Shown here: one piece after another, positions 1 through 64,000 of the stretch | Layout of the letters: every line of letters begins with the position of its first letter | Position numbering within the stretch: the first letter of the stretch is position 1 | Origin: Acarospora socialis | Taxonomy: Eukaryota > Ascomycota > Lecanoromycetes > Acarosporales > Acarosporaceae | NCBI GenBank assembly: GCA_025617375.2 | Contig: JAMYGW020000010.1 | Coordinates: 124,001 to 188,000 of the forward strand | DNA length: 64,000 nucleotides | Direction: 5' to 3' | The notes under the pieces: model-generated | Database searches by the model: none | The model's input: only the letters and a program-made list of their open reading frames with translations | What the model was told of the DNA's origin: nothing | Program-made: the position numbers and the translations under genes

Positions 1-130
1 CCATTTGGGTTTGGTCTTTCCTTATTGGTGGCAGCCCGCAATTTGCTCATCGCTGGGTGACGCTTACTCCCATAAACTTGGACGGCACTGGTGACGATCC
101 ATAAGACTATTCCGGCGTCCAGCGAACCGC

Positions 131-2200
131 ATGGCATCTCGCCTCAGGAAGATCTTTTCCAGGAAGAAGGATAAGCCGCAACACGACAACGAAAACGAAA
201 ACTCATCACGTGCCAACAACGACCGTCCAACTTTTCGCACCTCGCTCTACGACACCGCATCACCTGCAACAGCTCCCGAGACAGGGAGCTACCCGATCAA
301 AGGAGACCACAACAGTCCCGTATTGGCTGGTCGAAGAGGTTCCAGTCGTAGCCGTAGATACAACTCCAACAGCAAGGCTGACATACCGCTCCCACCCTTG
401 CCCCCGGGTCAGCAGCAGACAGGCCCTCGTCCAACAAACATGAATCCTTCCGCCAATGCCGGGGGGTTGCGGATGGTCCAGGATGATTCGAATCTGTCTG
501 ACAATCTCTCCAATCTTCGCTTGAACGATCCCACAGGTTAGTCTCATATGCACAAAGGCTGTATGCTCGTTATGTTAACCATCCAGCAGGCACTAGAGGT
601 TCGATGCAACCAGAAGCTTCGTCTCAAGTACCGACAGGCTCTCAAGGAGCAAGATACGGGGATGATGTTGTCGACAGGAACCCTGGAGGCATAACTGCTG
701 CCGACTTGCGCAACCCGCAATACTCCTATATGTCAGCCGTCTATGGCGAGAAGGTTGCGGACCGCAATATTGCCGACAGCAATAGAGCCAGCAGACCATC
801 TGGCCAGTACCCATCTCCCGAGTACATCGCCAAACGAGATCGTGCTCTGTCTCAAGGTAGAGATCAGGTACCCACCGCCGGTACAGGTGCTTATCGAAGC
901 GGACGGTCACCGGACATGTCGGCTACCAGTAACACAAGCCCAGGGAGACCAGTTCAAGATGGCTACACTCCGGTGAGAAGGCGGTCGATCCCGCGGAAGC
1001 AAGTTGGGAGTGGAATCTCCACCCCTATGCCACAGCAGTCACCGAATCTTCGAACTTCTCCCGCTTCATCGCCTCACGTCCGACAAACCAGTCTTGTTGA
1101 CAAGCCATTACCTTCTCCTCCCGGCGCCACAAGCATAGATCATGGTTATGGGCACGGAGTCGATAGGCCAGCACAGCCGAATCTCAGCGGGCCGCGGACG
1201 TTGGTCGAAGGTGCCAACGAAAAGCCTTCCTTGGAAGGCATTGTCGACCTCTCCAATACCAAGGATACAGTGGTTATTGAGACCATCGCTCCCGGTACGT
1301 ATGCTCCAATTCGGCACATCGGTCATGGCGAGAAACACTGACTCGCATGGAACAGCTGTGACACATGAAACCGTACACAAGAAAGTTCACCACGTCCGTG
1401 AAGAAGTTGTCACTCGAGAGATACACACCCACGACGTATTTCACCGCATCCAACCAATCATTGATGTCGAGGTGCTTCCTGCTCGACATTTCCTGCCGGT
1501 TGAGGGCGGCGGACTGGTTGAGATCAGCGCGGAGGATGTTCCGGGGCGACGAAACAATTGGGTCATTGCCGAAACTGCCTCGAAAATCCCATCGGACGAG
1601 GCAGCTCCTGCAAAGGTCACTCGCTTCACAGCACGTGAGTTCCCAGGCACCGAAGGGGACGCTAAACGATACATCACACCAGAGGGTATCGAAAGGACGG
1701 AAGAGACATGGGTGCATCCGCCAGAACTTGAGACTGGGGGTATGCTCACTGGTCAAACGTGGCCCATGCCATTCACCGGCTCGCAGAGCGCTACACCTGA
1801 TATACGTTCGACAGGTAATAGTATTGTAAGCGGTGGAAATCCAACTCAGACTGCTGGACCCCACTCGGACACGCGAGTGGCTCCTATGGCTCAGAACACT
1901 GGACGTCAAAGCCAGCCGATAGGATCTCGAACCGGTGCATCTGGGATGGGTTCGGCGAATATGCCAAGAAACGCAGCAATCTCAGGACAACCCATGGGTT
2001 CTCAGAGAGCCGGAACTGACACGCGATCTGCGGACATGCCCCGTACTACGGGATACCAAGGTCATCCCGTGGGATCCCAGTATGACATGCAGCCGGCAAC
2101 TATAACCCAGAACGCAGGAGGCCAAGGCCGTACAGTGGGGACCTTTCAGGAGCAGGGGTGGGAGCGAGAAGTAGGAGACTCCCGGTACCAACCGGCATGA
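131..2200 (+). CDS. Conserved fungal protein of unknown function, 3 exons
   Basis: Three exons join in phase: 131-536, 590-1294 and 1356-2200, giving about 651 residues. The donors are GTTAGT and GTACGT, and both acceptors end in CAG. The N-terminus is basic (MASRLRKIFSRKKDK) and is followed by a long low-complexity Ser/Pro/Gln/Arg-rich stretch. After the second intron comes the only well-ordered block, containing REIHTHDVFHRIQP and then DVEVLPARHF. I recall this His-rich signature from uncharacterised proteins of filamentous ascomycetes; no function is known to me. The C-terminal 170 residues are again Gly/Ser/Gln-rich with imperfect repeats around GSQ and MPR. No signal peptide or membrane segment is visible. 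The exon structure is well supported by phase; the function is unknown. Confidence 0.8.
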
Positions 2201-3361
2201 TCTGGTCCATACGTGGGGCAATCTCGATTCTTTCTTTTGCATCGCAGAGCCAGCGTCAGCCCAACACATAGCGAGTCTTCTAGCGAGGCGCCTCCAGTTT
2301 GATGTCTGTTTTAGAAGTCCCATGTATAAAACGCCTCTTTACTGATGGCTAACCCTCTTGCTCATAGTCCGGCCTCCGTACTTTATTATACTACATGTAA
2401 TTAGCCAAGTCAAGTCTACATATTTATTTTTGTTCCCCAGCGGACATGGCTCCCCTAACTTATGAGATGCCATCTAACAAATCAGGGCAATCCTCGGATC
2501 GCAGATTTGCACAGGGTGAATAGCTTAGATTCAGGAGTCTCTTTGCAATATGACTCTGATCAACCAAAACTGACGTTGATCTGGTACTGCTCTATAGTAT
2601 CCAACTCCAGCTGTGATAGGCAATGCAGACATTCTTACCGCTTCCTTCGCAAGGGTCGTGTCTCTGCGTAATAGAGTGCCGCTTGATGATTAGCTGTACA
2701 TATCCTGTATCGGTCAGAGTCGCCACATTGCTGATTCTGGATTTGTTCGGAAATCTCTGATCACAGTATCGATCATGACTCGAAGTTACCTTACTGACAC
2801 AATCAACTTCTTGGGTCACGGAATAGGTATGGCTTGAAATGGTATATTTGGATCTTGTGAGTGAGTCATGTAGCCCTTGGTTAAGCCCTATCGTAGTGAT
2901 CCTTGCTTGGGGGGAATGCAAATGTCAGTATTTATGGTAAGTAAGTAGCTTGATTCAGGAAAATCAACATTAAAAAGAGTTATAACTCGGTAGCATTATT
3001 GAGAGGATGATCTACCTACTACGTATATCAGAATAGAGCTCCGAGTCGGCTCATTACAGTCTAGTTGGCGTTGCGGAACCCTACTTCTACGACTTGCTTA
3101 ATTCTCTCGACCGCATTGAGTAACCAGCAACCTCATACAGCATCATTGCACCTCAGCGCTACAGCTGTAACCTTATAAGACTAGATTGGACAGTTTCTTC
3201 TACACCGTGTGTCTACGCCGTTCAAACTGTCGTCAATCGTACTCAGACGACAGCTTCAACGAGCATTGACTCGGTTTCGCTCCGAGCTTCCTCATCCACG
3301 CAGCACGCAGTCAAGTCACTTCAGGCGCATAACTCTCCCGATAACAATATCCCTTGCGAAG
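2201..3361. other. Intergenic, no gene seen
   Basis: The 3' flank of the first gene followed by the upstream region of the Arc1 gene. Short open frames here are low-quality and unlike known proteins. The last 180 bases are in frame with the Arc1 coding sequence and are discussed as a finding. Confidence 0.6.
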
Positions 3362-4762
3362 ATGTCTACGTCAAGTGCTCCAAGCTCGTCTGACCCTCTC
3401 ATGTCCCTTCTCCATCGGTCCTTCCCCGCCGCAGCACCTCCTTCACCCTCCGAGCTCGATGTCAACCAGTTATCGCATGCCATATACCCCGAAACCAGCT
3501 ACACCGACAACGAGAAGATCGAGATCACACAATGGCTGACTACAGCTTCCCGACTGGCTACGCCGGACGAGGACGAAGCGAAACATGCCGAGCGCTTGGG
3601 CTCTCTCAACACGCACCTATCCACCCGTACTACGTTACTAGGCAGCAAGCCGTCCGTCGCCGACGTGGCTCTGTACGCCCACCTCGCACCCACAGTCGCG
3701 AAGTGGTCGCCTGACGAGAGGACGGGAGAGCATGGGTACCATCACATTGTGCGGCATATCGATTTCGTGCAGAACGCACCCGTTTTCAGACTCAAGGTTG
3801 CGGAGGAGGCGAAGGTGAAGGTTGATGTGGATGATGTCAGATTCGTTCACAAGCCGATAGATCCAAAGGAGGAGAAGGAGCGGAAGAAGAAGGAGAAGGC
3901 CGAGGCGGCGGCGGCGGTGGCTACTGGCCATAGTATTGGTGGCGAAAGCGAGAAGCCGCTCGTAGTCGGACAGGGCAAAGGGCAAGGGGGCGGGCGAGGC
4001 AAAAAAGACAAGGCCACAGACACCATACAAGAAGTGAAAGTAGAAGCGAAGGGCGCCGCTACTTCCACCGGAGACGGCGCGACGCAGCCGAAAAAAGAAA
4101 AGAAGGAAAAGCAACCGAAACCGCCCAAACCACCGGCCAAGGAAACACCGCTCTCACCCAGCCTCATCGACCTCCGCGTCGGCCACATCCTCAAAGCCGT
4201 CAACCACCCGAACGCCGACTCCCTGTACGTCTCGACCATCGCGTGCGGCGACCCGGCGGGAACGGACAACACGTCCGAGTACGAAGGCCAGGTGGTACGG
4301 ACCGTCTGCTCGGGTCTGAACGGCCTGATCCCGCTCGCGGAGATGCAGGGTCGCAAGATCGTCGCCGTCTGCAACCTCAAGCCCGTCACGATGCGCGGGG
4401 TCAAGTCGGCGGCCATGGTGCTCGCGGCGTCGCCGCGCGTCGCCGAGGGCGAGGACTCGCACGCCGGTCCGGTCGAGCTCGTCTCGCCGCCGGAGGACGC
4501 GAAGGCTGGCGAGAGGGTGTTTTTCGAGGGATGGCAGGGCGAGCCGGAGGGAGTGTTGAATCCGAAGAAGAAGATTTGGGAGACGATCCAGCCGGGCTTT
4601 ACGACGACGGAGGCGTTGGAGGTCGGGTTCGATGTCGGGAGCGTGCCGCAGCTGCAAGGTGAGGCGGATGGGACAGCAAGGAAAGATGGCGTGGGGAAGC
4701 TGGTCACGGCGGGAGGGGGAGTCTGTACGATCAAGAGTCTACGGGGCGCGGTTGTTCGATAG
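3362..4762 (+). CDS. ARC1: Arc1-type tRNA-binding cofactor of aminoacyl-tRNA synthetases
   Basis: Single exon from the first in-frame ATG (3362), 466 residues. Residues 1-140 resemble the GST-C-like domain of yeast Arc1, which docks methionyl- and glutamyl-tRNA synthetases; the SVADVALYAHLAP segment is typical. A Lys/Glu/Ala-rich linker (about 160-270) is the usual nonspecific RNA-binding region. The C-terminal 190 residues are an EMAPII-type OB-fold tRNA-binding domain, starting at LIDLRVGHILKAVNHPNAD and including VRTVCSGLNGLIP and the NLKPVTMRGVKSAAM signature. The expected role is a cytosolic scaffold that delivers tRNA to its synthetases. The open frame continues 5' of the ATG without a stop to about 3185 and would encode an Arg-rich stretch, but no ATG is present there, so the cytosolic start was chosen. 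Confidence 0.93.
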   Translation: MSTSSAPSSSDPLMSLLHRSFPAAAPPSPSELDVNQLSHAIYPETSYTDNEKIEITQWLTTASRLATPDEDEAKHAERLGSLNTHLSTRTTLLGSKPSVADVALYAHLAPTVAKWSPDERTGEHGYHHIVRHIDFVQNAPVFRLKVAEEAKVKVDVDDVRFVHKPIDPKEEKERKKKEKAEAAAAVATGHSIGGESEKPLVVGQGKGQGGGRGKKDKATDTIQEVKVEAKGAATSTGDGATQPKKEKKEKQPKPPKPPAKETPLSPSLIDLRVGHILKAVNHPNADSLYVSTIACGDPAGTDNTSEYEGQVVRTVCSGLNGLIPLAEMQGRKIVAVCNLKPVTMRGVKSAAMVLAASPRVAEGEDSHAGPVELVSPPEDAKAGERVFFEGWQGEPEGVLNPKKKIWETIQPGFTTTEALEVGFDVGSVPQLQGEADGTARKDGVGKLVTAGGGVCTIKSLRGAVVR

Positions 4763-5220
4763 AGCAGTATCATAAACTAGAGAACAACTACCAGAGTTGT
4801 CACAACGTTCGAGCTCGTTTACACTGAGGCGCTGTAGACTTGTGCGGAGAAGGTCCGCAGCACGTGGTGTGCTACGTCCAGGTAGAATATAGTGGGACTT
4901 GAAACGCCGTCACGTAGACTCCCAAGTCCGTCCGTGAATACCTACTCCCATACGCTGAAAGTTGTCTCTCTATCAACAAACCCGCCGTGCCCCAGTAAGT
5001 ACATGACTATCCTGCGAACATACCTCACGGCTAGAGTGAGAGTAAAAGTGTGGAAACAAAGGCAAGCAGGGCGGCGGGAGGATTATGTTTTGCCTGTCAT
5101 TGATGAGGGAGAATAGAGGACGGCGTACAATTCCAAATACGATGGAGATCGAGCTTGAGATTTGGAGTTATTGTCGAGCGGCTTTGTGAGTGAGTATGCC
5201 GTAGAGGGTAGATGGAGATA

Positions 5221-5239
5221 GGGGAGGGGTGGGGTGGGG
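5221..5239 (+). other. Potential G-quadruplex motif
   Basis: Four G4 runs are separated by single bases (GGGG A GGGG T GGGG T GGGG), and more G-runs follow within 40 bases. Short-loop G4 sequences of this form are among the most stable in vitro. It lies about 0.5 kb downstream of the Arc1 stop codon. No function can be read from the sequence. Confidence 0.6.
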
Positions 5240-7076
5240 TAAGGGCATCTGAAGGGGTGGGCACTGGGGAAAGGATGAATAAGGGGAGAGAATAGCGTTG
5301 GGGATTCCGGGTTCTACGATCAAAGTTGATTAGGGATGCTATCAAGACGGATATGATGGTGACCCAAGTAGGGTTTAGGTTCCTGATGTGCTATGGGGAC
5401 CTCGTGCTAGCAACTTAGTTCATCCATGCAGAGTTGTAGACGGAGGATGAAGGGGGGGATGTATCTAGAGTTTAACATCAAAAGAGAAGGGCACCTTCGG
5501 CGAGAACACCTCAATGCGATGGCCACATCTCATCAAGACCGCCAGTAGGGAGGGATTAGAGAGGAGGCGAATCCTGCGTCTCGAGAGCCTTTCTCCTAAG
5601 CGCTGAACCTGACGTGCGGTACAGAGAATAAAATCCGAATCCGAAGACTTGAGATTCTTGATCCAGTCGGAATCAGACGTCAACACTAGCCCATAACCTG
5701 CGCCTGTTTCACATCGACCGTTTGCAGGCGTCCTTCATGCTTTGCAATTTGCCGGACGGGTACCTCGATTCTCGGGATAATTGTACGTATATATCTTCCT
5801 CGGAAAGCGTAATCCGAAAGTCATCCAATGGAGCTCTATCGCCATCTCAGGCCTCAGCTGCGATTTGTGCGAACTGCCCGGACTTCAGAGTTGGGCATTG
5901 TGAGATAGAAAGACGGACCTCTTGGAGGCTGAATAGTAGTAGTTTGTCAGTACATATGCAGAAAATGAAGTTTAAAGAGCTGGTTTGTGGGCTGCAGGAT
6001 GCGTTGTAGGGCTGGAGATGAGTCTATTCTTGGTGTCTCCAGGATTCGTCCACTTCAGCCACCTTGTAGCCGTCGACTACACGTATGGATTTAACGGTAA
6101 GGCGTCACTGCTGGGTATGAATTCGTCGAGGTCTCTATATGAACCTCCAAGCACCCTCAGAACGCCTTCCCAATCTTTAGCTTGCCCTTTAACAGCTCAT
6201 CGCTACAGTTTGCAGACTTGAAATGTCCCTCAATCTCCTGGACCTGCGCACCCGTTACCGGACGCGCTGCTCCATGAGCGGTGTAGAACAGCAAGAGGAT
6301 GCCGGTGCCATAAAGCCTCGGTTTGTTCCCTTTCAAGCGCCAGATGCCCTAGAGGTCCACCATGACAAAGACACCATTGAGGATATAGAGGCGCTCGATC
6401 GACTTTGCTTCTAGGAGACTTCAGATGCGAAATATGAGCTCCTCGGCCGGTACGTCCGTTGGCCGAATGAGCAAAAGTATAATCCGAAGCAATTTACTTG
6501 GTCACACTTTTCGCTATAGCAAGCCTCAAAGACCTTATGGCCGTCAATTATCTGCTCATTAGGTCCCAGACAGCAGCAGGCGGCGCAATGCAACCTCGTA
6601 CGGCAGACCAGGCTGCCTCACGGTTGCTATCGTCGCCTTCCACAATTGACACTTTTGGGATCGAGAGGAAGAGCATCAGGGCGCTTGAACGTGTCCCGAC
6701 ATAGCACTCAGAGTTACACGGCCGGTGACGGAGGAGGCGTTGGGCGATTTGAAATCCTAATCTCCCATAAAAGCAGCCCTTGTGGTAACGTCTCTTGTGT
6801 AGATCTCTAGGGGCTTGGTCACTTCAAAGTCAGAAGACGAGGAAGGTTGAGCCATCCTATATACCATATCCCGCAATGATGTGCATCAATCTGCGGGTCT
6901 CTGAATTCCAGAACCTGCACTGAACACTCTTCTCTGAATGTCAGTTAGGACTTCGATGATAAATCCGAAAATCGTATACAGTAAAATTGTGTTGCGAGTA
7001 GAATCGAATGCATTATAGGCCGCTCTGTGGTGCAAGAGAAGTCAAATGTTCCCACATCTACCGCATTTGATAAGGC

Positions 7077-7756
7077 CTAGAGCCGTAACGCCTTTATCAT
7101 CCCAGCGCTAACATCAGCTCCTGCATCAATGAGAAGCTGTAACAAGCTGCCCAGTTGTTCGTTGGTTTGCTCTGACCAGGCGCGGCTCCTTTCAATAGAC
7201 ATACTGACGTGCATTGCTAACATTCCAGTACCAGAGTCCACATCGTGTGGAGACGCTAGACCTGATAACAAGCCCTGGATACCCTCACTCTGCCAGCCCC
7301 AAGCGTAAGCAAAGCGAAGCGCATCTGACTAGATGTCTTTGGGTAGATGGAGTGAGATTCGGACCATCGTATCGAAGTTGCACCATATGGGCAACCAACC
7401 ACGTTGGAAGTAGCAGGTGATCTGTATGGTCGAGAATCTCCGCTTGCGGCACGATAGCTGTTGACATACTGCATAACCACATGACCGTGAGACATACAAA
7501 GGCCAACGCCAGTCTTGACAAAGCCACAGCCCATTACGCTGCTCAGCCAAGCGGCAGACTTCAGAACGCGCCTATGACAGTAATGGGGGTGTTTAGATTG
7601 ATAGAGAGGCGGTTGTTGTAACAGGAACAGTGATCGACTTCCATGTTGTCTACTATCAGGACCGTCAACGGACGTATCTGTGGAAGCTGCAAGGTCAGAT
7701 CCACGTGGAGACTTAGCAAGAAGATGGATGCTCTCTGGTACAAGCGGGAAAGCCAT
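7077..7756 (-). pseudogene. Decayed ankyrin-repeat-like fragment
   Basis: On the minus strand several short frames contain pieces resembling ankyrin repeats. The best is LLQLLIDAGADV, preceded by a stretch with the spacing of an ankyrin helix pair (HDVDSGTGMLAMHV). The adjoining frame has GHVVMQY and, further on, more GA-like turns. No continuous frame links them and no start or splice pattern is convincing. It is probably the relic of an ankyrin-repeat gene, a family that is large and variable in filamentous fungi. Chance similarity is possible, so confidence is low. Confidence 0.33.
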
Positions 7757-9182
7757 GATTGACGGAACTTGGTGATTTCAACGGATTTCATGAGCCTACT
7801 CTTCAGGCAATGCTGTTCAGCTCTCACTCCTCGAATATCTTACCGGGTATCTGGCAACCTGAACCTAAGACCAAGTAAATAAATGCTTTGATGAACATGA
7901 GACAGTAAAGTATGGGTATAATAGGGTTGTTGGTCGAAATTTTAGTTGGATTGTTCTGCGACTACTCGGCAGCCGACTATGTCCAAGATGTTTGACGTAT
8001 TTGAGTGAGCTATCTTCCGAAGACGTTTTGATCTACCACAAAGCTTGAGAGACTACTCACACGGCGGTTGTACCGGTTAATGTGATGAGGATCGTCTAAT
8101 GTTTCTCAAAGCTTGCTGTATAAAAGCGACGCGTCCATTTTTCCGGAGCCATTTCACTCGTGTCACCTCCGGTCCTGGCGGCGCATCCGAGTGGCGCATC
8201 CGAGTTCTTTCTCAGGTGGTTATGAAGAATGCTGAGCGAGTTCCTAGAGCTTCTCATTAACTTATTGATATAGACCCAGGCAACCCTTTCTTTAATTAGC
8301 AATCTGAAACGGAAGAGGCGGGAATTGTGATCTCAAGGCTAGGATGATTCAAAGAAGCCAAGAAGAGCACCATCCATATTTTGTCGTTCTTCCTCCCTTC
8401 CCATCAACCTGCCGACACCGCCAAAGACGGTCTCGAGATCGTACACCTCACCAATCATGGCTTTAAACCTCTTCGATGGTCTTCGGCAACCGCTGATTTC
8501 CCCAGAGTCGACGATACGGGATGGGTCATGGTGTAATAGTGAGGACACTTGCAGCAACCGATGATGGATCCATGAGAGAAACGTAGGACACTTGTTATCG
8601 TAGTACGGCGGGATCATATCTGAAAAGACGATGATGGAGGTGGAATATCTTATTAATGCCCGCTCTTGTTATTCTAGCATTGTGCGATAAGCCAAACGGG
8701 TGCTCAGGGCTGCGGCTGTTCTGATACTGTCAGCTTCATAGTCATATGTAAATAACTATCCTCTAAATTCGTTCTGATACTGCTAATTCAATTTTCGGGC
8801 ATCATAAGTCTTGCAATCATCTTATTTTCTGCAGATCGAAACATGCTGAGGCCTACTTCCACTGGAGCCTTGTTGGTGAAGCAAACAAAGCTGGATAGTG
8901 GTAGAAACATGAGTGGATGGTGTACAGATATCGCTAATGTAGGCTGGCTTAGTATTTCGAGGTTATGGGTGTTGTCGTGCCATCTGAGGAGGACATGCTG
9001 TAGGGAGCCTGGGATCATTATTATTGAGTCGCTGTCCCAGCCATTTAACATGTGCAACGCTATGCTCATACCAAAACTTTCTTCGCATTGCATATCCTCC
9101 ACGCCAAGTTTCTGACGGTACCATCGGCTTGCACTACCTCTGGCGCGAACTCGATACCAAACCTAGCCCTATTAGGATCAGA

Positions 9183-12120
9183 TCACACAAGGCAGAGAGT
9201 ACCGGGAGCTGACATTAGATGCACTGCGTAAACCACCCTTTTTGCATATTTCCCATCCCTCTCCACAAGCCTGCCGAACGATTCGTGAACGGTATTGGGA
9301 GCGATCTCTGGATTCCTGTCAAAGCAGTTGCGCACGACGGGTAACAACGCTTCTTCGATTGCACCCCGAATCAACCCATTGGCGTCAGTCTCGACATCGT
9401 CTTCATCAAACCTGCCGATCCTGACCTCGAATGGTAACGAAATCGCCATGACATTATGTTTCCCCTCGTGGTGGTAGCGAAATTCGAAGACGCCTTGAGT
9501 CCACCACAGCTTGTCGCCAGAAAATTCCATCTCGCCAGACAAGTGATCTTTTCCTTTCCCATCTTTCCTGCTAGACACAGGCACGAGAGCGTCGCTAACG
9601 AGTATACCTTTCTCTGCTGTGAGGGAATCATACTGATCTCTATTCGTTGCCACCCATCTCCCTTGTGAGCTGACACGAGTCGCTTCTCGCGAGGCATTAT
9701 CAGCGACCATGTACAAGCCGACCCAGTCCTTCTTGGTATGGTTGATTGGTGCGGTCCATTTGACTTTGATAGGTGCGCCATACTCAAAGATGAGAGTTTT
9801 GAAATCGCTTCTCCTTTCCGGGGGGAAGCGCGCGGTTTGTCCTTCCTTGCCACGCGTCTTCTCAGATACTGCGAGGGCAGAGGATGGCGTGCCTTCTATG
9901 TCTAAGGAATATTCTTCAGGATCGTAACCAGCCAGATCTGGAGCGAGCCTGGTTATGCTGATCCGCGCAGGATAGCCTTTGAACAGAGCAGACGAATCCC
10001 TGACAAAGGTACTTACGCCGGCTGCGAGCCTCGGTGTTGCGGCATCAACAAACTCTTCGACAAAGTCCACAGTCTCTCCCAGCATTTTGTCCATACTGCC
10101 TTGCCAGTGTCGCAACGGTGGCGGCAAAGATCGCTTCAAGCTCTTTACTAGTCCCGACTCTCTCCGCAGGCTCCTCCCGTACAGCTTCTGCATATGTGGT
10201 CTCTCGACGAATTGGATAATGGTAAGGGTAAGTATATGGCTGAGAAGCGCCAGCGAGAAGATCACGCTGCTCCTGGTTATGGACACTGCGCCCCAAACGC
10301 CGGCCAAGCCAAAAACCCGCTCTGGATTATTGAGAAACCGGTATATACCGCTGTACGTCAGTTTCGGAGCGTGATCGAAGAAGAAGTCGCCGAAGAACCA
10401 GCCGAATTCGCCTAAGGAATCGTAGATGCTTATGGCTGTCCAGATCTGCAACGCCACTAGACCTGCACCAAGTACATGCTTAAGTAGCACAAGGCCATAG
10501 CCCCAGTCGGTGGGCAGAGAGTACATTTTCCATGCTGCCGCAACGAAGCTGACGTAGCACATGGTCATGCTAACATGATAGATGCCTTTCCATTGACGCC
10601 ATGCTTCCTCGGTGCTTTCGCCGTACTTGAGAAAATGGCGTGTCCACTTTTTCTTGGTTGACTGGCGATTTAGGATGTATCCAATGCCGAGTGAGTACCA
10701 TAATCGCCATGCGGCAGCATTAAGAACAAACAGGGTTTGGTAAAAAGGGGTTGAAGGCGTAAGTGCGGTCAATGCAAGAACATATAATTGCAGCAGAAGG
10801 ACGGAGCTGTCCGTGACACGATGCAGGTCGATGTTGTGTAAGCCCATCATGTTATGAACGGGCGACGGCTGAATAGCGGATGCTAGCGGGGTAGCATCCT
10901 TACTCTGTCCAGCTTCAACCTGGTTTGATCGGTCAGGACTGACCTCCAGGTCAGACAACGGTTTCCGAGGTGGCGGTGCGTTGTATGTCTTTTCGATATG
11001 TGGGTTTTCGACCAGGACGAGAAATGCAAATTGAGCAGCATGTGCAACTATTGAAATAAACAGAACGCTGTAGCTTCCTGCTAGCAATGAGATGCCATAG
11101 TACCCGGCATAGCCGACCGAATACATCGGGTGAGGTGCCATCTCGAAAACACCGTCAAAGGTCAACTCTTGATCGATCAGATAAAAGAAATCACCCCAGT
11201 ACCAAGCGTAATCTTTCACTACCCTATGAGCGTCTAGTTTGACCCATAGATTGAAGCCAACCAGGCCCAATCCTGCAGTCCATCGAACCAAGGTCATAGG
11301 CACGCCTTCATCTGCGGGCCGGTGACTGCACGCTATAGCGAAGAGACAGTACGAAACAAAGTCGCACATCAAGATCAAATCGACTACCCGCCGAAAGACC
11401 AGCCAAGTGTTATACTCCACCGGTGCTTCTTTGAAACTGTAGTCTTTGGGAATCTTAGTCTCCAATTCCCGCTTAATCAGCTTGTACAGAATCGAGTGGG
11501 AGTTCTTCCCAGAAGAAGGATCCTCGAATATCTTTGACTTCTTGGCCCATGTCACCAATCTTCTATCATGCGACTGTATCTTCAACAGGAATCCTATGCC
11601 GATGTTATAACAGCCACGCCAGAAGAGGAAGATGACCGCAAAGGCGGAAACTCGTGCCGGAGGTGTTAGAACATATAGAGTGAAGATGTGTAGGCCTAAT
11701 ATTGCCAGGACGACTAGATCGGATATGTTTTTCGGTTGGGTTGGGGAGAGTAGCTGGGACACCATGTCATGCGTTTGCGGGACCGTAAAAACTGTACGCA
11801 ACTTGAACGTTAGCCTCAAATTCCACAGCAGGACATTGCGTAAGGTCGTAGAGCTCATCGAGTAAACACCCAGGGAGGGAGCCTAGCTGGACCTTTGCCA
11901 AGTGTCACAACATTGATTGATGCACACGGTACCTACCCGTGCCATCTGGAGTTCTCCCAAACGTCTTCTTGTCTTTCTCGGGTTTAGCAGCATGCTGCTC
12001 TTCAGTATTCAACCCTTGCACAGCCTCTTTCGCTTCACCTGAGGAGCTTGCTTGTTGCTTAACATTCCTTTCCCGCAGGCCAATTGCATCCAAATCGCTC
12101 GGCGAGTGCGAGACTTCCAT
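9183..12120 (-). CDS. CHO2: Phosphatidylethanolamine N-methyltransferase
   Basis: Two exons: 12120-11937 and 11791-9183, with a 145-bp intron (GTAGGT...ACAG), giving about 930 residues. The join rebuilds the conserved [16 protein letters not shown] segment exactly, which fixes the intron. The protein has many membrane segments and two methyltransferase repeats. The first carries [14 protein letters not shown] and ENPHIEKTY; the second carries [14 protein letters not shown] and [10 protein letters not shown]. Fungal Cho2 catalyses the first SAM-dependent methylation of phosphatidylethanolamine toward phosphatidylcholine in the ER. The soluble C-terminal third (about residue 650 on) is typical of Cho2 and absent from the short Opi3 methyltransferases. 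It is divergent from NBP35, separated by about 0.83 kb. Confidence 0.95.
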
Positions 12121-12954
12121 GTTGGAAGTACGGAGATCTTGATCGCCGATTTCTGTTGATGGGCCGAGTATCGTGATGTTCTTCGCTGGGCCTCGCCCTC
12201 ACGGTATAACGGTTGACTTCTGATGTTTGTTTACAATTCACAGCAGGCTGGGTAGTTTGGGGAGGCACAAAAGATTGTTGTTGTTAGAAACCATAGCAGT
12301 AGGGAGGCCTGCAAGACAAAAGCGGAGTATAGGACGAAGAGGGGGAGGAGAGGTGGAAGAATTGGGCAATGTGCAGCAGCGTGGCTTGTGCGGTATCGTT
12401 TTCACAAACTAAGGTTGGAATGATAGGTGTTTTGAGGGGGAAGTTGAACTCGCTATCCTTGTAAACTGCGTGGGGTAGACTTTGACACCGCAAAGAGTTG
12501 AACTAACAATTGGGTTCAAGTAAGTCAATTACGTCCTCTTGAATTGCTCGCTTTTAAAACGGATACTGCCGTAAACAATGCTAGAGATTACTTTTGAACC
12601 GGGTGTTGTTTGAGGTTGAAAAGCCCGTGTGCGCCATCTTTCCAGTAGGGTACACAGAGAGAATCGAAGACTTTTCTGTTCTTCATCCTGCGCCCTGACG
12701 TGAAGTTATATCAATTCATTATTTGGTGACGCAATAAGTGCGACTTTCCGTTAGACCCTGAGAAAGGGACTTGACTGTCACATGTCTCGCCTCATTCTGC
12801 CACGACTTACCGCCCATGTGACGGATTTTGCCCCTCCAACCAGCTTGAGGAGCACCACCTAGGAACGTGACAATAGCACCATTTTGAAGCACACTGGCCA
12901 AAGAGACCAGCTATCCTAAGTCCAGGCCAAAGTACATACCAAGTCGTCGCAATT
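12121..12954. promoter_or_regulatory. Divergent promoter region CHO2 / NBP35
   Basis: An 834-bp region between two head-to-head starts, so it must contain both promoters. I see no open frame of quality. Around 12700-12800 there are CACATG-type E-box-like hexamers; inositol/choline-responsive control of CHO2 uses such E-box-like sites in yeasts, but assigning it here is inference. Confidence 0.5.
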
Positions 12955-14078
12955 ATGGTCCCTTCCTTGGAGGAGCCTACGCAGATAGACCTGGACGCGC
13001 CTCTGAAGTCAGCCCCCAAGCTTGTTGCACCAGAACCAGGTCAGTGCTCGGCGACCCTCTGCGTTCTCTTCTCAGCTTACTGACTTGGGTAGAACACTGT
13101 CCTGGGCCGGAGTCAAACTTGGCAGGCAAGGGCGACGCTTGCGCCGGATGTCCCAACCAAGCCATATGTGCCACAGCACCAAAAGGTCCTGATCCTGATA
13201 TCCCTCTCATCACTGGACGGCTGTCATCAATCAGGCATAAGATTTTGGTCCTCTCCGGGAAGGGCGGAGTGGGTAAATCCACATTCACCACTATGCTGGC
13301 CCACGCCTTTGCCACAAACCCTGAATCAATGGTCGGGATCATGGATACAGACATATGTGGACCTTCAATACCGAGGATGATGGGCGTCGAGGCAGAGACG
13401 ATACATGTCAGTAGCAGCGGATGGAGCCCCGTATGGGTGAGCGATAATCTGGGAGTCATGAGCGTGCAGTTCATGCTGCCAAACAGGGACGATGCAGTGA
13501 TATGGAGAGGTCCGAAGAAGAACGGGCTGATTAAGCAGTTCTTGAAAGACGTAGAATGGGGGGAGTTGGATTTTCTGATAGTCGACACCCCGCCCGGGAC
13601 ATCAGACGAACATCTGTCGGTTAATTCGTTCCTAAAGGAATCTGGAGTCGACGGTGCCGTGGTTGTCACAACCCCGCAGGAGGTTTCGTTACTTGATGTG
13701 CGGAAAGAAATTGACTTTTGCCGAAAAGCTGGCATACGCGTTCTTGGGATAGTCGAGAACATGTCTGGTTTCGTCTGTCCAAAGTGTACGCATGAATCCC
13801 AGATATTCAAGGCCACCACAGGAGGAGGGAGAAGGCTGGCTCAGGAAAGCGGGATACCTTTCTTGGGAGCGGTACCGTTAGATCCAAGAATAGGCATGGC
13901 TTGTGATTATGGCGAGAGTTTCTTCGACAACTTCCCGGACAGTCCGGCGTGTAAGGCACTGAGGGAAGTGGTAGGCAGAGTTGGTGAGGAGATTGGACTG
14001 GACGCTGAGGAAGTGTTACCCAAATGGTACGCCTGGCAGCGGGCAATAAGCAACTTGGTGACTGTAAAACAATCATGA
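12955..14078 (+). CDS. NBP35: Cytosolic Fe-S cluster scaffold Nbp35
   Basis: Two exons: 12955-13039 and 13093-14078 (53-bp intron), 356 residues. The join produces [11 protein letters not shown] and completes the N-terminal CX13CX2CX5C ferredoxin-like cluster site (Cys31, 45, 48, 54), diagnostic for Nbp35 rather than Cfd1. The P-loop GKGGVGKST lies near residue 84. The later motifs [14 protein letters not shown] and [10 protein letters not shown], and the cluster-bridging CPKC near residue 250, are all intact. Nbp35 and Cfd1 form the cytosolic CIA scaffold that assembles 4Fe-4S clusters for cytosolic and nuclear proteins. The first ATG of exon 1 was chosen; nothing upstream is in frame. Confidence 0.95.
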
Positions 14079-14414
14079 TGCATGGCGGCGACGTTATCTG
14101 TCTCGCATTTACCAGGCGCAAAGGTGGATTAGCGAACAGAGACTCTCGAGATGCTGTTTTAGTCATAGAACGATATGCACAGTCGTAAGCGGTGTTGCTT
14201 TCTCGCTTCATTAATGATGAGGATGAGGCCCGGTACTGGCTACTTATATTGCCACATGGTCAGACTGACCATATCAGAGGAAGAGCTATTGGCCAACTTG
14301 AAATAAGGCCATGGTTCCAGTGAAATCTCCTTGGAAGAACTCTACTGCAGCAATTGCCGTCGCTCACAGTTCAAACGTCCCCACGCATTTTCCTCCGGAC
14401 GCCCATTCCTAGAA
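14079..14414. other. Convergent 3' intergenic
   Basis: 336 bp between the NBP35 and GCP4 stop codons, which face each other. No gene is seen. It presumably holds both 3' UTRs and polyadenylation sites. Confidence 0.6.
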
Positions 14415-16796
14415 TCAATCAGTATTCGTCGACTTCCCCCTCTGTCGTTCTGCGTTCAGTTCAAGGCTCGCAAATTCCAGCTTCATCAAAAGGCGATCGA
14501 GACCACTACCACTCCAGGGGACGAATTCACCTTCCTCGATCTTGCTATCAACAAGGAATTGAGCGTCTTCGCCGACACGTTCCGAATCCATATCTCTCAG
14601 CCTTGTCACCAACGCTTGGATACCTCGGTCAAGTTCTTTCCTCGCATTTCGCAGATCGGTAATCAGTTCTTTCTCTTCAGCAGCGTAATCCGCAAAAGGG
14701 TCAGCAGCTGCCTCGTTGACTCCTAGATCCAAGCTCTGCTGAATGGAATGCAGCCGGGTGATGAGCGCAACGAAATGATCTATTTGGACTAGGAGCGACC
14801 GTAGGAACCTGGTGAAAACTGTGTCGGTCAACAGTAAGTTGTGTACAAGGGTTATGAGGTAGCGCTGGTGGGCAGTAGTCAAGGTTTCAGGATCTGGAGA
14901 TGTGAACATAGGCAGATTGGCGGCAGAGGCAGTGGTTGCGTTTCGACTAGTTTTATCGTAATCTTTTCCGCTACCTCCAACTGATCCCGAGGTTGTAGGT
15001 CGAGAAAACTCGCGGTATGCTCGTTGTGAAGACAGCGTCGGTTGGAGCCAAAGGTGAAGCTTGTCAGAGGACCTCTTGATGACCTCTCCTTGAAAGTAAC
15101 CATTGAGCTCTGTCAAGAGGAATAGCGTAGCTCCAACAGTGGCCCAAATCTCCCTCATGGCTTTTCTGCGGTTGAATTCCAGCTGCCGCTTTTTGGTCAA
15201 TACTTTTGCTCCATGACGAGTATTGCTCGCCGGTGGACCAAGGGGTGCTGGATGGTCCCGACGTAGCGACGTTAATCTCCAGAGCTCGGTCAAATGAAGA
15301 TGTGCGCGTCGAATAGATAAGACATAGGAGTGAATGTGTGAGTAAGTTTTCAGATCTTCAGGCCTCACGAAAAGATCGAGGGGCGAGGTGATCTGAACAG
15401 TCAGCGTTGTAGGCGTACCAAAGAGAAAATCATTAAAGGCCACCTCCGAGACCGCAGCTGTCCCATACTCTTGGGAAGCAATGGACTGCGGCTTGGAGGA
15501 CGCACCGATAAGCTCTGAGTGTGTAAAGTGCATAAGCCTGCGAGCAAGGTCGAGTTCCTCCTCAACATCATTATCATCATCATCATGAGGCTGTGAGGAG
15601 GAGAGGCTCGCCCATGTACGGGTTAAGACAAGATTAGCTTCACTCTCTTTAACGGTCAGGTTTCCGAGCCCATTTGAAAGATCGCCACGGTCAAGTGGCA
15701 TAGGACGTCGATGTCGAGAGCGAATGCGCTTCTGTGCCTCATTGAGCAAAGCCACAGCGAACTCGCCACGGTCAAGGAGGAAGAAACTCCTAAAAATTTT
15801 TAGGATTTCCTGAACTCGCTGCAGAGGCAGAAGCTGCTGCAGACTGTTTCGTGAGAGAGATAAGCGGATAGCTGAGATTGCACTCGATAAGGAAGATTGA
15901 GTTATTGGTGACGAAAGTGCGGCTAAGTGTTTAAGGTGAGCAGGGACCAGTAGAAGCTCGGGGGAAGTCCGAGCTGTCGACGATGACCTTGCCAACGCAC
16001 TACTCCGGGCTCGAATCTGATTCAACGATCTGCCAATGAAAAGGATAGCAGAGGCAGTAGTTGGCGTAACGAATCCCGGAATGAATTCATGTCGTGCATA
16101 AAACTCTGGTAATCTGGTAGTAGTAGTATTGTAACTGGTAGACGCGTCCGTACATATGAAAAAGTCTTCTTCCCCGAACGCGGGCAAGCGACCGTAGAGT
16201 ACCCAGGCCGACAACTGCCGCAACCATGCGGTCTCGCCAGCTTTGATCAGATCCAATGCCACCTCTTCTATATCTGGGTAACCAGTTCGTACCTCTTTGC
16301 GCAATCGGTCTAATACAGCAGCCCCTGAGCACTGGCTCTGATTCCCACTAGACTTATTGGAGCGCGGTCGATCGGGCAGCATGAACTCCACGATCTCCCA
16401 AAACCAATCCATTCTACGAGTCCATTGGCCGAACTCATCGGCGACTCGTGATAACGGTACAATGCCGTACCCACCAACTATACTGGAATCCTTCCGTAAT
16501 ATAGAGCTCTCAAGATCTAAAATCGTCTGTTGAAACTTTGCAAGGTGGGTAGATGCGATTGCATTCGAGACAGCTCGGCCAATGGTTGAAAGATGCGTTG
16601 ACGAAATCACCGATGTTCGAGACTGCAAACGTACATGCAGATCACCTAAATGAGCCAGAGATGCTAGTAGTGCCTGTTCTGGGGTTGACAGCCCTGGAAA
16701 GGTTTGTTTGGAGTGTGAACCGTCGCCTTTGCTGACGGTGGCGGATAGCAGAGGGGAGGCATGGCCAGATAGGGAGAGGAGGATCTCGTGAAGCAT
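14415..16796 (-). CDS. Gamma-tubulin complex component 4 (GCP4-like, Spc97/Spc98 family)
   Basis: An intronless frame of 793 residues. It opens with MLHEILLSLSGH, the characteristic start of GCP4 proteins. The central GRLPAFGEEDFFI corresponds to the family motif before the loop. It is followed by IPGFVTPTTASAILFIGRSL, the conserved GRIP1-domain end, and by a C-terminal GRIP2 region with the ELWRLTSLRR and long helical segments that bind gamma-tubulin. GCP4 is a core subunit of the gamma-tubulin ring complex at the spindle pole body. An acidic low-complexity stretch near residue 400 is a species-specific insertion. I am confident of the family and fairly confident of GCP4 over GCP5/6. Confidence 0.88.
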   Translation of the reverse strand: MLHEILLSLSGHASPLLSATVSKGDGSHSKQTFPGLSTPEQALLASLAHLGDLHVRLQSRTSVISSTHLSTIGRAVSNAIASTHLAKFQQTILDLESSILRKDSSIVGGYGIVPLSRVADEFGQWTRRMDWFWEIVEFMLPDRPRSNKSSGNQSQCSGAAVLDRLRKEVRTGYPDIEEVALDLIKAGETAWLRQLSAWVLYGRLPAFGEEDFFICTDASTSYNTTTTRLPEFYARHEFIPGFVTPTTASAILFIGRSLNQIRARSSALARSSSTARTSPELLLVPAHLKHLAALSSPITQSSLSSAISAIRLSLSRNSLQQLLPLQRVQEILKIFRSFFLLDRGEFAVALLNEAQKRIRSRHRRPMPLDRGDLSNGLGNLTVKESEANLVLTRTWASLSSSQPHDDDDNDVEEELDLARRLMHFTHSELIGASSKPQSIASQEYGTAAVSEVAFNDFLFGTPTTLTVQITSPLDLFVRPEDLKTYSHIHSYVLSIRRAHLHLTELWRLTSLRRDHPAPLGPPASNTRHGAKVLTKKRQLEFNRRKAMREIWATVGATLFLLTELNGYFQGEVIKRSSDKLHLWLQPTLSSQRAYREFSRPTTSGSVGGSGKDYDKTSRNATTASAANLPMFTSPDPETLTTAHQRYLITLVHNLLLTDTVFTRFLRSLLVQIDHFVALITRLHSIQQSLDLGVNEAAADPFADYAAEEKELITDLRNARKELDRGIQALVTRLRDMDSERVGEDAQFLVDSKIEEGEFVPWSGSGLDRLLMKLEFASLELNAERQRGKSTNTD

Positions 16797-17725
16797 TGCA
16801 AATCGTTCTCATAAGGAGCGGCGGAGCTGAACACAGGTGAGCCCAACAGCTACGGGCAGAGACTGGTATGTCCTTACCTTTCAGATGTCGAGTCTGATGG
16901 TCTGCAAGGACACCTTTGGAACAATAAAATTAGAGATCCGAGTATCTCGTAACGACACATACCACAATACGTACGAGCAAGTGAAGTACGCACACAGAAT
17001 AGTAGTGAACGGTCGAAGCCGAGTCAGAGGTATCGAACATTGTCAAACAGGGCAGGCTTAAACAAAGTGCTTGAGAAATTCTAGAAGCAATAACGAACGG
17101 CCTTGACATTCCAAGCTGACAAGTGCTCTAAATGGTAAGAGTACACCTACGGTACTGGAAGAGGTAGCAATGAGACGCCTATAACTTACCTCTTGGAGAG
17201 ACTCATGTCCTGGCAGGCTAGCTGAGTGTCTTAAGGGAGTAGCGCGTTCCGACGCGCCTGTGAAAGATCGCTGTGTTGGAGCGGATTATTTATTTATTAG
17301 AAATATTACATCCGTCCTTCGGGTACCTTCCACACTTCAAGGTATCGAACTTGAAAAGCTGAAGCCCACTTCAGTACCTACCTACCTACCTAAAATATCT
17401 CCACCGCAACAGAGGGCGTTCCTGAGCAGGTTCTATAAACGAATTTTATAGAACCGTACTGTGAAGTATCTGGAACGGGTATCGTTGGGACGGTCTTCGT
17501 GGTTGCCTGCTCAACGTCAGTTAGGAAGCTGCAGCTCAGTTAGCAGCCACGAACCCAGTCTGATCAGGAAAGCCCTGTGAACGGAGCTCTAGCCTTCGTC
17601 TCGCCTTGGTGCGAGCAGTTCATACTTTTCCAACCATTCACTCCCACGCAGACGTACCGGAGGCGGCCAAGCTGGGTAAGAGAAAGGCTTCCAGCGAGCA
17701 TCTGGCCCGTCCCGAGAAGAAGATT
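16797..17725. promoter_or_regulatory. Intergenic / divergent promoter region GCP4-UBA1
   Basis: About 0.93 kb between head-to-head starts. It contains a short CTAC tetranucleotide run near 17378-17392 and no convincing gene. From about 17580 to the UBA1 ATG at 17726 the frame is open and in phase with UBA1, encoding a Lys/Arg-rich segment; see findings. Confidence 0.5.
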
Positions 17726-20700
17726 ATGACAGTAAGTGTCTCTAAGCTTAGCCATTCACCAACGACTGTAGCAATTCCTTGCCGACGTCTTTGCACATTC
17801 AAAAGCCACCTCGCCACCATACATTTTCGTTGTGCCGTACGCGCAAGCGGTCTCTCGTTTCTGTTTATACAGTGACTGCGAAACAGATCCATCCGCATCC
17901 TGCCCCGAGGGCCAGAAGAGCTTGGTCTCTAACATCTGTGTGAACAGGACTCCAAGATGCAGGTCGATGGGCCCACCGCAAATGGGGAGCAGCCGAAGCA
18001 TGGCGAGATCGACGAGTCCTTATACAGCCGACAACTGTGAGTTTCTGAGACACTCTGTTGGTCTATAATCTGATACGTGGCGTAGTTACGTACTTGGCCA
18101 TGAAGCGATGAAACGGATGGGTTCCTCGAACGTTCTCATTGTTGGACTGAAGGGTTTGGGCGTCGAGATTGGTAAATAATTACGACTGTGTACATGGATC
18201 TTCAAGGGAGATTACTCACACTCTATCGTTAGCCAAGAATATTGCACTTGCTGGCGTTAAATCTCTCAGCCTCTACGATCCTACACCGGCTTCGATTTCG
18301 GACCTCTCCTCCCAGTTTTTTTTACACCCCGAGGACGTTGGCAAGCCTCGAGCTGAAGTAACCGCTCCACGGGTGGCAGAGCTCAATACATATACACCTG
18401 TGTCGGTGCACTCTGCGACAAGCTTGACCTCGGATCTCAGCCAGCTCAAGCAGTATCAAGTCGTGGTGCTCACTGCGACATCGTTGAAAGACCAAGTTAC
18501 GATCTCGCAGTACTGCCATCAATATGGTATCTATCTTATCATTGCGGAGACATTTGGATTATTTGGCTCCATCTTTACGGACTTCGGGAAGAGCTTTACT
18601 GTTGTAGATGCGACAGGGGAACCGGTAGTGAGTGGCATAGTTGCGGACATTGATTCGGAGGGACTGGTGTCTGCCCTTGACGAGACGCGTCATGGCTTAG
18701 AGGATGGCGATTTTGTGACCTTTTCCGAGATACAAGGCATGGAAGGTCTGAACAATGCCGAGCCTCGTAAGGTCACAGTCAAAGGTAAGACCCACGGCTG
18801 TTCACGTGGAATGTTTTCCAGCCAAACTAACTCTATGTAGGACCGTACACGTTCTCAATTGGAGATGTTTCCGGTTTGGGCGAGTACAAAAGCGGCGGTC
18901 TCTATACTCAGGTCAAGATGCCCAAGTTCATCGACTTCGAGCCTTTTACCGAACAACTCAAAAAGCCCGGATTATTAGTCTCTGACTTCGCCAAATTCGA
19001 TCGTCCTCCGCAGTTGCATATCGGCTTTCAAGCCCTACATGCTTTCGCCGAAAACCACGGCGGGGAATTTTCACGCCCGCACAGCGACGCGGATGCATCA
19101 GAAGTTCTAAAGCTTGCCCAAGAGCTTGCTGCGCAGGGTCATGACAAGATCGAGCTGGATGAGAAGCTGATCCGCGAACTAAGTTACCAAGCGCGCGGCG
19201 ACCTGAGCCCAATGGCTGCATTCTTTGGTGGCTTGGCTGCACAAGAGGTTTTGAAGTCAGTGTCTGGCAAATTCCATCCAATCGTACAATGGCTCTATTT
19301 CGACTCACTCGAATCTCTTCCGTCATCTGTGAAACGATCGGAGGAACTTTGCAAGCCGCTGGGAACAAGGTACGATGGACAAATAGCTGTATTCGGCAAA
19401 GAGTTTCAAGAGAGAATCGCAAACATCAGGGAATTCTTAGTCGGTGCTGGAGCCATAGGGTGTGAGATGCTCAAGAATTGGGCGATGATGGGACTCGGCA
19501 CTGGACCGAGGGGCAGGATCGCAGTTACAGACATGGATCAGATTGAGAAGAGCAACCTGAACCGACAGTTCCTATTTAGACCCAAAGATGTGGGAAAGTT
19601 GAAGAGCGATTGCGCTGTGGAAGCCGTACAGGCCATGAACCCGGACCTGAAAGGCAAGTTCGTGACATACAAAGATCGAGTTGGACAGGATACCGAGCAT
19701 GTTTTTAATGAACATTTCTGGGAGGAGCTCGACGGTATCACAAACGCTCTTGACAACGTCGATGCAAGAACATACGTAGACCGTCGGTGTGTCTTCTTCC
19801 GCAAACCGTTACTGGACTCAGGTACCCTCGGAACGAAGGGCAACACTCAGGTAGTCCTGCCGAATCTGACAGAATCGTACTCGAGCTCTCAAGATCCGCC
19901 AGAGCAGTCGTTTCCAATGTGCACGCTCCGAAGCTTCCCCAACCGGATCGAACATACCATCGCATGGGCGCGAGACCTATTTCAGTCATACTTCGTCGGC
20001 CCACCCGAGACAGTAAATTTGTACTTGACACAACCCAATTACATCGAGAAAACTCTCAAGCAGACTGGAAATGAGAAGCAGACTCTAGAAAATATTCGCG
20101 ACTTTCTCGTCACAGAAAAGCCACTGGGTTTTGAAGACTGTGTCATCTGGGCTCGGCAGCAGTTCGAGAGGCAGTATAACAATGCGATCCAGCAACTGCT
20201 CTATAACTTTCCGAAAGACTCTCGCACATCAAGTGGCGCGCCATTCTGGTCCGGACCCAAGCGTGCTCCAAATCCACTCAAGTTCGACATCAACAACAAG
20301 ACTCATCTGGGCTTCATCATTGCTGCTGCCAGTTTACACGCCTTCAATTACGGAATCAAGAGCGCCGGCTTCGGAGAAGAGCAGTATAAGAAGGTTATGG
20401 AAAACATGATCATTCCGGAGTTTTCTCCCAATCCCACGGTGAAGATACAAGCGGACGACAACGAACCAGATCCGAACGCGCAGCCTACCAGGTCTGGGTT
20501 TGACGACAATGAGGAATTGCAGCAGATTTCCTCTACATTACCCCCTCCGAAATCCTTGGCCGGTCTCCGACTGGTGCCGGTAGAGTTCGAAAAAGATGAC
20601 GACTCGAACTACCATATCGACTTCATCACAGCTGCGAGCAACTTACGGGCGGAGAACTATGCGATCGCCCAGGCTGATAGACTCAAGACTAAATTCATCG

Positions 20701-21273
20701 CTGGCAAGATCATCCCGGCGATCGCCACCACCACTGCATTGGTCACTGGTCTCGTAGTCCTGGAGTTATATAAGATCATCGACGGCAAAACCGACATCGA
20801 GCAATACAAGAACGGCTTTGTAAACCTTGCACTGCCCTTCTTTGGCTTCAGCGAGCCTATTGCGAGTCCGAAAGGGAAGTATCTAAGCAAAGACGGTGAA
20901 GTCACCGTCGACAAGCTCTGGGACCGGTTTGAGGTGGACAACGTGACGCTGAACGAATTCTTGGAAATCTTCAAACAAAAGGGCTTAGATATCACAATGG
21001 TCAGCTCCGGGGTCAGCCTGCTCTACGCAAGTTTCTACCCGCAGAGCAAATTGAAGGACCGAATGCCATTGAAGTGAGTATCGATCATTTCCTTCACTTA
21101 AAGTGCAACAGTGTGGGAGTTGACATGGGAATAGGTTGAGCCAGCTGGTGGAGACAATCAGCAAGAAACCGATCCCGGAACACCAGAAGAATGTCATCTT
21201 CGAGATTACAGCGGAGGATCAGACCGAGGAAGATGTCGAGATCCCATATGTTATGCTAAAGCTGAGAAAATAG
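17726..21273 (+). CDS. UBA1: Ubiquitin-activating enzyme E1
   Basis: Six exons: 17726-17731, 17948-18036, 18086-18171, 18233-18784, 18841-21073 and 21135-21273, giving about 1034 residues against 1024 in yeast. The first coding exon is only ATG ACA. If it is not used, translation could begin at ATG 17957. The protein has the inactive adenylation half ([33 protein letters not shown]) and the active half ([18 protein letters not shown], with NLNRQFLFR). The catalytic cysteine is in [15 protein letters not shown] at about residue 605. The C-terminal ubiquitin-fold domain binds E2. It activates ubiquitin with ATP and passes it to E2 enzymes in cytosol and nucleus. All key motifs are intact. Confidence 0.95.
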
Positions 21274-21755
21274 ATAGGCTTTTACTCACTCTTATGTCTA
21301 GCAGAGCGGGTTTATATCAGGTGTCAAGGAGCCGGAGGTTGACCGTCATGGCTAGACTGACCATACCATTCATGTTCTAGGGTAGGTAGATAGACAGATA
21401 TCAACTCATATATGACAGATTAGTCTGATGCATGTGTATCTACTGGGGTATATCACTTACGATTACAAATATCAGCCATGCATGGGTCAAAGTTTCCACG
21501 AAGATTGAGTTATTACGGAGCACTCCGTATGTCAGCATTAGAAATGCACGGTCAGCATTGGCCACTCCCATGGGCACTAAACAAAACGTTAGAGATTTTG
21601 ATAGAGCAATGATCTGTATATAATGAAGGAATAAACATGTCTCTTTCCTGAACGCATATTTCATGTTATCAATCTGCCTCAAACCGAAACTCTCAAGCCC
21701 GAGTTCTATCAAGCCTACATTTACTGCTAAAGCATTCAGTTCCGCGATCTCAATC
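21274..21755. other. Intergenic UBA1 to ECM4-like
   Basis: About 480 bp between tandem genes. It includes an inverted repeat ACGGAG-CA-CTCCGT near 21516-21529, a motif seen elsewhere in this window. No gene is seen. Confidence 0.5.
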
Positions 21756-23122
21756 ATGTCTGTACGTCACCAATACTTTCATAAAGTTGTGTTCCCTCAC
21801 CCCGTAGCTTCCCATGTACTGATGTGAGAACGCCTAGACCGGCAATGACCAAAAGATTACCAACTGGGTGGACCCCAAGGACAAATCTGGCGAGTTCAAA
21901 CGTGGACAATCGGCTTTCCGAAATTGGATCTCGAAGAAGCCGGGTGCGGAGTTCCCGCCGGAGAAAGGACGATATCATCTCTATGTCTCATACGCCTGTC
22001 CATGGGGTTAGATCGGACCAACCCTGTCGGCGAACCGCTCACATGCTGACGAGAACATCACAGCTCACCGGACGCTGATCGTCCGAAAACTCAAGGGGCT
22101 CGAAGAATTCATCCCCTTCACCTCAGTACACTGGCACATGCTTGAACAAGGTTCGTCTTCGCGTTGCCTTACCTCCAACGAGAGGCGCCGCTCCTGACAA
22201 CCTGCAAAGGATGGCGCTTCGTAACGCCGGACGAGCATCTCCCCGGCGAGAACGTGACGCCAGACCCGGTTCACCCCGACTTCAAGACGCTGCAGCAAAT
22301 CTACTTCAAGACGGACCCGGAATACAGGGGGCGCTTCACGGTGCCGACACTCTACGACAAGAAGCAGGGCAAGATCGTCAACAACGAGAGCAGCGAGATC
22401 ATCCGCATGTTCTATACCGAGTTCGACGACGTGCTGCCGGGACAATATCGAAAGGTGGATCTGTTCCCCAAGGATTTGCAGAAGGATATCGAAGATACGA
22501 ACGGGTGGGTTTATGACGATATCAACAACGGCGTGTATAAGTCCGGGTTTGCCACGTGAGAACCAGCCCTCCTCCTTTGCTGTCTTAAACTACCCCGTGT
22601 ACCTAACGACCCTTCCCGCAGGACGCAATCCGCCTACGAAAAAGCCGTGACACAACTCTTCCACTCGCTCGACCGGGTCGAGAAACACCTTTCATCCACC
22701 CCCGGCCCATACTACTTTGGCGAAAACATCACCGAGGCCGACGTCCGACTGTACACGACCATCGTCCGCTTCGACGTCGTGTACGTGCAGCACTTCAAGT
22801 GCAACCTGCGCGACATCCGGTCGGGATACCCGGCCCTGCACGAGTGGCTCCGGAAGCTGTACTGGGACTATCCCGCCTTCCGCGACACGACCGAGTTTGA
22901 GCACATCAAGAGGCATTATACCCGAAGTCACAAGCAGATCAATCCTTTTGTCAGTATCTCCTCATCGGATCTCGCATTGGGTTTGGCGGGGTGAGAGTGG
23001 AGAGTACGCTGACTTTCTTCGGTGGTGTGCAGAGCATAACGCCCGTCGGACCAGAACCGCCCATCTTGCCCAAGGATCGAGAGGTCGCGGCCGCCGAGGC
23101 CGTCAAGCATACCAAGTCATAG
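21756..23122 (+). CDS. Ecm4-type glutathione S-transferase (glutathionyl-hydroquinone reductase)
   Basis: Six exons: 21756-21761, 21838-22006, 22064-22150, 22210-22555, 22622-22949 and 23033-23122, giving 341 residues with every junction in phase. The first exon is just ATG TCT. Cys56 in SYACPWAHR is the catalytic cysteine of the omega/xi-class transferases. The thioredoxin-like domain ends near VPTLYD, with [10 protein letters not shown] as the glutathione-binding Glu-Ser. The helical domain follows with [17 protein letters not shown]. Members reduce glutathionyl-hydroquinones and deal with oxidative or quinone stress. The second intron splits the CPWA motif itself, and joining it restores the active site, which strongly supports the model. 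Confidence 0.93.
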
Positions 23123-23405
23123 AGACGGCGGTGGAACTTTCACTAGATAATCGACTGCATGTGTTCGAATACGTGTGGCATAAATTGTATCATAGATGAA
23201 ACCCGTCACCTTGAATTATCTTCCGTCATCTCCTGGAACAGCAACTGTCTCCTGTCTGAAACAGGCGTCAACTAATATGAACATCTGAAATTAGGAGACC
23301 TTCTCCATGCCCAACATCCACCAAATCCTCGATCTGACACACCCTTACACCCCTTTGTCAGACGCTCCATACCAGGGACGCGCCATCTTTCTGTGTCTCC
23401 GCTCT

Positions 23406-24719
23406 CTAGCTGTGCGGGGCGAATCCGAGCGCGTTGTTGCCGCCATCGAAGACGACAAACTGCGCCTTGAACATGACGTCGCCATAGACCTGGAGAGGTT
23501 GGCCGGCGTTGGACTGGATACCCCCGAAGCAAGCTGGAACGGTTGTGTCAGTCAAGCACCGCTGCCAGGAACTGGCGAGTAATGACTTACTCTGAGAATC
23601 GACGGGCGCAAAATTGATGCCGCTGCCGGGGATGACGGCCATGTACGAACCTCCGACCCCGACGCCAAAGTCCGGCAGGGTGCTCGAGCACGGGAATGTG
23701 TAACCCCCAACGTTCGGGTCGTTCTGGGCGCCATCGACTTGGCTGTAGTAGGCCTGGGCGACGGCGTCGTCCACGAGCATGAGAGAGGTGCCGGTGTCGG
23801 CGATGGCCGGGGTTGCGCCAGGATTCCGCTGCTCCTGGCCGTTGACGCTGAAGCGGTTCGACGTGAATTGCCAGAAACCCTGGGACGTGTCGACGGGGAC
23901 GTAGGTGAGCGAGCCGGAGTATTTGGAACTGTCAATGTTTCCGAACTCGTAGGATCCGGTGGTGGCGTGCTTCAGGTCGGCGGTGAAGACGGGCTGAGCC
24001 AAGGAGGGCATGACGTTATCGAAGAACGTCTTCTGTCTGGTCGGCCGGACGGTGTTGAGCTTGCTGAAAGCCAAGCCGAGGAGGCCGTCGCTGTTCACGT
24101 CCTGCACGAAAGACGAGCTCAGACTTGTTGCGAGCTCGACCGCTTGTCTGGTCACCGTCGCTCCTCCGACGTTTACGGTGTCCGTTCCCACATTGCCCCT
24201 GGCGCCACTCTGGTCGCCGTAGGTGATGCTCCAGGTTGCACCGTTGATCTTGCTGAAGGTCGAGGACCGTGACGGATCGTAGGCGGTGTGGCCTCGGGTC
24301 TGGGAAGCCGACAATTGCGTGTCGAAGACCCACCTAAGCACAGCAGGTCAGCGCTGGATGATACCACGAATGCTCCCCGCGCCTCACAAGTCCGACGAGC
24401 CCGTATCGAAGTCCAACATCAACGTCTGGCCGCCGATGCTGACGGGAGACAAGTACTCGGCGTCACCGCGCTGCGGCGCTGCTGGAACCTCCCCGGTTTC
24501 CCCACCGGCCTGGGTGGATGCGTGCTGAAGGGTCTGCGGCACCGTCCAGCCATGCTTGTTGAATGCTCTGCGCAGAGCGGCCGGTCCGTTGCGAACATGA
24601 TCCGAGCGGCGGACCCGGTCGACCTTGAAGGACCTGCCTTGGTTCGGTACTGGTGCCGGCGCGGCCAGGGCGCCGGTCAGCCAAAGAGTGACGAGCAACA
24701 AGGAGCTGTGGATCTGCAT
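23406..24719 (-). CDS. Secreted pepsin-like aspartic protease (family A1)
   Basis: Three exons: 24719-24388, 24333-23591 and 23533-23406, 400 residues. The N-terminus is a clear signal peptide (LLLVTLWLTGALAAP) followed by a basic propeptide of about 70 residues. The first catalytic motif is DFDTGSSDLWVF; its last residues are joined across the 54-bp first intron. The second is IADTGTSLM in the C-terminal lobe. The flap tyrosine lies in WSITYGDQS, and the end is VVFDGGNNALGFAP. A Cys pair (FPCS and, across intron 2, TCFGG) forms the usual C-lobe disulfide. This is the aspergillopepsin pattern, an acid endoprotease secreted for nutrition. The promoter lies in a purine-rich stretch. It is convergent with the ECM4-like gene. 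Confidence 0.94.
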
Positions 24720-24924
24720 CTTGGTGGTATGTGATGGCTAGCTCTAACGAATGCTAGGATGGCTCGAGACGGTCAGCGTCGAGGTGGCAGTGGGGAAGTG
24801 GGTTGGAACGAAGGTAGAGAACTGTAAAAGTGAAATCGCTGAGGATTTCACGGTGCCTTTATAGCTAGCTGTACATGTGCCGAGTTTGCAGCTCCGTAGT
24901 AATGAGGGACTGTGGATCGACGAC

Positions 24925-25125
24925 CTCGACGCGGGAGGTGAGGGGAGAGAGAAAGGATTGGAGCAAAGACGACGGAGATGCAAAAGGATGGAGAGGTCTC
25001 AAAGATAGGAAAGAAGTGAAGGAAAGGGAAGGTACGGAGGAAGATAGTTCAGGTACCCGATAGTGAAGAGGAGAGGAGAGGAGGGGAAAGGGAGGGAAGG
25101 GAAGGGTAGAAAGGGAGGTATGAGC
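24925..25125 (+). repeat. Purine-rich tract upstream of the protease gene
   Basis: For about 200 bp the + strand is dominated by A and G, densest at 25065-25115 with GGAGAGGAG and GGGAAAGGGAGGG units. Such homopurine tracts can form triplex or G4 structures and often mark fungal promoters. It lies 200-400 bp upstream of the protease start, which is transcribed leftward. Confidence 0.55.
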
Positions 25126-28100
25126 AGGAGGTTTTGCGTGCCATTGCTGCCAAGGCCGTGCACGCATGAAAAGGGTTCCCTAAGGTACGGAGTACCCAGA
25201 GATGGAAGTGTCACCGGTATTAAGGAACGACGGTAGCAGGTGAATGGAAGACATGTGTGGGGTATTGTCATTATTGCTCATGTCCATCAATCTCCTGATT
25301 GACTGAGATGAAAGAACCCCCTGAAAGAACGCGTAGGTTGTTTGAGGTAAGGTAAGGTACGAAGTACAGAGAAGCCCAGATTGTTGATGTACAAATCACG
25401 CTAGCGCCCGGAGCCGAGCGTTGACACCGGTATTAAATATTGTACGAGTACATTACAGGTGACAGGACAAGATTGAATACATGTACGCATACTTTAAGGT
25501 GATGATGAACAGACTTCGGACGTCGAATCAAGAACTCGTACAGGGACCTGCCTGGCGGAAGATGACAGGAAATGAGATCTGGTGGGTACCTTACTGTACA
25601 GTACGGTGAGCTGGTGGACAAGTTCAGACCCAATAAGAGGCAGTATACACGTCTATTGGCAAAGAAAATGGATCAAGTTTGAAACGTCAATCAAGACCTT
25701 ACGTACTGCACTCTACGTACTCTTACTCATACCATCTCCATTTATCGAGGTGATGCCAATGCCAGTGCCATACCCTATGCTACCTCCAAGGTTCTGGTAA
25801 TGAAAGCAAGGTCATACAAACACGGTTCTTGTGTACAATCGAGCGAACCTCCCGTCTTACACGACGTTGAGTAGGTTTAGAGGGTACACTGCTGCAACAT
25901 CCAGAGTCCATCCTGGTTGCAATGGATGCGGCGAAGGGATCTGCAAATGGAAGGCGCTTCGATCCGCTGGAAATCATGTGGAGGACGTTTATCTTCTTGC
26001 AGTTACACCCCCCTCAGCGCTCCGCTATCGAGGGCGCCATCGAGGGCACCTCACGCATATTGCCGTAGGGAGTAACGGCGGCTACCTGCTTCAATTTCGC
26101 TCACCAGATCTGGTACTGGGTAGACGAGATAAGGTTGTGTAACACGCCATAGGTAGGAACGGATAGGTAGCCTTGTCCGAATTTCCGTCTCTGGTGGACG
26201 GTACGGCCCCTCTGAGTACGACATCGGGCACATGAACAGGTCCTGCGTGCATGCATGCTTTGCTTATCAAGAGACATCCCTGTCTCTTAGGTATCGTTGT
26301 CGATTATTTTATTTTTTTGATTTTTCCATCCAAGGCATCATTTCCGGCTCAATGGTCATTGAAAAGAGCACCGTGATGTGCCTTATCATTGTTATTTATT
26401 GCTGACCCTGGCTGGTATACCTTAACGTTTGTCGAATAAGGGAAGTGCTAGGGCCAGGGCTCAATGTTGGTAATGCATCGCCGTTTCAGGGGCCGGCAAT
26501 GGTGCGCTTACAAATCCACCTCTGCTTTGATTCGCCGTCCTGATATGAGTAGTACTTCGTACATAGGACAGAGGTTGGACCATCGACCTCGGCAACCTCT
26601 TGAAAATAACCTGATCCCTACCTTACCACGTCTTCAGGACGATACAACATACTGGGCAGTATCACCTGCCATAACCCACCGTCTGACCTACTCGAACTTC
26701 TTGCTCTTCATTGGCCCGCATATCTGAGCCCTGCAAATCACAGGACCGTACCTTAAGGTGTCGACAAAGGCGGTGGTCACCGCCGACGAGCATAGGGCGG
26801 TTATTGGCCGATGGGGAATCTCTTCCGTGGTTGACCCATGTGCCAAAATCGGAGATGGTGCTCTGCTATCTCTCTCGAGGATCGAGCAACACTGCTCCCT
26901 CTGACCGTTATTTCCCATGCCGAGAAAGACGAGCTTGCCGCTTTCACGTGGATGCAATGACCAATACTACCTTGTCACCAAAGACTGACGGGCGAACCGG
27001 CGAGCGATGCACATGGGAAGCTGCATGCGGCTACGACCCGAAAGAGGAGATTCCAGTTAGGGAAGAGGTGTATGGTGTGCAACGAAGGCCCAACCGGTGC
27101 CTGACTCATGCATGGCCGTTGCTGGCTCAGGGTCTCGGCGCAAGAAACAAGGGTTAGACGACCATGTTAGGAAATGGACGGACCCCACACTTCGATGAGA
27201 GGTTCTTGTCGAATATTATGACTTTGCGAAGTCGTGACATGTCTGATCTCGCATTCCCTTTGAACCAAAGGTCTTTCACTCTTGGTCATACATGCTGCAT
27301 TCTGTGGCCTATCTCCACACTGTCGCCACGAGCCCTTTGCACCTCGATAGATCCGTGAAAGCCTCGCCTCCGCTTTGACATACCTGACCCCACACACGGC
27401 AATGAGAGCGGGAATCCACCTTAGCTCCGCCGGCGTTTCTTCGATTTACACCACTCCGGCCGAGCCATCTTGCGTCCGGCTGTCCCGTACCTGCACGAAT
27501 CTAAAAGGCCAAAGAGAGTGAAGGGCCGAGAAGCATGCCTCTGGACATACTTCTGCATAGCGTACTATGGCGTGTCTTCGTCAAGAATCAAAGCTCTAAC
27601 TGGAAAACCCGATCAAAGGGCAATGCCCTCGGGGCAATGCGAACCCGGCGTCCTTTTGACTCTTGAGTCCCGGGAAAGGCGTGATGCGGCTAGGTAGGTT
27701 CCAACTTACTCATCCGATTTTCAACCTCCTCCATTTTACCAAGGTAAGCATCCCATACCGTCCTACCTATGCCAACATGGAAGCAGTGGGAAGGTCCTCG
27801 GGCGGTAGCAGTCAGGTAAGTATTAGATATAGAGACAAAACCAATGCAGCCAGTATGATGGTTCAGAGAGGGAAGAGAAATGTCACCACTACGAACATAT
27901 TCTGTTCCAGATGGCACTCCATTTCAGGCGCCAAGAATCCTGCCCCGAGCGCTGCTAAATTGCTACAATACCTGAACAAGAGGGACCGGTCACTGACGGG
28001 AAGGCCCACTCCAGTTCAGAATCATCGATCTGATGACCCTTCATTAGTAAAATCCTAGTATTCGTCGCAAGACAAAGGACTTCTTTCGATATTCAGGTCC

Positions 28101-29883
28101 ATGTGATCATGCTCGAGATGGTGATCTTCATCGCCGACTAGTTTGTAGCAATGGTGTGGGATTCATTCGGTTCGCGAAGGGATAGGGTTCGAGCTGGCAC
28201 TATTAGATACCCCTAGCACCGCTCTGGAGAAAGCGTATCTGCAACGATATATGACACCGTTCGAGCTGCTGTACAGTAAGCCCATCTGTAACTATGAAGT
28301 TCTGGCAGGAATCCACAGCTGTTCGAGAGATTATCGACCTCCTTGGTGAACTGGATATCCAGGGCAGACCTCCGTCCTGAATGCCCCTCAATAACCACAT
28401 CCCGGTTCAAATCAGTAGCCTACTGTGCAGACGTCCGTCGACAAGGCGCTCCTAAGACACATATACATATTGGGATACCTTCGAGAGCAGTTGCTATGGT
28501 AGAGAAGCTACATATCAGAGACGAGGGCACTGACAGTAACGCGCCTGCCACTCAAATTAACTTGAGTTATACCACAATAAGGTAGCTTCGTAAAACAAAC
28601 CATAGGTAAAGATAGTAACCGCCGATCTTACGTCGCTAGATTGGCCTTGTGGTAATGACTCCTTCAACCTGTTGTGGTAGGTACAGGTCTGGGTAGTTGG
28701 TAAGTATCTACCTGCCCTAGATCGGAGGCCGGCTACTGTTCAAGTATCAACGGAAAAGTGTATAACAATCGGAACGGATGAAAACAACAAGACGTATCTG
28801 GAGTATGTAACATAATTCTTTGACTAATTGGCAAGATACATGTGAACAGCTGTTGTTGATCGGAGACCAGTGCACACTAACCTACTGCTATCGTGTTCAC
28901 GCAGGTTCAGGAGGCCAGCACTGTGCTCTTCATTCGATTCGAATCCCTACTAGCGAAGAACAACACAGCGGAGGATGCGCTCAAGGTGTGCCTCAATCAG
29001 ATAAGTTTGATAGCAAACTATTGATAAACAGGAGATGTACGCGGCTTTGGTATGCTTCGAGCTGTGGAGCACTGATATCTCAAATTGGATACCGTACCCT
29101 CAGGCTTTCCCATATTGATAGCAGGTGCTATAACTGCACGGAAACCAAGAAGACATTACCTACCTTGCATGTGTGAGAATGCTATACAAAATGTAACCAA
29201 CTTGAAGCTTCTGTACCTGACCACTGCGGACACATGGGTGGCCTGATACATTGTAGATACCCACACAGAAGGAACACCTACCTCTTCCCGCCGAGAAGTA
29301 ACATTGGACTGTAAGAATTGCGATTGATACAGCAGCCAGGGTGTCAATCTAGTTGTCATAACAAAACGAATGGTATAGCTAATAAAGCACGCAGCGTTCG
29401 TTTTGCAGTCGGTCACATTTGAGAGCGAGTGCTCATCACTCCAGCATTGAAGTCAACCACGGTGATCTAGAGCAACCGATTCTCGCTGTACCTTATGCTA
29501 TTGAATGAAAGCACACGGGTTCACGAGTCGCTCCGAGCGCTGCCCGCTGCCTTTAGGTACTCAACTTGGAAGCCTCTCGTGTGATTGCCTGAAAGGGAAG
29601 TCGGGACTCACGTCGTGCCTGCAAAGTATAGGGAGATCCCTCCGCCATGATGAGAAGCGTGTGTGTCAGCTGTTGTCTACGTACCTACCTTACTATGGAA
29701 ACAAACTGTCGCCCACCTCCGATTTTCTTTTCTTCTCCTTTTCCTACCACTGCCGGCTGGCTCCACTGCGCGCTCTCGACGCTAACACCGCCTTTCGTAT
29801 CTAAACTCTTTTCGTGAAGGTGGACTTCTGCCACAAAGCCTGTATTCATCTCTTTCTCCTCTCCTCGTCCGGCGCGACCACCC

Positions 29884-30063
29884 ATGGGTCCAGGCAAGGC
29901 ACGAACGACCACGGCCATCTCACCACCGCACCGCGGAGCCTGGGAGGTGTGTCGCCTGGCTCCCGCCTTCATCGCCGAGGGAGGAGCCATTCCTGCCCGG
30001 GCCGAGGAACAAGGGGCTCAGAAGTCTGTGAAGTTCTCCAGCACGGCCATGGTGATTGAGTAG
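29884..30063 (+). CDS. Possible small ORF in a GC-rich patch, unrecognised
   Basis: An ATG-led frame of 59 codons (MGPGKARTTTAISPP... to ...STAMVIE) lies in a local GC-rich patch inside the gene desert. It has an A at -3 and a G at +4, a fair start context. No domain or homologue is recognised. The GC peak may reflect a real exon or a CpG-rich regulatory patch. Little can be said beyond that. Confidence 0.2.
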   Translation: MGPGKARTTTAISPPHRGAWEVCRLAPAFIAEGGAIPARAEEQGAQKSVKFSSTAMVIE

Positions 30064-32033
30064 AGAGGTAGATTGCCCCGAGCATCCACCAAACCATTCA
30101 CCGACGCCGAACAAAAATACGTGAGTTCCGCTAAGTTACCCCATTCACCCTTCCCTCCTCGTCCCCTCGAGACTCGGGGGTATTACATAACTGTGTACAC
30201 CTCTTAGGTTTGCCCCATGAGTGCTTGCTCATTTGCGTGGCGCGCCCTGTTGTATTTACCTTCCAATACGTTCCCCACATCCCTTTGCTCCGAGCCCAGG
30301 CTTCACGTCGTCCCTTCACCTTACCTTCATCACACTGTCCATGTCCTCGTGCACATGTTTCCCGGTGAAACTCTTGCTTGATTTCGTCCTGTCCATACTC
30401 CCTAACAGCAATGTTTTCCTGTGCTACAACGAATTTCCTCTGTTGTAGTATGTCGCTGTCCCTCTCATAGTGCCCAGCTTTACATCGATTTGTGGATCCT
30501 CCCGCTGCCTTCTCCGTCACCGTCTCTTTCCCGCCATTCTTACCTTAGCGTAGCTGGTACTAAGGGGGTGAACACTCCACATAGGTAAGGCTCAAAGGAT
30601 CTCCCGAAGGTAGCTCCGCCGGCCACAAGTCCGGTTCTGTTATAGTGATACGAGGTACTGCTGACCGTGTTGCACCTTTATGGCTCTGGATGGATGGCCG
30701 TGGTTGACGGGGCATTGCTAACTTTAAAACCGCTCATCCCCCGGCCCTTATAGGCTGCGCGACGCTGGTCCGCAGACCTAATGAAAGCTCGGGAGGGGCA
30801 GTCCTGTCCGCCGGGCTTCTGTAGGTACACCCTCCTATTCGACAAGCTCACTCATCACGACGCCAAGCAAAGGACATCAGGGCGTGAGCATGAAACCATA
30901 GGATTTGACAAGGAGCTATTAAAAGCGATAGTAAGTTGCACGAGCCATTTCTTTTGTGATCCTCGAAGAAGCAAACTTTCTCAAAGGCCCAAAAACGTTC
31001 AAAACACACAACGGTTACAAAAGCATGTTTTTTGAGATGGGATTTTCTTTTTTTCACACTCTGCTTCTACGACGTTAGCTGTTTGTAGGCATCCCCTTTC
31101 TCAGCCTCTGCTCTTTCGGGCCTTTGCACTTTGCTATCACACCTGCCTGAGGGTAGGTGCATGTATCCCTTTCAGATTTATACTTTGGAGAGAATCTCTC
31201 CCCAACCCACTCGAAACTATGTACCAGACCAGACTATGATGATGAACTGAGGTTATAGTTTCAACTACTCTTCGGCTATATTTCGAAGGTCCCAGATATT
31301 CCTGAGTCCCTTGGCAACTGGCAGGGTCGCGGATGCAGAATGTGCAAAGAATGAAAGCCGTGGCGGTCCTCGTTCAGTACGGTTGTTGTGAAGGTCAGCT
31401 CCGGCGATGGCACATGACTTTACTCGAGATATCCTCAAATTGTGCTTCTTCTTTCCTCTTCTTCTTCTTCATGGGCTAGGTTGTGTGGATATTTGCGGTC
31501 ACATACGATCATGCCTCATCATAGGCTTGGAGGAACTGCTTGTATGTCAGGAGGTGATTGTCGGTGCTCTTACGCTGGTTCTTTGGTGATTTGGCTACAG
31601 ACTGCCTTTACTGTTGATATTGCAAACGATATCTTTTCCTCCACAAACGTAAGTGATTCGACTTGAATTACTGCACAGGCTCCCTGAAGGAGCCTCGGAA
31701 GAGGAACGAAGAGATTGTAACCCTCCCTCGGCATGGAATTGGCAGGGAGAGAGACTGAAAGGAGAGCATCACGGGACTGACCGAGGGGTATACTTGAACT
31801 TGAACACGTGTAATAGAGCCACACGTATAGAGCTTGAAAGCAGAGGTCAACGTCAAGCAATTGAATCAAGCTTGCGATGCATAAGGTAGCCTTACTCTGA
31901 AGTACCATATTCCCAAGAAAGAGTCGAACAAAGCATTACTCCTACCATAAGAGACGAGGGACTTCGGACGAATGACGCCCGAGAAGTACCCTTAGGTACG
32001 AGTACCGTCATGATCAAACGTGATCCTACTCGT

Positions 32034-32066
32034 GACTCCGTAAATACTCCGTAAATACTCCGTAAG
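32034..32066. repeat. Triple 12-bp tandem repeat ACTCCGTAAAT
   Basis: Three head-to-tail copies of a 12-bp unit (ACTCCGTAAATA), the last diverging. The CTCCGTA core also occurs as a palindromic arm near 21516 and as TACGGAG near 25186, so it belongs to a dispersed family in this genome. Confidence 0.7.
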
Positions 32067-32105
32067 GCTCGGGATTGTGGCGGTTGTACTTCGTAGGACA
32101 GAGGT

Positions 32106-32125
32106 TACCTACCTTAAGGTAGGTA
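32106..32125. repeat. Perfect 20-bp palindrome centred on CCTTAAGG
   Basis: The sequence TACCTACCTTAAGGTAGGTA reads the same on both strands. Shorter versions with the CCTTAAGG core occur at 26749 and 32374 in the same gene-poor interval. Confidence 0.8.
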
Positions 32126-32548
32126 GGTTTACTTATGTAAGCTGGACCCGGCTTCGATAAGGGTCCGAACGCCGAGGCCAAAACAATTACCTCAACACTT
32201 TCGTTTCTCGTCTACAGATGCAGTACTCGTACCTACCTACCTTAGGTATCGAGATTTGAGTGATAAAGGTAATCAAGGTAACAGTGTTACGAGTCAGACC
32301 AACCTGAGCCACTGAGACGTCATCGTCACTGCTTTCGATGCCGCCCACTCATGTCAAAGAATGACCATACCTTAAGGTCCTTGACCGGCATGTAGTGCTT
32401 ACATCGATCTGGGCGGCAAGCTAACTTGAACCCTTCCGAGAAATGTAAACGTCACCATCGATCAGAAGGTGATGGCGTCATGTCCAGTTGATTCACTCGG
32501 TTCACTTTTCGCAGACAATACTTATATCCTTCTCTGTCTCGTGCTGCA

Positions 32549-32917
32549 ATGTCTTCTCCTCTTAAAACATCACTCATGCTCAAATCAAACCTCAAACTCA
32601 CATCTTTACTATCACCTCGAACGAGCCAACATCTCTACAAGAGAACCATTCAAACCACCTCCTCCAACATGCAAAACGAACACGGTCAGGGTATGTCCCA
32701 CGCCAAAGGCGACTCCGTTGTCCCAGGCAAGGCCCAGGAGCAACTCCCCAAGGGCGTAGAGGAAGCCGTTCCCGACTCCGTCCACGACACTGGCTCCTCC
32801 AAGAGCCACGCCACCAACGAAGACGACAGCATTGTCCCCAAGGGTATCCAGAAGGCTGTTCCAGAGAAGCTTGAAAGAGCGCTCCCCGAATCCATCCACC
32901 CTACCGGTGACAAATAG
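32549..32917 (+). CDS. Small conserved-looking fungal protein with two internal repeats
   Basis: A 122-codon frame from ATG 32549. The last 80 residues hold two copies of a motif of the form (V/L)P-K-G-(V/I)-x-x-A-V-P followed by P-(D/E)-S-(V/I)-H-x-T-G: LPKGVEEAVPDSVHDTG and then VPKGIQKAVPEKLERALPESIHPTG. The first 40 residues are rich in Ser, Thr, Leu and Lys/Arg without acids, compatible with a mitochondrial presequence. Alternatively translation may start at the internal ATG before QNEHGQG (about 32669). I recall similar short hydrophilic proteins in filamentous fungi but know no function. Confidence 0.65.
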   Translation: MSSPLKTSLMLKSNLKLTSLLSPRTSQHLYKRTIQTTSSNMQNEHGQGMSHAKGDSVVPGKAQEQLPKGVEEAVPDSVHDTGSSKSHATNEDDSIVPKGIQKAVPEKLERALPESIHPTGDK

Positions 32918-33423
32918 ATCATGTCTAGTCGGTATGTGCATCGTTTGTTTAACCGTTGAATCACCATAGTTCTGACATTTCATCAAAGATATTCGCTCGA
33001 TGGAGGATGGTCTCTGGCTCACCACCTCGACTTAGCTTAATGGAGGTGCCATGGCAGACGGATCTGATGGTGGTTATGGGCTGTATCAATACATTCACGA
33101 CATTATGTCGTTACTCATATTAGATGGCGAATGAAATCACTTTCTCCATCATATTTCTGTTGTAAACGTCGCCGCTTCCAGCGGTGAAAAAGCCACAAAA
33201 CCCATCTCTATAGTTGGTATACTCACTTGTAGGTATGGTCATATTGATAACACTAGACATTTACTGATGGCGAGTGCTGTTGCAATGCGGCTTAAACTTA
33301 CATAATCACTCTCGTGGACCCTGACTACACTATCCACCATCGAAAGATTAAGTCGGTTACGTCTCCGAGCTCGATTAGCTCGGCTGGTAATGAAGCATTT
33401 GTATCGATGATCCAATCCACAGT
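32918..33423. other. Intergenic, no gene seen
   Basis: About 500 bp between the small protein and the RRM gene. A piece near 33371-33390 resembles the 5' part of a tRNA D-arm, but no matching acceptor or T-arm exists. It is most likely the 5' UTR and promoter of the RRM gene. Confidence 0.5.
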
Positions 33424-34352
33424 ATGGCAACAATATCTCCTGCAGGGAATCCTCCGAATGCAACGTGAGTACCCATTCCATCCGTTGGACAAGCTCAGTG
33501 ATTGATCGTCAAATAGGGTCTATGTACGGTATCTGCGTTCGTCAATCCTGATGGACCACGGTTGACGCAGCCTAGGTTCGCAACTTAGAGGAGAGGATCA
33601 AGGTCGACCAACTCAAAGAAGCGTTGGCGGAGATCTTCTCGGAATACGGCAATGTCATCGATCTCGTCGCCAAGACGAACCTTAAGGCCAAGGGCCAAGC
33701 CTTCGTCGTATTCGATGATGTGGAAGCGGCCGAACGTGCCATCAAAGAAATACAAGGGTTTGAGCTCTTCGAGAAGCCGATGCTGCTCGACTTTGCGAAG
33801 ACGAGAAGCGACGCCACCGTCCGACGGCAAGACACCGACGAGGAATTCGAAACCCATCGGAGGCGGAGATTGGCGGAGAAAGGTGGGCGGACGACACGTT
33901 CCACGAGCGTCGTGAGGTCGAGGCTGATGTGATCGACAGAGAGGAAACAAGCACACGAAGCCTTGGAAGCGCAGAAGAAGCTGAAACGACCGGCCCCGAC
34001 CGCCGGTGGGGCCACCGAACCCGTGGCGGGACGACCGGCCAAGACGTCACGGGGGGCTGGTCTCAAATCGTCGAACCCGAGCGGGGCCGCGGTGGTACCG
34101 GAAGAGTACTTGCCGCCCAACAAGATCCTGTTCGTGCAAAACCTGCCGCAAGACTACGACGTGGACGGCTTGACCGCCATCTTCGGGAGGTTCGAAGGGT
34201 TCCGGGAGGTCCGGCTGGTTCCCGGCCGGAAAGGGTTGGCTTTCGTGGAGTACGAGGCCGAGGCCGGTGCAATCAGCGCGAAGGAGAACACCGCAGGCAT
34301 GGCTTTAGGCGACGATCACAAGGTCATCAAGGTCACATACCAGCGTCAATGA
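33424..34352 (+). CDS. U1A/U2B''-type snRNP protein with two RRMs; contains a 7-nt microexon
   Basis: Four exons: 33424-33464, 33517-33523 (7 nt, GGTCTAT), 33576-33882 and 33940-34352, 255 residues. Only with the microexon does the frame read NPPNATVYVRNLEERIKVDQL, the canonical start of the U1A/U2B'' first RRM. Skipping it breaks the frame. RRM1 has RNP1 GQAFVVFDD. A Lys/Ala/Gly-rich linker follows. RRM2 has KILFVQNLP and GLAFVEYE and ends at the C-terminus, as in the animal proteins. These proteins bind stem-loops of U1 and/or U2 snRNA. Whether this one serves U1, U2 or both cannot be decided here. Confidence 0.9.
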
Positions 34353-34600
34353 TTCGAGGCTACTTTCTTTGCACACGAGAAACCCTTGGCCGGGTGTTCT
34401 GACCTTAGAGAGCTGTACCAGTACGTGAGCATCAAGCGCCGGGCGCACAAAATGACCACCTTGGCGTTGGTGGGACCTTGTGCTGTTAGACTAGTAATCA
34501 CAAGTGATTCTCGCACACTGCATGAGAAAGCAGAGAAGTACGAAAACCGGCAAAGTAACGCCTGAGATGCAGAAGACGCCGTTCCAATCCATACTGAAGC

Positions 34601-35890
34601 CTAAAAGATTACATCCTGATCCTCCTGTTCACCCAAGACATCAGACGGGGTCGGACCACTCTCGTTTTCCTTGTCGCTTCCTCGACGTCTCGCAGCCATT
34701 TCCGCGTCTGCGGCGGCGCTGTCTCTTTGCTTCTTATTCGAGACCTTCGTAACCTGTCAGTACACGGGCTAGAGGGGGGAGGCTGCCTCTTCGCAGTGAA
34801 CAATCACCTTCTTTAACCTGTAGAACTCTTCCCGGTCCAGCTCGTCCAGCTCAGCGTTGATGTCTTCAACGTATTAGCGTTCTCACCTAAGAGGAACATG
34901 GTCCAACATACACTTGATGGTATTCTCGGTGCGAGGAATTATGACCTGTACACATTTAGGACTGCTCCCAAATGAAAGCTCAATTTCGGTATACTAACGT
35001 GTTCACTTGGATGGAAAAGGCAGATGTTAGTCGTGCTTCGCGCATCATTAAGGGGATGACATCTGGCCACACTGACATTGCGTTGACTGTGAGCAGCACG
35101 TCGTCAGTAAACAGGCTGTGCGGTGTAACCAGTGCTGCGACATACCTCTCCTATTGACGACCTTGATGACCTCGTCCAATATCACGAATGCGGTCTGGCA
35201 CGCCACGCATCAGCTTTACTTCGCCGGTCTCTTGGCACCCATGTCCCGTACCTGCAGACTGGCAAGCTCTACTAAGGTCTCGACAGCCCGAGCATATGTT
35301 TCTCGACACCGCTGGACCTGCTGCCCACCCTTGCCCAAGCCCGTCAGACCGAAATCATTGTTCCCTTCCGTGGTGTAGCTCTCGAACTGAGGTAAGAAAA
35401 CGCCGGAGACATTTTCTTGCTTGGTGCGGACTCGAAAGCGGGCGGACTTGGCGGATTCTTGGATCTGATATCCGATATCTCCTCCAACGGCGTACGTGAC
35501 TTCGGCTAGGGAAAAGGCTGCAATCTGCATCACGCGACCCATCTTTCGTTTGGCTTCGTCAATCCGCCGAGTAATCTCTATCCACATCTTCAGTGACATC
35601 CAAGCGAGCCAGGTGCTCTAGCGCTCAATGCATACCACGGAACCGTCTATGGACAAGATATGGTGGTTAACGAACAGCCTGGCTCCAAGCTCCTTCGACG
35701 TACTTTGTCAAGGCTTCACTTTTCCTCTTCAGTAAACTATGGCCCGTTTCGGCCCCCTTCAGCTTGTTCTTCATAGCTCCCAACGACTGGCGAGTTGGGA
35801 ATACTGCTTCCCGGTCCTACAATGCATAATTAGTTCAGGTCATGCGATATCTTTCCAGAACGGCATGAGATGTACTCCTGCTCCTGACAT
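34601..35890 (-). CDS. VMA8: V-type proton ATPase subunit D; ten exons including three microexons
   Basis: Exons: 35890-35876, 35816-35704, 35646-35636 (11 nt), 35577-35252, 35194-35146, 35086-35077 (10 nt), 35005-34999 (7 nt), 34945-34912, 34863-34808 and 34753-34601, giving 257 residues (yeast 256). All junctions are GT-AG and in phase. The microexons restore KRFREITRR, RRVNAI and IEHVIIPRTENTI, all highly conserved in Vma8. The long exon has AEVTYAVGGDIGYQIQE and SGVFLPQFES. Subunit D is the central rotor stalk linking the catalytic V1 head to the membrane ring of the vacuolar proton pump. The start is set by MSGAGDREAVFPTRQ. It is divergent from SYF1 with only 269 bp between them. Confidence 0.92.
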
Positions 35891-36159
35891 TGTGAGTCTA
35901 TGTAGCCGCAAGCTGGGAAAAGAGGTAAAACTCGTCCTGGACTTTGATGTGAGCGAGTACTCATATAATCACGAGTCAATATCAGGTAGACTAGGGTCAC
36001 CATACGGTATCTGGGCTGAGTGATTGGCTGGTTCTGGGGCCTAGGGGTGAAGATAAGGTTATTAGTCAGCCGGTGCATCCCGTCCGCTCTCTCTTCTGCT
36101 TTAAGGGCCCTGTTCGAGTAGCAAGGCGCGCACAACCGCGCATCGTCCCTTACCACAGA
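35891..36159. promoter_or_regulatory. Short divergent promoter VMA8 / SYF1
   Basis: 269 bp between head-to-head start codons, so the two promoters must overlap or be shared. I see no specific binding site that I could name. Confidence 0.45.
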
Positions 36160-38923
36160 ATGCCGGGAGAACTTATGCGGAAGCTCATCATGGGTGATCC
36201 GCCGAACATGTCAAAGAATCCACCTTCGGACCTGGATCTTTACCTTGTGGTGAGCGCTCTATCCTTCCGTCACGGTACTAGCCGGTACTAACGGGCTTCA
36301 TAGTCCGGAGAAGACACAATCTACGAGCAGGATATTCTTCGCGACCCCGGTAGCATAAAGCCATGGCTGGCGTATGTTGAGTTCAAACGGCAACATGGTA
36401 CTCGACTGGAGCAAGCATTCGTACGTCCACACTCACACCTGGCTTTCCCGCAGTTCCTCATAATTGTAGGACTGACTCTTCATAGATCTTGGAACGGGCA
36501 TGCACCCAGCTACCTCGATCCTACAAGCTCTGGAAAATGGTACGGTCCCGGAAGTCCTCGGACACAGAGAAAGCTCATGCTCATGCATCCTGCAGTACCT
36601 CGAATTTCGCGTCAGACATCTCAGGAAGAAGAACCCTGCGATTCACGCGGCTCAGTATACTAAAGTCAATGCTTTGTTTGAAAGATCCCTGATACTGCTC
36701 AACAAAATGCCAAGAATCTGGGAGATGTACCTATCTTTCCTTATGCAACAACCCCGAGTTACACTCGTTCGCCGGGCATTCGATCACGCCCTCCGTGCCC
36801 TACCCATCACCCAGCATAATCGCATTTGGGCTCTGTATCGACCGTTCGCCAACGCTGCATCGGGAGAAACTGCAATCAAGATCTGGCAAAGATATATGCA
36901 GATACATCCGGAGGACGCGGAGGATTATATCGAGCTCCAGATTGAGCTGGGCCGATATGCAATGGCGGTGAAAAGCTACATCGGCATCCTCAACAATCCT
37001 CGGTTCCGGAGCAAGGTTGGAAAAAGCCATTTCCAGATATGGAGTGATATGGTGGACTTGTTAGTCGCACACGCGGAAGAAGTGGAAACAGGCGAGTCGA
37101 CTGGCATAGATATTGGCATGATTATTCGTAGTGGGATTGAAAGATTTGCCGATCAGAGAGGAAAGCTATGGGCCGGGCTAGCGACCTATTGGATCAGAAA
37201 AGGAAGCTTTGAGAGGGCTAGAGACGTTTTCGAGGAAGGCGTGACCACCGTCATGACTGTGCGCGACTTCACATTGGTTTTTGATTCTTATGCCGAATTC
37301 GAGGAATCTATCATCGGAACGCTTATGGATACGGCGGCCTTGCGCTCAGAAAAAGGGATACTGGATGAAGACGCTGACTTTGACCTTGACATCCGTATGA
37401 TGCGATTTGAACAGTTGATGGATCGGAGACCGTTTCTGGTGAACGATGTTCTACTACGACAGAACCCCAACATCGTCATAGAATGGGAGAAGCGGGTTGC
37501 TTTATGGGGAGACAATAAAACTGAGGTTGTCCAGACGTACACGGACGCCATCGCCGCAGTCCAACCACGAAAAGCGATTGGCAAATTTCACGAGTTATGG
37601 GTGAACTATGCGAAGTTTTATGAGCACGCTGGAGACTTGCGGACCGCCAACATCATTATGGAAAAGGCCGTCAAAGTACCTTTCAAGTCAGTGGCGGAGC
37701 TGGCGGAGATGTGGTGTGAGTGGGCTGAGATGGAACTCCGAAATGAGAACTTTGACAAAGCGGTGAGTATCATGGCCAAAGCCACACAGGCTCCCAAAAG
37801 GTCCACTATCGACTATTTCGATGAGACCTTACCACCACAGCAGCGCGTTCACAAGAGCTGGAAGCTGTGGAGCTTCTACGTGGATCTTGTGGAGAGTGTC
37901 GGTACTCTGGAAGACACGAGGAAAGTCTACGAGAGGATATTCGAGCTGCGTATCGCCACTCCACAGACCGTGGTCAACTATGCCAATCTCCTTGAAGAAA
38001 ACAAATATTTCGAGGAGTCGTTCAAGGTTTACGAACGTGGCCTCGATCTCTTCAGATATCCGGTGGCTTTCGAGCTCTGGAATCTGTACCTAACCAAGGC
38101 CGTCGACCGGCATATCGGGATAGAGCGGCTACGGGACTTGTTCGAGCAGGCGGTCGAAGATTGTCCGCCGAAATTCGCGAAGGTACTGTACCTCATGTAC
38201 GGCGCTTTGGAGGAAGAGCGGGGGCTTGCGAGGCACGCAATGCGCATCTATGAGCGTGCAACTCGAGCGGTGGCCGATGAGGATCGATTTGAACTGTTCA
38301 ACTTCTACATCACAAAGTCAGCGTCTAACTTTGGCCTCACATCAACCCGACCGATCTACGAGCGGGCAATCGCGGCGTTACCGGACAACGAAGCTAGAGA
38401 CATGTGTCTCAAGTTTGCAGAGATGGAGCGACGGTTGGGCGAGATTGACCGTGCCCGCGCCATCTACGGTCATGCGTCACAGTTCTGTGATCCGCGCACG
38501 ACGCAGGATTTCTGGGCCAAGTGGGAGGCTTTTGAAATTCAACACGGAAACGAAGATACGTTCAAGGAGATGCTTCGAATCAAGAGAAGTGTACGAGCAC
38601 AGTACAAGTAAGTTGTACCACACTTCCCACAGTGTAGTCGGCGAAGCTGACATTGTACCAGTACGGATGTCAATTTCATTGCGTCACAAGCCCTGGCAAG
38701 AAGCCAGCAGAGACCCGATGAGAATGCGAATGAAGATTCAGTTGCTGAGTCGGACGAACGTGCTGACGCAATGGCTGAGCTGGAGCGTCAAGCTCGAGCG
38801 CCTCAAGGGTTTGTGCCTGCCAGCAGCGGCCCCGAAGGTGGCAGTGTGCCCAAGATCGACCATGCTCGTGTAACAATAAATCCGGACGCGATCGACTTGG
38901 ACATAACAGATGGAGTATCATAA
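36160..38923 (+). CDS. SYF1: Pre-mRNA-splicing factor Syf1 (HAT-repeat protein)
   Basis: Five exons: 36160-36249, 36304-36420, 36486-36539, 36596-38607 and 38662-38923, about 844 residues. The conserved N-terminus is SGEDTIYEQDILRDPGS, followed by LPRSYKLWKMYLEFRVRHL (joined across intron 3) and a long run of half-a-TPR helices such as RIWEMYLSFLMQQP and ITQHNRIWALYRPFA. The tail is acidic and Ser-rich. Syf1 (XAB2 in animals) is a scaffold of the Prp19-associated complex that is present in the catalytic spliceosome. ATG 36160 is the first in-frame start; ATGs at 36190 and 36208 would remove 10 or 16 residues and are equally plausible, because the family usually has a very short leader. Confidence 0.94.
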
Positions 38924-39278
38924 CCAACTTCAAATCGGATGACGTTAAAATATCCTTGGTTTCGAGCGATCTTGTCTTCCGGCGTCAGGGCAACGGAGGA
39001 GGTCGGCATTCGGTAGGGACGTCATTTATCATAGGTAAGGCGTCAATATTGCAATACATAATCATCGCATATCACAGCAGCCATGCAAGAGGCTTGTTTC
39101 CGCATATTGAACAACTGTCTCGTTGCCCGAGCCATGTAGAGCAGCTGCAGGAATATAGTCACAGCTACCCATGTCCATACTATACAACAAGGCAAGACCA
39201 AAAACGGCAAGCAAAGGACAACCGAGCCAGAGTGTGGGGTAGTCTTCGAAACATTCGCAATAAGTACACTGGCTAACC
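38924..39278. other. Convergent 3' intergenic
   Basis: 355 bp between the SYF1 stop and the stop of the small minus-strand gene. No gene is seen. Confidence 0.5.
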
Positions 39279-39743
39279 TCATAACCAACCCTAGCATGAT
39301 TGTCAACGCTGAGTTCCAACAGCGCACGCGGTTGGGCTCGAGGCAGTACACACCTTCTGCTTGAGCTTCTCGTGAAAACTCTGGTCCCTGTCTTTACCCC
39401 TACCGGTATGAGCGTCTCGAGAGCCCGGGGTGGCGTAGATACTCCCTTCACGCTTCTGGAACCTCGAGGGAGGAACTTTGGAAGCATCTGGCAAAGATTT
39501 AGCGCTGAATCCCCCATTTGGCACGGACCACAAGGGCCAGGGATACATACCCCACTCTTTGCTCATGCGTCGATCTCGAGGCATAGGGTTCGGATCCGCG
39601 GATGGCGAGGTGGACAGGTCCGGTAGGGTGTCGTTTTCACGTTGATTCGCGAAAGGGTCGTTGTCCGACGTCCGTTGGGCGGCAAAAGGGTCGGCGTTCC
39701 CACCTGCGTTCCCACCGGCGATGTTGACGGGGTCGCTGGACAT
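39279..39743 (-). CDS. Small conserved fungal protein of unknown function
   Basis: Three exons: 39743-39551, 39487-39354 and 39290-39279, 112 residues. The first third is Asn/Asp/Ala-rich with two copies of an NDPFA-QR-like unit. The conserved core, formed by the first splice, is MSKEWDASKVPPSRFQKREG, followed by SIYATPGSRDAHTGRGKDRD and FHEKLKQKGWL at the C-terminus. I recall this SRFQK...SIYATP...HEKLKEKGW pattern from small uncharacterised proteins in many ascomycetes. The last exon has only three codons plus stop (GWL), supported by that remembered ending. A CACAG just upstream of the ATG could be the acceptor of a 5' UTR intron. Confidence 0.72.
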
Positions 39744-41605
39744 GTCGGCGCGGTTTGTGCCTGTGGGAACAAATTAGTGTCCTGCGAGCCCAGGTTCGTT
39801 CTCTGCAGTGGTTCGCTTCAAACCTTGTGTTGCGAAGTCTTGGGTGCGGGGTTCCATTGAAGCCATTGATGGCGAGTCGATTGACGACCACTGTCTATAT
39901 CCACAATCGGAGAGACTCGTGGGCTGAAGCTTGGAAATCTACGCGGCAAGGAGCGTCAGATGTCTTTGACTGCCACGGTGATGCTTGCTTGACGGCTGTG
40001 AGTGGAAGCGGATATACGATGACTATATAGCGGAGCAGACTATGTAGACAAGCTCTAGCTTTCTCTATCGTTCCCGTCTATCTGTCGGTCATTGGATGGG
40101 AGGTGGGGGGGAAGAAGAGGGGCACACAATAGCTGCGGGCCAGATAAGTCAACCGGATAAGGTGTACTCAGGTAGATGACGTGCCAGCCAGTGATCAGGT
40201 AAGGAAATACATGGCGGTACGCGCATCAGTTCACGAACGACGGGGACTAGGAGAGTATCTGTACTTCTTTTTGTTTAAGCATCTACTCGGGTGATTCGAT
40301 TCACTCATGTCTTGGCATTGACAATGGCATTGCACAGCACTCACCTACCAAGCTCAGATCCTCCCCTACCTCATATCGCCTTGGCTCGGGCTTTAGGTCG
40401 CTGTCATCACTCGATTACCCTGCCTTAGCATTAGACTATCCTCTCAGCTCTTAATAAGGCCGGTAGCGAATCAGAACGGGTCTAATACGCCCGACCAGCT
40501 CAGCACGCAAACGAGCGGTTTCGTGAGTGAGTTTGTCATGGCGTCTCCCTGAACTTGAAACGATCTACATGGTTGGATTCGTTAATCTCGTAATGTATAA
40601 CATGTGAGAAACGCGGCCATGGAGGGGTGATGGTCGATAGGGCACGAGCTAAGCAGATACCATTCATCATACCCCGTACATGAAATGATTCCCCACCTAT
40701 CGAATAACTGAGGAGGAGAGGTTTTTATCTGCCGACCAATAAAGACACGGATCCTACTCACACGCGAACCCACTTTCCCACCAATGCCCCAACCGCTATT
40801 TCCTTTTCTTTGCCTTACATGTAGGATCATTTCGAGGTTCCCCGCCTTGGCCGACAGGGTATGTATCTACCTACCTACCTACCTACCTACCTATTTGCAT
40901 CATCCATCATCATCAACCATCATCCTCCTTCTATGAAGCGCTTCCGTTACGAACAACCTTGATTGTATTGCCATAACGAGCAAAGGTATCACATTAGAAT
41001 CGGCGCACTAGTCAATCTCTCTCAGAGCTGCCTTACCGACAATATGAGGGTCCGTGGCGATCTGCACGCCGGCTTCTCGTATCAATAAGGGTTGTGTACG
41101 GACAGGAAGCTTAAACGAAGTACCTTCCCCACCAATATTGACGCCTGTACTTTGTACCGACAGGTACCGTTACACTACTCATACTCCATACCCGTGCCTT
41201 GATAGAGACGTCACCACCCGCCAGAGTGCGCTGTATGAGTAAGAAACGAAAACTACATGTATCTATCACGCTATTGTCTGCGGGCGTGTACAGCAATTGT
41301 ACAACTGTACCTACAGTACTTCTATACCTGAGTTGACCCAGCCAGCAGTGAATGCTGAATCTCTGCTTTTAAACAATGTACCCATCATCGTTATTCTGAT
41401 ATTGTTCTGGACAGCGATGTTAAGCTCGTAAATGGTTCTATGTCAAATAATATAAATACGTGATGCGCCCCGAATGCCATTCCAGATGCGGGTAGAATGC
41501 AAAAGCCATCTGATCCTACAATACAAGCCACTTGGGGCCAGCGAGCACATACAGAAGTCCCAAGAAGAGTCAACAAACAGTACTATACAACAAGACCGAC
41601 GCTCC
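39744..41605. other. Intergenic with a CTAC microsatellite
   Basis: About 1.86 kb between the small gene and the 3' end of the ARF-GEF gene. A run of at least seven CTAC/CCTA tetranucleotides lies at 40863-40893, followed by a CAT-rich stretch. No gene is supported. Confidence 0.6.
40863..40893. repeat. (CTAC)n microsatellite
   Basis: Consecutive CTAC units are interrupted only at the ends. Shorter CTAC runs occur at 17378, 32104 and 32233, so the motif is common in intergenic DNA of this genome. Confidence 0.85.
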
Positions 41606-44600
41606 TCATCTGCCACTCGGTTCAGGCGCTTCACGAACCGCTGCATTCTGGTCCGCCGGTGTCGTAGGAGCCGCAACTTCCTTCTGGGCTCGCTCTGGAA
41701 AGACTTCGCCAAAGAGGTTGGGCAAGAACCGGTTTAGGCGCCTCCAGGTCTCTTCCCACAGACGTTTGTCTCCCGCGCCTTCGCCCGGCGGAAGCAGGAA
41801 ACCTCCGTTCACCATCACCAAAAGGATGTTCTTCAAGCTTTCCGGAACGGCTTCCTCCTACTCACTCGGTCAGAACACTACGTTGTGGAACCTCGAGCGG
41901 GGACCAATGGAAGCATTCATCGTCGCCCACTTACTAGATTGTCTCCCTGTCCGCTGTTCATCAAGCGATCCATGATGTCAAGGATCCGGAGCCAGAGGTC
42001 AAGCATACCTTCCCACTCCGAGAGTAGAACCAGATAGTTGAGAAAAATCTTGCATAGGAGTGTCGCGGCTTGGACTCTCGTCTCACTCATGCCGACAGGG
42101 TCGGACTGGTAGACTTCGGGCTTGAGTAAGCGGGTGATGAGGGGGAATAAAACTTCTCCGAATATTGCGGTCCACTCCTGATGATCCGCACACGCGAGCT
42201 CGGGAGAGAGGAGGGAGCGTTGCAGGGATGAGAAGGCCTGGTGTCTGATTTCGCGGCAAGGGTTGACGCACTGGGTCGCTAACGCCCGAAATATTGGAGA
42301 CCAGTACGTTATCCAGGCTGCCCTCTGGTCAGCAAATACCGGACGCAAACCATAATTAGGGTGGGCCAACCTTCTCTCTTGTCTAGGTGAGACTGTTGTA
42401 TCAAAGCAGGCACGCTTCCTGTTAGAGCATAAACAATGCCGATTGCCTTGATCCCCCGAGCCACAACCTCGTCTCCCCTGGGTTCCTTGTCAGCACGGAG
42501 ATGACCACTTCCCGTACATCTGGACTTACTGCGCCTTTGTCGGCTTGGCTGATTTTGATCGGCGTCCAGCCTTATCCAACCTTTGCTCCTGTACCGCGCC
42601 GACGCTGCCGGCAGTGGCATAGTCATTCAGCAGGGCTATGGCGCATTCATAGTTGTCTGCATTTACAGCCGAAGGGGCGCCGATTGTGACATCCTCTAGC
42701 AACGTGAATACAGGGCCTGATATCTCTTTGACCTGATGCAAGTTTCGTAGGATGGACCAAAAGTCCGGGGAATTTGTGATCTCTTTCCTGAGCGGACTTG
42801 AAGCTTTAAGGCATTTCGAGAGGCCCCGCAATATTGGTAGACCAGACTTGGTCAGTGTGCCCTGGCTAAAGCTGGAGATCGTGTGGAGTATGATGGGAGC
42901 TCGGATGAAGGGTTGTTCCTGTAACTTGTTAGGCCTGCGCTCATCCCACGAGCCATACTCACTAACATGACTGACGGAAAGAAGAGTCAGTAGATAACAG
43001 ACGGCTCTCGACACGACAACGGGATGTGTGCTCGCCGCGTTCCGGATCATGTTATGTAACGCTTCGAAGACATCCTTTCCCAGGATTCCTATCGTGTTCT
43101 TATCCCTCAAGGCAATGATCGTAACAAGCTCAAGTACGTAGACGGTTGCCGGGTCATAACCGGAGCTATCTGGATTGATCCTGTCGATTTCTGGACGTAT
43201 TGAACTTTGGGCTGGTAAAGCAGGCTTCACGACAATCACCACGGGTGAGGATTCCTCCGGAAGGTGCGCAAGTAAAGATGAGAGCAACCATTGCAGTGCG
43301 GTAGGAGGAATTTTCCTAGCGTCTTGAGCAGGTTGAATCCTCAGTAAGTGGCAAGGACTTACATGATGTTTGAGAAGACGTCTTCCATAGCACAGGCGTT
43401 TATGCAGTCTACAGTACACATTGTACTATCAAGTTCATCCTCCGATGGTTCCGGGGGGTCGTCAGCTGCATAGCTCGAAAGATACGATGTAAATGCCTGG
43501 AAAAGCCCGCTTTCGCTTGACCTGTCACCACGGTCAACTACCTGTGACGGGCTGTGCAGTGGGATCGGTGGGATGTCCAAGATCGCATAACTGGAAGGAA
43601 AGAATGGTGGGATCAAGGAGTTGACGAATAAATTGAGCCAGATCCGGACAATCTAGATTGACATTAGCCGCGCCATTGGGTTGGGGGTTGGATTGTACGG
43701 ACGTATTGCCAACCCTTTCGAACTACTGCCTCGTTTCCCTTTATCAAGCCAAATAACACAACGGTGGCCAGTTGGGCTTTGTATTCCCTGCCGAACCTGA
43801 CGGCCAACTCACTGACCATCACTCTCTTGTCCCCTGCTTGTACTTCGGTGTTCAGACTCGTGTTCGGTGGCGTGTCCGAGGCCAAAGTGCTAATCGAGCT
43901 GAGGCAGAAAATGATATGATCCAGGGCTTCTGTCAAGCCGTATGCGGCCGCTATACGTGCACATTGATCGAATCCGGTTACAACCCTGGTAAAGACGGTG
44001 TCGTCCGAAGCAGACATGAAGACGTAGGATAACGTTGCAACTACTGGTTTCCACGTGGCCTCGAACATATCGGCATCGAAGAGGTTGGTGTCACAGATCA
44101 CCAAGTCGCCTGCGGACTCCGTATGAAATAGTAGTTCTTTCCACGCATAATCAAAGGCTTGCTTGTTGTCATGCTCTTCGGGTAATATGATCTCATTCGT
44201 TTTGATAGAGTCATATATCTCCTGAAGGTATTCGGGAGCAAAGTCCGCATTTCCGTTCACACCTCGCAAGTTTCTGGCAAATTGATCATATGACATGCGA
44301 CTCTGGGATTTTACTTTAGGGCTGTGTTGATCGGTATTGAGCATGATGATCGCGTACGTCAAAACATACACGGCGTCTTTGTCCGCGACACCTTCGGGTG
44401 TGGAGTTGGCGCAGTACTTCTCCGAGAAGACCGTCAGTATGCGCTCGATCAATGCTGACTCACCCGGCAATCGAAACGACTCGAGAAGCTCACGGAGTGC
44501 CTCATCGACCCGTTTCCCAGAAAAGTCGAAGAGGTCAAGGAAGGCTTCTAGGACGTGTTCATTATCTTTCTTCGATATATAATCTCCCAAAGTCTTTTTC

Positions 44601-46797
44601 GAGACCCTAGTGGTGCCCTTCAAAAACTTAGCCACCGAGTGAGGATCCTCTGGCTTCTCGATAATACCCTCGGCCGCAAGATATGCGAGTCCAGCCTTTG
44701 GGCTTTCGTTAAACCTTGTAGCTCCTTGTATAACGATCCGTTTCCGAGCCCTGTGCTCCCGAAGCTTCTGTCGATCAGGGTAGCCGTGAGGATCTGGCAC
44801 TTGATCCAGACGGGTGGCGATGAACTGAATGTAATTCAGTAACGCTTCGAGACACAACGGTGGCACGTTCGTGGTACTCCAGGTGGCTGAGTCTGGGAAA
44901 GCGTTTCTCGAAAGGAGACCAACTACATCTTCGCACAAATCGCTCCTGTCAACCTCACAATCATAGTTGACAAAAAGCTCCACTAAGAAACTTGGGATCC
45001 TTGCCAGTGCTCCAATGCTCTCTACCATGGCTTCTCGAGCGTCCGGTTTCCTCGAGCCACCCTCCATACCGAGCTTCTGCCTGTCTTTTATGGGTACCGG
45101 AGTGGATCGACCACTGTTGGTCTTCGACGGAGGGGGCTTGACAAGCTTGGGAGCACGAGGGACGCCTTCGTAGACTGCTGGATCGATCCCAGACTCCCGT
45201 GGAATCTCTACACGCGGATGAAGACATGCGACAAGGTATGAGAGGAAGAGCTCTTGTTGCAGCTTCAAGGCTCTTCTGCACGTTGCTAAGAGAGTGCCAG
45301 CCACCCTTAGCGACTCATTCAGTATGCTCATATTCTCAGAGCGAATGAGTTGAAAGAGATGTCGGCATAGATCGTCCTTCGCAAGCTTGGCGAGACTAGG
45401 GTGCTTCGCTATGGAGGGTCCTGCAACCTCGAGAGCGACATCAATGATTCTCAAAGCCATAATTCGCATGCCATCCGTGTGATGTCGGTCGTTGGGCTCG
45501 AGAAGGTCAACCAAAGCTCTAAAAAGTTCCCGGATGGAAGGTAACGAATAAGGCTTAATCTCTGGCGTGTCGTTTCTGTTTTGAAGTTGCGCAAATTCAG
45601 CTGTAATACTGCTGGTAGCTACCGGGTGAACACCGTCACCATCGGCTTCGGACGTTTCTCCTATTGCTGGAGGCTGTGTATCCGTTGCACTCAGCTGTGG
45701 AGTATTGAGGCTGTCGCCATTCAAAGAAGGATCCATTTTGACTGTGTCCATATCTCCCTTGGTGATCTCCTCCAAGGTGTCGCGTGTATTACTAGCCTCT
45801 GTCTCCAAATCTTTCAAGCGCTCGAAGATGACCTGACACATTGACACCATGGCTATCTCTGCAGACCGACGCAGCAGCTCTGATAGTCTAATTTGACAGC
45901 ACATGCTTAATCCCGTTTCCATGATCTGGCAGACACTTTCATCACCCAAACTTTCTCCTCCAGGGCCTGATAGTATTTCTTCCATAAGCTTCAATATCCG
46001 AAGAAGTACAATCTCGTCGGCGGCTGAGTCACTTGCCTCAAAACGACAGTGGGTGATAGCAGCGGATAGCAGCTGCATTGCCAATGGTAGTCGCGGCGAG
46101 CTTCGGTTGATGATTTTATACGCAAAGAATTTGGTGATGGCGACAAGGGCAAGCGATGTGATAGGCGCAGAGGTTGAGGAAGACCTTATGACCTGGAGAA
46201 AAGGGTGCAACAGCGAAGGCGTGTCGTAGTCCCGAATGTCTAAACCAGCCATCAGACCTTCCCAAGAACAGCAATTAGGCGGCAACACTTCGTACCTGTA
46301 CAGCTATTCAGATCACTCCTGAGCCGCGCAAAGGCAGCCATCAACGGACTGTCCTGCATGCTTTTCCCCTTCTTGCCTCTCAGACCCCAGCGGTTCGACA
46401 GCCCAGTGTCATTTCGTTCATCAAATGGGAGCGAATGCCCGTTCCAATGTTGCCCCATATGCATAGACCCATCTCTAGGGGTAGAAGGTCGAGAGGTTTC
46501 CAGCCTGGTGCTCGCATAACCATTGCCTCCACCGAGTATGGCCGAAACGGAAGAATGCGCCCAGCGGGCGTGCTTCCTCATGGCCGACGTCACGGTTATA
46601 CATTCTGTCGTTATCAATGCCACAGGGTCCACCGCTACTGATCTAGCAGTGGACGGCTGGTAATTTTCCGGCATCTGGAGTACAGCAGCTTGTGCTCCGC
46701 AAGCCACCGATATCACCGGACCATCCAGTGTTCTCGTATGGTCTTCGAATGCTGGAAGCGGCGAGTGCTGAGTTCGAGGAGTCTCTCCATCGCTCAT
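41606..46797 (-). CDS. Golgi ARF guanine-nucleotide exchange factor with Sec7 domain (Gea1/2, GBF1 type)
   Basis: Eight exons on phase grounds: 46797-46296, 46257-43703, 43652-43363, 43315-42967, 42918-42530, 42477-42371, 42317-41935 and 41857-41606, about 1608 residues. The N-terminal DCB/HUS regions include DYDTPSLLHPFLQVIRSSST. The Sec7 domain starts near KGTTRVSKKTLGDYIS. It has LDLFDFSGKRVDEALR and the catalytic-glutamate loop SFRLPGESALIERI, then AYVLTYAIIMLNTDQHSPKV-like sequence. Long helical HDS regions follow. These exchange factors activate Arf1 on early Golgi for COPI budding. The first intron is very short: 38 bp, or 43 bp with an alternative donor. A 48-bp intron at 42966-42919 has no frame effect if retained. 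Confidence 0.93.
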
Positions 46798-47631
46798 AAC
46801 TTAGACTGTTCCTGACAGTCACGGTTGGGAGCGAAGTGATATGGGTGCCTAGCTGCTGGCTCCAAACTAGCTTTGAAGCGACAGTAGAATTAGACACGGT
46901 GTCACCCTTGTTGTGCTGGACGGAAGAGACATATGTATGTCAGTAGACCCCTGACAAAGGTGACTCTGTAGATGGTTCTAGTCACTAAGATATTAGAAGT
47001 ATGTCTACCAAATTGTGATTAGACGCGCGGAAGCTTGTCTCCAGCTTTCTACAAGGTATATACACGCGAGTCACAGAGGGGAACTTGCCACTGCATATGA
47101 AGGTACAGTCTTGGAAGATAGATAGGTCTCAGACAACACAAGACAGATTGAATTCCTTAATTTTGCCTAATCAATGCCAAGTGCCAGATTACCTGATGGT
47201 ACTCTACTTGTTGGTACTAAACAAGTTCAAGTTGAAGTTTCATCGTCGGTATGCAAGATCAAACATTTCGTCGCAGCGCAACTTTTTGAGGTGTAAAGTT
47301 CGTGTGTTTTAAAAATTGACAGCCCGCCACCTATGCCATGCCATAACAAGGGCTCTCTTGCGTTGATCCCGTTGGTTACTCCAGAGGAAGCAGATGCCAC
47401 TGCCCTGAACTCCACTCTATAACTTAGGCAACGCCTCCCACAAATGACAAGGATGCATGAGCAATACATAGAAACCGAGATCGTTGACCACACCTGATAC
47501 CCTCGATTCGGCCAACTTAGCTGGGTAATAACGTCTCTGGTATGTTGTTCTTACAGTGAGATGCAGAATATTTTCGTTCCGAGAGCTGGACCGCAAAGGC
47601 AACTGCCCAAAGGTCGGTCTTCGTACTCCCC
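46798..47631. other. Intergenic, no gene seen
   Basis: About 830 bp between the ARF-GEF start and the 3' end of the mannosyltransferase gene. The ARF-GEF promoter must lie here. No further gene or RNA is recognised. Confidence 0.5.
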
Positions 47632-49217
47632 TCACCCCGTAGCGGCAGTTTCCTTGACCGGCTGAGCAACGGGGCCCTGGGGATTGCCAGCGTCAGCAAG
47701 CTTCTGGATTTCCACCTCCTTCAGGGCCATGCTCTGAATATCATTCTTATCCTTTTCCCATTGGCTGTTAGGATCGTTAAACTCTTCCTTGATCTTTTTC
47801 ATTCGCTCGGCGCGCTCCTTCTCCTCTTTCTCGCGAGCTTGTCGCTCCTGTTCCATCTCTTCCATGTGCCGGATGTCATCGACGCTTGGTTCATACAGAT
47901 GCCAGACTGTGTAATGCGGTAATCCAACCACAGAGAACTTCATTCTCTTCGCCATCTGCATCATAAATCAGAAGAAAACCCTAGAGAGTATTGCAACGTG
48001 GAGGACAGTACCTTTCCGAAGCCTTCAGTTTCTGCATGCTTTTCGAAGCTGAATGCAGGGAAGTGAACGCCTGATCGGAAGACCTTGGCCTTAGCAAGGA
48101 TGCTGACACCACCAACACCATCAATCTCCATCTCCATGTCAGGGTCGCCATATGGATCTCTCAAGTAGGCGAGGTGCGGCCGCCATGTAGCATACTCGGC
48201 ATATCCTTCGACAATGACGGCGTCTTCATCCAAGGTATCTGCCAACGCCAGAGCAGTCTCGGATTCCTGCCAAGAATTTAGATCGTATGGTTGCTCGCCC
48301 CCAAGCCAGTCAGGTAAAGGTCTCCACACATCTAAGATCGTGTCAGCGTCGGCTCTGATTCTTTACAAGTGCAATCACACACTCGGAACGATAACGTCTT
48401 TGTTATGCCTCATCAGATCTTCCAAAATGGTGAACGGTGCGGTTTCCACATCGGCATCCCTCCAATAAACCCAGCTGTGATACGGACGAAGCGCTGCACT
48501 CAGGAGCCAATTACGTGCTTGCGCCATCAGCTTCCTCCTGCCAGCTTGGGCAGCGAAGCCGTGACGACTTTCGACGTCCTGATTCACCTTTTGGCCGAAA
48601 TCCTTTTCAATGACGGATATCTCCCCATACGGCTGCTTAGGATCGCTATCTTGCTGCAGCTCCTCCAGCAGCTCAGAGAGCAGCGGAAGCGTCCGGTCTT
48701 TGGAGTCGGAGACGAGGAAGGCTAGGTCTATCAGATGATGTGGGTACGTAAAGTTGCGAAGGTGGGAAAAGAACATTGGGAGGTGAGACTCGGCATCCCG
48801 TAATGGGGCACAAAGGAGAACCCTCTCTTCTCTCTCCCACCCTCTCGCCGTGCCCTGAACATTCGACAGGTCATAGTACCGAACGGTCTCGAGTTGAAAA
48901 TCCTCGACCGCGGACAACAATCCAAGGGAGAGCGTTGGGATTATGATGGAGCGGAGGGAAGGGAAGAAAAGTACGGCGAATAGGATGGAGAGAAGTCCAA
49001 CAAGCGCCAACCGAATGAGAAGCTGCTTTCGTCGTCGCAACGCGGGTTGTGACCTAGGTTGAAATCTGCGTGTCATCAGAACAAAGTTAGTCCAAGTGAT
49101 CACTAAGCCTTGCTCCAACGATTCCGTGAGAAACTGCCTGCGACTCTGAAACTGCCTACCTGTGGGGTGAGATGGAGAACGAGCCACTTCCTCCAATAGG
49201 GTAGGCGGTGTGGCCAT
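47632..49217 (-). CDS. Anp1/Van1/Mnn9-family alpha-1,6-mannosyltransferase subunit (GT62), closest to Anp1
   Basis: Three exons: 49217-48383, 48331-48012 and 47955-47632, 492 residues from the first ATG. An internal ATG at 49076 (MTRRFQPRSQ) gives 445 residues, nearer the family length and placing the single membrane anchor (LALVGLLSILFAVLFF) close to the N-terminus, as expected for a type II Golgi protein. Conserved motifs are RYYDLSNVQGTARGWEREER, the metal-binding DXD in YWRDADVETAPF, NVWRPLPDWLGGEQPYDLN (restored by intron 1) and GVGGVSILAKAKVFRSG. The C-terminus is an acidic/basic coiled coil. Anp1 works in the mannan polymerase complex that extends N-glycan outer chains. Assignment to Anp1 rather than Van1 is from memory. 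Confidence 0.9.
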
Positions 49218-51017
49218 TAGAATAGGCGTGATGCCTGTTCATTCTCCCAAGCGCAAGCAATACATGTGTTGCCACGAATCCGCTAGGTAGAAATGGAGTC
49301 CTCAGAGGATCATCCACCGGACTCTGAGGGAGCCCCTGAGGCACCTGAACTACACTGCCGCGTACGAGACAAGAATTTGTTCCGTTCAAGAGGTTGTCTC
49401 AATCACGTATGATAGCTGGCGATATAGCTGGCAATTGATACTGAAGTAGATAAGTTTGCAGGATGATGAATTGATTGTAGGTGGGCGTATTACGGCGACG
49501 AGATTGGCCATACCTTAGTCATCTTCAAAGGTTACACGGGTGCTTGACATTGACCCCACTTGGCTATGAAAACTTCGTACTTCGCACAAGGTATGTTATG
49601 GTATATCCACATGAAACAGTATGGGGGATCTCGCGCAGTACATGATCGCAAGTGCAGTACTGTCATTTGCTTGCTTTACTGAATATGCTCACGTTGCTTC
49701 CTGACTGGAAGGGCTCATCTGTTTTACAGTGTCACTCATGCAGCGAAATGGCAGTACCGAGTAGAATTGATCTATCTGCATGGTAGCAGGCAACTGCCTG
49801 GCTTGGATCCAGACATCAACCACGACGGGTTGGAGAATTGCTAGGGTTGGGTAAGCAGTTGAGCCGGCCCCTAGCATATGGGCCATCAAGGCTCGTACAA
49901 TCTTCCCTGAGCAGCGAAAACGAAAAGAGTACGAAGTCGACCAGGGATCCTATAACAAATGCATCAGCTAAAGCGATCTCTTGCATAGAAGATTGGTTGG
50001 CGTTGTATTGAGTTCAGCGCTCAGAAAAGCCGGTTTACTCAAGCCAGTCTGCCGGCCTCTGAAGCTCCACAACCCAAGACGAGTTGTATCGCCCGAGGCT
50101 CTAGAGCCAGCATCACACGCGTCCCACTTCTCTTCCCGAAGGCGGAGAAGCACACCGCAAGACTCCACAACCTCTCATCCCAGGTCATATCAACCTAGTC
50201 CGGTGCGGGAGGGTGGCTCGACAGATGAGAACTTCGTGGAATGGATCGACATCTGTCATCTTTGCACAAGAGCAATTATGAAAGTGGAATTATCTCTCAC
50301 CGGAGCGGACACCTCTTCTACTGTGACTTCGGCAAGCGTCAGCTATTGTCACATGCAATCGCTGTGATGGAGAGGTACAATCGGAAGGACCATCAGAAAA
50401 TTGGTAAGTTGGTATATAGAGATCAACATTGTGCTTCAGTAGCAGAACTGATAATATATGTTTCATCACAATGACCCTAATCGGAATAGGGAACAAGGAG
50501 ATGAGAGGGACGACGTACCCAAGTGGAATGGTACTGAGATGTTTAGGGTCAGAGGCTGTCAAAATGTCAGTAAAGGTAAGATCAACTTTCGCAGGTCGCT
50601 GCTTCTGTGTGAAGGTGTCACTTGTCAGATGGTAGTGCATGTTGTTCAAGGGCTCACGGAGGAATCTCCAGAACGTGTGTGATATGGTTTCTTCATGAAG
50701 TAACCGAAACGATGGGGTTAGACAGTAGCTTTGAAGAACTCACTAAGTCGGGATTCAGCTCTACGTTTGTGAGAAGAATGATGAATGTAGAGAGAGCTTC
50801 AATTACTGTATTGATACTCCGTTCTTTGAGCTTTTCATGTGGAAAGGAATAATGTCGAGAAAAGAAAGAGATTTAGGTTAAGTTATTAGAGCTCGGCGGC
50901 TCAGAGGATTTGCCGCTAGTGAAGCGAAAGAACAGGGGGATTGCACCGTGGCATATCACGAAGTCAAGATATTTCTTCCAACCCCAGCTCTGCAGCTCTT
51001 AACCGCCTTCACAGACA
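49218..51017. other. Intergenic with unproven short frames
   Basis: About 1.8 kb between the divergent mannosyltransferase and MTR3 genes. Frames of 70-130 codons at 49981-50474 on the + strand were examined; the longest opens with TTG and none matches a family I know. They could be remnants of one eroded gene, but splice sites do not rebuild a convincing protein. Confidence 0.4.
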
Positions 51018-52172
51018 ATGTCTGACAGGCGACGAATTATGGGGCCCTCGGGCGGCACCGCTCCACCTGTCTACTTGTCTTCTGGATCACCATCAGGACT
51101 CAGCAATACTGCAAACCGACGATCGCGCACAAGGCGACCGGACGAATTAAGAAAGATTTGTAAGTACTAGAACGTCTCCACCCTTGAGATACCAGACGAG
51201 TCAGTAGTGGAATGGTGACTGAATATTCGAACCCAAGTCTTGAAGACCGGCTTGACCCCTTCGGCCTCGGGTTCGGCATACTTTGAGCTCGAGCCTTCCT
51301 CTACAAGCGCATCACATGCGCTCTCCCTTCAAGATTCGCCGTCCACTATCAAGCTGACATGCACCGTTCATGGCCCCAGGCCACTTCCACGCGCGGCTCC
51401 TTTCACTCCACATGCTCTCATATCGACACATGTCAAATTTGCACCCTTCGCAGCGAGACAACGCAGGGGCTACGTCCGTGATGCCAATGAAAGAGACATC
51501 TCCGTACACCTTGAGGCTGCTCTGAGAGGGGTTTTAATTAGCGACCGGTGGCCAAAAAGCGGCATCGAAGTCGTTGTTACCGTTCTCGAGAGCGATGAAG
51601 ACGCCTGGTGGGGTGATGAGACTGCGAAGGGGGCAACCAGGCCAGCTGGTGCCGGGGGATTTGGCATGATGAACGTTCTAGCCGGCTGCATCACTGTGGC
51701 GTCAGCAGCCATCGCTGATGCAGGCATAGATTGTGTGGACCTTGTGGCAGGAGGTGTTGCGGGCATTCTGGAGCCATCAGGGCGCGAGGGTCCCAATGAA
51801 AAAGAGAATCTTGTACATTGGGGCGACACTGTGAATGAATCTGCGCAAATGATAAGGGATCCGTGTCCCTGTGAACACCCAGATATGATCGCTGCGTGCG
51901 TTGTTGGACATCTCGGAACCCGCGACGAGCTTACCGAACTTTGGTTGAAGGGGAATCTCCTGGGCCCCGCTTCCGGTACATTCGTTAGTGCACGAACCGA
52001 GGAAGCTCTCATGGAGCAGGCAATTGTCTCAGCTTTGGAAACTAGTCTCGTGCTCCAAGCTGCTGTACGGGAGGCTGTGGAACGTCGCAGCCAACAGACC
52101 GGGCCTAGTAGTAACCGTGCCACTCTAGTGGGTACTAGGAATCAGGTGCAGGACGTTTCAATGGTTATCTAA
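51018..52172 (+). CDS. MTR3: Exosome subunit Mtr3 (RNase PH-like)
   Basis: Two exons: 51018-51159 and 51238-52172 (78-bp intron), 358 residues. It starts MSDRRRIMGPSGG; the junction gives RPDELRKIFLKTGLTPSASG, the conserved entry to the RNase PH fold. TCTVHGPRPLPR, STHVKFAPFAARQRRGY and RDISVHLEAALRGVLI follow in order. The second half has IEVVVTVLE and a Gly/Ala-rich core (AGCITVASAAIADAGIDCVDLVAG). A poorly conserved acidic insertion lies between. Mtr3 is one of the six catalytically inactive ring subunits of the RNA exosome, acting in 3'-5' RNA processing and decay. Confidence 0.93.
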
Positions 52173-52688
52173 TGAGTTTTACCGTCGAGGAGCTAGCAGA
52201 CTTTCCTCACATCGTATCTCGGCCATTCTGGCATAGCAGCGGCGTTAGCGCACGGCCAACGGAACGCTTTATCACCAAGAAAAGTACACAGTATCGTCAG
52301 AGAGACGCCAACTTGAACTACCGACCTTGACAGACTGCACCGCGCATTATCGTCATTATCCAAGATCAGTTCAGGTTGCATCACTTGTCCACTGTCATGA
52401 AGCCCAGAACTCATCTTGCATGACTTAGCGGTCCATGGCTAGTGTCGTCAATACGCGCAGCAATGTGGAGCATGTTTGCTAGGTTGTATGTGGCCAAATC
52501 CTTGCTTTGTTCTCACATTAAAACTCATCCCATCGCTCGGTTCTAGGTTGATGTTAGATTTTTGCCCTCCCTTGCAGCTCCCTCGCCGGTGGGAACTTTC
52601 TCGTACACAAAGAAATCACTTAATTCTAGAGAGTTCATCTCCACAACCAACGGTGCTGACAAGATCAGAGCGCCCCAGCCGTAGCGGA
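52173..52688. other. Intergenic
   Basis: About 515 bp between MTR3 and the next + strand gene. Minus-strand frames at 52193-52414 and 52543-52773 are short and not recognised. No RNA gene is seen. Confidence 0.45.
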
Positions 52689-53504
52689 ATGCCTTCGAAG
52701 ATTCAACTGGACGAGAATCTTTGGTTTCTCTACATTTGCTTGCAAAAGTCAGACTATAAAGCTGTGGGTCCATGGAGCCAAATTCTTTTGCTTGTCGGCG
52801 GCTGACGAAAGTGGAAGATTGACTTCAATGCCGTTGGGGATGCGACCAGGCTCAAGCCCCCAGCGGCTCGAATGCGCTACACGCGCCTTCGCCGCGCCAT
52901 CGAGGGTGGGACGCTCATTGGAACACATGGGACCCCTTTTCATGGCGGCGCTGAAAAGGTCGCTGAGGTGGGGAAAAAGCGAAAGGCGCTCCTCCATAGA
53001 ACTCAGACGGAAGAGATAGATGATCTAGAAGCCCCGGTGACACGGAATGGAAGTCGCATCATAGGGATGGAGAAGCTTGAAGATGGCTTGGCAGATCATG
53101 AGAAGGCTCCATCTGTCAGGAGAAGAACTTGGGCTCGGAAGCGGAAGGTAGACGCCGACGAGGAAAGGCCCGAATTGACATCCGCTCTGCTCCGCTTGGG
53201 CGAACGTGAACCGGACTCCGGCCCCCACAATCTCAGTCTTAGCGCCAAGGTTGAACGCAGAACCGATCCGGATTCTAAGAACAATTTGGCAGCAGAAGGC
53301 CAACGCCATAGTACGAACGTTGATAGAGCGCAAACATCTGCTAGGAGCTGTGAACTGGCACCGCCAGATATCCAACAGCCGGTTCAAGCGTTCAGATCCG
53401 GGTGCGAAAAAGAGCTTATGTTGAAACGTGAGACCTATGAAGCGCTCTCAACTGGCACGCAGACAAGGCTGCTCCTAAAGGTGAATGACAGCGAGATAGA
53501 ATAG
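52689..53504 (+). CDS. Conserved fungal protein with a Myb-like N-terminal helical domain
   Basis: Two exons: 52689-52763 and 52818-53504, 253 residues. The joined N-terminus reads MPSKIQLDENLWFLY...QKSDYKAIDFNAVGDATRLK and continues KPPAARMRYTRLRRAIEGGT. I recognise this as a widespread small ascomycete family in which a Trp-led helix, a middle helix and a basic recognition-like helix resemble a Myb/SANT fold. The rest is hydrophilic, rich in Glu, Arg and Lys, and probably disordered. It includes GTLIGTHGTPFHGGAEKVAE just after the domain, also conserved as far as I recall. A nuclear DNA-binding role is inference. It is the last normal-composition gene before the AT-rich block. Confidence 0.75.
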
Positions 53505-53651
53505 TTCATGAGCCTCAGAATAAGAAAGCTCCTTAGAACATTGTTGTGTGCTTACCAGTAAGTCTCAATTGTACAAGTATGGGTAAACAATATACTCGTA
53601 GTGCACAAAAGAAACAGTTATTTCATGATTTCCCACCAAAATGTTACATCC
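53505..53651. other. Boundary between gene-rich and AT-rich DNA
   Basis: Within about 100 bases the composition falls from roughly half GC to strongly AT. A short frame from ATG 53579 (MGKQYTRSAQKKQLFHDF) runs up to the LINE tail. It may be the 5' coding end of another eroded gene or element, but too little remains to name it. Confidence 0.4.
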
Positions 53652-54230
53652 TATTTATATTTATTTATTTATTTATTTATTTATTTATTCTTCATTCTAT
53701 GCATGCAGCTATTAAAGCTATGACAGTTAATAGACATATAGTGAAAGATGTAAACACAAATCAAGACTCAAAATCTTATACATGTGAATAATCAATCTGA
53801 TTACTTTTTAATCACTTCTGTTTAGTCAATTTAATGCTGATTGTCAATTAATTAAATTTTTTTCTTTTTTAATTTTCAATTTTGTTCTCAATCTTCTTTA
53901 ATAGTCACTTTCTAGTGACTACTTTTGTTTTTTTCAAAAACAATAAAGTAGTCTTGATTTCTTTTTTAATGATAAACAACACTTTTACTGTATATGACAG
54001 ATTGATGTTTTTGAACTGATTTTTCAGTTTAATTTACTTTTTTTTATTATGCTGACAGACTGTCAACAGATGTTCTGAAGTTTAATCTTTGTTATAAGTA
54101 TCATTGTATTTTTTGTTGTCATAGTTTGACAATTTATGCAAGTATGCTTTGAAATAATCATGATTTAATTTTATTTATGTAAATATAACAAATAAAAGTC
54201 TGTCTGCAAGTTTTAGATCTTCTTTAATTT
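53652..54230 (-). mobile_element. LINE copy A, 3' fragment (Tad1/I-like)
   Basis: Read on the minus strand, this is the 3' end of a non-LTR retrotransposon. It begins inside the ORF2 C-terminus (a decayed version of the Cys/His-rich region), then the 3' UTR, and ends in a run of AAAT-type tetranucleotides that appears on the + strand as repeated TTTA at 53652-53690. It matches copies B and C over its whole length but carries many more C-to-T and G-to-A changes. At 54231 it is interrupted by the LTR of a retrotransposon fossil, so the LINE was there first. Confidence 0.85.
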
Positions 54231-54415
54231 TGTTATGAATTCATAGAGCTCAACAAAATTGAGACTCTGCAATAAGATGAGACTCTGTAAAAATACTCAG
54301 CATTAATCTTTAAGAAGTCTGTATCTGAGTAAAATATCACTTTCTAAATAGTTTTCTCAAGCAATTAACACTTTATCATAAACTTAGAAATTAATCATAT
54401 AAATTGATTTTAACA
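54231..54415 (+). repeat. LTR copy 1 of the retrotransposon fossil
   Basis: 185 bp, starting TGTTATGAATTC and ending TTGATTTTAACA. It is directly followed by a short stretch (GATAGCATCAACTG) in the place of a primer-binding site. Confidence 0.75.
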
Positions 54416-55505
54416 AATGATAGCATCAACTGATTAAAGTATTCAGTCTAAATTTTCATATCTAGACATCAGTGAGCTCAAAAACACTGCATTAAAATTG
54501 TTCTCTGTGATAGTCTATGAAACACACACAAAATCAAACAAAAAACAAGACATTTGCTTCATCAAATCAGTCTAATTTCAGCATTATGATCAGTATTAAT
54601 TTGATTAAACACACAAAGAAATAGCAGCAACAGCATGATCTGACAAAATATCTGAATTTTGTTGTTATTTTACACAAAACTTCATAAATGTTCTGACTAA
54701 TCAAATAGAGATCACTTATTTTACAGATGCTGCACAAAATCATCTTGTTCTGACTGACATCAATGAGATGTATGACATCATTGAAAAGTCACATGCAAAC
54801 TTGAACATCAAAATAAATACTCAATTCAATGAAGTTCTTCAAGCACTACATCATTGATTCACATCACAACAATCACATCATTTCATCAGTTCACTGATCT
54901 CATCAAAAAACACAACAAGACAGTCTTTAAAAGACAGAGAATGAATTAATAATGACTATAATTTAAAGAATTTAAGCAAAGATTACATTGCTGATGCATG
55001 AAAGAGTGAAGAGCTTGAATTTTGAACTTATGTTGATGAACTCTGTATGATGATGTTTTGTGTAAAAGAAATTGATCTTTTTGATCTGCATCTATCTATT
55101 GAGTATGATGATGATGACATCATCAGTGTGAACAAAACAGTGTACTATCATGATGTTCATTTATTTGTGTCATAATGTCAGATTATAGTCAAGATTTGAA
55201 GACAATGAGATGATTTGAACAAATTCTCATGCATGTTTTTGTGATATCACACTCACTTGATTTGCAGTCAAATCATCACTTGAATGAACAGATCTTTTCA
55301 GTGAACTTGATAAATGAATATGAAAACTGATGACTCAATTTAAGATCTTGTTGTCACAGACTATAAACATCTTACTAAAGAAAAAGTATACAGTGAAGAA
55401 TGTTCACAATGACTGAGATCTCATGATCTACATACAGACTGTTGTTTGATACAGAAAATTGATGAAATTACCACTATATAATTGTGTACTTTTTGTCTGA
55501 CAAAA

Positions 55506-56172
55506 TATTATGAATTCATAGAGCTTAACAAGATTGAAACTCTGCAATAAGATAAAACTCTGCAAAAGTATTTAACATTAATTTTTAAGAGATCTGCATC
55601 TGAGTAAAACATCACTTTCTAGATAGTTTCTCAAAAAAATCAACACATTATCATAGACTTAAAAAGAGTGATCAAGCAGTATAGTGAATGTATACTGCTT
55701 AAGTGATCTAAGAAATTAAGTGAAAAACTAGAGAAGTAGTGATCTCACTAGTATATTGCTTAATTTCAAAGGTCATAAATTCAAATTTCACATCATTCAC
55801 CAAATCAACCATCAAGTCATTCAGTTGTATAAGAAAAACAAGTGATGAAAAATTCTACAGATCTTAGTTGTCTATAAAAGACACTATATACACAATCATT
55901 TATCTATTATTTAGACATCAAACTCCAAATTTTCTTAACTACTGATCACTGAGATCCACAATCAGATTGACTGTTCAGAAGTGATCAATAAGCAATTAGA
56001 ATTATCAGAATAAATCTGTAATTCATATATTATACATATGAATTGTCAGAATAAATCTGCATATTCAACAAATGTTCTACTAAGCTGTCATAACTACTAT
56101 AGTTGCATGTGATGTATGAAGAATAAATAAATAAATAGACTTAAAAATCAATCATATAAATTGATTCTAACA
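55506..56172 (+). repeat. LTR copy 2, carrying a SINE insertion
   Basis: Same LTR as copies 1 and 3, interrupted by the SINE at 55666-56136. An 11-bp target duplication (AGACTTAAAAA, 55655-55665 and 56137-56147) flanks the insertion. The downstream sequence matches that after copy 1. Confidence 0.75.
55666..56136 (+). mobile_element. SINE copy 1 (tRNA-like head, LINE-like 3' end)
   Basis: About 470 bp, flanked by a perfect 11-bp target duplication. The 5' end folds as a hairpin (AAGCAGTATA, 7-nt loop, TATACTGCTT). About 100 bases in lies a tRNA-like region: an A-box-like stretch near 55740, then GGTCATAAATTCAAATTTCAC near 55773, a decayed B box (compare GGTTCGAATCC). The final 150 bases resemble the 3' end of the neighbouring LINE, including a CAGAAGTGATCAA block and the TGAAGAATAAATAAATA tail. 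It has no coding frame. A non-autonomous element moved by LINE machinery is the best reading. It lies inside LTR copy 2, so it is younger than the LTR element. Confidence 0.85.
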
Positions 56173-57391
56173 ATTAATAACATCAACTGTGTTAAGCAGT
56201 CAGTTTAAATCTTCATATTTAGACATCAGTGAGCTCAAAAACATCACATCAAAAAATGTTCTCTGTGATAGTTCATGAAATCAAACAAAAAATGAAATAT
56301 TTGCTACATCAAAATCAAATCACTATGATGACTAAATTTTCAGAAGACAAGACAGCAACTGTACATTCTGATGAAACAAGCTCTGAATTTCATCATTGTT
56401 TTACATGAAACTTCATAAATACTCTTGTCAGTCAAATAAAGAATATTCATTTTTCAGAAGATAAAAAGCATCAAAACAATTTTATCTTAATGAGTATCAA
56501 TGAGATGTATAACATCATTAAAAAGTTAAACATCAATTTGAACATCAAACTTGATCTGATTCTTCAGTAACAAATTTCTTATTTATGACTTTATTGTTCT
56601 GTCAGCTCACTGATCTCATTAAAGATAATAGTGAAATGTTTATTGATGAGCTCAGTGAAGAGTAAGAACAATGACTATAATCTAGAAAGTTTAAACAAGA
56701 AGTATGTTGACAAATGAAAAGAAAAAGAGCATAAAATTATGTCTGATTTATCTGTTTGTGAGACTCTGTATTGTGTTGACAACAATATTTGTTCAACAAC
56801 TTTCTGTGTTGATGAAATAGACTTTTTTGACTTACATCTTAATGAAACTATTGATGAAAGCAAGATCAATATTGTTTAAGTTAACTGTGATGTCTACTAT
56901 TATAACATTCATCTCTTTATTAATCAGATCAGAACAATTGTCAATGTTAAAGACAGTCATTATGTATGAATTAATCTGCATTCATATCTTTGCAGTGTTA
57001 TTCAGAAATGATATGCAGTCAAACTTGATGATATTCAGCAAGATGACATGCAAGATAATCACAACATCACTAACTGAGTAAATGTTCTAACAGTCTGTTT
57101 CAAGCAATCAGAGCAAGTCACTCTTAATATTTTTTTTACTCTATGTTACAGTGTCAAAAATGTTCATAAATGTAGTTCTGCATCATATATTCAGACTGTT
57201 GTTTGATACAGAAGAAATACTGACTTTTTCATGTCAAATCAGTTATTCATAGTCTGAAACAAACTTGATGCTGATCTTCAATGTAATGTTTTGTATTCTA
57301 CAATTCACATCACTGTTGTGACATTCATCTCACAATTGAAAAATCACAAGAACATATAAATATAACTGTTTTGTTCTATGTTGTCATGAGA

Positions 57392-57520
57392 CTTCTGTTG
57401 ATACAAATCTTCAAATTATACTTACTTAGTGAACTCACATTAATATAAATCTTCAAATCACACTTATTCAGCAAACTCACATCAATACAAATCTTCAAAT
57501 CATACTTACTCAGTAACAAC
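57392..57520 (+). repeat. Three 42-bp tandem units in the LTR fossil
   Basis: Units begin at 57392, 57434 and 57476, each about 42 bp (14 codons) with a TACAAATCTTCAAATCA core. They lie in the capsid-region part of the old element, before the SINE copy 2 insertion. Confidence 0.7.
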
Positions 57521-57719
57521 TCAATATTCTTATGAACAATCTCTGAATTGTGATTACTCTACAATGAGTGCAATGCATCTCTACAAAAATCAAGAAAATT
57601 AACAACAATAATAACTTTTTCATTCTCAATTCATTAGTCAGTCACATCAAGAACATGAGTCTTGAAAACAGTGATCTCAGTCAGCTTATCATGTAGATCT
57701 GAACAACAATGTTGATGTA

Positions 57720-58189
57720 TTTATTTATTTATTCTTCATACATCACATACAACTATAGTAGTTATGACAGCTTAGTAAAACATTTGTTGAATATGCAGAT
57801 TTATTCTGACAATTCATATGTATAATATATGAATTACAGATTTATTCTGATAATTCTGATTGCTTATTGATTACTTCTGAACAGTCAATCTGATTGTGGG
57901 TCTCAGTGATCAGTAGTTAAGAAAATTTGGAATTTGATGTCTAAATAATAGATAAATGATTGTGTATATAGTGTCTTTTATAGACAACTAAGATCTGTAG
58001 AATTTTTCATCACTTGTTTTTCTTATACAACTGAATGACTTGATGGTTGATTTGGTGAGTGATGTGAGATTTGAATTCATGACCTTTGAAATTAAGCAAT
58101 ATACTAGTGAGATCACTACTTCTCTAGTTTTTCACTTAATTTCTTAGATCACTCAAGCAGTATACATTCACTATATCACTTGATCACTC
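57720..58189 (-). mobile_element. SINE copy 2, inverted relative to copy 1
   Basis: The same element in the opposite orientation, about 97% identical to copy 1 by eye. It is flanked by a 12-bp target duplication (AATGTTGATGTA at 57708-57719 and 58190-58201). Its B-box region (ATGAATTCAAATCTCAC) is slightly closer to a tRNA B box than in copy 1. It interrupts the internal part of the LTR fossil. Both copies end in the same AAAT-type tail as the LINEs. Confidence 0.87.
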
Positions 58190-59303
58190 AATGTTGATGT
58201 ATATTCTGCAGACTACTATGTGAATTAACAAAACAGTGAATATATTGATCAAGACTTTAATCAAGACAAAATGACAAAGTATAACTATGCAAATCAAGCA
58301 ATTGCACAGCATATCTATTCATGTCAGACATGTGAAAAGATCTTTTCTTCAGCTGTCATCTCAAATATTATATTACTGACACTCATTACAACTATCTTGT
58401 CTTGTCATATCACACTGACAGTGTCATCTCTATTAACTATGTCATCACAAAGATCAGCATCAACAGTTTCATTATTAAATCTCAGTTTATCTGTCTAGAC
58501 TCTGATGTCATTCACACACTTATTGACTGCAGTTTAACCATCAAAAATCTCTCACAATTTAGCAAAACAACCTTACAAATCAACAATATCATCAGCAACT
58601 TTATCTTCAACAAGCATGTCAATCTATGTCTTTACATTCATGATGACAACAGCAAAGACAAAGAAAAGATCTTTGTCAATTGCAAAACTTACATCATGAA
58701 TGATCTCAACACAAACATTTTTATTAACATGAACATCATGCAGACAAAAGACATGGTTTTGAACTGCAGAAATGACAAGTTAATTATGAATAGTCATTAT
58801 GAATTTATGACTTTCTTTACTAGATTCTTGAAGACAAGTGACACAAAATGAGTTGTTGTCTTTTTCTATGAAATGACAGTACAAATGACTACATCAAGTT
58901 TTCACAAAAAAATGTTTGAAAAGACCTCAAAAAACACACAAAATTCAGCAATTTTGAACATTAAATTAGATGCTAAAATGACTGTCAAATCAATGATGAA
59001 ATCACTTTCTCATGTATGTCACACATGTTACATGTTTTATCTATCATCAAATAGTCTTCACAGACATCTTCAAATGTCTGATTACATCTTATCTCATCAT
59101 TCTCATTCTTGTTGTCACTGTTCATATCATTGACTCAATAAACTGTGAAGAAAAGACATTGATAAAAAAATCATAATGAATAAAACTACAAGAGACATTT
59201 TGACACAGAAGATTAGCAGAAAACATTCTCATCATTATGCTTCATACTAATATGACTAGTATGTGCAACAAGAGCATCATCTTTCAATGTTTTCATGAAC
59301 AGT

Positions 59304-59488
59304 TGTTATGAATTCATAGAGCTCAGCAAGATTGAAATTCTATAATAAGATAAAACTCTGCAGAAGTACTCAGTACTAGTTTTTAAGAAATCTGCATCTG
59401 AGTAAAACATTACTTTCTAGATAGTTTCTCAAAAAATTCAACACATTATCATAGACTTAGAAACCAATCATATAAATTGATTTTAACA
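59304..59488 (+). repeat. LTR copy 3 of the retrotransposon fossil
   Basis: 185 bp with the same ends as copy 1. It is followed by internal sequence related to the stretch near 57.4-57.7 kb. Confidence 0.75.
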
Positions 59489-59930
59489 CAAAATCTCAAT
59501 TCAACACTGCAATTGCATATTTCACAACTCACAATTGAGATCTTCAAGACTCAATTCATCAACCTTTTACTGAAAAAGAAAGAGATGTGAATATGACACT
59601 TTATGAAACTCTTGTCACTGCATGACTTCTGTTGATATGAATTTTTGAATTGTGACTACTTTACAAATTCACTTTACTACACAAATTTACATTTTTACAA
59701 ATCTTCAAATCACAGCAGTTACACTATGACATACTCATCTTATTCTTATGAAAATCATAACTATAACTCACATCAAGATAACAGATCACAATCTCTGCAA
59801 TCTCAGCAGTCTCTTTGTTCACAATGAGTGTTTCACAAGTACAAATCTCATGAGCATGAGTTTCATATGCACAAAAATCAAGCACATTCTCAGTCAGCCT
59901 ATCATGCAGATTCTGATGATGACATTGAAG

Positions 59931-61148
59931 TATTTTTATTTATTTATTTATTTATTTATTCTTCATTCTATACATGCAGCTATAAAAGCTATGGCAGTTA
60001 ATAGACATATAGTGAAAGATGTAGACATCAAACAAAACTCAAATCTTGTACATGTGAATAATCAATCTAATTGCTTTTTGATCACTTCTGTTCAGTCAAT
60101 CTGATGTTGATTGTCAATCAATATCTTTTTCTTTTCTAAATCTTATCTTCACTCTTAACTTCTTCTAATAACCATTTTCTAGTAGCTACTTTGATTTTCT
60201 TCAAAAACAGCAAAGTAGCTTTGATTCCTTCCTTGATAGTAAACAGCATCTTTGCTGTATATGGCAAATTGATGTTTCTGAGCTGATTTTTCAGCTCAGT
60301 TTGCTTCTTTTTGTTATATTGACAGGCTGTCAACAAATGCTCTGAAGTTTGATCTTTGTTGCATGCATCATTGCATTTCTTGCTGTTATAGTCTGATAAT
60401 CTATGCAGATATGCTTTGAAATAGTCATGATCTAATTTTATTTGTGTAAAAGTAGCAAATGAAAGTCTGTCTGCACTTTTCAGATCTTCTTTGATGTGAA
60501 AACTAGGTGTTTGATCAAACTGAGCATAGTATCTTTCTTGAGTTGTCTTTTTTCAGTGAGTAGTTCAGTTTTTCAGTGCTTTGACCTTGATTTTGTGTTT
60601 GATATAGCTAATAGATGTAAATCTATCAATATCTGGTGAAATTGACTGCTTTGCACCTGATTTTGCAGCTTTATCTGCTATTTCATTGTCTTTAATGTTC
60701 TTATGTTCAGGGATTCAATGAATATGAGGTGTAACTTCATAATCTATGAGTTTTTGAAGAGTTTCTTGATATTTAATAGCTAGATGCTGTTTAGATCCTT
60801 GATTTGTGATTTGAATTCTTTGTATAGTTGCTTGATTGTCTGAAAAGATTCATATGTCTTTGATTCTTTGATATTTCATGATTTCTTTGAGACTTAACTT
60901 CAAAGACTGTGAAATTTCAAACAATTCAGCATCATAGACTTCCATGATGGTTTCTAGATTTCAAGATTGTTGATGTATAATATCTTTATACATGTAGCAA
61001 AGACCTGCACCTAGATTTTCATCTAGTTTTGACTCATCTGTGTACAAAACAGCATTTTTAAACTTGATTTTCTTAGAGAAAAGTGTTTCTAGTCTCTTTA
61101 GATGTTCCAAAGTAGTCAGTTTCTTGTCAGATTTGCTGATTTGAATGT
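59931..61148 (-). mobile_element. LINE copy B, 3' part, interrupted by copy C
   Basis: On the minus strand this carries the 3' UTR, the ORF2 C-terminal Cys/His region and most of the RNase H domain, matching copy C almost colinearly. It ends in a TTTA-run tail (+ strand 59931-59965) placed in the internal part of the LTR fossil. At 61148, within the RNase H upstream region, it stops where the tail of copy C begins. The break falls inside the coding sequence (after GATTTGAATG, which continues in C at 62353), so C inserted into B. Many stops interrupt the frame, mostly by C-to-T or G-to-A changes at CC/GG. Confidence 0.85.
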
Positions 61149-64000
61149 TTTATTTATTTATTTATTCTTCATTCTATGCATGCAGCTATAAAAGCTATGG
61201 CAGTTAATAGACATATAGTGAAAGATGTAGACACAAAACAAAACTCAAAATCTTGTACATGTGAATAATCAATCTGAATACTTTTTGATCACTTCTGTTC
61301 AGTCAACCTGATGCTGATTGTCAACCAATATCTTTCTTCTTTTCTAAATCTCATCTTCATCCTCAACTTCTTCTAATAACCATTTTCTAGTAGCTACTTT
61401 GGTTTTCTTCAAAAACAGCAAAGTAGCTTTGATTCCTTCCTTGGTAGTAAACAGCACCTTTGCTGTATATGGCAAATTGATGTTTCTGAGCTGATTTTTC
61501 AGCTCAGTTTGCTCCTTTTTGTTATATTGACAGGCTGTCAACAAATGCTCTGGGGTTTGATCTTTGTTGCATGCACCATTGCATTTCTTGCTATTATAGT
61601 CTGGTAATCTATGCAGATATGCTTTGAAATAGCCATGACCTAGTTTCATTTGTGTAAAAGTAGCAAATGAAAGTCTGTCTGCACTTTTCAGATCTTCTTT
61701 GATGTGAAAACTAGGTGTTTGATCAAACTGAGCATAGTATCTTCCTTGGGTTGTCTTTTTCCAGTGAGTGGTCCAGTTTTCCAGTGCTTTGGCCTTGATT
61801 TTGTGTTTGATATAGCTAATAGATGTAAATCTATCAATATCTGGTGAAATTGACTGCTTTGCACCTGATTTTGCAGCTTCATCTGCTATTTCATTGCCTT
61901 TAATGTTCTCATGTCCAGGGACCCAATGAATATGAGGTGTAACTTCATAATCTATGAGTTTTTGAAGAGTTTCTTGACATTTAATAGCTAGCTGCTGTCC
62001 AGATCCTTGGTTTGTAGTTTGAATTCTTTGTATAGCTGCTTGATTGTCTGAAAAGATCCATATGTCTTTGATTCTTTGATATTTCATGATTTCTTTGAGA
62101 CTTAACTTCAAAGACTGTGAAATTCCAAACAATTCAGCATCATAGACTTCCATGGTGGTTCCTAGATTCCAAGATTGTTGATGTATAATATCTTTATACA
62201 TGTAGCAAAGACCTGCACCTAGATTCTCATCTAGTTTTGACCCATCTGTGTACAAAACAGCATTTTTAAACTTGGTTTCCTTAGAGAAAAGTGTTTCTAG
62301 TCTCTTTAGATGTTCCAAAGTAGCTAGTTTTTTGTCAGATTTGCTGATTTGAATGTCTATGTTTGGTGAAACACTCCAAGGTGCACAGCATAACTCATTT
62401 TGAGTTGAAACCTCCAAATTTAGTGTTTCTGGTAGATATTTGCAAATGCTATATAGCACTTTAATCAACTGAGTTGGGTGTTTCTTCTTAATGAGAGAGT
62501 TTGGATGTTGATTTCAGTCAAGATAATGATTTTCATCAATATCACATCCAGTTCCAAGTCCTGGTGGGTAGGTGTATGGAGTTCTTTGTCTAATTGGATG
62601 ATTTTCTGACAAAGTAGCTATTCTTAAAGCATATAGCTCTGTTTTTTGATCAAGTCTAAATCTGGGTGGTAATATAGCTGATTCTAGCTCCATAGCAGCT
62701 GATGGTGAAGACCTAAATGCACCTAGAATTTTTCTAGTTGCTGAATTTTGAAGTTTTTGAAACAGCTTTTCAAAATTCTTTTGTTGTTTCCACCATACTG
62801 GGCTTCCATAGTCACTTATAGATGTGATGCAGGCTGTGTACAGCTGTTTTCCAGCTGATGTTGATAAACCCCATTCAGAATTCATCAGTCTATGCAGTAA
62901 ATGCAATGTTCTAGTTGCAGAAGCTATTTTCTTTTGCACATGTGTCTTAAAAGACATTTTAGTGTCAAACCAAACACCTAGCCAGTGTACAACTTTAGAA
63001 GGATGTATAACAGTGTTATTTGGTAGTTTTACTGTTGATATAGCTTGATTTCCTTTCTGAAAATGGATGAGTTCTGACTTGCTGTCATCAAATATAACTG
63101 CATTTTCTTCAGCCCATTGAAATGCAGTTTTTGTGACTGATTCTAGTGTTTTGCTGTTGTCTGCAGCTGTTTTTCCTTCCACAATAATAGCCACATCATC
63201 AATATAGCTTGGTAGCTTTAGTTGAGTGTGTTTATTGTTGATTTTTGTGAATAGAAATCGCATATAGATCAAAAATAGCATTGGTGATATAGGTGATCCT
63301 TGTGGAATTCCAGAATTGACACTTTGTGAGTGATTTTTTTCACCATCAAAAGCTAGAGCAATTGTTCTATTTGTAAGAAAGCATTGCACCCATTTTAGTA
63401 CAGTTTGTGGTAAATGTAGTCTTTTCATGACTTTTAGCAGTTGATTTAAAGACACATAGTTAAATGCACCCTTAACATCCAAGAATAAAGCTGTCAAGAC
63501 TTTGTTGTTGTTGATTGCTTGTTGAATGTCATGTGTTAAACACATAGCTGCATCCACAGCTGATCTTTGCTTTCTACCGCCCATTTGCTCATGATATAGC
63601 AAGTTTGTGGTTTCAGCCCAATAGGAAAGTCTTGTTGCCATTATCTTTTCAGATATTTTGCCCAAGCAATTTAGTAGAGTGATTGGCCTATATGCTTTGG
63701 GTATTGAATAGTCTGCTTTGCCTTCTTTTCTTAGAATTGCACCAGTTCCTTGACGCCAGCATACTGGATGATAACCTTGATTTATTAAAACTGAATAAAC
63801 AGTGTGAAATAACTCAGATATAGCTTGATATGCATGTTGAATTATCAAAAAGGACAATCCATCTGGCCCAGGTGCTTTTTTTGTTGATGAAGTCATAATA
63901 GCTTGTTTTATTTCCTTAGAAATGACTGAAAACCATGGTTTTGTGAGACTATTATCACATTCTAGCTCAACTGAACTTGTTTGAGGTGGTTTTGGAAACA
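61149..64000 (-). mobile_element. LINE copy C, youngest copy, runs off the window (Tad1/I-like)
   Basis: A non-LTR retrotransposon on the minus strand, with its 3' tail of TTTA units at 61149-61165 and its coding region extending past 64000. The order of domains is reverse transcriptase, RNase H, then a Cys/His knuckle near the C-terminus, as in fungal Tad1-like and other I-group LINEs. The 5' UTR, ORF1 and endonuclease would lie beyond the window. It interrupts copy B. It keeps more CC and GG than the surrounding DNA, in line with being the most recent insertion. Confidence 0.9.
61344..64000 (-). CDS. LINE ORF2 (reverse transcriptase and RNase H), partial, one internal stop
   Basis: The frame is open from the window edge to the stop at 61344-61346 except for one in-frame TGA at 62514-62516, between LD and NQHPNS. 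Reverse-transcriptase motifs in order are APGPDGLS, YRPITLLNCLGK, FLDVKGAFNYV, GIPQGSPISPMLF, the catalytic YIDDVAI and WLGVWFDTKMSF. RNase H shows YTDGSK, EVYDAELFGI, FSDNQAAI and HWVPGHENIKGNEIADEAA, so the four catalytic acids are present. A CX3C...HX4C knuckle (CNGAC...HLLTAC) follows. The TGA is most simply a TGG codon changed by CC to TC on the + strand, the change typical of this region. Otherwise the copy looks recently active. Confidence 0.9.

Follow-up and report, generated by a model that had tools for sequence, protein, structure and literature searches.

Few SINE/LINE pairs of fungi came up in the literature searched here. A review table lists Mg-SINE with MgL/MGR583 and SINE2-1_BG with Tad1-24_BG for this kingdom (PMC3747384), and in Aspergillus fumigatus the element AfuSINE2-1a, which has a tRNA-derived head and an estimated number of 4 copies, is reported to end in a sequence similar to the 3' UTR of I-1_AF, a LINE of the Tad clade (PMC5063351). 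Furthermore, a common 3' stem-loop has been cited for Tad1 in fungi (PMC5135761).

The window analysed here, a stretch of 64,000 nucleotides from Acarospora socialis, contains two copies of a SINE together with copies of a LINE, and paralogous empty sites, target duplications and a structured common 3' end are all present in it. The rule that a SINE borrows the 3' end of a LINE can therefore be examined in this window. Here it is proposed that the element is very probably a tRNA-headed SINE whose tail came either from this LINE or from a relative, and that it was probably mobilised in trans by target-primed reverse transcription.

SINE copies, target duplications and empty sites

An AT-rich island, with 31% GC against 51% in positions 1-53000, takes up the final 10 kb of the window (53660-64000). 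Retroelement copies are abundant in this island, and the remainder of the window is ordinary gene-bearing DNA. The latter includes an ORF for ubiquitin-activating enzyme (UBA1) at 18876-21077, for which the top scores, up to 1063 bits, came from chains named 'Ubiquitin-activating enzyme E1 1', with a lower score of 892 bits for 'Ubiquitin-like modifier-activating enzyme 1'; the former chains are yeast proteins and the latter human, by which the host appears to be a fungus. Within the island, an older repeat is present in three diverged copies, each beginning at about the same point (54230, 55505 and 59303), and a TATGAATTCATA-like palindrome, seen by eye, adjoins this start. Also, a 149-aa open frame (58402-58851) is found in the CpG-free sequence between the SINE and LINE copies, which by eye is vaguely similar to an LTR-element protease and had no match in a Pfam search.

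The two SINE copies, copy A (55666..56137, + strand) and copy B (57718..58189, - strand), are 472 nt long each, 97.2% identical and located 1580 nt apart in opposite orientation. They differ at 13 positions, all of them transitions (13/13), and they are the only copies seen in the 64-kb window. Each copy is flanked by a target duplication that is perfect over at least 10 nt and has a different sequence in each case. For copy A this is GACTTAAAAA, at 55656..55665 on the 5' side and 56138..56147 on the 3' side, and for copy B it is AATGTTGATG (as read on the + strand), at 58190..58199 on the 5' side of the element and 57708..57717 on its 3' side. The duplications reach 13 nt when an ambiguous ATA, shared with the tail, is counted, and that of copy B reaches 14 nt with one more ambiguous base at the other end. 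The original prediction had described two near-identical elements of about 470 bp in opposite orientation, with target duplications of 11 and 12 bp; the elements agree with this description, and the two lengths lie within the ambiguity of 10 to 13/14 nt.

Copy A is located within one of the three copies of the older repeat. The two other copies of this repeat lack the SINE and have the target region only once, in the paralogous empty sites at 54233..54812 (+ strand, junction 54378-54390) and 59306..59488 (+ strand, junction 59451-59463). Because of these two empty sites, copy A is an insertion, and its ends are set by the target duplication together with the empty sites. No empty site for copy B was found in the window. 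Neither SINE copy has an ORF of at least 120 aa, a repeat search with a minimum of 40 nt reported no terminal direct repeats on the SINE, and a scan of a 24-nt SINE string against bacterial and archaeal contigs found no relative.

A local difference between the copies is found at SINE positions 12-14, which read CAG in copy A (55677-55679) and TGA in copy B (58176-58178), with the CAG version completing a 10-bp hairpin. This difference would fit an ancestral CpG that was resolved differently in each copy.

LINE copies, common 3' end and CpG depletion

The island has three LINE copies, all on the - strand. Copy L3 (61149..64000) is a 3' part that runs off the window, with a 3' UTR at 61149-61343 and a reading frame at 61344..63998, which includes 885 codons in the window, counting the terminal stop and one internal stop. 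In one frame it encodes a reverse transcriptase (E 5e-35) and, downstream of it, an RNase H (E 4e-12), and the internal stop falls between these two parts. A reverse transcriptase with an RNase H downstream in one frame is as expected of a Tad1-clade LINE, and RNase H occurs in LINE clades besides Tad1. Searches for relatives of the RNase H part among bacterial and archaeal contigs, and of the reverse transcriptase part among viral contigs, found none. Copy L2 (59943..61148) is 5'-truncated and 95% identical to L3. Its start immediately adjoins the AAAT tail of L3, a layout that would result if a LINE were inserted into the tail of another. Copy L1 (53672..54228), which is also 5'-truncated, is 82% identical to L3, and no target duplication was seen in the flanks of L1 that were examined. 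What the window holds of L3 goes from the reverse transcriptase/RNase H part to the 3' end, with the endonuclease and the first ORF beyond its limit. A complete candidate system of SINE and LINE had been proposed for this locus; both elements are indeed found in one window, but the word complete is too strong, because L3 leaves the window, its frame has an internal stop and the promoter boxes of the SINE are imperfect.

The last part of the SINE, of about 188 nt (SINE positions 285-472; 55950..56137 on the + strand in copy A and 57718..57905 on the - strand in copy B), is similar to the LINE 3' end. When the AAAT run is excluded, copy A aligns with the LINE 3' UTR over SINE positions 285 to 444/445, with a score reached by 0/1000 dinucleotide shuffles for L1, L2 and L3 each, which rules out a likeness limited to AAAT repeats and upholds the predicted homology of the two 3' ends. 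With SINE positions 1-405 only, which leave out the terminal block, the score is still higher than in all 1000 shuffles for each LINE copy, although the margin for L1 is narrow (24, with 23 in the best shuffle). For positions 1-290 similarity to the LINE is not convincing, as the scores are reached by 63, 512 and 24 of 1000 shuffles for L1, L2 and L3, respectively.

The identity of the SINE tail to L2 is about 70% over 179 nt (E 8e-15, with the AAAT run included in the alignment). Compared with the LINE, the tail has about 80% identity in the two best blocks, a diverged middle and a 14-nt insertion specific to the SINE. Because the identity is moderate and the middle is diverged, the tail was not taken recently from copies L1-L3 themselves; likewise, with an identity to these copies of no more than about 70-80%, the LINE that served as helper may be a relative or another LINE. 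The common 3' end also includes a terminal stem-loop of 5 pairs (56091..56105, + strand in copy A), and the five-pair stem is kept in 5/5 aligned sequences (two SINE and three LINE). One of its pairs is changed on both sides, from G-C in the LINE to A-U in the SINE; this compensatory change is one covariation event and falls short of proof.

The island is also nearly devoid of CpG. Its 10.3 kb (53660-64000) have 3, an observed/expected ratio of 0.01, compared with 3198 and a ratio of 0.92 for the first 53 kb of the window, and the last CpG ahead of the island is at 53597. All 3 CpGs of the island are in L3, with none in L1, L2 or either SINE copy. The island has elevated TpG and CpA but not TpA (TpA/ApT 0.67), which argues for CpG loss rather than classical CpA-directed RIP; with TpA not raised and CpG nearly absent, the latter was not favoured as the main process.

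Independent CpG loss after insertion would be expected to leave CA/TG disagreements between copies; the two SINE copies have 1 of these, L2 compared with L3 has 0 and L1 compared with L3 has 1. Additionally, the L3 frame of 885 codons is nearly open (one internal stop) and nearly CpG-free, and its arginines are encoded by AGA/AGG in 25/27 cases, compared with CGN in 21/31 for the UBA1 ORF. The few disagreements, together with this frame and its arginine codons, suggest source elements that had hardly any CpG by the time of insertion. Of the 59 differences between L3 and L2, 50 are C-to-T or G-to-A when L3 is taken as the starting sequence, and 6 have the opposite direction. Because 33/50 of these changes are at CpC, although CpC makes up 56/418 of the C contexts there, a process other than CpG loss acted as well after the insertion of L2. 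In Coccidioides, as described in the available parts of the reports, transposons have 28-39% GC (PMC5872316) and repeats are mutated especially at CpG and CpC (PMC9409882). Escape of the elements from a CpG-directed mutation process is plausible but unproven, and a LINE frame that is CpG-free but nearly open leads to the question of whether retroelements escape CpG-directed genome defence by purging CpG.

tRNA-like head and proposed mode of mobilisation

The head of the SINE, 137 nt long, corresponds to 55666..55802 (+ strand) in copy A and 58053..58189 (- strand) in copy B. The first 7 bases of the element (55666-55672 in copy A, + strand, as for the other parts given here) pair with 7 bases at the expected position of the acceptor 3' strand (55792-55798), which begins five bases past a T-loop-like TTCAAAT (55780-55786) and is followed by one base and then CCA (55800-55802). 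This acceptor stem is fully Watson-Crick in copy B and has one G-U pair in copy A. In a score for tRNA geometry, each copy has 19/21 features, with 3/5 T-stem pairs formed; none of 20,000 dinucleotide shuffles of the first 200 nt of either copy reaches 19, and the best score at 9126 other start positions in the old DNA of the island is 17. Both heads also fold into structures more stable than any of 200 shuffles (z -6.0 for copy A and -4.1 for copy B). For copy A the prediction contains the acceptor stem and two extended arms, a long one at the D position and a very long one at the anticodon position, and leaves the T-arm region unpaired; in copy B the D arm is missing in the minimum-energy and centroid folds alike.

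Standard tools do not report this head as a tRNA: ARAGORN with default settings found 0 tRNA genes in the whole window, and Rfam had no tRNA match in 55600-58250 with E values up to 10. A relaxed ARAGORN match on copy B was dropped as evidence, as 55/500 shuffles also match. A tRNA is about half as long as the 137-nt head, and this length may be the reason why profile tools fail. A strict B-box scan gave 6/9 for copy B and 5/9 for copy A, with the B-box-like sequence in register, and A-box-like strings (6/7) are found at position 4 in copy A only and at position 64 in both copies. A tRNA-like head with a recognisable B box had been predicted; tRNA similarity is present in both copies through the geometry of the head, and the boxes are imperfect.

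The same evidence bears on the other origins that were considered. A non-autonomous LINE derivative, in which most of the body was deleted and unrelated sequence with a chance resemblance to a tRNA was substituted, would account for a tail that is LINE 3' UTR and for the silence of ARAGORN (default) and Rfam. However, the first base of the element is also the tRNA 5' end, pairing at the acceptor position ahead of N-CCA; in addition, the tRNA score is beyond all shuffles of both copies (0/20,000) and positions 1-290 are without convincing similarity to the LINE (24 to 512 of 1000 shuffles), which makes such a derivative improbable.

Having only two copies, 97% identical and 1580 nt apart, the locus could also be seen as one inverted segmental duplication instead of two retropositions. 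Against this, the reported inverted repeat spans the SINE and ends where the element ends, and copy A has empty paralogues; as target duplication and flanks also differ from one copy to the other, this origin was rejected, and we regard it as very unlikely. As to LTR elements, their target duplications are shorter. The SINE is a short mobile element with a tRNA-like sequence, and in this it resembles the small RNA-derived, non-autonomous LTR elements of the Helenus/Ajax type, as these are presented in the available text (PMC10886601), but its LINE-like 3' end with AAAT repeats, its duplications of at least 10 nt and the lack of reported terminal direct repeats (minimum 40 nt) leave this as the least credible of the three origins, with hardly any weight.

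For the preferred reading, a SINE with a tRNA-derived head and a LINE-derived tail, the following route is proposed. The head would descend from a tRNA, perhaps one whose anticodon arm was enlarged because its gene had an intron, and would once have provided an internal RNA polymerase III promoter. The source of the last ~188 nt would be the 3' UTR of this LINE or of one closely related to it. The LINE reverse transcriptase would recognise the common 3' end, consisting of the stem-loop and the AAAT repeats. Target-primed reverse transcription at a nick in the target would then copy the SINE RNA in trans and leave duplications of 10 nt or slightly more. In this process, a primer ending in TAT may anneal to the AAUA repeats of the SINE RNA tail. 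The presence of ATA at the targets is as expected from such annealing: the ATA in the copy A target is found at both empty sites, and copy B has ATA in its 5' flank as well. ATA is also read at the 3' junctions of L1 and L2, where it is indistinguishable from the tail repeats. The original prediction had interpreted the locus as a SINE mobilised by its partner LINE; its structural part was right, and its mechanism most likely is.

A further observation on target sites is that the 3' flanks of SINE copy B and L2 are homologous, with 32/45 nt identical and no gaps, and the point at which they join the tails is the same, as if the same site had been used in two copies of one old repeat. Their score of 47.5, against a maximum of 39.5 in 1000 dinucleotide shuffles, is a modest excess for one pair of flanks; L2 abuts L3, so the matching 5' flank for this comparison falls outside the window.

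Comparison with described SINE/LINE pairs

Pairs of this kind are already known in fungi. In a literature search, no title or abstract start among the matches listed described this particular family, and in a search with three sequence strings the only SINE paper among the matches listed, going by titles, was the AfuSINE report (PMC5063351). The suggestion that the family seems undescribed thus holds for the family, within those matches, and not for the kind of system.

Ten of the thirteen published AfuSINE sequences were compared with the two SINE copies. Only AfuSINE2-1a stands out, and in the head only (z 6.0 for copy B and 5.2 for copy A, 0/300 shuffles each); for the next best, AfuSINE2-4a, 14 and 25 of 300 shuffles reach the score. 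The body and the tail of copy B have no detectable relation to AfuSINE2-1a (98 and 205 of 300 shuffles). The two heads are identical in 54/86 aligned columns; 12 of these form an uninterrupted match, CTAGAGAAGTAG, which lies at the T arm of the SINE head and in register with it. With 3000 shuffles, the head score is reached by 0 for copy B (z 6.0) and 1 for copy A (z 5.0) under transition-tolerant scoring, and by 9 and 62, respectively, under plain scoring. By region of copy B, positions 1-61 show nothing (2252 of 3000 transition-tolerant and 2969 plain), the box region 62-104 is weak (106 and 48), and positions 75-145, with the T arm, give 4 (transition-tolerant) and 261 (plain). Against real DNA, one of 2640 genic windows scores higher than the head (21.0 vs 20.9), and among 816 island windows the top score, 19.7, comes close to it.

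When folded here, the published AfuSINE2-1a head resembles a cloverleaf whose central arm is long, with CTAGAGAAGTAG paired (z -3.7); the authors, in the available part of their report, describe all of their heads as lacking a cloverleaf fold (PMC5063351). Common descent of the two heads is likely but unproven, with the match in sequence being suggestive only. Both elements have a tRNA-derived head and an end similar to a LINE 3' UTR, and they differ in that AfuSINE2-1a ends in ACT repeats and the SINE described here in AAAT repeats. Also, the sequence listed for AfuSINE2-1a opens and closes with the same 14 nt (PMC5063351), an arrangement comparable to the duplications that flank the two SINE copies. 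If the head is truly common to both, the modularity of SINEs, with a constant head and exchanged tails, could be traced across fungi.

A wider reading is put forward only tentatively, and we hold it to be doubtful as a whole. It would place at least AfuSINE2-1a and the SINE described here in a fungal SINE superfamily. The head of its members would still be a tRNA cloverleaf, in which a retained intron or its remains enlarge the anticodon arm, and their bodies and LINE tails would have been swapped between species. The SINE and LINE of this window would, in addition, have survived as lineages without CpG, on which a mutation defence directed at CpG has nothing left to act. The LINE would keep its frame nearly open through its AGA/AGG arginines, and the SINE would use a CpG-free T-loop/B-box core (TTCAA).

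The remaining systems were compared by description only. Mg-SINE of Magnaporthe grisea is tRNA-derived, has a LINE tail, is said to fold as a cloverleaf and has a reported length of 472 bp, in the parts of the papers available (PMC3747384, PMC5063351); its equal length to the SINE described here may be a coincidence. SINE2-1_BG of Blumeria graminis is a fungal tRNA SINE that shares its tail with a Tad1 LINE, Tad1-24_BG (PMC3747384), and is given as derived from tRNA-Gly (PMC5063351). Beyond fungi, the comparison included the eel LINE UnaL2 and its SINE partner, UnaSINE. The eel pair belongs to the L2 clade, has TGTAA repeats and was tested experimentally, whereas recognition by the LINE is inferred for the pair in this window. 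As described in the available text, the eel elements have a common 3' end consisting of a stem-loop and short 3' repeats, with recognition of the stringent type (PMC3747384, PMC5135761), and it is this arrangement that the SINE and LINE of the window resemble.
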